Origin: an uncultured Synergistales bacterium
GTDB taxonomy: Bacteria; Synergistota; Synergistia; Synergistales; Aminobacteriaceae
Assembly (NCBI GenBank): GCA_905235395.1
Contig: CAJOLN010000006.1
Location: forward strand, 1 to 46,298
Length of the DNA stretch: 46,298 nucleotides
Direction of reading: 5' to 3'
Made by a program: the position numbers and the translations under genes. Shown here in pieces: positions 1 to 46,298 of the stretch (within the stretch, counting starts at the first letter, position 1; each line of letters begins with the position of its first letter). A model generated the notes under the pieces. It was not told the origin of the DNA. It made no database searches and was given only the letters and a program-made list of their open reading frames with translations.

Positions 1-471
1 TCAGGATGCAAAACTTTTCTGTCAGCAGAACCGCCTTTCTCTTTACCAAATGAAGTATGGACAAGCATAGACTATTTGATTCTCAATGAGAGAGCATTAA
101 GTTTTTATGCAGGCACTTCTGATTCGCATTCGGTAATAGAAATGGCACGTGAAATTCAGCGAAGAGGTGTACGCTGTCTTGTCGTAACACAGAGTGCAAA
201 GGGCGGAATGATATTCACGAATGACGGAGAATATTTTTCATTCGATGCATTCAGAATTAACGCAGTAGATCACACTGGTGCACGTGATGCATTCTGTGCA
301 GGGCTTTGTGTTTCACTTAGTGAAGGAAGACCCTTAAAGAGTGCGGCTAAATTTGCTGCTGCATGCGGTGCTCTTGCATGTACGAAAATCGGAGCGCATC
401 CGTCTCTGCCATGGCGGCATCAGGTGAGTGCATTGCTTGGTGAATCTGCCGATGATGAATATGAGCTTTAA
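1..471 (+). CDS. PfkB/ribokinase-family sugar kinase, C-terminal part (5' end outside window)
   Basis: The reading frame is open from base 1, so the N-terminus lies upstream; about 156 residues are visible. The family phosphorylates sugars or nucleosides in the cytoplasm with ATP. The visible part has the family's IDYLILNE segment, a strand-rich VVTQSAKGG stretch and the C-terminal anion-hole/catalytic-base motif, here HTGARDAF. The usual form is DTxGAGDxF, so the catalytic Asp is kept but the second Gly of GAGD is Arg. The antiporter gene starts 27 bases downstream on the same strand, so the two may be cotranscribed. The substrate cannot be told from this fragment. The family call is secure; activity is less so because of the Arg substitution. 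Confidence 0.85.
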   Translation, partial: SGCKTFLSAEPPFSLPNEVWTSIDYLILNERALSFYAGTSDSHSVIEMAREIQRRGVRCLVVTQSAKGGMIFTNDGEYFSFDAFRINAVDHTGARDAFCAGLCVSLSEGRPLKSAAKFAAACGALACTKIGAHPSLPWRHQVSALLGESADDEYEL

Positions 472-498
472 ATTTATTCCTATAGGGGGTAATTTATT

Positions 499-1815
499 TT
501 GGAGGAATACACTTACTTACTTAGCCTGTGTGTAATCATATCGTCCACAAAGATATTCAGCATAATATCCCGGCGTGCGCAATTGCCTCAGGTTGTCGGT
601 GCATTAATGGCAGGATTATTTTTTGGGCCTGCGGTGCTTGGAGCAATAACATCAAAGATGTTCGGATTTCAGTTTTGCCTTATGCCTTCACCGTTATTAT
701 CACGTCTCGCTGAACTCGGAGTTATCGTTATCATGTTCACCGCAGGAATGGAGACCGAACTTGACGAACTCAAAGCGTCAGGCAAAGTTGGTTTTGTGGT
801 TGCGCTTCTCGGAGTTATATTCCCTCTTGGAATGGGAGCGGCATTGATGTACATTTTTGATGATAACGTTACGTTTGCATCAGCTATATTCGTTGGTGCG
901 GTCTTAACAGCTACGTCAGTGTCAATCACAGTAGAGGCATTGAAGGAACTCGGCAAGATGTCAACGAAAGTAGGAAACGTAATTTTAGCGGCGGCATTGA
1001 TAGACGATATTCTTGGCCTCATCTGCTTAACTCTCGTAACGGGCATTGCAGGAGGAGACGTAAACATCTGGTTAGTTCTCGTGAGGATAATCGGATTCTT
1101 TGTATTCTTGGGAGTATGCGGGCTGTCGTATAACAACTTCATGAAATGGTATGTCGATAAGCAGGAGAAAGAGAGATTACAGCGTTATCCTGTAATGGGC
1201 TTTGCATTCTGTTTGTTTATGGCATGGGCAGCAGAAGTAGTATTCGGAGTTGCGGACATAATCGGAGCATTCGCGGCAGGAATGATAATCGCAATGTCTC
1301 CGAAGGGTCAATATATCGCGAGTAAGTTCGACACAATAGCATATCTATTATTAACTCCCGTTTTCTTTGCGAACATTGGGCTTGAAGTCACACTGCCTGC
1401 AATGTCGTATCATCTTCTTGCATTCACGATAGCACTCTTAGCAGTTGGAATAATTTCAAAGCTATTAGGGTGCGGAATTGGTGCAAAGATGTGCGGCTTC
1501 GACAATCAGCAAAGCTATCAGATAGGTCTCGGCATGGTATGCAGAGGAGAGGTTGCGCTTATAGTTGCGGGTAAGGGAATGGCCATGAATTTAATCAGTG
1601 AAGATTATCTTGGCCCAATCGTAATAATGATAATCGTCTGCACAATCATCACACCGATTTTCCTTAAAAAGGCGTTCAAAGGTCAGGACGATATTGTGGG
1701 CGATACGATATTTGAGGATTCGTTCATGATAACGGAACAGGCAGATGAACTTGCAGAAGAAATATTCCACAGGAGATTACTGCTTAACATGAGAGATCAG
1801 GCATATCATCCATAA
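499..1815 (+). CDS. CPA2-type cation:proton antiporter (KefB/NapA-like)
   Basis: A 438-residue integral membrane protein with about 12 hydrophobic segments covering residues 5-395, typical of the Na+/H+ exchanger domain. Family hallmarks are the early GALMAGLFFGPAVLG segment, FTAGMETELDELK, and the unwound-helix motif AALIDDILGL, which carries the paired acidic residues that bind and exchange cation and protons in CPA2 proteins. There is no TrkA-N or RCK domain at the C-terminus, only about 45 hydrophilic residues, so it is an exchanger without nucleotide gating. The start is a TTG at 499, chosen because AGGGGGT lies at 484-490 with 8-base spacing and the protein begins directly with the first membrane helix. 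Likely role: Na+ or K+/H+ homeostasis. Ion specificity is not determinable here. Confidence 0.9.
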   Translation: MEEYTYLLSLCVIISSTKIFSIISRRAQLPQVVGALMAGLFFGPAVLGAITSKMFGFQFCLMPSPLLSRLAELGVIVIMFTAGMETELDELKASGKVGFVVALLGVIFPLGMGAALMYIFDDNVTFASAIFVGAVLTATSVSITVEALKELGKMSTKVGNVILAAALIDDILGLICLTLVTGIAGGDVNIWLVLVRIIGFFVFLGVCGLSYNNFMKWYVDKQEKERLQRYPVMGFAFCLFMAWAAEVVFGVADIIGAFAAGMIIAMSPKGQYIASKFDTIAYLLLTPVFFANIGLEVTLPAMSYHLLAFTIALLAVGIISKLLGCGIGAKMCGFDNQQSYQIGLGMVCRGEVALIVAGKGMAMNLISEDYLGPIVIMIIVCTIITPIFLKKAFKGQDDIVGDTIFEDSFMITEQADELAEEIFHRRLLLNMRDQAYHP

Positions 1816-1824
1816 AAAAAATTT

Positions 1825-1849
1825 TGCCTCCCCGTTTAATGAGGAGGCA
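1825..1849. terminator. Bidirectional intrinsic terminator
   Basis: TGCCTCC (1825-1831) pairs with GGAGGCA (1843-1849). It is followed by TTTTCT on the plus strand and preceded by an A-run (1814-1821), which gives a U-run on the minus strand. It sits between the converging antiporter and FGGY kinase genes. Confidence 0.75.
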
Positions 1850-1853
1850 TTTT

Positions 1854-3335
1854 CTATTTCAATGTGAATGGAATATCAGGCAGTGTTAATTTCTTTCCTG
1901 GTATGTATTTTCCCGTCTCGGTCAGTCCTTCATGAAGTTTCGATTTCATATCATCAATATCTCCTACAGCATACGCACCTGCAAGAGCATTAAGAGCTAG
2001 TGCACCTCCAGTTTTGAGAGTGATAGTTTCCGCCTGAATCATATCTGCCTTAATCTGATTCCATAACGGTGATTTGCTTCCGCCTTCTGTGATTATGATT
2101 CTGTCAACTGGTGTACCTGATGCCCTGCACCTGTCTGCAATCTCTGAATACTCCCCTGCAATTGCCTCAAGAACAGCCCGCCACATTGTGAACTGATTCG
2201 TATTCATTCCCATGTTGATGAAACAGCCGTGAACATTTTCAAATCCTTTTGGGCCTCCCGTTAAATATGGAAGGAACCTTACGCCTTCAGAGCCAGCCGG
2301 AACATTCTTTGCTCCTTCACTCAGATAGTCATAATATGAATCATCGCCCTCTTTGTTGCATACATTATCTCTGAACCACCGCAAGGCCAAGCCTCCAGTC
2401 CTAACAAATCCCCAGTAAAAATATGTGTCAGGCAATGTCCCGGAATTAAATATCAAACCGTTACCTTTTTTGCTCAGGCCCGGAACGATTCCGTCAGTTG
2501 AAATGCAGAACATCGAACACGTCCCTGCAACATCAACAGCATGACCAGGTTCATATACTCCGCACGCAAGAAGAGACTGCATTGTGTCGCCTGCACCCGC
2601 ACATATCGCAATGCCTTCGGGAAGACCTGTGTACTCTGACGCTTCATGAGACAACCTGCCAATCACATCATACGGTTTCTTTATTGCAGGCATGAGTTCG
2701 TGTTTTATTCCGAGAATATCAAGCTGTTCATCAGACCATGCTTTTGCTTTCACATCATAGCCAAGTCCCCAGCCCGACATTGCTCCCCAGTCGATGAATG
2801 CATCTTCAGCTTTGAGACCTGCGAGCCTCATCAAAATATACGGAGCATTGTGAATGAATTTGCGAATGTCTTTTGCGTTCGTAGAGTTCCTGAGAAGCCA
2901 CCGTGCATGTAACGCGGGGAATAAGCATAACGGTTCAGGGTTGCCTGTTTCACGCGCCCATATGCCGAGATTCATTGACGCTAAATTATCAGCGTCTTCC
3001 TGTGTACGCGAGTCGAGATAATTTATGTACGGTGTGATTGCTATTCCTTCTTCGTTCACGCCTGCAACCCCGCATATGATTCCGTCTCCCATGACTGCCC
3101 TTATCGAATTAGGATTTATGCCCTTAGCCTTCAGTTGTTCCGCGCAAGATGTCATTCCCTTCAATACAAGCTCATAGTATTCGTGAACATTCATTTGTAC
3201 CCAGCCCGCATGAGGGTAATATAACGTTGTTGGATTTACATTAACTGCCTTCTGTGTGCCATTCTCATCATAAACTGCAACTTTCACGCTTTGAGTGCCT
3301 GCGTCAAAACAAAGATAATGATTCAAGATTATCAT
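1854..3335 (-). CDS. FGGY-family carbohydrate kinase (xylulokinase-like)
   Basis: A 493-residue cytoplasmic sugar kinase, normal length for the FGGY family, with the two actin-like ATPase halves. The N-terminus has the phosphate-loop form CFDAGTQSVKVAVYDENG. The middle shows AGAGDTMQSLLACGV and VAGTCSMF, and the C-terminal half has TEGGSKSPLWNQIKADM, the family signature ending at the nucleotide site. The GTQS spelling and overall layout favour xylulokinase-like members, but ribulose, erythritol or other polyol substrates are possible. The frame is open 17 codons further upstream. The ATG at 3335 is preferred because AGGAGG is only 4 bases ahead of it and the extension runs into the terminator of the upstream gene. 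No sugar transporter is adjacent. Confidence 0.85.
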   Translation of the reverse strand: MIILNHYLCFDAGTQSVKVAVYDENGTQKAVNVNPTTLYYPHAGWVQMNVHEYYELVLKGMTSCAEQLKAKGINPNSIRAVMGDGIICGVAGVNEEGIAITPYINYLDSRTQEDADNLASMNLGIWARETGNPEPLCLFPALHARWLLRNSTNAKDIRKFIHNAPYILMRLAGLKAEDAFIDWGAMSGWGLGYDVKAKAWSDEQLDILGIKHELMPAIKKPYDVIGRLSHEASEYTGLPEGIAICAGAGDTMQSLLACGVYEPGHAVDVAGTCSMFCISTDGIVPGLSKKGNGLIFNSGTLPDTYFYWGFVRTGGLALRWFRDNVCNKEGDDSYYDYLSEGAKNVPAGSEGVRFLPYLTGGPKGFENVHGCFINMGMNTNQFTMWRAVLEAIAGEYSEIADRCRASGTPVDRIIITEGGSKSPLWNQIKADMIQAETITLKTGGALALNALAGAYAVGDIDDMKSKLHEGLTETGKYIPGKKLTLPDIPFTLK

Positions 3336-3363
3336 TGCACCTCCTGAAAGAATTATAGCCCAT

Positions 3364-3408
3364 GAAAAAAGCCCTCCCTCATTCATTCCTGAACAAAGGA
3401 GGACTTAA
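3364..3408 (-). terminator. Intrinsic terminator of the Synerg-CTERM protein gene
   Basis: Read on the minus strand, AGTCCTCC pairs with GGAGGGCT (one G-T pair) around an 18-19-base loop and is followed by a run of six Ts. It lies just after the stop of the 3457-6936 gene and upstream of the FGGY kinase start. Confidence 0.75.
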
Positions 3409-3456
3409 TTCGTGTTTTACTCTGCGTTAAAACGTGTTACTACGTATATTACCGTC

Positions 3457-6400
3457 TTACTTTTTGCGTCTCGCAATGAATGCACCCAATACCGCAAGTG
3501 CCAATACTGAGAACCCTGTAGTGCATCCGCCGCCTCCGCTTGAACCAATTGTTGAACGTCTCGTTACCGTGACAGACAGAGTCTCCGAGTCTGTATTGCC
3601 TTCTGAATCTGTTCCCGTTATGACGAACCCAATCGGTGAATCTTCAACAAGTGTGATGTCCGTAGGTTTAAGTGTCACAGAAGCACTCTTTCCGTCATTC
3701 GCAGGAGTAAGCATTGCCCACGATCGTTCAGGTGAAATTTCAAATTCTACAGTACCTATTGCATTATTCGCGGTATACGTTACTGTTCTGGTCTCATTGA
3801 GTGCAAGTGTTACCGTTCGAGCTGATGCCGAGATTGAGAACTCATCTTCTACAGGCTCATCGCCTCCTGGTGTAACCTCTGTCTTCTCAAGTTTCACCGT
3901 AAGCACTGGCCTCGTAAGCTCCGTACCCTTAGGAATCCGGAATGCAAGATAACCCGTCTTTATGTTGGAATCATTCTTGAACTCATCAACCGTCAGCGTC
4001 TCTAAATGTCTCGGAATATCACCGTCTGCAGCTACAACTTTCATTACACGTGATACTGCCGGTTCGCCCAAAGGCCCATTAGGATAGAACACAAATGCGC
4101 CATTGTCTTTGCTGAGAAGAATCTTATCTCTGTTCGCAGTGGTAATATCAAGGTTCACACTCACAATGTACACGTGATCTTCAGCTTCTGCTGTGCCATC
4201 AAGCTCAGGAAGTCGAACAACTCTGCAAAGGTCATAGTCGTCATTCGACAGCATTGCATTAAGTTCTGCATCAGTTCTCGTCCAGTCATTACTGACCACA
4301 ACGTGATTGATTCTGCCGCCTGTATCATCACTGATTCTGTAATATTCTCTCCCGTTAGTGTATACCGTAGAGCTGATAAGATCCCAGCTTACCATTGTTG
4401 AGAATGAAGTATTATACTGAGGAGTGAATGTACTTGTTGCAGTTGTCGTAACAGTTACTTCAACTGTATCTTCTGTAACCTGAACTTCCTCTGGGAGCTT
4501 ATCAACATCAAACGCAAGAATAGGTTCGTACACAACGCCAGGCTCTAAGTAAGTGACGATAACGATAACACCAGGAAGTGCACCGCTCGGATCATCTTCG
4601 TCAGGAATAACATCAACAAAATCTCCGTTGCTGTTCAGGAAGACCGCTTCGTTTCCGTTATCCTCTGCTGCCGCTATAACTCTGCTTGCTGATGATCTGA
4701 CATTACGACCGTTATTGTTTGATGATTCGTCTCTGCCAAACTCGTCAGCCTTGTAGCGAGGATTTTTGAAAAATATGGGTTGCTGCCCATAAAAAATTTT
4801 GTCAGTTTTGTGGGTAGTGTCATGGAATCCACCATCTAACAGTATCCCAGGGAATGAACCTCCTGATGTCAATTTTTTGCCTGTGAGTTGTCCAGCAAGG
4901 AAGGCATTAGCTTTCTGATTCTGCGCATCTTTGTTTACATTGTAGATTTGAATTTTATCTTTATCAGCTCTTTGGAAATTTCCGCCACTTGCGCCGCCAA
5001 ATCCTATACGATTAACCATTTCTCTTTGTCTATCCAGATCGTTGAGCGTGATATTGACGTTTTCGCCCGCTGCTTTAGCTTGATCCACTGTGAACCCCAT
5101 GGTCTGCAATGCATCATCAGTTGACCGTTTTGAGTTTTCACCAAGTTTATCAGGGTCAGGAGTCAAGTCGTTGGGAAGATTATAAGTGGGTTCTTCAGTT
5201 ACAGTCTGATACTCAACATTCTCTTCGACTGCTTCTCCTGTTTGAGTTTCATCTTCTATCGGCTCATTTCCAGCGATATTGTTCTTCTGGTCTTTCTCTT
5301 CCTGTGTCTCCTCCTCAGGTTCTCTTCCGGGAGCTGCTGTAACATTTATCTTAATTGCATCGCACTTTGTTGAACCTGAAACTACTTCATCTTCATCATC
5401 TGCCTCGATTGTCTCTGTAACCCTGACGACTACATCATAGCCGTCATCTGTCGGTGCTACATCAGCATCAGGATTGATCGTTAATGTTGTTCCGCTCAGT
5501 GTTGCCCATTCAGGCCCTGAAACCTTCTCGTAGGTCAACGTTCCGCCACTTCCCGCTGTTCCAGTGAATGTTACTGTCTGAGGAGCATCTCCTGCTGTAA
5601 TTTCAACAGAATATGAGCTGGCCTCGATTGAGGGCTTCGGTGTCGGAGGAATATTTTTAACCACTGATATGGTTAATGCCGCTTTTGCTGTTCCTGATCT
5701 GCGACCGGTTGCTGTCTCAGTTACTGTTACTGTTGCTGAGTACGTTTTTGTTGTATCTACATCATTACCAGGATTCAAAGTGAGATTACGGTTCGCTTCA
5801 TTGAAAGTTACCCATGAAGGTTTAGACACTGAAAATTCCAGTGTTCCGTTATCTGGTCCCGGAGCCGCAGTAAATGAAACCACCCTAGTATCTATCCCTC
5901 TTGTAAGGGTAAGAGCCTGAAGTCCCCCACTCATTCTGATGCTAGGCGTTGTGAAAGGAGGAGCAGTTACAGTAATGGGTATATCAATGTCCTTCATTCC
6001 TGTTGTCCAGCCTGGTGCCCTCTCTGTAACTCTGGCTTTGAGAGTGTAGACTGTGCCGGCCTCTGTTGCCTCTGTTTCTAGAACAGGCTGAATCGCTACT
6101 GTACCGTTAGGAAGAACTAATGCCCACGAAGGCCCATCAACTTTGCTGTATGCCAGTGTTGACGTTGACTCTGCTGCCGCTGTTTTTGTACCGATGAGGG
6201 TTACTATACTTGCAACTTCCTGTCCTGCAACTACAGTTATGCTTGCGGGGCTTGCTGAGATGTCAGGCTCAAGCGTTCCAATATAGCCTACGCCGATGTT
6301 GAACGTAGCAAGATATGTTCCAACTTTGTCGTGTGCTGTCTCTGTTACCCTGATTACGAGTTGAAATTCACCAGTTACACCTTCAGGTGGTTCAAAGGTA

Positions 6401-6936
6401 ATCGTGTTACCGCTCAGTGTTGCCCAATCAGGCCCTGAAACCTTCTCGTAGGTCAACGTTCCGCCCTGGCTTGCTGTTGCTGTGATTGTTCTTGTCGCTG
6501 ACACACCGGGAGCTAGGGTTACGCTCAATATGTCCGCTGGAACTGTCGGTGTCGGTGTCGGGTAATCAACAGTTACATCAATTGTCCTTGTCCCTGTTGC
6601 AGTCGACGGACCCCCGTGTCCTGATATATCACCATAGGTTTCAGTTACACTTACCGTTATTGTGTAAGGTCCAGGTGTAGCTGTTGCCGGAGCAGTAACC
6701 GTTAACGTTGAACCGTCGATTGTTGCCCAATCCGCTGCTGTTCCGTCCGTTATAGTGATAGCACTCAGTGTTCCGCCTTCGTTGCCAGGCGTAGCAGTGA
6801 GAGACACTGTTGCAGAAGCTCCTGCTGTAATAGTGACACTTGAAGGGTCAGCCGTTATCTCAGGAGAAGCTGCGAATGCACTGCCCGTAAATGCAAGCAA
6901 TGCACATATCGTTAATAATGCGAAAAACTTTTTCAT
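3457..6936 (-). CDS. Large secreted surface protein with Ig-like repeats and Synerg-CTERM sorting signal
   Basis: A 1159-residue exported protein. Residues 1-22 are a clear signal peptide (MKKFFALLTICALL..., cut after AFA). About five tandem beta-rich modules of roughly 90-100 residues follow, each opening with xIxASPxSxxVTAG-like segments and most carrying GTLTYEKVSGPxWATL or a relative, as in Ig-like/cadherin-like putative Ig domains. Next comes an acidic Glu-rich linker (around residues 550-610), then a larger unique region, a last Ig-like module and the C-terminus. The last 28 residues are SSGGGGC, a hydrophobic helix and ARRKK, matching Synerg-CTERM, a signal thought to be removed during surface anchoring. 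The start at 6936 is set by the signal peptide and AAAGGAGTG upstream; an earlier in-frame codon at 6993 has no signal-peptide logic. The gene is monocistronic, with its own promoter and terminator. Adhesin or surface-layer function is inference. Confidence 0.85.
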   Translation of the reverse strand: MKKFFALLTICALLAFTGSAFAASPEITADPSSVTITAGASATVSLTATPGNEGGTLSAITITDGTAADWATIDGSTLTVTAPATATPGPYTITVSVTETYGDISGHGGPSTATGTRTIDVTVDYPTPTPTVPADILSVTLAPGVSATRTITATASQGGTLTYEKVSGPDWATLSGNTITFEPPEGVTGEFQLVIRVTETAHDKVGTYLATFNIGVGYIGTLEPDISASPASITVVAGQEVASIVTLIGTKTAAAESTSTLAYSKVDGPSWALVLPNGTVAIQPVLETEATEAGTVYTLKARVTERAPGWTTGMKDIDIPITVTAPPFTTPSIRMSGGLQALTLTRGIDTRVVSFTAAPGPDNGTLEFSVSKPSWVTFNEANRNLTLNPGNDVDTTKTYSATVTVTETATGRRSGTAKAALTISVVKNIPPTPKPSIEASSYSVEITAGDAPQTVTFTGTAGSGGTLTYEKVSGPEWATLSGTTLTINPDADVAPTDDGYDVVVRVTETIEADDEDEVVSGSTKCDAIKINVTAAPGREPEEETQEEKDQKNNIAGNEPIEDETQTGEAVEENVEYQTVTEEPTYNLPNDLTPDPDKLGENSKRSTDDALQTMGFTVDQAKAAGENVNITLNDLDRQREMVNRIGFGGASGGNFQRADKDKIQIYNVNKDAQNQKANAFLAGQLTGKKLTSGGSFPGILLDGGFHDTTHKTDKIFYGQQPIFFKNPRYKADEFGRDESSNNNGRNVRSSASRVIAAAEDNGNEAVFLNSNGDFVDVIPDEDDPSGALPGVIVIVTYLEPGVVYEPILAFDVDKLPEEVQVTEDTVEVTVTTTATSTFTPQYNTSFSTMVSWDLISSTVYTNGREYYRISDDTGGRINHVVVSNDWTRTDAELNAMLSNDDYDLCRVVRLPELDGTAEAEDHVYIVSVNLDITTANRDKILLSKDNGAFVFYPNGPLGEPAVSRVMKVVAADGDIPRHLETLTVDEFKNDSNIKTGYLAFRIPKGTELTRPVLTVKLEKTEVTPGGDEPVEDEFSISASARTVTLALNETRTVTYTANNAIGTVEFEISPERSWAMLTPANDGKSASVTLKPTDITLVEDSPIGFVITGTDSEGNTDSETLSVTVTRRSTIGSSGGGGCTTGFSVLALAVLGAFIARRKK
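5492..5547. repeat. 56-bp intragenic direct repeat, copy 1
   Basis: This segment matches 6410-6465 at 55 of 56 positions by eye. It encodes the GTLTYEKVSGPEWATLSG part of one Ig-like module. Sequence outside the 56 bases is much more diverged. Confidence 0.85.
6410..6465. repeat. 56-bp intragenic direct repeat, copy 2
   Basis: Second copy of the repeat at 5492-5547, in the same orientation and reading frame. It encodes GTLTYEKVSGPDWATLSG. The single visible difference is an A/T change in the GP-W context. Confidence 0.85.
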
Positions 6937-7022
6937 AAAAACAAAGCACTCCTTTCGGATAAATTTAATGATTGAATCTGTCTGATGTAACACTACGTAA
7001 TATACGCAGAATTATATTTGAG

Positions 7023-7050
7023 ATTTTACACTGCTATATTTTTTTGTCAA
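7023..7050 (-). promoter_or_regulatory. Sigma-70-type promoter for the Synerg-CTERM protein gene
   Basis: On the minus strand TTGACA (7050-7045) and TAAAAT (7028-7023) are separated by 16 bases. It lies about 87 bases ahead of the start codon at 6936, leaving a sizeable untranslated leader. Confidence 0.6.
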
Positions 7051-7058
7051 TTCATAAC

Positions 7059-7916
7059 TCACGCATTTAACCCCAAAATCGATAACGCATTCTCAGAAAA
7101 TATTTTCCTCTTTTCATTTTCACTTAACGGAAGTCCATTCATTAACATCATGCTCTCTCTCTGACTTGCCCATGGCGAATCACTTCCAAATATCACGCGT
7201 TCTGCTCCAAATTCACGAATCATTCTCACAAATTCTTCTGCACATAACATTCTGCATTCATCTTCGTTGGAATAATAGCCGTCATCACTGGGAGTGAATG
7301 CGCCGAGTGAAAATGCCGTGTCGATGTATACATGTGTGCTCGAAAACAGCTCAAGAGATTCATTCCAGCACCGCCAGCCTCCCATATGCGCAAGTATGAC
7401 TCTCTCATTGCCTGATGATTTCAATGCCCGCAGAATTTTTTCAGGCATCGCGTTTTCATTGCCGGGAAATCCGATGTCATAGCCTGCATGAATCATTACA
7501 CATAGGCCAAGTTCACCTGCACATTCAAGAATTCGTATGTACCTCTCATCATCAATGGGTGCGTTCTGGTACACAGGGTGAAGTTTGATTCCCTTTATGC
7601 CATTTTCAGATATGCGCCCCAACTCCGAAGCGTAATCTTCAAAGTCAGGGTGCATTGCTCCGAATGAAAGTATTCCCGTCGAATCAAATTCATCATTGAT
7701 ATTAATGGAAGAATTGTTGATACTGATGACCTGATTCGGATTCGTCGCTACTGGCTGAATAACTGAGCATGATATTCCAGACTCACGCATTGACTTCATG
7801 AGGCCGTTCACAGTTCCGTCAGTGAATGCGGCTGTGTGACTCTTGGCCTTCAGCGAATCAATTGCACGTTTCGCAATCTTATCCGGGAATGTGTGAGTGT
7901 GAATGTCAATCATCAC
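7059..7916 (-). CDS. Amidohydrolase family 2 (TIM-barrel metal-dependent hydrolase)
   Basis: A 285-residue cytoplasmic protein of the amidohydrolase-2 family, whose members hydrolyse or decarboxylate cyclic and aromatic acids with a divalent metal. Metal-site motifs are in family order: N-terminal DIHTHTFP, then IKLHPVY, MIHAGYD, LAHMGGWRC, and C-terminal FGSDSPWASQ with the catalytic Asp. The gene overlaps the end of the upstream symporter by 11 bases, so it is probably translated by coupling. The start is GTG at 7916, with ATG at 7913 the alternative. Pairing with a sodium/solute symporter suggests the hydrolase acts on the imported compound. Substrate is unknown. Confidence 0.85.
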   Translation of the reverse strand: MMIDIHTHTFPDKIAKRAIDSLKAKSHTAAFTDGTVNGLMKSMRESGISCSVIQPVATNPNQVISINNSSININDEFDSTGILSFGAMHPDFEDYASELGRISENGIKGIKLHPVYQNAPIDDERYIRILECAGELGLCVMIHAGYDIGFPGNENAMPEKILRALKSSGNERVILAHMGGWRCWNESLELFSSTHVYIDTAFSLGAFTPSDDGYYSNEDECRMLCAEEFVRMIREFGAERVIFGSDSPWASQRESMMLMNGLPLSENEKRKIFSENALSILGLNA

Positions 7917-9474
7917 CGAGTGCTTTTGACTGCCTTATCGTTACCGTGCGTGTGTAGCATGAGAACGCGTCTTCTACGAATGCCTTATCGGGTTTTGGTG
8001 TGATGAAGCTGATTACAGGCACAATAACAAACCCTGCAAGCATACAGAATGCACCTGCGTTAATCGGTGACTGAAGTATCGCAGGGAAGTCCGGACGAAT
8101 GAAAATGTTCAATGTCATAACTACACTTGAGAATATGAAGTTTACCCAGCATGATAACTTCGTAACTCCCTTCCAGTATAAGCTGTACATGAACGGTGCC
8201 AGGAATGCTCCGGCTAATGCTCCCCATGATATACCCATTAACTGCGCAATGAACGTTATGTTTGAGCTGTACTGAATGAGAGCAAGAATTACCGATATAA
8301 TAATGAAGACTATGATTAGAATTCTCATAATGAATACCTGCTTCTTCTCGTCCATGTCCTTGATGAAATGACCTTTGAGCAAATCAAGCGTGAGTGTTGA
8401 ACTTGATGCAAGAACAAGAGACGAGAGTGTAGACATTGAAGCTGAGAGTACGAGAATCACAACTACGCCGAGCAGAATATCAGGAAGGTTTGAGAGCATG
8501 ACGGGAATAACGGAGTCGTAACCAGCAGCAGGTACACCAGTTCCCGCAGGGTCTAACTGTGATGAGAATAGTCTTCCGAATCCTCCGAGAAAATAACAGC
8601 CTCCCGCAATCACGACAGCAAAGAGCGTAGATATTACTGTGCCTTTCGTGATGTCGCTCTCATTCTTGATCGCATAAAATTTCTGCACCATTTGAGGAAG
8701 TCCCCATGTGCCTAAGCTCGTAAGTATGACGACAAACATTAAGTTCAATGGATCAGGCCCTAAGAATGACGCAAAGATTCCGGGAGATTTTGCGAGTGCA
8801 GTTGATGCATGAGGGTCTGATACGCTTGCAAGTCCTGCGAGTGCGTTCAAGAGTCCTCCTTGTGATGAGATGACTGCAATTATCACTGCGGTAATTCCAA
8901 AGAGCATTATGATTCCCTGTATGAAATCATTAATCGCTGTGGCCATGTATCCGCCTGCAACAACGTATATTCCCGTTAAGACCGCCATGAAGATGACGCA
9001 TATTGAATAATCTACACTGAATGCCATTCCGAACAGCCTGCTGAGACCATTATATAAACTCGCAGTATATGGAATCAAAAATACGAAGCATATTATAGAT
9101 GCAGCTATCTTTAGTGCCTCACTCCTGAATCTTTTTCCGAAGAAGTCAGGCATTGTTGCACTGGATAAATATTGACTCATGATTCGCGTTCTGCGGCCAA
9201 GTACTGCCCAAGCCATTAACGAACCTATGAATGCATTTCCGAGTCCTGCCCACGTTGCCGCAATTCCGTAACGCCATCCGAACTGACCGGCATATCCCAC
9301 GAACACAACTGCGGAGAAATAGCTTGTACCGTATGCAAATGCTGTGAGCCACGGCCCTACTGCTCTTCCTCCGAGAACAAAGCCGCTGACATCTGTTGAA
9401 TGCTTCCGGCAGTATAAACCAATAGCGAGCATCAAACCGAAGAATACTACTACAAGTAATATTTTGATGAACAT
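7906..9474 (-). CDS. Sodium:solute symporter (SSS/SLC5 family)
   Basis: A 522-residue inner-membrane protein with about 13 hydrophobic segments, normal for PutP/PanF-type symporters, which use the Na+ gradient to import solutes. Visible family features are the first helix and GFVLGGRAVGPWLTAFAYGTSYFSAVVFVGYAGQ, where the second helix carries the cation/substrate contacts, and the TM5-6 stretch VVAGGYMATAINDFIQGIIM. LASSSTLTLDLLKGH in TM8-9 matches the second sodium-site region, rich in Ser/Thr. It starts at ATG 9474 after a GGAAAGTGAG-like ribosome site and overlaps the amidohydrolase downstream. Substrate cannot be named; proline, pantothenate and organic acids are all possible in the family. 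Confidence 0.9.
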   Translation of the reverse strand: MFIKILLVVVFFGLMLAIGLYCRKHSTDVSGFVLGGRAVGPWLTAFAYGTSYFSAVVFVGYAGQFGWRYGIAATWAGLGNAFIGSLMAWAVLGRRTRIMSQYLSSATMPDFFGKRFRSEALKIAASIICFVFLIPYTASLYNGLSRLFGMAFSVDYSICVIFMAVLTGIYVVAGGYMATAINDFIQGIIMLFGITAVIIAVISSQGGLLNALAGLASVSDPHASTALAKSPGIFASFLGPDPLNLMFVVILTSLGTWGLPQMVQKFYAIKNESDITKGTVISTLFAVVIAGGCYFLGGFGRLFSSQLDPAGTGVPAAGYDSVIPVMLSNLPDILLGVVVILVLSASMSTLSSLVLASSSTLTLDLLKGHFIKDMDEKKQVFIMRILIIVFIIISVILALIQYSSNITFIAQLMGISWGALAGAFLAPFMYSLYWKGVTKLSCWVNFIFSSVVMTLNIFIRPDFPAILQSPINAGAFCMLAGFVIVPVISFITPKPDKAFVEDAFSCYTRTVTIRQSKALGDD

Positions 9475-9610
9475 AAATTTTGTCTCACTTTCCTAATGTA
9501 AAATCAAATGGAAAGATTAAGGCTTTGCGAATTCAGAATCAAGAATCATAAATGACACTCTGAGATATGCTTTAGCTTTTGGTCTTGAAATTATGAAAGG
9601 ATAAAAAAAT

Positions 9611-9686
9611 TGGCTCCACCACCAGGACTCGAACCTGGAACCTAATGATTAACAGTCATCCGCGCTGCCGATTGCGCTATGGTGGA
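9611..9686 (-). tRNA. tRNA-Asn (anticodon GTT)
   Basis: A 76-nt cloverleaf with encoded CCA at 9611-9613. The acceptor arm is TCCACCA paired with TGGTGGA, discriminator G. The anticodon loop is CTGTTAA with GTT, and the T arm is CCAGG-TTCGAGT-CCTGG. Confidence 0.97.
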
Positions 9687-9702
9687 ACGCAAAACGAAGA
9701 AG

Positions 9703-9731
9703 ATTTTAATCTCACATTCTGATTTTGTCAA
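9703..9731 (-). promoter_or_regulatory. Promoter for tRNA-Asn
   Basis: On the minus strand TTGACA (9731-9726) and TAAAAT (9708-9703) are spaced by 17 bases, ending about 16 bases before the tRNA 5' end. Confidence 0.7.
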
Positions 9732-9780
9732 CTAATGCTATGATTCACTCAATAATTTTTCAGGAGGCATATTATCATTC

Positions 9781-10710
9781 ATGAACCGTAAACTTTTGAC
9801 TTTTATATTAATTCTCTGCGTGATAATGTTCGCAAATTCAGCCTGGCCTGACTTCGGGAACTTTTCGGGAAATTCAGATTACGGCAGTTCATCGTCATCA
9901 AGCTCAAGTTCATCAAGTTCATCATGGGGCGGCGGCAGTTACAGTTCGGGAAGTGATTACAATTTTGGATATACGGCAGGCTTTCTCTCAGACTCAGGCG
10001 ATGATTTAGGCACAACGTTTCTTGCAGTGGCGGCAGTAGCGATATGGATAGCAATAGCGTACTCACGAAACAGGAGGAAACAGAGACGTGAAGAGTTCAA
10101 CAACAGGAACATAATCACAGAAGAGGCACGCAATTTGAATCCAATGAACGAATACACAGAACTAGACCATGAATTCAACGAGGGAAGGATTAAGTCTATG
10201 ATGTCGAATCTGTATGTGCAAATGCAGGATAAATGGCATGAGAAGGATATTTCAAGTCTGAGGCCGTACATGACAGATGAATTCTATTCGCAGATGGACA
10301 GACAGCTTGAGGCATTCAGGAGGACAGGCAGAACGGATTGCACAGAAAGAATTGCGGTGCTATCTGTTAATCTGAAAGGCTGGTATCAGTCGGGCGGAAT
10401 GGATTACATTGTTGTAAGGCTTAATTCGCGAATCGTGTCGTATGTCATCGAGGACAGAAGCGGCAAAGTTATAGCAGGAGATATGAACCGAGAGAAGTTC
10501 ATGGAGTATGAGATAGAATTATCACGAAAGACAGGAACATTAACGAATCCAGAAGGCGATGACGTGAAGACCGCAACATGTCCTCACTGCGGTGCACCTC
10601 TGAAACTCAATGCGTCTGCACAGTGCGAATACTGCGGAAGTGTAATCACGAGAGTAAATACGAACTGGGCAATCTCAAACATGAAGGGAATATCACAAAG
10701 GACAGTGTAA
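9781..10710 (+). CDS. Tim44-like domain membrane protein with C-terminal zinc ribbon
   Basis: A 309-residue protein. Residues 1-21 look like a signal peptide or signal anchor. A Gly/Ser-rich low-complexity stretch follows, including a run of 13 Ser (near residues 37-49), then a membrane helix near residues 78-95 (TTFLAVAAVAIWIAIAY) and a basic stop-transfer RNRRKQRR. Residues 120-245 (EFNEGRIKSMMSNLYVQMQDKW...) match bacterial Tim44-like domains in order and spacing. The C-terminus has a CPHCG-16-CEYCG zinc ribbon. Related proteins occur in many bacteria but their role is not settled. AGGAGG at 9762 is 13 bases ahead of the ATG, rather far, but no alternative in-frame start is closer. Single gene, with its own terminator. 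Confidence 0.75.
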   Translation: MNRKLLTFILILCVIMFANSAWPDFGNFSGNSDYGSSSSSSSSSSSSSWGGGSYSSGSDYNFGYTAGFLSDSGDDLGTTFLAVAAVAIWIAIAYSRNRRKQRREEFNNRNIITEEARNLNPMNEYTELDHEFNEGRIKSMMSNLYVQMQDKWHEKDISSLRPYMTDEFYSQMDRQLEAFRRTGRTDCTERIAVLSVNLKGWYQSGGMDYIVVRLNSRIVSYVIEDRSGKVIAGDMNREKFMEYEIELSRKTGTLTNPEGDDVKTATCPHCGAPLKLNASAQCEYCGSVITRVNTNWAISNMKGISQRTV

Positions 10711-10725
10711 AGTTAAAATATTAAA

Positions 10726-10756
10726 GCCGGAGTAAAAATTCGCTCCGGCATTTTTT
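10726..10756 (+). terminator. Intrinsic terminator after Tim44-like gene
   Basis: GCCGGAG (10726-10732) pairs with CTCCGGC (10743-10749), followed by ATTTTTT. The kinase fragment converges from the other side and has no clear U-run of its own here. Confidence 0.85.
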
Positions 10757-10766
10757 GTGTCATCTC

Positions 10767-12374
10767 TTATGCTTTGAGTGCGTCATTCAATCCGTTCCAG
10801 TCCATATTTCTCGCTGAGTTTTCAATCTTCTCAAACCTTGCAGATTCACTCTCTGGAATTTTATACTTCCTGACCTCCTCAATCACACTGTCAATCGCAT
10901 CAATGTCAAAGCTGGCCGAAAATTCCTTTATGGCCTCGTATGCTTCATTCAATGACTCACGCGAAATCTCTGGTGCTGATTCTCGTGCTTTATCCTTTGC
11001 CGCGTACAACGGTGAAAGTATATCAATCAGACTTCGGTAATCCTCAAGGAGTTTAGGTGTGCGTTCCTGAATCTGAAGCATTGATGATTCAGACAAATCA
11101 TTTCCGCAGTCTTCAAGATGTCTCGCATCATCAGAGAGTTTCAATGCACCGATTAATCTTGCGGAACTCTTCAGCGCATGTACTTTTATCGTGTAGTTCT
11201 TATAGTCTCCATTCATGAAGAATAATTCTATTGCGTTGGAATTCTCATTGATTGAACGATAGAACTGTTCAAGTGTTCGGGCTAATATGTCTTCGTTCGA
11301 GCATACTCTGACTGCATCATCATAGCTCAATCCCTCTGCTGTTTCATAGAACTCTTCAAGCTCAGTATGTCCTGCGTCAGTTCCGTTACTGCTCTCATCA
11401 TCGGCGAATGTCTTCTGAAGTATCACTTTGGATTCGGGAAGATATTTCACAAGCATATTCTCGATTGCAGGGCCTTCAACAGGTTTCGATAAGTAGTTAG
11501 TGAATCCGAGACGAAGATATTCTTCACGTGCACCGCTCACTGCGTCTGCCGTAAGACATATCACAGGCGTATCATGATTCATTCCTCCGTCCTGACTGCG
11601 AATGTTCTGCATGGCCTCTGTTCCGTCCATTTGTGGCATTCTCTGATCCATGAAGATTAAATCATATTTTGTCTTCTTCGTGAGCGATAATGCTTCAAAT
11701 CCGCTTGAGGCAGTATCAATCTTAATCTCAGTTTTGCTCAGTAAACCTTCAACGACCGTGAGATTCATATCAGTATCATCAACAACGAGTATATGTGCCT
11801 CTGGTGCTCTGAATGATTCTCTGTATGCTCTCATGCTCTGAATGTACTGGTTGAATTTCTCCTGAAAGTTTCCTATTGCCTCATCACGAATGATTTTCTG
11901 CGGAAGTCTTATTGTGAACGTTGAGCCTTTTCCGTATTCACTATCAACATTCACTTCACCTTTCATCATCTCAAGAAGATTCTTCGTGATTGATAATCCT
12001 AATCCAGTACCTTCAACTGTGCTGTTGCGTTCGAGGTCAACACGCTGAAATTTCCCGAACAGTTTTGGAAGGTCTTCGCTCTTTATGCCTATGCCTGTAT
12101 CTTTGACGGTGAAGATGAGGTTAATCATATCATCATCCCGAACGCCTTCAACATGAAACGATACGCTGCCTTTATCCGTATATTTCACCGCGTTATTCAG
12201 GATATTCACGACAACCTGACGTACACGAACAGGGTCTCCGTAAAGCTCATCGGGAAGTGTCTCATCAACATTAACGTGAAACTCAAGATTTTTCTGCTTG
12301 GCCTTGAAGATTATCATGTTTGTAACGTCATTAAGAACGGAACTTAATTTGTAAATTGCATTAACGATTTCCAT
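10767..12374 (-). pseudogene. C-terminal part of a broken hybrid histidine kinase: HATPase, receiver and HPt domains
   Basis: A 535-residue frame carrying the output half of a hybrid sensor kinase. The GHKL ATPase has NILNNAVKYT (N box, Asn near 60), DTGIGI near 92-97 and GTGLGL near 122-127. The receiver (residues 193-305) has the acidic pair at VVDD, phosphoacceptor Asp243 in FMDQRMP and Lys297 in LSKPVE. The HPt domain has phosphoacceptor His399 in KVHALKSSARLIG. Its first codons, MEIVNAIYKLSSVLNDV, normally follow the HisKA helix as FSKIxAGKMEI. The DNA just before them, read in this frame, encodes Ala-Gly-Lys. The other half of that motif ends the upstream frame one base away. It therefore looks like the downstream piece of one gene split by an indel, not a native start. 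No ribosome site precedes its ATG. Confidence 0.8.
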
Positions 12375-12375
12375 T

Positions 12376-14241
12376 TTACCGGCTTATCTTCGAGAAGTCC
12401 AGTATGTCATTGATGATTGATAACAAATTCTTTCCTGCACTTTCAACGTTACGTGCATATTTCGTAATCTTCTTATCTTTGCTCTCTCGAATTATCATTT
12501 CATTCATACCTAAGACCGCGTTAATCGGCGTTCTAATCTCATGAGACATGCTCGCAAGAAATTCACTCTTTGCAGTGTTAGCTTTTTCCGCATGAGCCTT
12601 CGCAATCTCTAACAATTTTTCGCGTTCACTTCTGACAGAAAATATGCTGAGAAGAATCACGAGACTTATTACGCATAATCCCATTTGAATCAGGTTGTTC
12701 TTTATCAGTGATGCACGTATGACGTAATAGTCCATGCCTCCGCTTATTACTACCCGTACATCGTTATAGACTTCCTGACGCATCCATATTGCCGACACGA
12801 AGAACAGAAGAAGGAGCATTGCAGTCCATACCATAATGGAATTTCCGAAACGCCTGCTTTTATCCTTACCGACAATGTACCTGAAGAAAGCGAGTCCGAG
12901 AATGCCCCACACAGTGAGAATCAAATATGATTCAGGGGAGAGTGTGCTTATTGCCCAGAAGTTTGGAACGACAGCGAGAATGAAAAATCCAACGGATATT
13001 ATGACACCCAAAGCTCCGACAAATTGAACTCCGCGTTTGCCTTCCTTCCATGCAAATTTGAATGCCGCCGCTGAAGTGTAACCGTAAACTATTGTTGCAC
13101 CTACCGAAGTAACATCAACAATCCAGCCTACAGCAGTTCGTCCCATGAACGGAATGAATATCGATACGGCCATGATGAACATGATGCATTTCGCAGGAGT
13201 TTTGAATCTTCCGAGTGAATGAAATTTTTCGGAGATAATGCCTTCATCAGCAACAGCATATAGCAGACGTGAAGCCGCAACATAATTTCCGACTATGCCT
13301 GTTACAACTCCTCCGATTAAAGTGAATGCAAGAACAATAAGCCCTGCATTGCCCATAATCTTTTGTGTCGCGAAGAAAACAGGAAGACCTTTGAGACCTT
13401 CGAGATTGCCGATGTCTTTTATGTATGCAGTCCAGTCCGAATAACCTTCAGGCTGAACTGTAACAGCAAGCCACGTCAGGAATGTATACGCTATTCCTCC
13501 TGCGATTACTGCTGAGGCCATGATGAGAAATGATTTCCTGACAGAAAATTTGAATTCACCCGTTGAATGCGATACTGATTCAAATCCAACAAATGCCCAG
13601 GGGACTAATGCCGCTACCTGTATAATCTGAACGTAAACTTCTTCGCCGTCAGAGAACCATGCTTGAGACATACTAGCTCCATTAGTCTTAATGAGTGCAA
13701 CGCATAGACAGAAGACGATTCCGAAAAACAGAATCAGAGCCATTAATGTCTGAACGAATCCTGTCATCTTCCCGCTGAATATGCAGATGAATCCGAATAA
13801 TAATATTGCACCTATGGATACGAGTGCTTCACCAAAATAGACATCATAGCCTGCAACAGTGTAATGAAACCCGAACTGAAAGATTCCGCCTGCAAGATTC
13901 CTCGCGATGAGAACGAGTGCAGTTGCGTTAGCCCAGAGTATTGCTATGTATGTAAGAATGAGAAACCATGAGCATAGAAATCCGTGATCATATCCAAAAG
14001 CCTCTTTTGTATACGTGAAAGCTCCTCCGCTGCCTGCGTAATGATTCATAAGGTAGTGATAGTTGAAGCTGATTATTAACATTAATGCCGCGCCTATCGA
14101 CATACCTATGATTGTTCCCATTGGGCCGGCTGTCGGAAGAAATGTTGTGCCTGGCATCATGAAAGCTCCCCAGCCAACAGTACAGCCGAAAGCTAGAGAC
14201 CATGCTCCTAATGGTGATAAATACCTGTCAGGTTTCCTCAT
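12376..14241 (-). pseudogene. N-terminal part of a broken APC permease/histidine kinase fusion: permease plus HisKA
   Basis: A 621-residue frame. Residues 1-440 are an APC-superfamily amino-acid permease: the first helix has FGCTVGWGAFMMPG, with the unwound Gly-rich substrate site of the LeuT fold, followed by about 11 more hydrophobic segments. The amphipathic GSGGAFTYTKEAFG and FVGFESVSHSTGEFK are typical of APC members. Two extra helices flank a short outside loop (residues ~470-545). Then a linker helix leads to a HisKA dimerisation domain with phosphoacceptor His567 in SMSHEIRTPIN. The frame stops right after DFSKISR, where intact kinases read DFSKIEAGKME. The continuation is in another frame at 12374. 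The start at 14241 has GAGGAG 9 bases ahead; the longer open frame into groEL is rejected. Inferred role of the intact protein: a transporter-like sensor for an amino acid. Confidence 0.8.
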
Positions 14242-14335
14242 GCGATTCTTCTCCTCTTGAACATAAATTGAATAAGTCTTTGAAAGTATACAACAGCTAA
14301 TAGAACAGGCAAAACACAAAAGGAAAAGTGAGCAC

Positions 14336-14366
14336 AAAAAAACCGGAAGCCTTTCAAGACCTCCGG
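14336..14366 (-). terminator. Intrinsic terminator after groEL
   Basis: On the minus strand CCGGAGG pairs with CTTCCGG (one G-T pair) and is followed by seven Ts. It separates groEL from the downstream permease/kinase gene. Confidence 0.85.
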
Positions 14367-14392
14367 CTGAAGATTCAAAACTTCTGTTGAGA

Positions 14393-16051
<1,659 letters not shown>

Positions 16052-16342
16052 TTATTTCTCTATGATTGCAAGCACGTCACGTTCACTGAATATCACAAGC
16101 TCTTCATCATCTAATTTTACTTCTGTTCCTGCGTACTTGCTGAATATGATTCTGTCTCCGACTTTTACCTCTACGGGCTGTTTCTGTCCGTTATCAAGAA
16201 TTTTTCCTGTTCCTACTGCAATAACTTCGCCTTCAGTTGGCTTTTCTTTTGCTGTATCCGGAAGAAGAATTCCGCCTTTTGTTTTTTCATCGCGCGTTAC
16301 AACTTTCACTACTATTCTGTCGCCCAATGGTTTCAGTTTCAT
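16052..16342 (-). CDS. groS: Co-chaperonin GroES (HSP10)
   Basis: A 96-residue protein of normal length. It begins [15 protein letters not shown] and carries the mobile loop ([18 protein letters not shown]) that contacts GroEL and caps the folding chamber. It continues with [10 protein letters not shown] and ends in [17 protein letters not shown] lies ahead of the ATG at 16342. It is the first gene of the groE operon, with the CIRCE operator immediately upstream. Confidence 0.99.
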
Positions 16343-16365
16343 TTTCTATTATGCCTCCTCTTTTA

Positions 16366-16392
16366 ATGGCACTCAATATTGCAGAGTGCTAA
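16366..16392 (-). promoter_or_regulatory. CIRCE operator (HrcA binding site)
   Basis: On the minus strand TTAGCACTC, nine bases, then GAGTGCCAT: an inverted repeat with two mismatches in the right arm against the consensus TTAGCACTC-N9-GAGTGCTAA. It lies between the promoter and the groES start, where HrcA would block transcription until heat stress. Confidence 0.93.
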
Positions 16393-16407
16393 TCAACAAC
16401 GCGGGGA

Positions 16408-16436
16408 ATGATAAACCTATGAAGAGAAAAACGCAA
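16408..16436 (-). promoter_or_regulatory. groES-groEL promoter
   Basis: On the minus strand TTGCGT (16436-16431) and TATCAT (16413-16408) are spaced by 17 bases. Transcription would start just before the CIRCE element. Confidence 0.75.
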
Positions 16437-16535
16437 TAGTTAATTTTACTTAGGCATATATAATTTGACTATGAACTTGCTTTAACATTTACACTTTTGA
16501 AATCATAAAGAATTTTTTCACAAGGAGATAATGAA

Positions 16536-16943
16536 ATGACAGAACCGTTAAGCATATTCCCAATCGGAGAACCGAACAATGCATATGCGCAGTACTTTGA
16601 TGGTCAGAGTTATCTTGCGCCGATTTCAACTGAGCAAATTGGAATCTTCAATGTGACATTTGAACCAGGCTGTCGGAATCACTGGCACATTCACCACGCA
16701 AAAACTGGAGGAGGCCAGATACTAATCGTTGTTGCAGGACGAGGTTACTATCAGGAAGAAGGAAAGCCAGCAAGAGAGTTAAAGCCCGGAGATGTAGTGA
16801 ATATACCTGCGAACGTAAAGCACTGGCACGGTGCAGCAAAAGATTCATGGTTTCAGCATCTCGCGGTTGAAGTTTCAGGTGAAGAAACATCAAATGAATG
16901 GTGCGAAGCTGTTTCATCTGAAGAATATGCAAAATTGAAATGA
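16536..16943 (+). CDS. Cupin-domain protein
   Basis: A 135-residue cytoplasmic protein consisting of one small beta-barrel cupin domain. Motif 1 reads NHWHIHHAKTGGGQILIVVAGRGYYQEEG, supplying His residues and a Glu for metal binding. Motif 2 reads GDVVNIPANVKHWHGA with the last metal-binding His. Similar single-cupin proteins often sit beside carboxymuconolactone-decarboxylase-like genes, as here, where the partner starts 12 bases downstream. Ribosome site AAGGAG is about 9 bases upstream. Reaction unknown; aromatic-ring or quinone-related chemistry is only suggested by context. Confidence 0.85.
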   Translation: MTEPLSIFPIGEPNNAYAQYFDGQSYLAPISTEQIGIFNVTFEPGCRNHWHIHHAKTGGGQILIVVAGRGYYQEEGKPARELKPGDVVNIPANVKHWHGAAKDSWFQHLAVEVSGEETSNEWCEAVSSEEYAKLK

Positions 16944-16955
16944 GGATGAGATTTC

Positions 16956-17717
16956 ATGAAAATAATTTTAATCGGAGTAATTATCGTTATGGTTATGAGT
17001 TCATGCGTTCATGCTAACGTCGATGAATTCAAATCAACTGACCCGGAATTTTATGCGTTCTTTGAAAATTTCGCAGGTGTTGAAGTTCCAGCACAGTCAA
17101 AATTAGATTCACGTACAAGATACATGGCCATACTTGCGACATTAATGGGCTGTCAGGGAATCGATGAGTTCAAAGCTATTCTTCCTGATGCAATCGAAGC
17201 AGGGGTTAAGCCTTCGGAAGTGAAAGAGATAATTTATCAGGGTACAGCGTATTTAGGAATTGGCAGAACATATGCGTTCCTGAAATCCGCAATTGAGATA
17301 TTCAAAACGCTCGGCATAACTCTTCCGCTGAGTAATGCATCAACGACTACACCAGAGAATCGAATTGAGAAAGGCAATGAAGCTCAGGTGAAAATTTTCG
17401 GTGAAGGCATGAAAGGTTTTCAGAATTCCGGGCCTGAAGAGACAAAGCATATTAACAAATGGCTTGCGGGAAATTGTTTCGGAGATTACTACACGCGCAA
17501 AGGACTCACTCTCAGAGAACGGGAGATGATTACGTTCTGCTATATATCTGCTCAGGGAGGGTGCGAACCTCAGCTCATCGCTCACGCAAAAGGCAACATG
17601 AACACAGGCAATGATAAAGCATTTTTGATTGATGTCGTCTCACAATGCCTGCCGTATATAGGTTATCCGCGAAGCCTCAATGCAATTTCATGCATCAATA
17701 AAGCCGCAGAAAATTAA
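16956..17717 (+). CDS. Exported protein with two carboxymuconolactone-decarboxylase-like (AhpD-fold) domains
   Basis: A 253-residue protein. Residues 1-20 form a signal peptide ending CVHA. The SSC within it is a weak lipobox candidate, with Met rather than Leu or Val at -3. Residues ~45-115 and ~155-245 are two all-helical CMD domains: RYMAILATLMGCQGIDEFKAILPDAIEAGV and LREREMITFCYISAQGGCEPQLIAHAKG. Each has the family's conserved Cys near an acidic/His helix, but neither has the CxxC of AhpD peroxidase partners, so thiol peroxidase support is less likely. It follows a cupin gene and precedes a CcdA-like gene. The enzyme role is unassigned; export is inferred from the leader. Confidence 0.75.
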   Translation: MKIILIGVIIVMVMSSCVHANVDEFKSTDPEFYAFFENFAGVEVPAQSKLDSRTRYMAILATLMGCQGIDEFKAILPDAIEAGVKPSEVKEIIYQGTAYLGIGRTYAFLKSAIEIFKTLGITLPLSNASTTTPENRIEKGNEAQVKIFGEGMKGFQNSGPEETKHINKWLAGNCFGDYYTRKGLTLREREMITFCYISAQGGCEPQLIAHAKGNMNTGNDKAFLIDVVSQCLPYIGYPRSLNAISCINKAAEN

Positions 17718-17794
17718 ACTCGAAGTAATATATACTTTCAGCCGTACTTGTGAAGTTTGCAGGTACGGTTAATTTTTTTGCAGGAGTGTTTATC

Positions 17795-18499
17795 ATGCTC
17801 GATAAAATTTTTGATGTCATGTTTTCATCAGGAGCATTGAAATATTTTGGTGCGTTCATGTGGGGAATTGCCAGCGTAATATTAAGTCCATGCGGAATAA
17901 GTTCAGTTCCTCTTGTTGTAAGTTACATCACTAACACTGATAATCCTTCAAGATTTCGTGCGTTCATCATCTCATGTGCATTCTGTCTTGGAATAATCTT
18001 CAATCTAATGCTTGTTGCATTCGTTACGTCTGGAATAGGAATGATTCTTGGAGGTTACGAGCGATTTTTGACGCTGATAGTTGCGGTTGTATTTATCGTT
18101 ATGGGATTGCATTTAACCGGAATAATTCACGTTCGCTTCTTCTCGTTTGGTTCTGGAGGAAAGGGAACTGAATCGCAGAACATAAAGGGTGCAGTCATTC
18201 TCGGAATTGTATCGGGGCTTGCACTTGGCCCTTGTTCAATTGCATATGTCAGCCCTGTTTTATCGCTTGCAATGTCGGAAGCATCAGAAGGTTTCTTTTA
18301 TGCGGCTGGATTGATTCTCTCTTATGCACTGGGATATAGTTTTGTGCTTGTGATTGCCGGGACATTTGCGCAGGTTTTCACAGGTTTCCTTCAGAGTGAA
18401 CGAGGCGATAAGGTGTTAAGTGCAGTGAATGTGATTTGCGGAATTGCATTGATATTCGGAGGAGGATATTTGATTCGTGAGATGATGTATGTGATTTAA
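17795..18499 (+). CDS. CcdA/DsbD-transmembrane-type thiol electron carrier
   Basis: A 234-residue membrane protein with six hydrophobic segments, the size of CcdA, which passes electrons from cytoplasmic thioredoxin to the outside of the membrane. Both halves of the internal duplication carry the expected Cys-Pro-type motif: VILSPCGISSVPL in helix 1 and LALGPCSIAYVSPVL in helix 4, the redox-active pair. The start at ATG 17795 is preferred, with AGGAG 8 bases ahead; the frame is open back to a GTG at 17750 without a ribosome site. It comes 77 bases after the exported CMD gene, suggesting that protein or another extracytoplasmic thiol protein receives its electrons. Confidence 0.85.
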   Translation: MLDKIFDVMFSSGALKYFGAFMWGIASVILSPCGISSVPLVVSYITNTDNPSRFRAFIISCAFCLGIIFNLMLVAFVTSGIGMILGGYERFLTLIVAVVFIVMGLHLTGIIHVRFFSFGSGGKGTESQNIKGAVILGIVSGLALGPCSIAYVSPVLSLAMSEASEGFFYAAGLILSYALGYSFVLVIAGTFAQVFTGFLQSERGDKVLSAVNVICGIALIFGGGYLIREMMYVI

Positions 18500-18508
18500 C
18501 AAAAAAAA

Positions 18509-18542
18509 TGCAGGCCCTGAAATTTTTTATTCAGACCTGCAT
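18509..18542. terminator. Bidirectional terminator between ccdA-like and TRAP genes
   Basis: ATGCAGG (18509-18515) pairs with CCTGCAT (18536-18542), extended inward by CTGAA/TTCAG with small bulges. An A-run (18501-18508) gives a U-run on the minus strand, so it best serves the TRAP transporter operon. Confidence 0.7.
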
Positions 18543-18548
18543 AAAATT

Positions 18549-20564
18549 TCATATTGCGCTTCTCGAATTGAGAATATAAACTGCAATTAATATAACCAGT
18601 CCCGCAATAGTTGTAGCTGGCCATACACTTAAACATAAGACACCTGACACGCATAGAAGGATTCGCATTATGAGATTCAGATTCGTATGAAGATAACCCA
18701 TCCACATACCTGCAAATGAAATCACTGCTCCTATTCCGCTCACTAATGCCCAGCATATTTGTGCCCATGAACCTTGCATGAGTAATCCTGGATCGTAACA
18801 GAACGCAAAAGGAACAACATACGCTAAGAATCCTAACTGCATTGCCTGAAATCCTGTTTTATTGGGATTTGAATCAGCAATCGAACTTGCCGCATATGCC
18901 GCTAATGCAACTGGAGGCGTTATGTTCGAGATTATCGCATAATAGAACACGAACATATGTGCCGCAATCGGAGGAAATCCTAACTTCACAAGTATAGGTG
19001 CTCCTAATGCCGCCGCAAGTATGTACGCTCCTGTTGTAGGCAGTCCCATTCCGAGAAGTGTAGCAATGAGCATAACGAGTACAAGTGCAAGAAGAGGAAC
19101 ATCTCCCGCAAACGAAATTACAAACCCTACGAGCTTTCCACCTATACCTGTCAATGATACTGCACCGAGAACTATTCCTGCTGTTGCACACGCAACACAT
19201 ACTAACGGTATTCCCTGTGCACCCTGTTCAATCGCATCAATGAACTCACGCGTATTCATTCCGGGATTGAACATCGAAGCTATGAGCATGTATGCACCGA
19301 TAATCACGAATTGCATTCCGGGTTTTATGCTGCTCATCAGTTCCGGCTTTAACGTGATGACTACTCCAAGACCAAGAGACACTAACGCAACGATTATGGC
19401 CATGACCTTTTGCCCTGATGTAGTCTCAGGCTTGAAGTTGAAAAATGAAACCAGCCATGCTAAACCTATTCCGAGTAATGCCGCCCTCATTGGTGTATAT
19501 CCAATCAGCAGGAACACAATCAATCCTACAATCGGAGCTATCATGTAAAACTTGCTTAACACATCGCGCTTCGTAGGAAGGTCTTTAGGGTCTAATCCTT
19601 TGAGTCCTGTCTTCAATGCACGAAGCCGAACCATGAGGAACAATGCACCGTAATATAACAATGCAGGGAATATCGCCGCAATCATTACCTCCCGATACTG
19701 AATCCCTAAGAATGATGCCATAAGAAACGCTCCTGCTCCCATAATCGGAGGCATAATCTGTCCGCCTGAACTCGCAACTGCCTCAACTGCTCCTGCAAAG
19801 TACGGTTCATATCCGATCTTCATCATCAATGGAATCGTGAACGTTCCTGTGCCGTATACATTCGCAACTGCTGAACCAGAAATTGATCCGAATAAACACG
19901 AACTCAATACTGCAATTTGTGCCGGGCCTCCAGGAGTTGTCCCTGTGAATGCCTGCGCGACACTCATGAACCAATCACCTGCACCTGACTTCTCAAGGAA
20001 TGCACCGAATATCAGGAATATCATCACGTATGTAGCTGACACTCCAAGAGGTGATGAGAATATTCCTTCGTCAGTGAGATATAACTGTTCAATGATTTCT
20101 GGATACGAGAACGGGAATCCCTGAAGCAGTCCGGGTAACTTGTAGCCGTAAAGCATGTATGCCGCAAAAATTGCCGCAATCAATGACAATGGAAGTCCAA
20201 CAATCCGGCGCGTTCCTTCAAGAAGCAATATCACAAGCAGTGAACCTAATACTAACTGTGCTGTCGTTAATGGGTCTATCTGCTGAATTCGTTCGGTTAT
20301 GGCCGTATAGTTGACCATAGAGTATATTCCAGGAGCTGCTGCAAGTACCGCAAGTATCCAGTCGTAAATTGGGACTCTATCCTTCGGTGCGCTCTTCGTC
20401 ATCGGGAACAGAACAAACGCTAACGGAAGTACAAACGCAAGATGAATCGTCCGCTGTAAAAATGCCTCATAGTTTCCGGCTGACGCAGTGAAGAGATGAA
20501 AGACACCCATACACAGAACATATAAATATATGAATGTCTTTGTGTAGCCTGATAGTTTACGCAT
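18549..20564 (-). CDS. TRAP transporter fused permease (DctQ-DctM type, TAXI family)
   Basis: A 671-residue membrane protein with about 17 hydrophobic segments. The first ~150 residues (four helices) correspond to the small DctQ subunit, and the remainder to the large DctM permease, with GSISGSAVANVYGTGTFTIPLM, SSGGQIMPPIMGAGAFLM and MGLPTTGAYILAAALGAP, all hallmarks of the 4TM/12TM fused TRAP group. These carriers use ion gradients and a binding protein. The gene starts at 20564, sharing one base with the stop of the TAXI binding-protein gene (TAATG), so the pair is translationally coupled. Confidence 0.95.
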   Translation of the reverse strand: MRKLSGYTKTFIYLYVLCMGVFHLFTASAGNYEAFLQRTIHLAFVLPLAFVLFPMTKSAPKDRVPIYDWILAVLAAAPGIYSMVNYTAITERIQQIDPLTTAQLVLGSLLVILLLEGTRRIVGLPLSLIAAIFAAYMLYGYKLPGLLQGFPFSYPEIIEQLYLTDEGIFSSPLGVSATYVMIFLIFGAFLEKSGAGDWFMSVAQAFTGTTPGGPAQIAVLSSCLFGSISGSAVANVYGTGTFTIPLMMKIGYEPYFAGAVEAVASSGGQIMPPIMGAGAFLMASFLGIQYREVMIAAIFPALLYYGALFLMVRLRALKTGLKGLDPKDLPTKRDVLSKFYMIAPIVGLIVFLLIGYTPMRAALLGIGLAWLVSFFNFKPETTSGQKVMAIIVALVSLGLGVVITLKPELMSSIKPGMQFVIIGAYMLIASMFNPGMNTREFIDAIEQGAQGIPLVCVACATAGIVLGAVSLTGIGGKLVGFVISFAGDVPLLALVLVMLIATLLGMGLPTTGAYILAAALGAPILVKLGFPPIAAHMFVFYYAIISNITPPVALAAYAASSIADSNPNKTGFQAMQLGFLAYVVPFAFCYDPGLLMQGSWAQICWALVSGIGAVISFAGMWMGYLHTNLNLIMRILLCVSGVLCLSVWPATTIAGLVILIAVYILNSRSAI

Positions 20565-21568
20565 TATTTCTTCAGCTCACTCCAGAATTTTACACTGCCC
20601 TCATGCGCTGGTACTCTCTCAGGAAGTGCAATCGAAGGCTCAAGTTCGGACATGTCTTTTACTGCCGCAACAAGTTCTGCTTTGTGTTCCCAGATTGCTT
20701 TGTTCAATTCGTACACTAACGATTCAGGAAGGTCTTTGCGAATCACTATGCATGTGTAATCTCCGACAACTTTAACGGGTTCTGCACCTTTCGGAACTGA
20801 TTTATAAATTCCCGGCTCAATCGTCAGCGTAACTGTTCCGTATGCCTCTGCAAGTTTGTCGAGTGCTTCCTGTCCGACCGGCAATAGTACAACGTCTAAC
20901 TGGCTCTCAATGTTCATTACGACAGAAGCAATTTTGCCAACGGAGAACGCGAAACAGTCAAGGTGATTATCTGCGAGAAGGTCAGCACCTCCGTCATATG
21001 ATGCGTACTCAACACTTCCGCCCCAATCCTGAAATGTTTTCTTGTAATCGAATCCGTAACCCTTATCGAATAACGCCTTAATCACGAACTCTGAACTTGT
21101 TCCAGGTTTCAATGTCGCGAATCTCATCGGAAGTTTCTTTGCTATGATGTCCTCAACGGATTTGATGTTGTTCTTTTCTGCGAAGTCTTTGCGCATTATG
21201 AAATACGTGTACTGCGTGTAGAGGTTCGACATTATGACTGCGTTGTTCACTGCACGGCCTTTGAAATCTGCTTCACCTTTGAGTGCTGCACCAAGCAGTG
21301 ATGTTACGGAGAAACCTAAATCGCCGCGTCTTGCGTGAGCGTTGAGAATGTTAGATACACCTCCGCCTGATGAACTTGTGGTTTGAGGGAGACCTGCACC
21401 TGTCCACATTTCAGATAATGCTGTGCCTAATGCAAACCAGTTTCCGCCGGGAGGGCCTGCCATGAACCGAAGCTGATCGGGCCAGCCGGTTTTGTCCTGA
21501 GCAGATGAAACAGAAACAAGCAATGTAACGATTAACACTGCTAAGATGAAACGAAATGACTTCTTCAT
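20564..21568 (-). CDS. TAXI-family TRAP transporter solute-binding protein
   Basis: A 334-residue exported binding protein. The signal peptide MKKSFRFILAVLIVTLLVSVSSAQ is cut near residue 24. The mature start, LRFMAGPPGGNWFALGTALSEMW, is the TAXI signature around the ligand cleft. Later segments GGGVSNILNAHARRGDLGFS and DCFAFSVGKIASVVMNIESQ fit the family. It captures the ligand outside the membrane and delivers it to the fused permease downstream. Substrates of TAXI systems include dicarboxylates and amino acids such as glutamate; the ligand here is not known. The start at ATG 21568 has AGGAG 8 bases ahead. A GTG three codons earlier overlaps that ribosome site and is rejected. Confidence 0.95.
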   Translation of the reverse strand: MKKSFRFILAVLIVTLLVSVSSAQDKTGWPDQLRFMAGPPGGNWFALGTALSEMWTGAGLPQTTSSSGGGVSNILNAHARRGDLGFSVTSLLGAALKGEADFKGRAVNNAVIMSNLYTQYTYFIMRKDFAEKNNIKSVEDIIAKKLPMRFATLKPGTSSEFVIKALFDKGYGFDYKKTFQDWGGSVEYASYDGGADLLADNHLDCFAFSVGKIASVVMNIESQLDVVLLPVGQEALDKLAEAYGTVTLTIEPGIYKSVPKGAEPVKVVGDYTCIVIRKDLPESLVYELNKAIWEHKAELVAAVKDMSELEPSIALPERVPAHEGSVKFWSELKK

Positions 21569-21685
21569 AAAAATCACTCCTGTAATAAAATTTGTGTATT
21601 GAAAACAAAAATGTTGTCTGAATATTTTATCAGCAAGATAAAGAATTCATAATGTAAAAATATATTAAGTGAGCAAATTAGATTC

Positions 21686-23131
21686 ATGAATGAAAAATTA
21701 TCAGCAATCATAAAAAATTTACCTGAACGTCCTGGTGTCTATCTGATGAGAGATTCAGAAGGCAAAGTTATATACGTAGGCAAGGCAAAAAAATTAAAGC
21801 GCAGAGTGTCATCATACTTTCGTCATTCACATTCATCACCGAGACTGAATAAACTTGTTGAACTAATCGAAGACATCTCAATCATACGAACAGAGACAGA
21901 AGCAGAAGCATTAATCGTTGAGGCAAAATTGATTCGCAGGTATTCGCCGTTCTTCAACATTGAGCTTAAAATGGGAGATAAGTATCCGTATGTTAAGATA
22001 ACAAATGAAGAATATCCGCGTCTCGAAATCACAAGACACAAATGCAATGATGATGCACTATATCTCGGCCCGTTTGTTGATGCAGGGAACATACGAAACC
22101 TTATGAGACTTTCAGAACGATATTTCCCTTTGAGAGTGTGTACGAAGAAGATAACTCCTGATTCAAATAAGCGTCCATGCATTGAGTACGGTCTTGGCCA
22201 TTCTATGGGTGCATGTGCAGCCCTGTGCACAAAGTCGGAATATCTTGAACGTGCCGCAGATATTGTATTGCTGTTTGAGGGTAAATCCGCAGAACTTGTT
22301 GAACGTCTTCGTAATCGCATGAATGAATGTGCGAATAAACTTGAATTTGAGAAGGCTGCAAGATACCGCGATACTATTCGAGCAATATGGAAACTGACGA
22401 GACAGAAAATATCTTCAGCATTGCAGGAAGACTTAGACAATGAGACATGGAATGTTCTAAATCGAATTCAGGAATTGCTTCATCTTCATGTTCTGCCGTT
22501 CAGAATTGACGCGTTTGATATTTCGCATACACATGGACATGATACATATGGGTGTTGTGTAGTGTTTGAGCAGGGGAGGCCAAGTCCGAATTTGTATCGA
22601 AGGTTCAGAATACGTTCACTTGAAGACGGAGAGATTAATGATTTTGAATCAATGTATGAGACAGTGAAGAGGCGTTACCGTCATGTACTTGATAATTCGG
22701 AGCCTTCACCGCAGTTAGCATTGATTGACGGAGGGCCAGAACAGTTAGAGTATGCACAGAGAGCGATACATGAACTCGGAATGAATTTGCCAATGATTGC
22801 ACTTGCAAAACGTGAAGAGCTGATATTCCTTCCAAATCAAAATGAGCCTTTGAGATTGGAGCGTGATGATTCTGCATTGCAATTATTGCAGAGACTGCGT
22901 GATGAGGTTCACAGGTATTCGATTACGACACACAGACATGCAAGAGGGTTGCGGGTTCGGTATTCGAGGCTTGATGATATTGATGGGATTGGGAAGAAGA
23001 CAGCTGCGGAATTGCTTGTGAAGTTTGGAAGTGTGAAGAGGATTGCGGCATTAAGTGCAGAGGAGTTGATGAAGGTTCCGGGTATAGGGCCAATAACAGC
23101 AAAGAAGATTCTTGACGCATTGAATGAGTGA
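21686..23131 (+). CDS. uvrC: Excinuclease ABC subunit C, short form lacking the segment between UVR and RNase H-like domains
   Basis: A 481-residue UvrC against the usual ~600. The GIY-YIG nuclease domain is intact (residues 17-45: GVYL..., VIYVGKAKKLKRRVSSYF). The UVR motif (about 205-239) follows. The RNase H-like endonuclease domain begins near 272 (FRIDAFDISHTHG; catalytic Asp278), with INDFESM, LIDGGPEQL and RDEVHRYSITTH supplying the other acidic residues and the His. The C-terminal helix-hairpin-helix pair (GIGKKTAAELL, VPGIGPITAKKIL) is complete. Between UVR and the nuclease only ~35 residues remain, whereas the E. coli protein has ~150; the omission is in frame with every motif on either side. 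It normally makes both cuts at UvrB-bound DNA damage. Ribosome site is weak; no frameshift seen. Confidence 0.9.
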   Translation: MNEKLSAIIKNLPERPGVYLMRDSEGKVIYVGKAKKLKRRVSSYFRHSHSSPRLNKLVELIEDISIIRTETEAEALIVEAKLIRRYSPFFNIELKMGDKYPYVKITNEEYPRLEITRHKCNDDALYLGPFVDAGNIRNLMRLSERYFPLRVCTKKITPDSNKRPCIEYGLGHSMGACAALCTKSEYLERAADIVLLFEGKSAELVERLRNRMNECANKLEFEKAARYRDTIRAIWKLTRQKISSALQEDLDNETWNVLNRIQELLHLHVLPFRIDAFDISHTHGHDTYGCCVVFEQGRPSPNLYRRFRIRSLEDGEINDFESMYETVKRRYRHVLDNSEPSPQLALIDGGPEQLEYAQRAIHELGMNLPMIALAKREELIFLPNQNEPLRLERDDSALQLLQRLRDEVHRYSITTHRHARGLRVRYSRLDDIDGIGKKTAAELLVKFGSVKRIAALSAEELMKVPGIGPITAKKILDALNE

Positions 23132-23167
23132 TACAATCTAAAAAAATTTGCTAAGGGGTCGTGATTC

Positions 23168-24217
23168 ATGATGTCTGATAATCCAAAACCTTATAACTTT
23201 ATTCTGAAACAGGGAGTAAAAGAGTATTTCAGATACGTAATCAATATGCTGTGTGTAATCTTTTCTTTTCTCATGGGAAGGTGCAGCTATGCTAGAATGC
23301 GTGCATATATTCGTGGATGTATGGACATGATAAGGAATAAACTCACTAAGTACACTTCAAATCAAAACCTATTTAATGGAAAAAGAATGCTTACATTAGA
23401 TGAAGCACAGAGATTCATATCTGAAGCTATCGAGAGCAATACTCCGTTTATGGCAGGGCGATTTGGAACGGTTGAGCTTGGAGCAATAAGAAAAGTGCGA
23501 GATGATAACAAAGGTCTTCTTATGCCCGTAGGAATAACAATGAGGGATTTATGCAACAACGCAGGTTTTTTCCCGGAAGATAAGAATATGCTTCCTCATT
23601 TTGCAGAGGTTATGAGAGATGCAACACGTCAGGCAGATCTTATAGGTATTCGCGGCGACTTCATGGAAGAATATGAATGTAAAGTCTATGCAGAAAAAGC
23701 AGAATTCTGCCACATAGAAAGTCTTGAACCTTTCTTTGCGTCTGAATCTTGGACATCAAAACTCGAAAACAAACGTGTACTTGTGATACACCCATTTGAA
23801 GATACTATACGGTCTCAGTATAAGAGGCGTGAATTATTGTTTCCAGGAACGAATATACTTCCCAAGTTTGAGCTAATTACACAACGTGCAGTACAGACGA
23901 TAGCATTCAACAAAGACGAAAGATTTAATACATGGTTTGATGCGCTTGACTATATGCATCAGGAGGCTATGAAGAAAGATTTTGATGTTGCGATTATAGG
24001 CTGCGGTGCTTATGGCTTCCCTCTTGCCGCGATGATAAAGCAGTCAGGGAAAATTGCAATACATTTGGGAGGAGTAACACAAATGGTGTTTGGCATAAAA
24101 GGCTTCCGCTGGGAAAATATGAGCAAATATAAAGAGCTTGTCAGTAATCCTAATTGGGTTAACCCTCAGGAGAGGCCAGAAGATTTCATAAATGTAGAAG
24201 GAGGATGTTACTGGTAG
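23168..24217 (+). CDS. GT-D-fold-like putative glycosyltransferase, orphan
   Basis: A 349-residue protein. The central part resembles the GT-D (DUF1792-type) glycosyltransferases: ITTPFMAGRFGTVELGAIRKV-like sequence stands where that family has its R-F-G-x-x-E motif, here GRFGTVELGAI. KRVLVIHPFEDTIRSQYKRR and DVAIIGCGAYGFPLAAMIKQSGKIAIHLGG look like the Rossmann-type strands and nucleotide-sugar loop. The C-terminus EGGCYW is distinctive. The N-terminus has a hydrophobic helix around residues 18-32, possibly a membrane association segment. AGGGG lies 9 bases ahead of ATG 23168. No other glycan genes are adjacent apart from a flippase 12 kb away. Sugar donor and acceptor unknown; function inferred from motif only. 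Confidence 0.6.
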   Translation: MMSDNPKPYNFILKQGVKEYFRYVINMLCVIFSFLMGRCSYARMRAYIRGCMDMIRNKLTKYTSNQNLFNGKRMLTLDEAQRFISEAIESNTPFMAGRFGTVELGAIRKVRDDNKGLLMPVGITMRDLCNNAGFFPEDKNMLPHFAEVMRDATRQADLIGIRGDFMEEYECKVYAEKAEFCHIESLEPFFASESWTSKLENKRVLVIHPFEDTIRSQYKRRELLFPGTNILPKFELITQRAVQTIAFNKDERFNTWFDALDYMHQEAMKKDFDVAIIGCGAYGFPLAAMIKQSGKIAIHLGGVTQMVFGIKGFRWENMSKYKELVSNPNWVNPQERPEDFINVEGGCYW

Positions 24218-24226
24218 ATTAAAGTT

Positions 24227-24254
24227 TTGTTTTTTCAGGTCATAAGGCTATAAT
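24227..24254 (+). promoter_or_regulatory. Promoter for the Ca2+-ATPase gene
   Basis: TTGTTT (24227-24232) and TATAAT (24249-24254), 16-base spacing, about 40 bases ahead of the start codon. Confidence 0.6.
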
Positions 24255-24294
24255 CAGCTCACAAATATAAATTCAAACTGGAGGAATATTACAT

Positions 24295-26847
24295 ATGATT
24301 GAGATTCATGGCCTCAATGACTCCGAAGTACAATCAAGCCGCGAGCAATATGGCTCAAATGTTTTAACTGAACTCCCGCGTGAACCTCTCTTCAGGAAAT
24401 TCCTGAATAACCTTTCTGACCCCATGATCATCATTCTCTTATGTGCACTCGCAATTCAGTTAGTGCTCTTCTTCGTGGGACGTGCAGAATGGTTTGAACC
24501 CGTCGGTATACTCGTTGCTGTTCTCATTGCAGGAGGAGTATCATCAATCACGGAATATCAGCAGGAAGAAAAAGCATCAGCCTTGAAGCACCAGCAGGAA
24601 GACGGAGAAATGACGAAGGTTATCCGAAACGGCAGCATTCATGAGATTCATGTGAGTGAAGCAGTAACGAATGACACTGTATTTCTTCAGGCAGGCGACA
24701 AAATACCAGCCGACGGAATAATGATTGATGGAAGTATTAAAGTGGATCAGTCAGCATTGAACGGAGAGACTGAAGAAGCCGAGAAGAATCCGAATCCCGA
24801 TAACGAATTCTACGACACAAAAGACCTCCTCAATAAGTACTATGTGTATCGCGGAACTGTCGTGTGTTCAGGCGAAGGTTACATGAAGGTCTCCGTTGTA
24901 GGCGACAAGACATTATTCGGTGAACTTGCACTCGAAGTTCAGGAGGCACAGAGGAAAACACCTCTTCAGGTGAAACTTGGAAAACTCGCACATCAAATTT
25001 CAGTCTTCGGTTACACAGGAGCAATCGCAATTGTTCTCGGCATTATCGCACGTACTTTCTTCACTCACACTGCACCCGCTGATGTTTACGGTTGGATTCG
25101 TCTTCTCGTTGATGCAATCACCGTAGCAGTTACAATTGTTGTATGTGCTGTACCTGAAGGTCTGCCTATGCTTACGTCTATCTTAATGTCGTTCCAGTCA
25201 ATGAGAATGGCAGGCGATAACGTTCTTGTTCGGAAGATTAACGGATTAGAGACAGCAGGAAGCCTTAACTTATTGTTCAGCGACAAGACAGGCACGATAA
25301 CAGAAGGAAGATTGAGCATAGCAGAGATAGCATCGAATGATGCAACGGTCTACAGATCACTTGATGAACTTCCTGATGAAATGCTTGAAGACCTTCTTGC
25401 AGGTGCAGGAGTGAATAACAGTGCAAGCATTGGAGACGGAGCAGTAATCGGAGGCAACAGTACAGACAGAGCATTGATGTCATACTTCCTGAATCATGAT
25501 GAGCTTGTGAAAAAGATTGAGGCCAGGAAGAAGAAAGTGAAAAACTTTGAGGCGTTCAATTCCGATAAGAAGACATCAAGCGTTGAGTTCAATGACGGAG
25601 TGATATACATCAAAGGTGCACCTGAAAAGATAATCACTCACTGCAAAAATCTCACTGACCGAAAGAAGCTCGAAAAATATATCAACACTCAGGCAGACCG
25701 AGCAATGAGATTACTCGCGATCGCAAAAGATTCAGGTGCAGGGATGGAACTCGTATGCGTACTGAGTATCCGCGATAACGTTCGCAAAGAAGCAGTTGAT
25801 GCAATAAGACAGGTACGCAAGGCAGGAATTCAGGTAGTAATGGTTACAGGCGACAGGAAAGAGACAGCAGTAGCAATCGCAAAGGAAGCGGGATTAATTT
25901 CAAGCCCCGAAGAAATTGCTATGACCTCACAGGAAATGTCAGAGAAGACAGATGATGAACTGAAAGCAATTCTTCCGAACTTACGCGTAATCTCACGTGC
26001 ACTTCCTTCCGACAAGAGCAGGCTCGTTAAGATTGCACAGGAATTGAATCTCGTTGTCGGAATGACAGGAGACGGAGTGAATGATTCACCTGCACTGAAG
26101 AAAGCAGATGTAGGTTTCGCAATGGGATCAGGAACAGAAGTAGCGAAGGAAGCAGGAGACATTACGATTCTCGATGACAATTTCAAATCGATTGCTAAGG
26201 CAATTCTTTACGGACGCACGATGTTCAAGAGCATTCGGAAATTCTTAGTCTTTCAGCTCACAGTTAATGTTGCGGCAGTCGTTACATGTTTCTTAGGGCC
26301 TATGTTCGGTCAGAATATCGTCCTCACTGTCATTCAGTTACTGCTCATCAATCTTGCAATGGATACACTCGCGGCAATAGCATTCGGTTCAGAGCCTCCG
26401 AGACAGGAATACATGAATGATAAGCCGATACCAAGAGATGAGAACATAATCACAAAGTCAATGCTCAATGAGATTCTTGCAGGTGCAGCATACATAACGT
26501 TCATAAGTCTTGCAGTACTCTTCTTCCCTCCGATAAAGAGATTATTCGGGAATGCTGATATCGTTTATCTGAGAACTGCATTGTTCGCGGTGTTCATGAT
26601 GTCGATAACGTTCAATGGTCTAAGCATGGCCTCATCGAAAAATTGCGTGTTCGTGATGCTGTTCATATTTATACTTCAATGGGTATTCATTGAGTTTGGC
26701 GGAGAGGTTCTTAATGTTGAGGCATTGAGTCTTGATTCATGGCTGAACTGTTTAGTGCTTGCGTTCATGGTTATCCCTGTGAAGTGGGCAATCAAACGCA
26801 TATCTTTTGCAGACATTCTTAACTTGAAGAGATTCATATACGAGTAG
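24295..26847 (+). CDS. P-type Ca2+-transporting ATPase (PMCA/P2B-like)
   Basis: An 850-residue ion pump with the canonical order. The cation-transporter N-terminal domain opens the protein. TM1-2 are followed by an actuator domain with LNGETEE (TGE-type loop). TM3-4 contain the ion site VCAVPEGLPM, where the Pro-Glu-Gly-Leu spelling is that of calcium pumps. The phosphorylation motif is SDKTGTITEG, Asp330. The nucleotide domain has KGAPEKI, and MVTGDR and MTGDGVNDSPALKKADVGFAMG form the hinge. The C-terminal six helices include INLAMDTLAAIAFGSEPP. It exports Ca2+ from the cytoplasm using ATP. It has its own promoter and terminator. The GTI spelling in the phosphorylation loop (GTL usual) is conservative. 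No calmodulin-type tail. Confidence 0.95.
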   Translation: MIEIHGLNDSEVQSSREQYGSNVLTELPREPLFRKFLNNLSDPMIIILLCALAIQLVLFFVGRAEWFEPVGILVAVLIAGGVSSITEYQQEEKASALKHQQEDGEMTKVIRNGSIHEIHVSEAVTNDTVFLQAGDKIPADGIMIDGSIKVDQSALNGETEEAEKNPNPDNEFYDTKDLLNKYYVYRGTVVCSGEGYMKVSVVGDKTLFGELALEVQEAQRKTPLQVKLGKLAHQISVFGYTGAIAIVLGIIARTFFTHTAPADVYGWIRLLVDAITVAVTIVVCAVPEGLPMLTSILMSFQSMRMAGDNVLVRKINGLETAGSLNLLFSDKTGTITEGRLSIAEIASNDATVYRSLDELPDEMLEDLLAGAGVNNSASIGDGAVIGGNSTDRALMSYFLNHDELVKKIEARKKKVKNFEAFNSDKKTSSVEFNDGVIYIKGAPEKIITHCKNLTDRKKLEKYINTQADRAMRLLAIAKDSGAGMELVCVLSIRDNVRKEAVDAIRQVRKAGIQVVMVTGDRKETAVAIAKEAGLISSPEEIAMTSQEMSEKTDDELKAILPNLRVISRALPSDKSRLVKIAQELNLVVGMTGDGVNDSPALKKADVGFAMGSGTEVAKEAGDITILDDNFKSIAKAILYGRTMFKSIRKFLVFQLTVNVAAVVTCFLGPMFGQNIVLTVIQLLLINLAMDTLAAIAFGSEPPRQEYMNDKPIPRDENIITKSMLNEILAGAAYITFISLAVLFFPPIKRLFGNADIVYLRTALFAVFMMSITFNGLSMASSKNCVFVMLFIFILQWVFIEFGGEVLNVEALSLDSWLNCLVLAFMVIPVKWAIKRISFADILNLKRFIYE

Positions 26848-26859
26848 CTGAATGTTTGC

Positions 26860-26898
26860 TGTCCTCCCGAAATTCGATTCAGGAGGACAATTTTTTTT
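26860..26898 (+). terminator. Intrinsic terminator after Ca2+-ATPase
   Basis: TGTCCTCC (26860-26867) pairs with GGAGGACA (26882-26889), followed by eight or nine Ts. Confidence 0.88.
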
Positions 26899-26963
26899 GT
26901 GGATTATTTTATGAAATCAATAAAATCAAAAAGCAGAGTTAATAATTCAGACGGAAGTGTGAA

Positions 26964-27065
26964 TTAAATCTTATCAAGTATCCACAATATAACATAACCT
27001 ATAACTCCTAATTTTTTTCCGAATATGTTTCCCAGCGATGCAATCATTCCCATTTGAATGGACAT
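26964..27065 (-). CDS. Possible 33-residue hydrophobic peptide
   Basis: The 318-base gap between the Ca2+-ATPase and DUF3536 genes holds a terminator, a plus-strand promoter-like element and this small minus-strand frame. Its product starts MSIQMGMIASLG, has a basic NIFGKKLG turn and ends in a hydrophobic helix GVIGYVILWILDKI: one short membrane or amphipathic segment. No ribosome-binding site precedes the ATG. On the minus strand TTGTTT (16 bases) TATATT ends about 7 bases ahead of the ATG, which would give a leaderless transcript. It could equally be chance. Function unknown; a small membrane toxin- or bacteriocin-like peptide is only a guess. Confidence 0.25.
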   Translation of the reverse strand: MSIQMGMIASLGNIFGKKLGVIGYVILWILDKI

Positions 27066-27114
27066 AATCAAAATATATTAGAGGGAAAGTTTAAAACAAA
27101 AGTATACTACTCTC

Positions 27115-27141
27115 ATTGTAATTTCTCAGCGTGAGTATAAT
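27115..27141 (+). promoter_or_regulatory. Promoter-like element ahead of DUF3536 gene
   Basis: A perfect TATAAT at 27136-27141, with TCATTG 17 bases upstream as a weak -35. It lies about 40 bases ahead of the start codon at 27184. Confidence 0.45.
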
Positions 27142-27183
27142 TGATTAACGAGTATATATTATTTTTTGGAAGGAGATGTTATC

Positions 27184-29598
27184 TTGCCGCGCTATGTTTG
27201 TGTTCACGGACACTTCTATCAGCCTCCAAGAGAAAATCCATGGCTCGAAACCGTAGAGCTTCAGGAGAGTGCAGCACCCTGGCATGACTGGAACGCAAGA
27301 ATATCATCAGAATGTTACAGCCGTAACGCCGCATCAAGAATCCTCAACGATGAAGGATACATCAGAAAGATCTGCAACAATTATTCAAGAATAAGTTTCA
27401 ATATTGGCCCGACACTTTTAACTTGGCTCGAAGAAAATGATTCATTATGTTATGAATCAATACTTGAAGCCGATAAACTTGGCCAAAAAAGATTCTCAGG
27501 TCATGGCCCTGCAATGGCACAAGTCTACAATCATATTATCATGCCGTTAGCATCAAGGCGCGACAAAGAGACTCAAGTTAAATGGGGAATATCCGACTTC
27601 ATGAAGCGATATAACCGAATGCCAGAAGGAATGTGGCTCGCTGAATGTGCAGTTGATACTGAAACTCTTGAAGTACTCGCAGAAAACGGAATTGCTTTCA
27701 CCGTATTGTCTCCGTGGCAGGCTCAGTCAGTACGAACTAAAGGTTACGGAGGGTGGCAGGACGTAAGCGGTGCACGAATTGATTCGAGATGTTCATACGT
27801 GTGCAATCTGCCTTCAGGACGAAGTATCGCAATTTTCTTTTACGACGGCGTTCTCTCTCAGAAAATCGCGTTTGCAGGTTTACTCAATGATGGTGGAAAT
27901 TTCGCCCGTGAACTCATGACCGCAAACCCTAATCCAGGTCAGCCGGTGTTATGCAACGTTGCTACTGACGGTGAGTCATATGGTCATCATCACAAACATG
28001 GAGACATGGCATTAGCTTACTGCCTCGACACAATAGAAAAATCTTCGGACGCTCAACTTACAGTTTACGGTGAGTATCTCGCGTTCTATCCTCCTGAACG
28101 TGAAGTGAAGATAATCGAAAATTCCTCGTGGAGCTGTGCACATGGTGTTGAACGCTGGCAAAGTGATTGTTCATGCGGTGCTGGTACTCCTAACTGTCAT
28201 CACAAATGGAGAAAGCCTCTTAGAATCGCAATGAATTATCTTCGTGATAAACTCGCGGATTTATTTGAGGGTGAGAAATTATTCTCTGATGTCTGGGACG
28301 CAAGGAACAAATATATAAATGTAATTCTCGACAGGAGCATTGAAAACGTAAATGAATTTCTTAAACGCAATGCATCTCATGAACTCAATCAGGACGAAAA
28401 GGTTCGTGCGCTCTCATTAATGGAAATGGAGAGAAATTCACTCTTAATGTTCACGTCATGCGGGTGGTTCTTCGATGAAATTTCAAGAATTGAACCCGTT
28501 CAGATTATGCGTTATGCCGCAAGAGCAATCGACCTCGCAAAGACACTCTTCAATGAGGACTTAGAGCCTGCATATCTGAAACTCTTAGCTGAAGCTCCAA
28601 GCAATGTACCCGAACTCAAAGACGGTGCGAAGATTTATGAACTTCAGGCGAAACAGGGAAGTGCAGACAGAGTTCAAATGGCCGCGTATTATGGAATTGC
28701 ATCACCGCTGAAAGATTTCAATCATAATTTCTCCGAAGGCTGCTGGGATATGTCCGGCAATGTGTTGAAAATAGGCAATGATGATTCAGTATCATTCTCG
28801 GCAGGGAAAGTTCACGTTCAATCGAGAGTTACTCTTGAGGAAGGAAATTACATTTTTGCAGTGAGTCATAACGGCGGGACATTAATATCCTGCGGAATAG
28901 CTGAAGATGATAATCCTGAAAGTGCACTTACGCTTGATGAAGTGAAAAAACTTCAGGCACTCTTCAATGATAAAAACAAAGAAGCATTGTTATTCGAGAG
29001 ATTCGGATATAACCAGTTCACATTAACGAACATTCCTACAGACGCAAGGTATAGAGTGTTAAGTGAGCTTCTTCATCAGGACGTAATGAAATTTGAAGAG
29101 ACAGTGAAAACTATGGTGAAAGATTATGATCAGCTCCTCGAATATCTTACCCTCCTGAATTCAAAGCCCCCTGCAATCATAACTACGGCGGCAGAATTCA
29201 CATTGACCAGCGAGATTGTTAAGAGACTCGAAAGTTCAAATCCTGATGTACAGGGCATAAGACGTGCATTTGATTTCGCATCATTCTGGCAGGTTAAGCC
29301 AGACGGAGAGAGAATACGTTTTGCATTTTCAGACTGCATCAACGGGATTCTAACTGAGCTTTGCATGAAGGGATTAAATCTGAAATCGATTGAGGATTTG
29401 AATGAGCTGATAAAACTTTTCACGGAAAAATTTGAATGGCATTTGAGCCTTGATGAATCTCAGAACCTGTATTATGAGCTTCTGAAAGAACACGGGCCTA
29501 ATATGAATAATGAACCTGAGAGAATGAGAAATGCATTCTATGAGCTTGGCCGTCTGCTGAGATTTTCTGATGAACTGTTAAACGAGATGAGCAGATAA
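27184..29598 (+). CDS. DUF3536 / glycoside hydrolase family 57-like protein
   Basis: An 804-residue cytoplasmic protein. The N-terminal half has a GH57-type barrel: CVHGHFYQPPRENPWLE at the very start, a region ISFNIGPTLLTWLEE, MWLAECAVD where GH57 enzymes place their catalytic Glu nucleophile, and VATDGESYGHHHKHGD where they place the acid Asp and metal/sugar-binding His residues. The remaining ~450 residues are the DUF3536 region, helical and of unknown role. Relatives are widespread and are thought to act on alpha-glucans such as glycogen, but this is not shown. The chosen start is TTG 27184, with AGGAG 8 bases ahead; the earlier TTG at 27166 overlaps that ribosome site. No glycogen genes adjoin it. 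Confidence 0.8.
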   Translation: MPRYVCVHGHFYQPPRENPWLETVELQESAAPWHDWNARISSECYSRNAASRILNDEGYIRKICNNYSRISFNIGPTLLTWLEENDSLCYESILEADKLGQKRFSGHGPAMAQVYNHIIMPLASRRDKETQVKWGISDFMKRYNRMPEGMWLAECAVDTETLEVLAENGIAFTVLSPWQAQSVRTKGYGGWQDVSGARIDSRCSYVCNLPSGRSIAIFFYDGVLSQKIAFAGLLNDGGNFARELMTANPNPGQPVLCNVATDGESYGHHHKHGDMALAYCLDTIEKSSDAQLTVYGEYLAFYPPEREVKIIENSSWSCAHGVERWQSDCSCGAGTPNCHHKWRKPLRIAMNYLRDKLADLFEGEKLFSDVWDARNKYINVILDRSIENVNEFLKRNASHELNQDEKVRALSLMEMERNSLLMFTSCGWFFDEISRIEPVQIMRYAARAIDLAKTLFNEDLEPAYLKLLAEAPSNVPELKDGAKIYELQAKQGSADRVQMAAYYGIASPLKDFNHNFSEGCWDMSGNVLKIGNDDSVSFSAGKVHVQSRVTLEEGNYIFAVSHNGGTLISCGIAEDDNPESALTLDEVKKLQALFNDKNKEALLFERFGYNQFTLTNIPTDARYRVLSELLHQDVMKFEETVKTMVKDYDQLLEYLTLLNSKPPAIITTAAEFTLTSEIVKRLESSNPDVQGIRRAFDFASFWQVKPDGERIRFAFSDCINGILTELCMKGLNLKSIEDLNELIKLFTEKFEWHLSLDESQNLYYELLKEHGPNMNNEPERMRNAFYELGRLLRFSDELLNEMSR

Positions 29599-29616
29599 AA
29601 ATTATCTACCTTATGA

Positions 29617-29652
29617 GGCTTCCTGATGAAATGATTCGGGAAGTCTTTTTTT
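29617..29652 (+). terminator. Intrinsic terminator after DUF3536 gene
   Basis: GGCTTCCTGA (29617-29626) pairs with TCGGGAAGTC (29636-29645), ten pairs including two G-T, followed by seven Ts. Confidence 0.8.
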
Positions 29653-29662
29653 GCGGCCATGT

Positions 29663-29671
29663 TGATATAAT
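29663..29671 (+). promoter_or_regulatory. Extended -10 promoter for the small membrane protein and nikR
   Basis: TGATATAAT: a perfect TATAAT (29666-29671) with the TG of an extended -10 element. No good -35 is seen. It is about 33 bases ahead of the TTG start at 29705. Confidence 0.5.
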
Positions 29672-29704
29672 TAGTTCAGCAAAATTTTTCTGAGGTGATA
29701 ACTT

Positions 29705-30121
29705 TTGTTCTGGCTGATTAGAATCAAAAATTACTTAATGAAATTTCTCAAGCCGTCGTTATACATAAGCGGACTTGATTACTTCATAAAACTCTGGAAT
29801 CAATCTGCACCCAAAGAACGCGGAATATTATTGCTTGTCTTCTCTCCGATGTTCTTTTGTACAGGCGGATTAATTTTCAGCATAATATATTTCGTTCTCT
29901 TTGTGCTGCCGTCATTCTTATTCGGAATTTTAGGCTGGGGATTGCTTGCGGCGTTGTTCGGTGCAGGCGGAAGATACTGCTTCAAATATTTCACTGGCAA
30001 GACTATTCCCGAAAGTGATTTCAGATCATCATGGTCGTCTGTGTCATCATCGAATACATCATCACAAACAGAAGATAAGTATGAAGTGATAGAAGCACAG
30101 ATAGTAGACACAAAAAAGTGA
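29705..30121 (+). CDS. Small membrane protein of unknown function
   Basis: A 138-residue protein not recognised as a named family. It has a basic N-terminus, two adjacent hydrophobic helices around residues 42-88 (LLLVFSPMFFCTGGLIFSII and LPSFLFGILGWGLLAALFG), then a Ser/Thr-rich tail ending in charged EVIEAQIVDTKK. The start is TTG 29705 after GAGGTG about 9 bases upstream. Its stop overlaps the start of the NikR-like gene by 4 bases, so the two are cotranscribed and coupled. A role with nickel or metal homeostasis is possible from that coupling alone. Confidence 0.6.
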   Translation: MFWLIRIKNYLMKFLKPSLYISGLDYFIKLWNQSAPKERGILLLVFSPMFFCTGGLIFSIIYFVLFVLPSFLFGILGWGLLAALFGAGGRYCFKYFTGKTIPESDFRSSWSSVSSSNTSSQTEDKYEVIEAQIVDTKK

Positions 30122-30543
30122 TGTTATGTGATGAAAGAGACAAGCTGATTCGATTCAGCATAACAGTGCCGGAAAAATTATTGTGCGAGTTTGAGAAGTA
30201 CTATTACACTGAGGAACGCGATAACAGATCTGAAGCTGTAAGGTCTCTAATGAGAAGCTATATTGCCGGTGAAAGGTGGAAGTGCAGTGACGGTGAAATT
30301 TTTGCGACCGTGACAATTGTATATGATCATCATCTTCCAGAACTCACGAGAAAACTCACACTTGCACAGCATGATAACGGTGATGTGATAATCTGCTCAA
30401 CTCATGTGCACATAAATCATGAGACATGCCTTGAATGCATAATAACAAAGGGCCTCTCGAATCAGATTCAGAGATTCACAGAGACCCTCAAGAATATTAG
30501 AGGAATTAAGAGTGTGAATGTAAACGTAACTTCAGAGATATAG
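30118..30543 (+). CDS. nikR: Nickel-responsive regulator NikR-like
   Basis: A 141-residue protein, the NikR length. The N-terminal ribbon-helix-helix DNA-binding domain is FSITVPEKLLCEFEKYYYTEERDNRSEAVRSLMR. The C-terminal ACT-like domain has the nickel ligands in family spacing: His in YDHHLPEL, the His-x-His in STHVHINHETC and the Cys in ETCLECII. In E. coli these correspond to His76, His87, His89 and Cys95, from which high-affinity Ni2+ binding forms the repressor. It overlaps the upstream membrane-protein gene by 4 bases (GTG start at 30118; ATG at 30121 is the alternative). No nickel ABC transporter or hydrogenase gene is in the window, so its targets lie elsewhere. Confidence 0.9.
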   Translation: MMLCDERDKLIRFSITVPEKLLCEFEKYYYTEERDNRSEAVRSLMRSYIAGERWKCSDGEIFATVTIVYDHHLPELTRKLTLAQHDNGDVIICSTHVHINHETCLECIITKGLSNQIQRFTETLKNIRGIKSVNVNVTSEI

Positions 30544-30580
30544 TATAATGTTGCGCAATTCAATCATAAGGAGGCTTTAC

Positions 30581-30652
30581 ATGAATATTATTCTTGTGTA
30601 TAATCGCACATCGCACATCGCACATCGCACATCGCACATCGCCATTCTTTAA
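30581..30652 (+). CDS. Very short frame with strong ribosome site running through a heptanucleotide repeat
   Basis: AAGGAGG (30568-30574) sits 6 bases before an ATG, with a TATAAT at 30544-30549 upstream. The frame is 23 codons (starting MNIILVYN, then repeated Arg-Thr-Ser-His-Ile-Ala) and stops at 30652. The repeated part comes entirely from the CGCACAT tandem repeat. The ribosome site is as good as any in the window, but the peptide has no recognisable fold. It may be the remnant of a longer gene interrupted by repeat expansion, or a leader peptide. Low confidence as a functional gene. Confidence 0.3.
   Translation: MNIILVYNRTSHIAHRTSHIAIL
30605..30642. repeat. Heptanucleotide tandem repeat (CGCACAT)x5
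   Basis: Five perfect head-to-tail copies of CGCACAT plus a partial sixth. The unit is not a multiple of three, so slippage would change any reading frame across it. Not CRISPR: no spacers. Confidence 0.95.
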
Positions 30653-30746
30653 CTAATTTCACTTTCAATCATTCAATAAGTTCGTTATGTATCGTGAACC
30701 TGTCATCATCAGTTGCTGTTTCATCAAAAGAAAGGAGCGCATATCA

Positions 30747-31853
30747 ATGGAGATATTAGGCGGGATTTTTCTGTTGCTAATAGCGTTGGTACTTAATAAG
30801 GTAGGAGCTTTTCTTGGAGGCGGTGTGTGCGGAGTCCCATCGATATTGTTTGCGCTGTTCGGTGCTGGGACGATATTTGTGGGATTCTGGGAAATGGGCA
30901 ATGAGGCAGAACTTGAAAGGGTACGAAACGAAAAAAAGGCTCTTCCCCCTGAAAATGTAACAGCGTCAGAACTCATTGCGAATAAAATTAGAGCTGAAAA
31001 TCGCTACAAAGACAGAAAACTTAATGTTACAGGCATAATCACGAACATCACGAAGCATATCACTGATATTGGTGCAACGGTAACATTAAACGGTAAGCCC
31101 TCAGAGAATGAGAAAGGTGTTTCGTGTAACTTCATGTGGAATCGTTATGTCGAAAACCTTTCAATCGGTCAGACAGTAACCATTTCGGGAATATACAGAT
31201 ACGATAACTATATGGAGGAGTGCAGTATTTATGATTTGAATCCTTCTTCGCAGAGTTATTCCCCAGCTCCTAAACCAGAACCAGCGAAATCATCAAACCC
31301 CGTCTTTGATTCAATGTTAAGCAGAGCATCAGCAGGAGATGCAAAGGCTCAGTATGAATTAAGCCAGGCATATTTTGACGGTGAAATTGTCGCAAGGAAT
31401 GATGACGAGGGATTAAAATGGCTCATGAAGTCAGCAGAGAATAATTATGTTGAAGCATTCGTTGAACTCGGCGGAATGTACCTGAACGGTTTTCTTGTAA
31501 AACAGGATTTGGAAAAGGGACAGTACTACATAAAAAAAGCCGCAGCATTAGGCCACGAACAAGCAAAATTCATTCTGAGTATAACGGAAAGGCTGACGAT
31601 ACCGAAGCCTTCAATGCCTGATGAAGAATATGCTTCAATTCGTAAGGAAGCAACAAACGGAGACCCTGAAGCACAATATAAGTTGGGAAAGTTTTACTTC
31701 GAGGAACTTCATGATAATCGAGAGGCAGTACGCTGGTTCTTCAAATCAGCTCAGCAAGGATATTCCGAAGCCGCTATAAACATGGAGATTATTTTCAAAG
31801 CAGACCCAGGTTTGTGGTCGTGGTTCATAAATAATCCTGACGCAAGAAATTAA
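30747..31853 (+). CDS. Membrane-anchored OB-fold (tRNA_anti-like) and Sel1-repeat protein
   Basis: A 368-residue protein. Two short hydrophobic helices at residues ~3-50 anchor it. Residues ~68-165 (TASELIANKIRAENRYKDRKLNVTG... to IGQTVTISGIYRY) resemble the tRNA_anti-like OB-fold domain seen in many bacterial membrane proteins of unknown role. A Pro-rich linker follows (SPAPKPEPAKSS). Residues ~188-340 hold three or four Sel1-type repeats (AGDAKAQYELSQAYFDGE, NNYVEAFVELGGMYLNG, NGDPEAQYKLGKFYFEE), helical scaffolds for protein contact. The start at ATG 30747 has AAAGGAG 9 bases ahead; the longer frame from 30687 does not. Function unknown; a protein-interaction role at the envelope is inference. 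Confidence 0.75.
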   Translation: MEILGGIFLLLIALVLNKVGAFLGGGVCGVPSILFALFGAGTIFVGFWEMGNEAELERVRNEKKALPPENVTASELIANKIRAENRYKDRKLNVTGIITNITKHITDIGATVTLNGKPSENEKGVSCNFMWNRYVENLSIGQTVTISGIYRYDNYMEECSIYDLNPSSQSYSPAPKPEPAKSSNPVFDSMLSRASAGDAKAQYELSQAYFDGEIVARNDDEGLKWLMKSAENNYVEAFVELGGMYLNGFLVKQDLEKGQYYIKKAAALGHEQAKFILSITERLTIPKPSMPDEEYASIRKEATNGDPEAQYKLGKFYFEELHDNREAVRWFFKSAQQGYSEAAINMEIIFKADPGLWSWFINNPDARN

Positions 31854-31866
31854 CGCGCATAAAAAC

Positions 31867-31905
31867 AGCCGGAGAATTTTCACAGTAAGCGATAACACTC
31901 CGGCT
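31867..31905. terminator. Bidirectional terminator
   Basis: AGCCGGAG (31867-31874) pairs with CTCCGGCT (31898-31905), with a long loop between. The better U-run is on the minus strand, where it would end the flavodoxin operon. Confidence 0.7.
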
Positions 31906-31918
31906 ATTTGATTCTCTC

Positions 31919-32398
31919 CTAAACGCTTAAACTGTCAGCCCATTTCTTTAACTCATCAACTGATGTTCGTCTGTTGAATAATTTCCCTTCACGTATGATT
32001 GCTTTTGGTGCACTCACTTTCAATCCTTCAACTGCCTGCCCAAAACCTGATCCTCCAGACGTAGCGAATAATATTATCGTCTTGCCGGAGAAATCATATG
32101 CCTCAAGAAACGTATTGATTATCGTTGGTGCTACATACCACCAAATCGGGAAGCCCAAGAATATCACATCATGGCCTTCAATCTTTGCGTTCTTGTCTGC
32201 AAGTTCAGGACGTGATGATTTATCTTTCATCTCAAGACTGCTTCGTGAATTTGAATTGTTCCAACTCAAATCTGCGCTCGTGTATGGAACTTTCGGTTTT
32301 ATCTCGTAGATGTCAGCTCCAACTGCCTCTGCAAGTTTCTTCGCTACACTGCCTGTAACACCGCTCGCTGAAAAATATGCAACTAACTTTTTGCTCAT
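31919..32398 (-). CDS. Flavodoxin
   Basis: A 159-residue cytoplasmic FMN electron carrier of the long-loop flavodoxin type. The N-terminal strand and phosphate loop read LVAYFSASGVTGSVAKKLAE. IFLGFPIWWYVAPTIINTFLEAYDFSGKTIILFATSGGSGFGQAVEGL contains the isoalloxazine-stacking aromatic residues (IWWYV) and the second flavin loop. Related proteins are often annotated as flavodoxin or NADPH-dependent FMN reductase-like. It is last in the operon, 3 bases after the alcohol dehydrogenase gene, suggesting a redox link with it. Confidence 0.9.
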   Translation of the reverse strand: MSKKLVAYFSASGVTGSVAKKLAEAVGADIYEIKPKVPYTSADLSWNNSNSRSSLEMKDKSSRPELADKNAKIEGHDVIFLGFPIWWYVAPTIINTFLEAYDFSGKTIILFATSGGSGFGQAVEGLKVSAPKAIIREGKLFNRRTSVDELKKWADSLSV

Positions 32399-32401
32399 GA
32401 A

Positions 32402-33568
32402 TCACATGCTCCTCTTCAAAATATCAATCACTTCATCATGTGTCAGCTTCTTATAGCCTCCATTAAGAATGAACGTTGCCTTTGCAATTCCCTCGTACAT
32501 ATCTTCCGTAACTCCGAGTTCCTTCAAGCTCATCACAACTCCAATCTCACGCATCCATGATTCAAATGCCTTTAGTCCTTCGTCTGCTAACTGCGAATCA
32601 CTTTTGCCTTCAGTATTGATTCCCCACACATTAACCGCAAAACGTGCAAATTTTTTCAGTCCTGCATTCATGATTGTGCGATAGTATGCGAGTGATACTG
32701 CCGAAAGTGTCATGCCGTGAGTTGCATTCGTATACGCTCCTACAGCCTGACCTATCATGTGAACCATCCAGTCCTGAGATTTCGCCTTGCCGATTAACGT
32801 GTTCAATGCCCATGTTGCCGTCCACATGATATTACTGCGTGCTTCGTAATCGCGAGGATTCTTTACGGCAATTTTTGAGCTGTGCACGAGTGATCTCATC
32901 AGACCCTCCGAAATATAATCCGATGTGTTGTCGTCCTCGCCTGAAAGATACTGTTCCAGAATATGGCACATGATATCAAAGAAACCTGCGACCATTTGAT
33001 ACTGAGGGACAGTGAAAGTGTATTTGGGATTCAGAATTGAGAACTTCGGAAATACATTATCTCCAAATACATGGCCTATCTTGAGTTTCTGTTCGTGATT
33101 CGTGATTACACTTCCGCCATTCATTTCGCTTCCTGTTCCTACCATTGTTAAGACGCACCCAACAGGAATAATTTTGCAGGTTGGTTCTTCCATTCTCAGA
33201 AAATATTTGTCCCATGCATCTTCTTCGCAGTATGCTGACACTGATACCGCCTTCGAGTAATCACATACACTTCCGCCTCCGACAGCAAGAATCAAATCAA
33301 CGTGATTCTCTTTTGCGAGCTTTGCACCTTCGTATAACTTTTCGATTGTCGGGTTGGCCATGACTCCGGGAAGTTCAATGATATTCTTTCCGCAGTCATT
33401 GAGTATCGCAACTATATCATCATACAGTCCGCTCTTCTTGATTGATCCTCCGCCATATGTGAGAAGGATATTCTTTCCGTAATTTGAAAGTTCATCTTTG
33501 AGTGAAGCTAATGCATTCTTTCCGAAATGTATACGCGTAGGATTTGAATATGTGAAATCGCCTAACAT
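32402..33568 (-). CDS. Iron-containing alcohol dehydrogenase (butanol-dehydrogenase-like)
   Basis: A 388-residue NAD(P)H-dependent dehydrogenase with an Fe2+ or Zn2+ site. The N-terminus MLGDFTYSNPTRIHFGKNAL is typical of BdhA/YqhD relatives. The nucleotide-binding region has LILAVGGGSVCDYSKAVS. Metal ligands sit in FDIMCHILEQY (Asp and His), DWMVHMIGQ (His) and ATHGMTLSAVS (His), the expected four. It reduces aldehydes to alcohols to reoxidise NAD(P)H in fermentation. The start at ATG 33568 has AAAGGAG 14 bases ahead; a longer open frame overlaps the upstream carrier gene and is rejected. Flavodoxin follows by 3 bases. Confidence 0.9.
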   Translation of the reverse strand: MLGDFTYSNPTRIHFGKNALASLKDELSNYGKNILLTYGGGSIKKSGLYDDIVAILNDCGKNIIELPGVMANPTIEKLYEGAKLAKENHVDLILAVGGGSVCDYSKAVSVSAYCEEDAWDKYFLRMEEPTCKIIPVGCVLTMVGTGSEMNGGSVITNHEQKLKIGHVFGDNVFPKFSILNPKYTFTVPQYQMVAGFFDIMCHILEQYLSGEDDNTSDYISEGLMRSLVHSSKIAVKNPRDYEARSNIMWTATWALNTLIGKAKSQDWMVHMIGQAVGAYTNATHGMTLSAVSLAYYRTIMNAGLKKFARFAVNVWGINTEGKSDSQLADEGLKAFESWMREIGVVMSLKELGVTEDMYEGIAKATFILNGGYKKLTHDEVIDILKRSM

Positions 33569-33629
33569 GTTTGAATGAATCTCTCCTTTGTTTTTGTTAT
33601 TGCGGAATGATAGCATGTTGAACCTTACT

Positions 33630-35285
33630 TTATTGCAAATCCTTCGTTTCACCGTAAAATTTTTCTCTGTCGAGTATCTTTTCATTTGAACTTACTGCTA
33701 ATGTCGATGCTACTGCACTGAAACTGTTTACAGGAGGGTGCATGAAATTCTGAAGTGCATCAATACCCATAATGATTCCGAGTGCCTCAGCAGGAACTCC
33801 TAACTGTGAAATAGCAATAGAGATACACACAAGCGATGCACCAGTTATGCCCGGAGCACTGACAGTTAAAATCGTAACAGATATTATCAATGGAAGAATA
33901 CTTTCTACAGGGACATTAACGCCGTAAATTTTCGCGAGCATAAGTGAACTTAATGCTGTATACATTGCAGCAGCATCAAGGCTTATTGTTGCCCCCAAAG
34001 GAATTGAGAATGAAAATATACGCTTAGGTACTCCCATTTCATCGCAGGCATTCATATTGCTGGGAATAGATGCCGTTGTTGATGATGCCATTGCAAGCAG
34101 CGCATACGGAAAAAATTTCTTCAGTGCATGAATCGGATTGAGCTTCCCAAAAATAAAAATCTGAAGACATGACATAGTCCAAAGACAGAACATACCTGCC
34201 ACAATTGAAGCTATGAATCCCGTGAATGAAATCAGGATTGTTGAGTCAGCCGTGAGAACTGCGGAAAGTATAGAACAAAATCCCGCTAACGGAAGAAAAC
34301 GCATAATGATTTTTGTGATTGCCATGAAAAGCTGACAGCATGAATCAAAAAATTCACGCAGAGGTTTCGCTGATTCTCCCATTGTCAGAAGACCTGCACC
34401 GCATAAAAACGCTAGGAATAAAACTTGAAACATATTCATCTCAAAGAAGGGACGCAGAAAATTTGAAGGGACAATATTAACAATGACATCGCTATTAGGA
34501 ATAGACGCAGAAGATACAGAAGGATTAGATGCAACAAGATGAATGCCTCCGCATGGCTGTAACAGGAAAAATATTCCGACACCTATACATGCAGCTAGGA
34601 ACATTTTTATCAGGAATGCACTCACAATCTTTAACCCTACGCGACCAAGCTCGGAGAAATTTTTGAACGGTGAAATGCAATTCACGATCGCAAAGAATAT
34701 CAGAGGAGTGACGATAGCTTTTATGATGTTCATGTACATAGTTTTAAAAGGCACAAGAACAATGCTGTTTACCGCAGAACATAATGACTCAGATGTAAAA
34801 TTCTTCATCAAAGCTCCTATGATAACTGCCGAGATTAAAGCCGTAAGTGTCCACCAGAAAGCAGATTTATTTGAACGTGCAGCAATAACCATTATGATAT
34901 TGAAGCCGCGCCTGTGTGAATATCTCAGTCTGTCTTCAAATGAATGAAGCAGGATATTCTGTATTGCCTCGTAAGCTGCGGGCATTCCTTCTTCATCGAA
35001 TGTGATTCCTGGATTCAAAGTCTCCAGAAAATCAAATTTTTCGCCTGGCACTGTGAGTTTCACTGTTATTCTGCCGAAGAATTTTTTGATGCTCACGTAA
35101 AATGCTCCGCCTTCTTTGAGGTTTCCATGTTCAATGAGATGCGTCAATGATTCTTCTGCCATTAAATTCGCACGTGATTCTTCATTGGAATTGAGGTGAT
35201 ATTTCTTCAGGTTTTCTCTTATGAAACTTAATGCCTCACCTATTGAATCAATCTTTGAATTTGAATTTACACTGAATTTTTTCAT
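33630..35285 (-). CDS. SDF-family carboxylate carrier with N-terminal RsbW-like ATPase fold
   Basis: A 551-residue protein. Residues ~1-140 resemble the small GHKL/HATPase of anti-sigma factors: an N-box helix MAEESLTHLIEHGN, a strand pair FYVSIKKFFGRITVKLTVPGEKFDF and a last strand RYSHRRGFNIIMVIA. The N-box Asn appears replaced by His and the ATP-site Asp is not obvious, so ATP binding may be lost. Residues ~145-535 are an SDF carrier with about eight helices and hairpins: ASSTTASIPSNMNACDEMG (Ser-rich hairpin 1) and FSIPLGATISLDAAAMY in the position of the usual NMDGT motif. The helix-8 region HPPVNSFSAVAS lacks the Arg/Asp of glutamate carriers, so the substrate probably differs. Ribosome site AAAGGAGGG. 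Second gene after the CsaA-like gene, 19 bases on. Confidence 0.8.
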   Translation of the reverse strand: MKKFSVNSNSKIDSIGEALSFIRENLKKYHLNSNEESRANLMAEESLTHLIEHGNLKEGGAFYVSIKKFFGRITVKLTVPGEKFDFLETLNPGITFDEEGMPAAYEAIQNILLHSFEDRLRYSHRRGFNIIMVIAARSNKSAFWWTLTALISAVIIGALMKNFTSESLCSAVNSIVLVPFKTMYMNIIKAIVTPLIFFAIVNCISPFKNFSELGRVGLKIVSAFLIKMFLAACIGVGIFFLLQPCGGIHLVASNPSVSSASIPNSDVIVNIVPSNFLRPFFEMNMFQVLFLAFLCGAGLLTMGESAKPLREFFDSCCQLFMAITKIIMRFLPLAGFCSILSAVLTADSTILISFTGFIASIVAGMFCLWTMSCLQIFIFGKLNPIHALKKFFPYALLAMASSTTASIPSNMNACDEMGVPKRIFSFSIPLGATISLDAAAMYTALSSLMLAKIYGVNVPVESILPLIISVTILTVSAPGITGASLVCISIAISQLGVPAEALGIIMGIDALQNFMHPPVNSFSAVASTLAVSSNEKILDREKFYGETKDLQ

Positions 35286-35304
35286 TTCTCTGCCCTCCTT
35301 TACG

Positions 35305-35640
35305 TCAGCATAATTTATCTCCGTCTTTTGTTTCTTCGGGCTTATCGGGAACTGCTAACACGATTCCTTCTTTGCTGTCTGTGCCGAGCACTAAGACTTC
35401 ACTCATGAAATCTGCAATTTGTCTCGCAGGGAAATTAACAACCGCGAGAATTTTTTTGCCGATTAAATCTTCTGGGTTATACAGCTTCGTTATCTGTGCA
35501 GATGATTTTTTGATTCCGATTTCATCACCAAAATCTATCGTGAGCTTGTAAGCTGGCTTTCTTGCTTTTGGAAATGCTTCAACGTTTATGATTGTTCCTG
35601 CTCGTATATCTAATTTTGCAAAGTCTTCATACACTGCCAT
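35305..35640 (-). CDS. csaA: CsaA-like tRNA-binding domain protein
   Basis: A 111-residue cytoplasmic protein made of one OB-fold tRNA-binding domain, the length and layout of CsaA: FAKLDIRAGTIINVEAFPKARKPAYKLTIDFG at the N-terminus, KKSSAQITKLY in the middle, and VVNFPARQIADFMSEVLVLG. CsaA in other bacteria is a homodimer with chaperone-like and tRNA-binding activity. The start at ATG 35640 has AAAGGAGTG nearby; a GTG four codons earlier overlaps that site. It lies 21 bases after the flippase stop in a tight five-gene run. Confidence 0.9.
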   Translation of the reverse strand: MAVYEDFAKLDIRAGTIINVEAFPKARKPAYKLTIDFGDEIGIKKSSAQITKLYNPEDLIGKKILAVVNFPARQIADFMSEVLVLGTDSKEGIVLAVPDKPEETKDGDKLC

Positions 35641-35661
35641 GAAATGAATCACTCCTTTCGT

Positions 35662-37116
35662 TTATCTGTTAAGCCTTGCAGCAATACCTCTCAATGTGCG
35701 CTGTGAATAGTCTATGAAGAACTCATCACGGAGAATCAGCAGAATAGTGAGATAAATAACTGCTCCTGCAAAAATCATCATGAATGTATGAATTATAGAA
35801 GGAGAGAGATAATTATTCACAACTCTGAGAAAAATGAGCATAATGATACCTGAGAGAAAATAATTTTTCCCCGAAAGAATAATCTTCCTGACGTTAAGCT
35901 CATTCCTGATAACATAAAACTGACATATTGCAATAAAGACTTCAGCAGCAACAGAAGCAATAACTGCACCATATGATAAAAATTTTCGTATTAAAAGTAT
36001 ATTCAGCATGAAGTTCACTAATGCTCCACCTATGATTGTACGCGTACATATACTTTCTCTGCTCGTTGAATTGAGATACTGATTGCCTGTTGTGTTATTG
36101 ATACCTATTGCAGGTATCATGAAACATGAAATTTTCAGCAGACCTGTAACTTTTTCGTAGCCTTTACCGAAGAACCACGGTACTAAATTATCAGATATTC
36201 CAAACAGGCCAAGACATAAAGCCGTTCCAAGAAACCAGATAAATTTATAGCTCACATACATGTATGATTGTATCTGCCCGTTATCCTGTTTCCCGAAAAG
36301 ATAGCTTATTCTCGGTGTAATTACAGTTCCAAGTGAAGAGATAAGCATCATTGCGAGAATTGATATCCTTAAGGCCTGTTCATAATAACCGTTCTCGAAA
36401 GCAGAACCGGTAAATACTCCCAGCATTATTTTATCAAGTGAAAAAGCTATCTGAGATGCAATACCTGGAACAAAAAGAATCCATATAATTTTTATGTCTG
36501 TGAATGGTTTTATAGATTTTATTTCAGGTTTATCTATGTATTTAGGAAGATATGCCCATAATGCTGTGGAAGAAAGAATTATGAAAAATATTATTCCCCC
36601 GATATGAAGCGTGAGATCTGATTTTTGTTTTATGAATAAAAACACAAAAACTATACTCAGCAACCTTGTAACAATACTTACAGCTATAACTATTCCGAAC
36701 TCTTCCATGCCGGAAAATAACCATACAGGATCAATCACTAAATTGAATATGTATATCCCAGTTACAAGATATATTCCAAGATTATCTCCAGCATACATGA
36801 AAGAGAAAATCGTATATGCTGTCATACATACACATACATTTATCAGTGAAAGACATTTCAGATTCCAGAATACTTTACTTCGTTCTGCCCTGTTGTCTTT
36901 GAAGTATGCAATTCTCCGCGACCCATAAGAAGAAATGCCCATTTCTGCAAATAAGAGAAAATATGACATTACAGAATACACAAAACTGTATGTTCCGATC
37001 CCGTCTGCTTCTAATATACGCGACAAATACGGAGTAGTAATTAATGGTGTGATGAGAGTTAATACTTGATATGCTGCATTGTAAATATAATTCGCCTTTA
37101 CGCTTTTTTCTGCCAT
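35662..37116 (-). CDS. Oligosaccharide flippase (Wzx/MATE-like polysaccharide exporter)
   Basis: A 484-residue membrane protein with about 14 hydrophobic segments, a normal size for Wzx-type lipid-linked oligosaccharide flippases. The N-terminus KANYIYNAAYQVLTLITPLITTPYLSRILEADGIGTYSFVYS is the classic signature. WLFSGMEEFGIVIAVSI and later GNQYLNSTSRESICTRTIIGGALVN continue the pattern. It moves undecaprenyl-linked glycans across the membrane for surface polysaccharide assembly. No polymerase or sugar-synthesis genes adjoin it. It starts only 14 bases after the T-run of the upstream terminator, with GAGG 8-10 bases ahead of the ATG, so it needs an internal promoter or readthrough. Confidence 0.9.
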   Translation of the reverse strand: MAEKSVKANYIYNAAYQVLTLITPLITTPYLSRILEADGIGTYSFVYSVMSYFLLFAEMGISSYGSRRIAYFKDNRAERSKVFWNLKCLSLINVCVCMTAYTIFSFMYAGDNLGIYLVTGIYIFNLVIDPVWLFSGMEEFGIVIAVSIVTRLLSIVFVFLFIKQKSDLTLHIGGIIFFIILSSTALWAYLPKYIDKPEIKSIKPFTDIKIIWILFVPGIASQIAFSLDKIMLGVFTGSAFENGYYEQALRISILAMMLISSLGTVITPRISYLFGKQDNGQIQSYMYVSYKFIWFLGTALCLGLFGISDNLVPWFFGKGYEKVTGLLKISCFMIPAIGINNTTGNQYLNSTSRESICTRTIIGGALVNFMLNILLIRKFLSYGAVIASVAAEVFIAICQFYVIRNELNVRKIILSGKNYFLSGIIMLIFLRVVNNYLSPSIIHTFMMIFAGAVIYLTILLILRDEFFIDYSQRTLRGIAARLNR

Positions 37117-37130
37117 AGATTTAACCTCAC

Positions 37131-37158
37131 AAAAAAACCGGGCCTGTGATAACCCGGT
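37131..37158 (-). terminator. Intrinsic terminator after the FMN/FAD reductase gene
   Basis: On the minus strand ACCGGG pairs with CCCGGT, followed by seven Ts. The flippase ribosome site begins a few bases after the T-run. Confidence 0.85.
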
Positions 37159-37174
37159 CTTGTTTCATATCGAA

Positions 37175-39043
37175 CTAGAAACTTGCTGCGCTGTGTCCTG
37201 CAATTCGTCCGAATATCACGAAATCTGCTACTGCATTTCCTCCCAAACGATTGCCTCCGTGAATTCCTCCTGTAACTTCTCCTGCCGCGAACAATCCAGG
37301 AATGACTGAACCGTCACCTTTGAGTACGCGAGCATTGGAATCAATCTTTAATCCGCCCATTGTGTGATGAATTCCTGCCGTAACCTTTATCGCATAGAAC
37401 GGTGCCTTATCGAGTGGCTGTGCAAAACTCGTTCTTCCAAATTCAGGGTCTTTTCTTTCTGCAACACAGGCATTCCATTTTTTCATTGTGTCTGCGAAAA
37501 CGTCTGCGGGAATATTAATCACCTTCGCAAGTTCCTCAAATGAATTTCCCTCTTTCGTATAGCCATGCGAGATGTAACCCTTAATGACTGATGAAGCATC
37601 TGCCATTTTCGTATCAACTATGAGCCATGAGAATGAACCAGGCTGTGCAATCTCAGCGGCACTCACTGCATCTCTCGTTGAAGTCTCATCAGTGAATCTT
37701 TTTCCCTCTGCATTAACGAGAATTGCTCCGTCTCCGCGTAAACCTTCAGTGATTAGTGCGGCAGTATCAGCCTGTACCGTTGGGTGAATCTGAATCTGTT
37801 TCATGTCTACAGTTGCTGCTCCGAGTTCCTGTGCCATTATGATTCCTCCTCCGTCAATGCCGGGCGCGTTTGTGGTCATGAATCCGTCAAGCTCTGGTTT
37901 CAGTCTCGCAACCATTTTCAGATTTGCTCCGAACCCTCCTGTTGCGAGTACCACTGCCTTAGCATTAACAGTAATCTTTGCGCCTTTGCTCTCGGCTTCA
38001 ATGCCTGCAATCTTTCCGTCATTGTCAGTCATGATTGATGTCGCAGTCGTTTCCATTAAGAGCGTGATATTCTTTCGTGCTTTCACTGCGGCTTCGAGTC
38101 TCGGTATCATGTAGCCTCCAACGGATACAACTTTCTTCTCTTCATTCAATGGTCTGTGAATTCGTTTCACTGACGCTCCTCCGAATGCACCTACAGATGA
38201 CAAATCAATGTTAATCGTTTTCAGCCACGCTATTGCATCAGCGGCATTCTCTACGAATGTCTTCACGAGTTCGGGATCATTAAGGCCATGACCTCCTACA
38301 ATCGTATCAAGCTGCATGAGTTCAACCGAATCGAAATAGCCTTTAGGAGTTGCTTTGTACTCTTCCCATTGTGCTGTTACTATAGCTGCCAGTTCAGTGA
38401 TTGCTTTGTTGTCTTTGAATCTCTCTGCGGCCTTCAGTATTCTCTCAACTCCAGCTTCTTCAGTGAATGTATTCGCGTCTTGTTCATCTGTTTTTGTTGC
38501 GTTCATTCCTCCTGTTGCACGCACAGAATTTCCTCCTGTCATGGCCTGCTTCTCAATGAGCACAACTTTCTTTCCTTCATCTGCGGCAGTTATCGCGGCA
38601 ATCATACCTGCACCGCCTGCACCGACTATCACGATGTCAGCGTCATATGTTTTATCTTCGGCTTTAACTGCTGAACTTCCTTTGAAGTCATTCGGATCAA
38701 CTCCTGTGGCAATAAGTGCAAGTTCTGCGGCTTTGAGTATTCCTGTTGAAGAGAATGTTGCTCCGCTCACACCGTCAACGTTAATGCTGTTGGCTTTCAC
38801 CATTTCTCCGGGCATTCTCTCAACTGCAACTGATCCTATGCCGTTCGTCTCACGTGGGCCTAATGCATTCACCGATTCTATCTTTCCGTCTTTAATTGAA
38901 ATCGTAACGGTGATTGAATCTTTTCCTCCGTAACCGTCAGCCGTAGCTGTACCTGTTTTAATGCTCTTGCTTTCCATTGAAGATGTGAAGATGATTACCG
39001 CGATGCATATCACAGACAGCAATATAAAAACGCGTTTCTTCAT
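37175..39043 (-). CDS. Exported FMN/FAD fumarate-reductase-like flavoprotein
   Basis: A 622-residue protein. Residues 1-20 are a signal peptide or anchor. Residues ~28-112 are an FMN-binding domain with DGVSGATFSS; Thr96 is the expected covalent FMN site made by the ApbE flavin transferase. Residues ~133-620 are an FAD-dependent reductase: VIVGAGGAGMIAAITAADEGKKVVLIEK binds ADP, GGNSVRATGGMNA follows, and catalytic-type residues sit in ETSTRDAVSAAE, HHTMGG and GGNRLGGNA. This layout fits urocanate, fumarate, methacrylate or cinnamate reductases used as terminal acceptors in anaerobes. No heme domain is seen. A terminator follows. The acceptor is not assignable from motifs; fumarate itself is one possibility. 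Confidence 0.88.
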   Translation of the reverse strand: MKKRVFILLSVICIAVIIFTSSMESKSIKTGTATADGYGGKDSITVTISIKDGKIESVNALGPRETNGIGSVAVERMPGEMVKANSINVDGVSGATFSSTGILKAAELALIATGVDPNDFKGSSAVKAEDKTYDADIVIVGAGGAGMIAAITAADEGKKVVLIEKQAMTGGNSVRATGGMNATKTDEQDANTFTEEAGVERILKAAERFKDNKAITELAAIVTAQWEEYKATPKGYFDSVELMQLDTIVGGHGLNDPELVKTFVENAADAIAWLKTINIDLSSVGAFGGASVKRIHRPLNEEKKVVSVGGYMIPRLEAAVKARKNITLLMETTATSIMTDNDGKIAGIEAESKGAKITVNAKAVVLATGGFGANLKMVARLKPELDGFMTTNAPGIDGGGIIMAQELGAATVDMKQIQIHPTVQADTAALITEGLRGDGAILVNAEGKRFTDETSTRDAVSAAEIAQPGSFSWLIVDTKMADASSVIKGYISHGYTKEGNSFEELAKVINIPADVFADTMKKWNACVAERKDPEFGRTSFAQPLDKAPFYAIKVTAGIHHTMGGLKIDSNARVLKGDGSVIPGLFAAGEVTGGIHGGNRLGGNAVADFVIFGRIAGHSAASF

Positions 39044-39121
39044 GATGATATATAAACCCCTCTTTCAAATTTTAAGTGTGCGATTTAAGTATATTAACAT
39101 GAACTGCAAACAAGGTAACGT

Positions 39122-39149
39122 TTGACACGAAAAAATTTTTTGCTATTAT
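39122..39149 (+). promoter_or_regulatory. clpB promoter
   Basis: TTGACA (39122-39127), 16 bases, TATTAT (39144-39149), about 30 bases ahead of the start codon. Confidence 0.75.
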
Positions 39150-39150
39150 T

Positions 39151-39167
39151 AGTCAAAATTAATCAAA
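39151..39167 (+). promoter_or_regulatory. Possible CtsR-like direct-repeat operator at clpB
   Basis: AGTCAAA, three bases, AATCAAA: a direct repeat resembling the CtsR consensus RGTCAAA-NAN-RGTCAAA with two mismatches. It lies between the -10 element and the ribosome site, where a repressor would act. No ctsR gene is in the window. Confidence 0.35.
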
Positions 39168-39180
39168 GGAGATAAAAATC

Positions 39181-41793
39181 ATGGACATGAATAAATTTAC
39201 GAGAAAGAGTCAGGAGGCAATGCAGAACGCTCAATCAACAGCGAGTGAATATAATCATCAGCAGGTTGACGTTGAACATTTATTATCTGCATTACTGAAT
39301 GATTCTGAAGGATTAATAGTTCAGCTTCTAAAACGAATGAATATAAATACATCATCACTCTCGAATATGGTCATGGAAAAATTATCGAGGATTCCACGAG
39401 TAACAGGAGGAGGAACTGAACAGGGGAAGGTATATATAACTCAGAGATTGAACCGCGTATTGAATTCCGCAGAAGACAGAGCAAAGGCACTCAAAGATGA
39501 ATATGTTTCAGTTGAACATTTATTCTTAGCGATGCTCAGTGAAGGAACTAATACACCTTGCGGAGAGATATTCGCAAAATTCGGAATCACGGAAGAAAAA
39601 TTCCTGAAGACATTGAACGATGTCAGAGGCTCACAGAGGGTACAGAGTGCAGACCCTGAAGCGACATATGAGGCACTTGAAAAGTACGGACGTGATTTAG
39701 TAGAGGCAGCACGAAACAACAAGTTAGACCCTGTTATAGGACGTGACGAAGAGATTCGCAGAGTTGTGCGCATACTCTCAAGGAAGACAAAGAATAATCC
39801 CGTTCTGATTGGAGATCCTGGTGTTGGAAAGACAGCAATAGTTGAAGGACTTGCACAGAGAATAGTACGCGGAGATGTTCCCGAAGGACTGAAAGACAGA
39901 ACAGTTTTTGCTCTCGATATGGGATCGCTGATTGCGGGGGCGAAGTATCGCGGAGAATTTGAAGAGAGATTGAAGGCTGTACTGAATGAGATTCGGAACA
40001 GCGACGGAAGAATCATATTGTTCATTGATGAACTTCATACGATTGTTGGAGCGGGAGCAGCAGAGGGAGCAGTTGACGCAGGGAACATGTTAAAGCCAAT
40101 GCTCGCACGCGGAGAACTTCACTGCATAGGAGCAACTACAGTTGATGAGTACAGAAAGTATATTGAGAAAGACGCTGCACTTGCACGAAGATTTCAGCCT
40201 GTAGATGTTGAACAGCCTACAGTTGAGGATACAATTTCGATTCTCAGAGGCATACGTGAAAAATTGCAGGTACATCATGGTGTAGTGATTCGGGATAATG
40301 CACTCGTGGCGGCAGCAGTGTTATCGAACAGGTACATCACGAATCGATTCCTTCCCGACAAGGCGATAGATTTAGTTGATGAAGCATGTGCAATGATACG
40401 AACTGAAATTGACTCTCAGCCTTCGGAACTTGATGCGGCCTCACGGAAGGTTATGCAGTTAGAGATAGAAGAGACAGCATTGAAGCATGAAAGCGATGAA
40501 GCCTCAAAAGAAAGATTGAAGGTATTGCAGAAGGAACTTCAGGACGCGAAGACAGAAGCAGACACATTACGTTCACAATATGAGACCGAGAAGAAAGCGA
40601 TTGCAGGAATAAGGGAACTGCGAAGCCAGATAGAGGAAATCAAATCGGAAATTGAGAAGGCAGAACGTGAATATGATTTGAGTCGTGCGGCAGAATTGCG
40701 ATACGGAAAACTTCGTGAGCTTGAGAATGTGTTAGCCGCAAAAGAGAAAGTGAAAGATGACGCATTAGGAGAAATTGAAGACAAGAAATTACTGCGTGAG
40801 GAAGTAACAGAAGATGAAATAGCAGACATCGTAAGCCGCTGGACAGGAATCCCTGTAACACGTCTTCTTGAAGGTGAACGCGAAAAGTTACTGAAGCTCG
40901 ATGAGATTCTTCACAGGCGTGTTGTAGGCCAGGACGAAGCAGTAAATCTTGTTGCTGATGCTGTACTTCGTGCCAGAAGCGGCATAAAAGACCCTAAACG
41001 TCCAATCGGAAGTTTTATATTTCTTGGCCCGACCGGCGTGGGAAAAACGGAACTTGCGAGGACATTGGCAGAGGCATTATTTGACAGTGAGGACAACATG
41101 ATACGAATCGATATGAGCGAGTACATGGAGAAACATTCAGTATCACGTCTTGTAGGAGCACCTCCTGGATACGTTGGGTATGATGAAGGCGGACAGCTTA
41201 CAGAGGCAGTGAGACGCAGACCGTACAGTGTGATATTGTTCGATGAGATTGAGAAAGCACATTCTGATGTGTTCAACATACTGTTACAGGTATTAGATGA
41301 CGGAAGGATAACGGATTCTCATGGACGGGTTGTAGATTTCAAGAATACGGTGATAATCATGACGAGCAATATCGGTTCACAGTTTCTTATTGAGGGAAAT
41401 GTTGACGGGCTGATACCGTTAAGCGTTCGTGAAGAGGTCATGCAGTCATTGAGGGAATCATTCAGGCCGGAATTTTTGAATCGAGTTGATGATATTGTAT
41501 TCTTCAAACCATTAACGCAGGACGAAGTGAAAGACATCGTGAAGATTTTAATCTCTCATTTGCAGGAGCGGCTTGCAGATCGTCAGATTGAATTGAATTT
41601 TTCAGATGAGGCATTAGCATTCATTGCTGAGGCAGGATATGATGCAGTATATGGTGCACGTCCATTGAAGAGGTACATCACGCATAATGTAGAAACGAAA
41701 CTTGCACGTGCCATGATTGCAGGAGGAGTTCGAGAGAAGACACGAGTAGATGTGAATGTAAAAGCAGGCAATCTTGTTTTCTCGTTCATATAG
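39181..41793 (+). CDS. clpB: ATP-dependent disaggregase ClpB
   Basis: An 870-residue AAA+ disaggregase of normal length that pulls proteins from aggregates together with the DnaK system. The N-terminal Clp_N repeats ([16 protein letters not shown]..., [12 protein letters not shown]) come first. AAA-1 has Walker [15 protein letters not shown] and Walker [16 protein letters not shown]. The coiled-coil middle domain spans about residues 410-530 ([42 protein letters not shown]). AAA-2 has Walker [15 protein letters not shown] and [25 protein letters not shown], then the C-terminal D2-small domain with [14 protein letters not shown]. No ClpP-binding IGF loop is evident, consistent with ClpB. AAAGGAG lies just ahead of ATG 39181. 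Its own promoter and terminator make it monocistronic. Confidence 0.98.
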
Positions 41794-41810
41794 ATTTTGC
41801 GAATCACTTT

Positions 41811-41838
41811 GAGGGGCTTAGGTGCCTCTCTTTTTTTT
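41811..41838 (+). terminator. Intrinsic terminator after clpB
   Basis: GAGGGGC (41811-41817) pairs with GCCTCTC (41824-41830), one G-T pair, six-base loop, followed by eight Ts. Confidence 0.88.
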
Positions 41839-41854
41839 ATCTTTTAGTCTTAAA

Positions 41855-41884
41855 TTGACATGTTTGCATTTCTTACAATATAAT
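41855..41884 (+). promoter_or_regulatory. tctCBA promoter
   Basis: Perfect TTGACA (41855-41860) and TATAAT (41879-41884) hexamers, 18-base spacing. It is about 47 bases ahead of the TctC start and among the strongest promoters in the window. Confidence 0.8.
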
Positions 41885-41931
41885 TCAAAAATCGCAATTC
41901 ATTTAATAAAACAATATAAGGAGGAACAATT

Positions 41932-42912
41932 ATGAAAAAGTTGTTTGCTGTCGTAATGTTTCTTGTTCTCATGCTGAGTGTATCTTCAGCTATGGCCGCT
42001 TACCCTGAAAAATCACTCACGGCTATATGTCCATGGGGTGCAGGAGGCGGAACTGATTCGTGTCTTCGTGCATTCTGTAAGGCATTGGAGAAGCAGTTAG
42101 GCCAGTCTGTAATTGTCGATAATAAGACAGGCGCAGGCGGAGTAACAGGACATGAGGCGATTGCTGATGCAGAACCTGACGGATATACATTCGGAATGAT
42201 CACGTTTGAAGTCGTTACGTATAAGGCACTTGATGTTTCTGATTACAGGTCATACGTGAATTATGATCCTCTGTGCCGTCTTAATGCTGATCCGGCAGGA
42301 ATAACAGTAAATAAGGCGTGGGCAGAAAAAAACGGCATTAAGAACCTGAAAGATTTCATTGAATATTGCAAGAAGCACCCCGGTGAGGTTCGCATGGGAG
42401 GTTCATCAGCAAATTCAGTGTGGCATATCGCAGGCGGTTATTTCATGAACGTTGCAGGAGTTAAGATTAAAATGGTTACTTATCCTGACGGTGCCGCTTC
42501 TGCTGTTCAGGCTGCTGCACAGGGTGTTGACATTGAGGGCGTAACAGTTTCACTTGCGGAAGCGCGATCGTTCATTGAGTCCGGCAATCTGATATGTCTT
42601 GGCCTCATGGCGGAAGAGAGAATCAATAATGAAGTCTTCGGTAATATTCCGACATGCAAGGAGCAGGGCATAAATGCGTTTTATTCAACATGGCGTGGAC
42701 TTGGCCTGCCTCACGGTGTAGATAAGGCAATCCGCGCGAAACTTGCTGATGCATGCAAAGCCGCAGTGAAAGATGATGACTTCATAAAGTACATGAAGAA
42801 TGCAGGACTTGGCATAGCGTATCTTGATTCTGCGGAGTTCAAAGCATTTCTTGAACAGCAGGAGGAAAAAGATGTTCCTGCGGCAATGGAAGCAGCAGGC
42901 ATAGAACTGTAA
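41932..42912 (+). CDS. tctC: Tripartite tricarboxylate transporter substrate-binding protein (TctC)
   Basis: A 326-residue exported binding protein. The signal peptide MKKLFAVVMFLVLMLSVSSAMA is cut near residue 22. The mature start YPEKSLTAICPWGAGGGTDSCLRAF is the Bug/TctC signature contacting carboxylates. VIVDNKTGAGGVTGHEAIADAEPDGYTFG and later GGSSANSVWHIAGGYFM match the family. It captures a tricarboxylate or another anion outside the membrane and delivers it to TctAB. Strong ribosome site AAGGAGG. First gene of the operon; TctB begins 75 bases downstream. The ligand is unknown. Confidence 0.95.
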   Translation: MKKLFAVVMFLVLMLSVSSAMAAYPEKSLTAICPWGAGGGTDSCLRAFCKALEKQLGQSVIVDNKTGAGGVTGHEAIADAEPDGYTFGMITFEVVTYKALDVSDYRSYVNYDPLCRLNADPAGITVNKAWAEKNGIKNLKDFIEYCKKHPGEVRMGGSSANSVWHIAGGYFMNVAGVKIKMVTYPDGAASAVQAAAQGVDIEGVTVSLAEARSFIESGNLICLGLMAEERINNEVFGNIPTCKEQGINAFYSTWRGLGLPHGVDKAIRAKLADACKAAVKDDDFIKYMKNAGLGIAYLDSAEFKAFLEQQEEKDVPAAMEAAGIEL

Positions 42913-42987
42913 GCAATGATTCATTAAAGATGTGGGCAGGATTATCCCTGTCCATTTTTTATATTAATATTAAGGATGTGAATTCCC

Positions 42988-43518
42988 TTGAAAAAAACTC
43001 AGTCAAAGGCTTTTGCTAATCTCATATGTTCACTTTTCCTTCTCGCTTTTGAAATCTGGACTTATATTGAGACTACAGGGTTCAGAATTCATAAGCGTGC
43101 ACATGTACAGCCTGCGACATTTCCGCAGATTATGATTACTGGCATGTTCATTTTCACGGTGATATTATTCGTGCAGTCCCTTCTGAAAGTTATTCGCGGA
43201 ATGAATGAATTTGATCCCGATAATGAAATGTCGGCAAGCATAAACCCTTTCAAAAATCGCGGTGTTGCTGCTGCATTCTTTGTGATAGTTCTCTGTGTCC
43301 TCTACACATACTTATTTGACAGGCTCGGTTATGTTCTTGTCTCCGCATGTATAAGCATAATCATCATGTGGCTCATAGGCAAACGCAATTTCGTGATGAT
43401 GATTCTGGTATCGTTCTTAGTGCCGTTAATCATGTGGTTCATATTCTACAAGCTGCTGACGGTTAATATTCCTATGGGAATACTTCAGCCTTTACGCGAC
43501 ATCGTAGACAAATTTTAA
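42988..43518 (+). CDS. tctB: Tripartite tricarboxylate transporter small membrane subunit (TctB)
   Basis: A 176-residue membrane protein with four hydrophobic helices, the TctB size and layout: N-terminal FANLICSLFLLAFEIWTYIETTGFRIHK, a second helix QIMITGMFIFTVILFVQSLL, and two C-terminal helices around GVAAAFFVIVLCVLYTYLFDRLGYVLVSA and MILVSFLVPLIMWFIFYKLL. It is the poorly conserved small subunit between TctC and TctA, so position is the main support. Start is TTG 42988 after AAGGATG. Confidence 0.9.
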   Translation: MKKTQSKAFANLICSLFLLAFEIWTYIETTGFRIHKRAHVQPATFPQIMITGMFIFTVILFVQSLLKVIRGMNEFDPDNEMSASINPFKNRGVAAAFFVIVLCVLYTYLFDRLGYVLVSACISIIIMWLIGKRNFVMMILVSFLVPLIMWFIFYKLLTVNIPMGILQPLRDIVDKF

Positions 43519-43531
43519 GGAGGCATGATTC

Positions 43532-45061
43532 ATGAACTGGGGTTTATTGTTTGAGAGTTACGTTAATGTTTTCACAAGTGCTCAGGTAATCGGAATGACA
43601 TTGCTCGGTGCATTAGGCGGAATTCTTTTAGGAGCAGTGCCGGGCATGACCGCGACAATGGGAGTAGCATTGCTTATTCCTTTTTCATTCGGTATGGATT
43701 TGATTCCTTCAATTGGTCTTCTGCTTGGAATTTACTGCGGAGGCATGTATGGCGGATCGATATCTGCGATTCTGATTCATGCTCCAGGTACACCGAGTGC
43801 TGCGGCAACATTATTAGACGGTTATCCAATGTGTCAGAAGGGACAGGCAGGAAAGGCGTTATCTATCGCGATGTTCTCATCATTCTGCGGAGGTGTGTTA
43901 GGTGCACTGATTATGACGTTCTTATCACCTCTTGTCGCACAAATGGCCATGAAGTTCACAAGTGCTGAAATGTTAATGCTTGCGTTCTTCGGTCTGTCAG
44001 TTATCGTATCAATCTCTGGGAAGTCAATCGCTAAAGGTTTAATCTCTGCGTTCTTTGGTCTTCTTCTTGCGACTGTAGGCCAAGACCCTACATATGGAGC
44101 AAAGAGATTCGTTTTTGGTTTCAGACCTCTATTGTCTGGGTTCTCATTTATTCCAACGCTTATAGGGTTATTTGCAATTGCGGAAGTGATAGCGGGAGTT
44201 GAAAGAATAATAAGCGGAGAAGAGAAGCAGCAGAAATCCGAAGAGAAAATCACAAACGTACTGCCTGATTTCACAACGATAAAACGGATATGGCTGAACA
44301 TAATATCAGGAGGTCTAATCGGAACATTTATCGGTGCTATTCCCGGTGCAGGCGGAGATATTGCTGTGTTCGTATCTTATGGTTTCAACAAGAGTGCCTC
44401 GAAACATCCTGAGCTTTGGGGAACAGGAATTCCGAACGGAGTAGCCGCTACTGAATCTGCGAACAATGGCTGTTCAGGAGGCGCAATGATTCCGCTTCTC
44501 TCACTGGGAGTACCTGGTGATGCTGTTACTGCTGTTCTTCTGGGAGCATTCATCATGAAAGGAATTCAGCCCGGCCCTATGATGTATGTTAATGAACTTC
44601 CGACAGTGTATCGTGTTTTTGCGGCTTTAATGCTTGCGAACCTGGCCATGCTCATTGTAGGCTGTGCAGGAGTTCGTTTCTTTGCGAAGATTGTTTCAGT
44701 TGAAAAGAAAATGCTTTATCCCATAATACTTGTCGTTTCACTTCTGGGTGCATTCTCAATCAACAAAAGCATATTTGATGTAGGTGTGTGTGTTCTATTC
44801 GGAGTAATCGGTTATCTCATGAATAAATTTGAATTTCCTCTTTCACCTATTCTTCTTGCATTGATTCTGGGGCCTATGTGCGAACAGAATTTTGTGCGGT
44901 TCGTTGATGTGAATAACGGGAACTTCTGGGAGATTCTGAATCGTCCTATTGCTGTTGGGTTCTTCCTTGTATCTGTTGCTACAATACTCTTCTCAATCTA
45001 CAATCAGCGGAAGATTAACATGAGGGAAGCCAAAAACAGAAAGAAAGCAGAGAATGCATAA
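43532..45061 (+). CDS. tctA: Tripartite tricarboxylate transporter large permease (TctA)
   Basis: A 509-residue permease with about 12 hydrophobic segments. The family signature ALGGILLGAVPGMTATMGVALLIPFSFGMD lies at the N-terminus. YCGGMYGGSISAILIHAPGTPSAAATLLDGYPM and GIPNGVAATESANNGCSGGAMIPLLSLGVPGDAVTAVLLGAF are the two conserved TctA motifs forming the substrate path. It moves the anion with a cation gradient. AAGGAGG ribosome site; 13 bases after tctB. Third and last gene, followed by an intrinsic terminator. Confidence 0.97.
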   Translation: MNWGLLFESYVNVFTSAQVIGMTLLGALGGILLGAVPGMTATMGVALLIPFSFGMDLIPSIGLLLGIYCGGMYGGSISAILIHAPGTPSAAATLLDGYPMCQKGQAGKALSIAMFSSFCGGVLGALIMTFLSPLVAQMAMKFTSAEMLMLAFFGLSVIVSISGKSIAKGLISAFFGLLLATVGQDPTYGAKRFVFGFRPLLSGFSFIPTLIGLFAIAEVIAGVERIISGEEKQQKSEEKITNVLPDFTTIKRIWLNIISGGLIGTFIGAIPGAGGDIAVFVSYGFNKSASKHPELWGTGIPNGVAATESANNGCSGGAMIPLLSLGVPGDAVTAVLLGAFIMKGIQPGPMMYVNELPTVYRVFAALMLANLAMLIVGCAGVRFFAKIVSVEKKMLYPIILVVSLLGAFSINKSIFDVGVCVLFGVIGYLMNKFEFPLSPILLALILGPMCEQNFVRFVDVNNGNFWEILNRPIAVGFFLVSVATILFSIYNQRKINMREAKNRKKAENA

Positions 45062-45071
45062 ATAAAAATAT

Positions 45072-45126
45072 GCGGTGAGAGATAAGCTGTAGAATTGATA
45101 ATAAGACCCTCTCACTGCAAATTTTT
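45072..45126 (+). terminator. Intrinsic terminator after tctA
   Basis: GCGGTGAGAG (45072-45081) pairs with CTCTCACTGC (45109-45118), one G-T pair, with a long loop, followed by AAATTTTTC. Confidence 0.75.
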
Positions 45127-45180
45127 CTGTGTCCTATGAAAAATAAATCCTGTGAATGATACTTAAATGGGAAAATGTAG

Positions 45181-45253
45181 CGGTCCCAGCGGGATTCGAA
45201 CCCGCGTCGCAGCCTTGAAAGGGCTGTGTCCTTGGCCTCTGGACGATGGGACC
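45181..45253 (-). tRNA. tRNA-Glu (anticodon TTC)
   Basis: A 73-nt cloverleaf without encoded CCA. Acceptor GGTCCCA pairs with TGGGACC, discriminator G. The anticodon loop is CTTTCAA (TTC), and the D region CGTCCAGAGGCC is typical of tRNA-Glu. Confidence 0.95.
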
Positions 45254-45267
45254 ATTCTGGACTGTTC

Positions 45268-45343
45268 TGGTGAATCGCGGGGGACTTGAACCCCCGACAC
45301 CCGGATTAAAAGTCCGGTGCTCTACCGACTGAGCTAGCGATTC
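45268..45343 (-). tRNA. tRNA-Lys (anticodon TTT)
   Basis: A 76-nt cloverleaf with encoded CCA at 45268-45270. Acceptor GAATCGC pairs with GCGATTC, discriminator A. The anticodon loop is CTTTTAA. It lies 14 bases upstream of tRNA-Glu on the same strand, one transcript. Confidence 0.97.
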
Positions 45344-45361
45344 GGAAAAGCAACAGCGGTT

Positions 45362-45390
45362 ATTATATTATCACTGCCCTAAAAATGCAA
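45362..45390 (-). promoter_or_regulatory. Promoter for tRNA-Lys/tRNA-Glu
   Basis: On the minus strand TTGCAT (45390-45385) and TATAAT (45367-45362), 17-base spacing, ending 18 bases before the tRNA-Lys 5' end. Confidence 0.75.
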
Positions 45391-45440
45391 CTCACATGCT
45401 ATCATTTAATCATATTCAAACAAAATCACGGAGGGCTAAT

Positions 45441-46298
45441 ATGGACGCTTTTAGTGTGGAAGCTCTAATTGAAGTCATTATTGAAGGTGTAAAGAAGTTC
45501 GGCGGCGAAATTATTGCGGCTATTTTGCTTGGTGCAGCGTTCTGGATGTTTCCGAGCCTACGAAAAATATTCAGGAGGAAGGACGCATCAGACGAAGAAG
45601 TGAAGCAGCAGCTTGAACATATGCAAGAAATTCTGAAGCAAACATTACAGCAAACTCGAACGAAAGATAATTCAGAGGAGGAAATTCATAAACAGCTTGA
45701 GATTCTCCAGCAGGAAGAACAACAGCTATTGCGCCTCAAAGAAACTCTGAATCGTCATGACGCAGCATTACAGAATGTTCAGGCTCAGACGGAAGAGGAA
45801 AGGAAGCAGAAAGCAGATTTACAGAAGCAGCTTGAAGAACAGCGCAGGGAAGAAGAGCGTGTCAAGGCAGAAATTGAACGCAAGCAGGAGGAATTGAGGC
45901 GTGAAGAAGCCCGCAAAGCTGAAGAGGCTCGGAAAAAAGCAGAGTTAGAACGCCAGCGTCAGGAGAAGCTCAGGGAGGAAGCGCAGTTAAAGGCGGAGAT
46001 TGAACGCAGGCAGAGGGAACTAGAGGAGGCTGAAGCCCGAAAAGCTGAGGAAGCTCGGAAAAAAGCAGAGGCACAAAAACAGCTTGAGGAGCAACAGCGT
46101 AAAGTTCAGCAAATATCACAGCCTGCAACACAACTCTATGAACAGGGCAAGAAATATTATGATGCTAAGAATTATGATGAGGCATTAAAGTATATTCGCC
46201 CAGCCGCTGAGCAGGGAGACGCTGAGGCACAATACTGGCTGGGAGTTATGTACTACTTCGGCGAGGGGGTCAGGCGGGACTTTTCAGAGGCGGTGAAA
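45441..46298 (+). CDS. Membrane-anchored coiled-coil protein with Sel1 repeats (3' end outside window)
   Basis: The frame opens at ATG 45441 after GGAGGG about 6 bases ahead and is still open at the window end (286 codons seen). Residues ~22-40 form one membrane helix (GGEIIAAILLGAAFWMFPSL) followed by basic KIFRRK. Residues ~50-235 are a long, highly charged coiled coil rich in Glu, Lys, Arg and Gln, with a 42-residue internal repeat: 45906-45944 and 46032-46070 encode the same EARKAEEARKKAE block. Residues ~240 on begin Sel1-type repeats (EQGDAEAQYWLGVMYYFGEGV). The topology suggests an envelope-anchored scaffold. Function unknown. Confidence 0.8.
   Translation, partial: MDAFSVEALIEVIIEGVKKFGGEIIAAILLGAAFWMFPSLRKIFRRKDASDEEVKQQLEHMQEILKQTLQQTRTKDNSEEEIHKQLEILQQEEQQLLRLKETLNRHDAALQNVQAQTEEERKQKADLQKQLEEQRREEERVKAEIERKQEELRREEARKAEEARKKAELERQRQEKLREEAQLKAEIERRQRELEEAEARKAEEARKKAEAQKQLEEQQRKVQQISQPATQLYEQGKKYYDAKNYDEALKYIRPAAEQGDAEAQYWLGVMYYFGEGVRRDFSEAVK

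Follow-up and report, generated by a model that had tools for sequence, protein, structure and literature searches.

A degenerate RsbW-type domain on an SDF carrier of the Synergistota and its possible role as a dock for STAS proteins

Introduction

Partner switching is known chiefly as a means of freeing sigma factors, and only few enzyme targets of it have been described. Its kinases, RsbW and SpoIIAB (HATPase_c_2), have in common with the domain described here their fold, the N-box Glu and the closing strands, and STAS and PP2C genes adjoin several relatives of our protein. They differ in that our domain lacks an ATP site and is attached to a transporter, and no sigma factor was noticed beside the fusions in the loci read. 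The STAS protein RsbV binds RsbW when unphosphorylated (PMC8256260). In the SiaABCD and HsbRAD systems a PP2C phosphatase and an antagonist protein act on a non-sigma target, as proposed here; that target is a diguanylate cyclase, whereas here it would be a transporter with an RsbW-like dock of its own. SiaC acts on the cyclase SiaD solely when unphosphorylated, a precedent for a target other than a sigma factor (PMC8457831).

Several transporters offer further comparisons. The SLC26/SulP proteins (for example DauA) likewise couple a secondary transporter to one member of the STAS/RsbW pair; they carry the STAS half, and the fusion described here the (pseudo-)RsbW half. Transporter-histidine kinase fusions such as the SLC5-type CbrA also unite a transporter with a GHKL domain, but are catalytic kinases with HisKA, whereas our protein carries an RsbW-type pseudokinase. 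With the SDF/DAACS carriers (GltPh, GltTk, DctA; PF00375) it has the entire carrier fold in common, but possesses an extra N-terminal domain, and the R397, D405, N310 and D394 ligands are changed. Fusions of a transporter with a pseudo-RsbW domain were not found in the open-access literature, to which most subscription journals do not belong; the architecture may already be listed in public databases.

Results

An SDF carrier preceded by a GHKL domain

The gene lies in a 46,298-nucleotide stretch of DNA from an uncultured Synergistales bacterium of the gut; the whole stretch is called the window below.

33630..35285, minus strand: whole gene, pseudo-RsbW domain plus SDF carrier (open reading frame, 551 amino acids)
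34869..35285, minus strand: N-terminal degenerate GHKL (RsbW/SpoIIAB-type) domain, residues 1-139 (Pfam, AlphaFold2, Foldseek, profile-profile comparison)
33690..34856, minus strand: SDF carrier domain, residues 144-532 (Pfam, structure superposition)

The SDF profile (PF00375) matched residues 144-532 of the window protein with an E-value of 4.7e-72. HATPase_c_2 (PF13581) was also matched, by residues 1-141 alone (E 5.8e-4), but the score of 20.3 bits falls under the curated Pfam cut-off of 27.4 bits. This was the profile check proposed in an earlier sequence-only reading of this DNA. Among 48 Synergistaceae relatives the N-terminal domains of 18 matched this profile singly, the best with an E-value of 1.4e-6. 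Profile-profile comparison of the fusion N-domains with true RsbW domains from the same bacteria made the assignment firm: it gave a probability of 96-97% and an E-value of 1.2e-9, or 3e-11 with a wider N-domain set, over about 120 columns and hence nearly the full length of the domain.

The AlphaFold2 model of the N-domain (pLDDT 78) has the order strand-helix-helix-strand-strand-helix-helix-strand-strand, which is that of GHKL domains, and its confidence is lowest at the expected position of the ATP lid (residues 93-102). The PDB searched by sequence alone with this domain gave nothing meaningful; by fold comparison with Foldseek the top matches were SpoIIAB structures (1tid, E 1.7e-5; 1l0o, TM 0.67), with UsfX and RsbW also among the best. 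Superposed on GltPh, the model of the whole protein reaches a TM-score of 0.86 of GltPh at 2.4 A. An RsbW/SpoIIAB-type GHKL fold of the N-domain is thus confirmed. This agrees with the sequence-only reading, which had placed some 140 RsbW/SpoIIAB-like residues ahead of an SDF carrier, and the outcome that would have spoken against it, a fold of residues 1-140 other than GHKL, was not what structure prediction returned.

The ATP site is lost and the domain is maintained

35124..35156, minus strand: N-box EESLTHLIEHG, residues 44-54; Glu45 kept, Mg-binding Asn replaced by His49
35028..35051, minus strand: VPGEKFDF, residues 79-86, in place of DxGxP(Y/F)(N/D)P; ATP-site Asp replaced by Val79, Gly81 kept
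34959..34973, minus strand: YEAIQ, residues 105-109, where RsbW has the glycine lid IGGLG
34899..34922, minus strand: YSHRRGFN, residues 122-129, corresponding to the RsbW closing strands YEYKDGKN

Both defects noticed before, a His for the N-box Asn and a missing ATP-site Asp, were found in the window protein, and the glycine lid is gone as well. The 48 Synergistaceae fusions were compared in an alignment to 21 true RsbW domains from these bacteria: none of the fusions has the N-box Asn, the DxG Asp or the GGLG lid, and each of the 21 has all three. Glu45, in contrast, is kept in every one of the 48; it, Gly81, Tyr122 and Asn129 are each conserved in 46-48 of them. In SpoIIAB, Glu46 is the catalytic base and Asn50 the Mg ligand, and His54, Gly107 and Gly109 contact ATP (PMC10345196). 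A His occupies the position of SpoIIAB His54 in 31 of the 48 fusions. Since Glu45 is the equivalent of SpoIIAB Glu46, the base acting on the STAS serine appears to be retained while the residues holding ATP are gone. Judged by these motifs, the N-domains of the 48 aligned relatives are all pseudokinases, and nucleotide binding is unlikely because the ATP contacts have been lost in every one of them; a nucleotide-gated cap, as had been suggested for the carrier, was rejected on this ground. The dN/dS values of the N-domain (0.16-0.42, against 0.14-0.25 for the carrier) indicate that it is maintained under purifying selection and is not decaying.

Substrate and cation motifs of the carrier

33963..33983, minus strand: helix 7, SLDAAAM in the place of NMDGT; N310S, D312 kept (GltPh numbering)
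33714..33767, minus strand: helix 8, GIDALQNFMHPPVNSFSA; D394N, R397H, T398P, N401 kept, D405A (GltPh numbering)

The departures from glutamate carriers that had been read from the sequence, SLDAA for NMDGT and HPPVNSFSA in helix 8, are real. The window protein belongs to the SDF family by profile and by its GltPh-like fold, and lacks the canonical NMDGT, R397, D394 and D405; by these motifs, its substrate and cation coupling probably differ from those of glutamate carriers. Of the 48 fusions, 6 have Arg at position 397 and 4 have Asp at position 405 (GltPh numbering). Canonical motifs survive elsewhere, with NMDGS and RMTINVIGD in one fusion (L061) and NMDGT in another (L239), so not every fusion has lost its coupling residues.

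Distribution and phylogeny of the fusion

Searched with the N-domain, 35 of 188 Synergistota genomes, chiefly of the window's own genus, gave one to five matches each; the weakest matches, including all those in four or five of the 35 genomes, are stand-alone RsbW-like proteins. The fusion itself occurs in about 30 Synergistaceae genomes, frequently in tandem copies, and further, more divergent subtypes exist. The confinement to one genus first suggested by these searches was overturned when a wide profile found N-domain matches in 12 of 398 Bacillota genomes (phylum assigned from the Spo0A gene in the sample's centre genome), at least 8 of which carry the fusion. Long SDF frames of other phyla (G188, G371, G226) lack the N-domain and are ordinary SDF carriers whose internal loops are long, and the plasmid searches gave, among the matches listed, SDF carriers without the N-domain only.

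In trees of the carrier part, one branch splits all fusions from the stand-alone carriers (support 93/78 in the Synergistaceae set and 100/100 in a wider set), and within the fusions the Bacillota and Synergistaceae members interleave. These topologies fit a single ancient fusion followed by divergence, and the fusion was probably moved between the phyla by transfer. Broken copies also exist. The closest ortholog (L005 6001-7653, in G083:C5), 92% identical to the window gene, has two in-frame stops, so the gene is dispensable in some relatives, and frameshifted copies were found at three loci (L046, L077, L083). A tandem copy in another genome (G086, L058 9995-11317) appears to have lost parts of both the pseudo-RsbW domain and the carrier by deletion, with the frame still open.

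Neighbours of the window gene

35305..35652, minus strand: CsaA-like tRNA-binding protein, upstream, 19 bases from the fusion (named by inspection)
32402..33568, minus strand: iron-type alcohol dehydrogenase, downstream (named by inspection; start taken from a 388-aa ortholog)
10767-14514, minus strand: APC-type permease with HisKA, HATPase, receiver and HPt domains (domains by inspection; two open reading frames)

The CsaA-like gene stays beside the fusion in G047, G061 and G056, and the dehydrogenase gene in these three genomes as well as in G083 and G055. The order CsaA-like, fusion, iron-type alcohol dehydrogenase, flavodoxin-like (names by inspection) is kept in several genomes with small rearrangements, and it persists even where the fusions are only 44-50% identical. 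No STAS or PP2C gene was seen near the window copy within the flanks read. True RsbW, STAS (G000:C5 and C130) and PP2C genes are present elsewhere in the window's genome, and the window copy presumably uses the STAS and PP2C proteins encoded there.

The gene had been counted as the second fusion of a transporter with a histidine-kinase-type fold in the window. The other is indeed an APC permease with a histidine kinase, but it is split into two open reading frames, the frame being broken by an apparent 2-base loss at about 12380, at the end of the HisKA helix. A Pfam scan detected no HisKA in the window fusion, which also lacks the ATP motifs.

STAS and PP2C genes adjoin fusions in some relatives

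The search for further fusions and their neighbours, which had been recommended along with the first reading, uncovered a large family extending into the Bacillota, and five of its loci (four Bacillota, one Synergistaceae) adjoin STAS (RsbV-like) and/or SpoIIE-type PP2C (RsbU-like) genes. The Synergistaceae operon (G090) reads STAS, fusion, HAMP-PP2C-RsbW. In the Bacillota the arrangements are STAS, fusion, Cache-HAMP-PP2C in a tight run with gaps of 41 and 8 bases (G419); STAS and fusion at one place and PP2C and fusion at another (G662); and STAS, PP2C-RsbW, fusion (G786). A further Bacillota fusion, outside these five, has STAS and PP2C 2-4 kb away (G708). The co-encoded STAS proteins retain the phosphorylatable serine (YISSAGLR, YLSSAGIR), as assigned by analogy with RsbV. 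All Synergistaceae fusions but that of G090 had neither gene within the flanks read, nor did seven Bacillota loci (L239, L243, L244, L245, L250-L252). Each genome carries 2-9 STAS and 1-8 PP2C genes. At about 60 loci, 7 adjacent STAS/PP2C partners were observed against about 0.44 expected by chance (Poisson P about 5e-7, or 7e-6 with one ortholog pair counted once), an estimate for which the loci are taken as independent, the background as uniform and each genome as having about 2,700 genes. Of the nucleotide- or partner-binding cap proposed earlier, the nucleotide alternative was not borne out; a role in binding a partner, and not in catalysis, is supported, and these operons point indirectly to STAS as the likely partner.

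The same disabled domain on other transporters

A degenerate RsbW domain was also found at the C-terminus of MATE carriers, one encoded between STAS and PP2C genes (G406, L247 9573-11360) and one beside STAS with a broken-up PP2C gene downstream (G524, L253 6896-8683), and at the C-terminus of ABC ATPases of the Bacillota (L243) and of the window's genus (L222, L185). A cluster in the genome of the window itself (G000:C5:500-18000; L173, L256) joins the partner-switching genes STAS, PP2C and PP2C-RsbW to an amino-acid-type ABC transporter with three genes of the solute-binding kind (of which one was tested in Pfam), a permease and an ATPase with a pseudo-RsbW tail. It also holds a lysyltransferase-type protein, an EamA permease and a membrane protein with a C-terminal pseudo-RsbW domain, and the arrangement in a second genome (G081, L185) is very similar. 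Against Pfam, the MATE and ABC tails match below the cut-off (2.3e-4 and 3.2e-3); these matches are independent evidence, unlike the E-values that our custom HMMs, built with fusions included, give for other degenerate domains. The domains examined in Bacillota fusions and on MATE and ABC proteins likewise have neither the N-box Asn nor the glycine lid.

Two other proteins were also noticed. One, of 215-217 aa with an RsbW-like start (LRLLTEEMLSMVR), heads partner-switching clusters (L173 11746-12396, L185 1485-2132, L180 11-664); it gave no Pfam match where tested (L173) and is possibly a new kinase-like family. The other, of 514 aa (G697, L248 8001-9545), has a canonical RsbW-type start with the GLG lid present and a C-terminal part that looks GNAT-like.

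Discussion

The N-terminus of SDF carriers is cytosolic, as established for GltPh. We consider it somewhat probable that the N-domain is a dock for STAS proteins, through which partner switching controls the carrier directly and not a sigma factor. The disabled domain would then be a cytosolic dock for an unphosphorylated STAS (RsbV/SpoIIAA-like) protein. A SpoIIE-type, RsbU-like PP2C, usually membrane-bound with a sensor domain, would dephosphorylate this protein, and its phosphorylation would fall to a true RsbW kinase, which is in many cases part of one polypeptide with the phosphatase, so that the state of the STAS protein would set whether the carrier is bound and whether it transports. 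This is the most economical reading of what the analysis shows, namely the fold, the lost ATP site, the maintenance of the domain, its spread, its presence on MATE and ABC transporters and the operons with STAS and PP2C in relatives. The STAS binding and its dependence on phosphorylation, its effect on transport, the sign of that effect and the substrate are what we infer here. We lean towards the unphosphorylated STAS protein as the form bound, by analogy, because RsbV binds RsbW and SiaC acts on SiaD in that form.

The main alternatives give a different role either to the carrier or to the cap. The carrier could be a transceptor, the diverged carrier sensing its substrate while the pseudo-RsbW domain sequesters or releases STAS protein, and the RsbW/PP2C network thereby reading the nutrient state. 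The window carrier is indeed without many of its substrate and cation ligands (equivalents of R397, D405 and N310), true RsbW, STAS and PP2C genes are present in the same genome, and E. coli DctA is, together with DcuS, part of a sensor complex (PMC5703999). This is nevertheless unlikely, given the canonical motifs in some fusions (NMDGS, NMDGT), the purifying selection on the carrier domain, a tandem expansion that resembles a transporter set, and the fact that an ABC ATPase and a MATE carrier bear this domain too. Direct contact of a STAS domain, for which DauA-DctA had been considered as a precedent, was dropped, as that contact runs through membrane domains. Slightly less likely again is a purely structural cap, in which the GHKL domain is a module for oligomerisation or stability (SDF trimers being linked through dimerisation of the SpoIIAB type) and has no STAS partner. 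It would agree with the lost ATP site and the absence of STAS/PP2C neighbours at most Synergistaceae fusions, but it leaves the adjacency far over chance, the invariant Glu45 with no obvious structural need, and the occurrence of this domain on transporters of unrelated kinds within partner-switching clusters without explanation.

Two further possibilities are very improbable. An active nucleotide-binding cap or kinase gating the carrier with ATP could be argued from the GHKL fold, from Glu45 and from the frequent His at the His54 position, yet the Mg-binding Asn, the ATP-site Asp and the lid are missing throughout the 48 fusions, and the Asn and the lid in the examined Bacillota, MATE and ABC versions. 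A functionless, decaying remnant, to which the pseudogene copies would point, is equally hard to reconcile with an N-domain dN/dS near that of the carrier and with conservation across two phyla.

A further rival, proposed in the sequence-only reading, is that the N-domain may titrate an anti-sigma antagonist. Beyond that reading, the analysis adds a large family, its Bacillota members and the MATE and ABC transporters that bear this domain. It is conceivable, and proposed here tentatively, that docking of STAS proteins is a general layer of transporter control in anaerobes, in which disabled RsbW domains on unrelated transporters (SDF, MATE, ABC ATPase and the membrane protein beside the EamA permease) act as STAS plugs that are set by sensor PP2C phosphatases, giving external signals a direct, post-translational switch of uptake. 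If the pseudo-RsbW domain is a STAS dock, one relay would control nutrient uptake directly. The STAS/PP2C operons of gut anaerobes for which no sigma factor is evident as a partner would then have a purpose, and the fusion would be the mirror image of the long-puzzling STAS domain in SLC26/SulP transporters.
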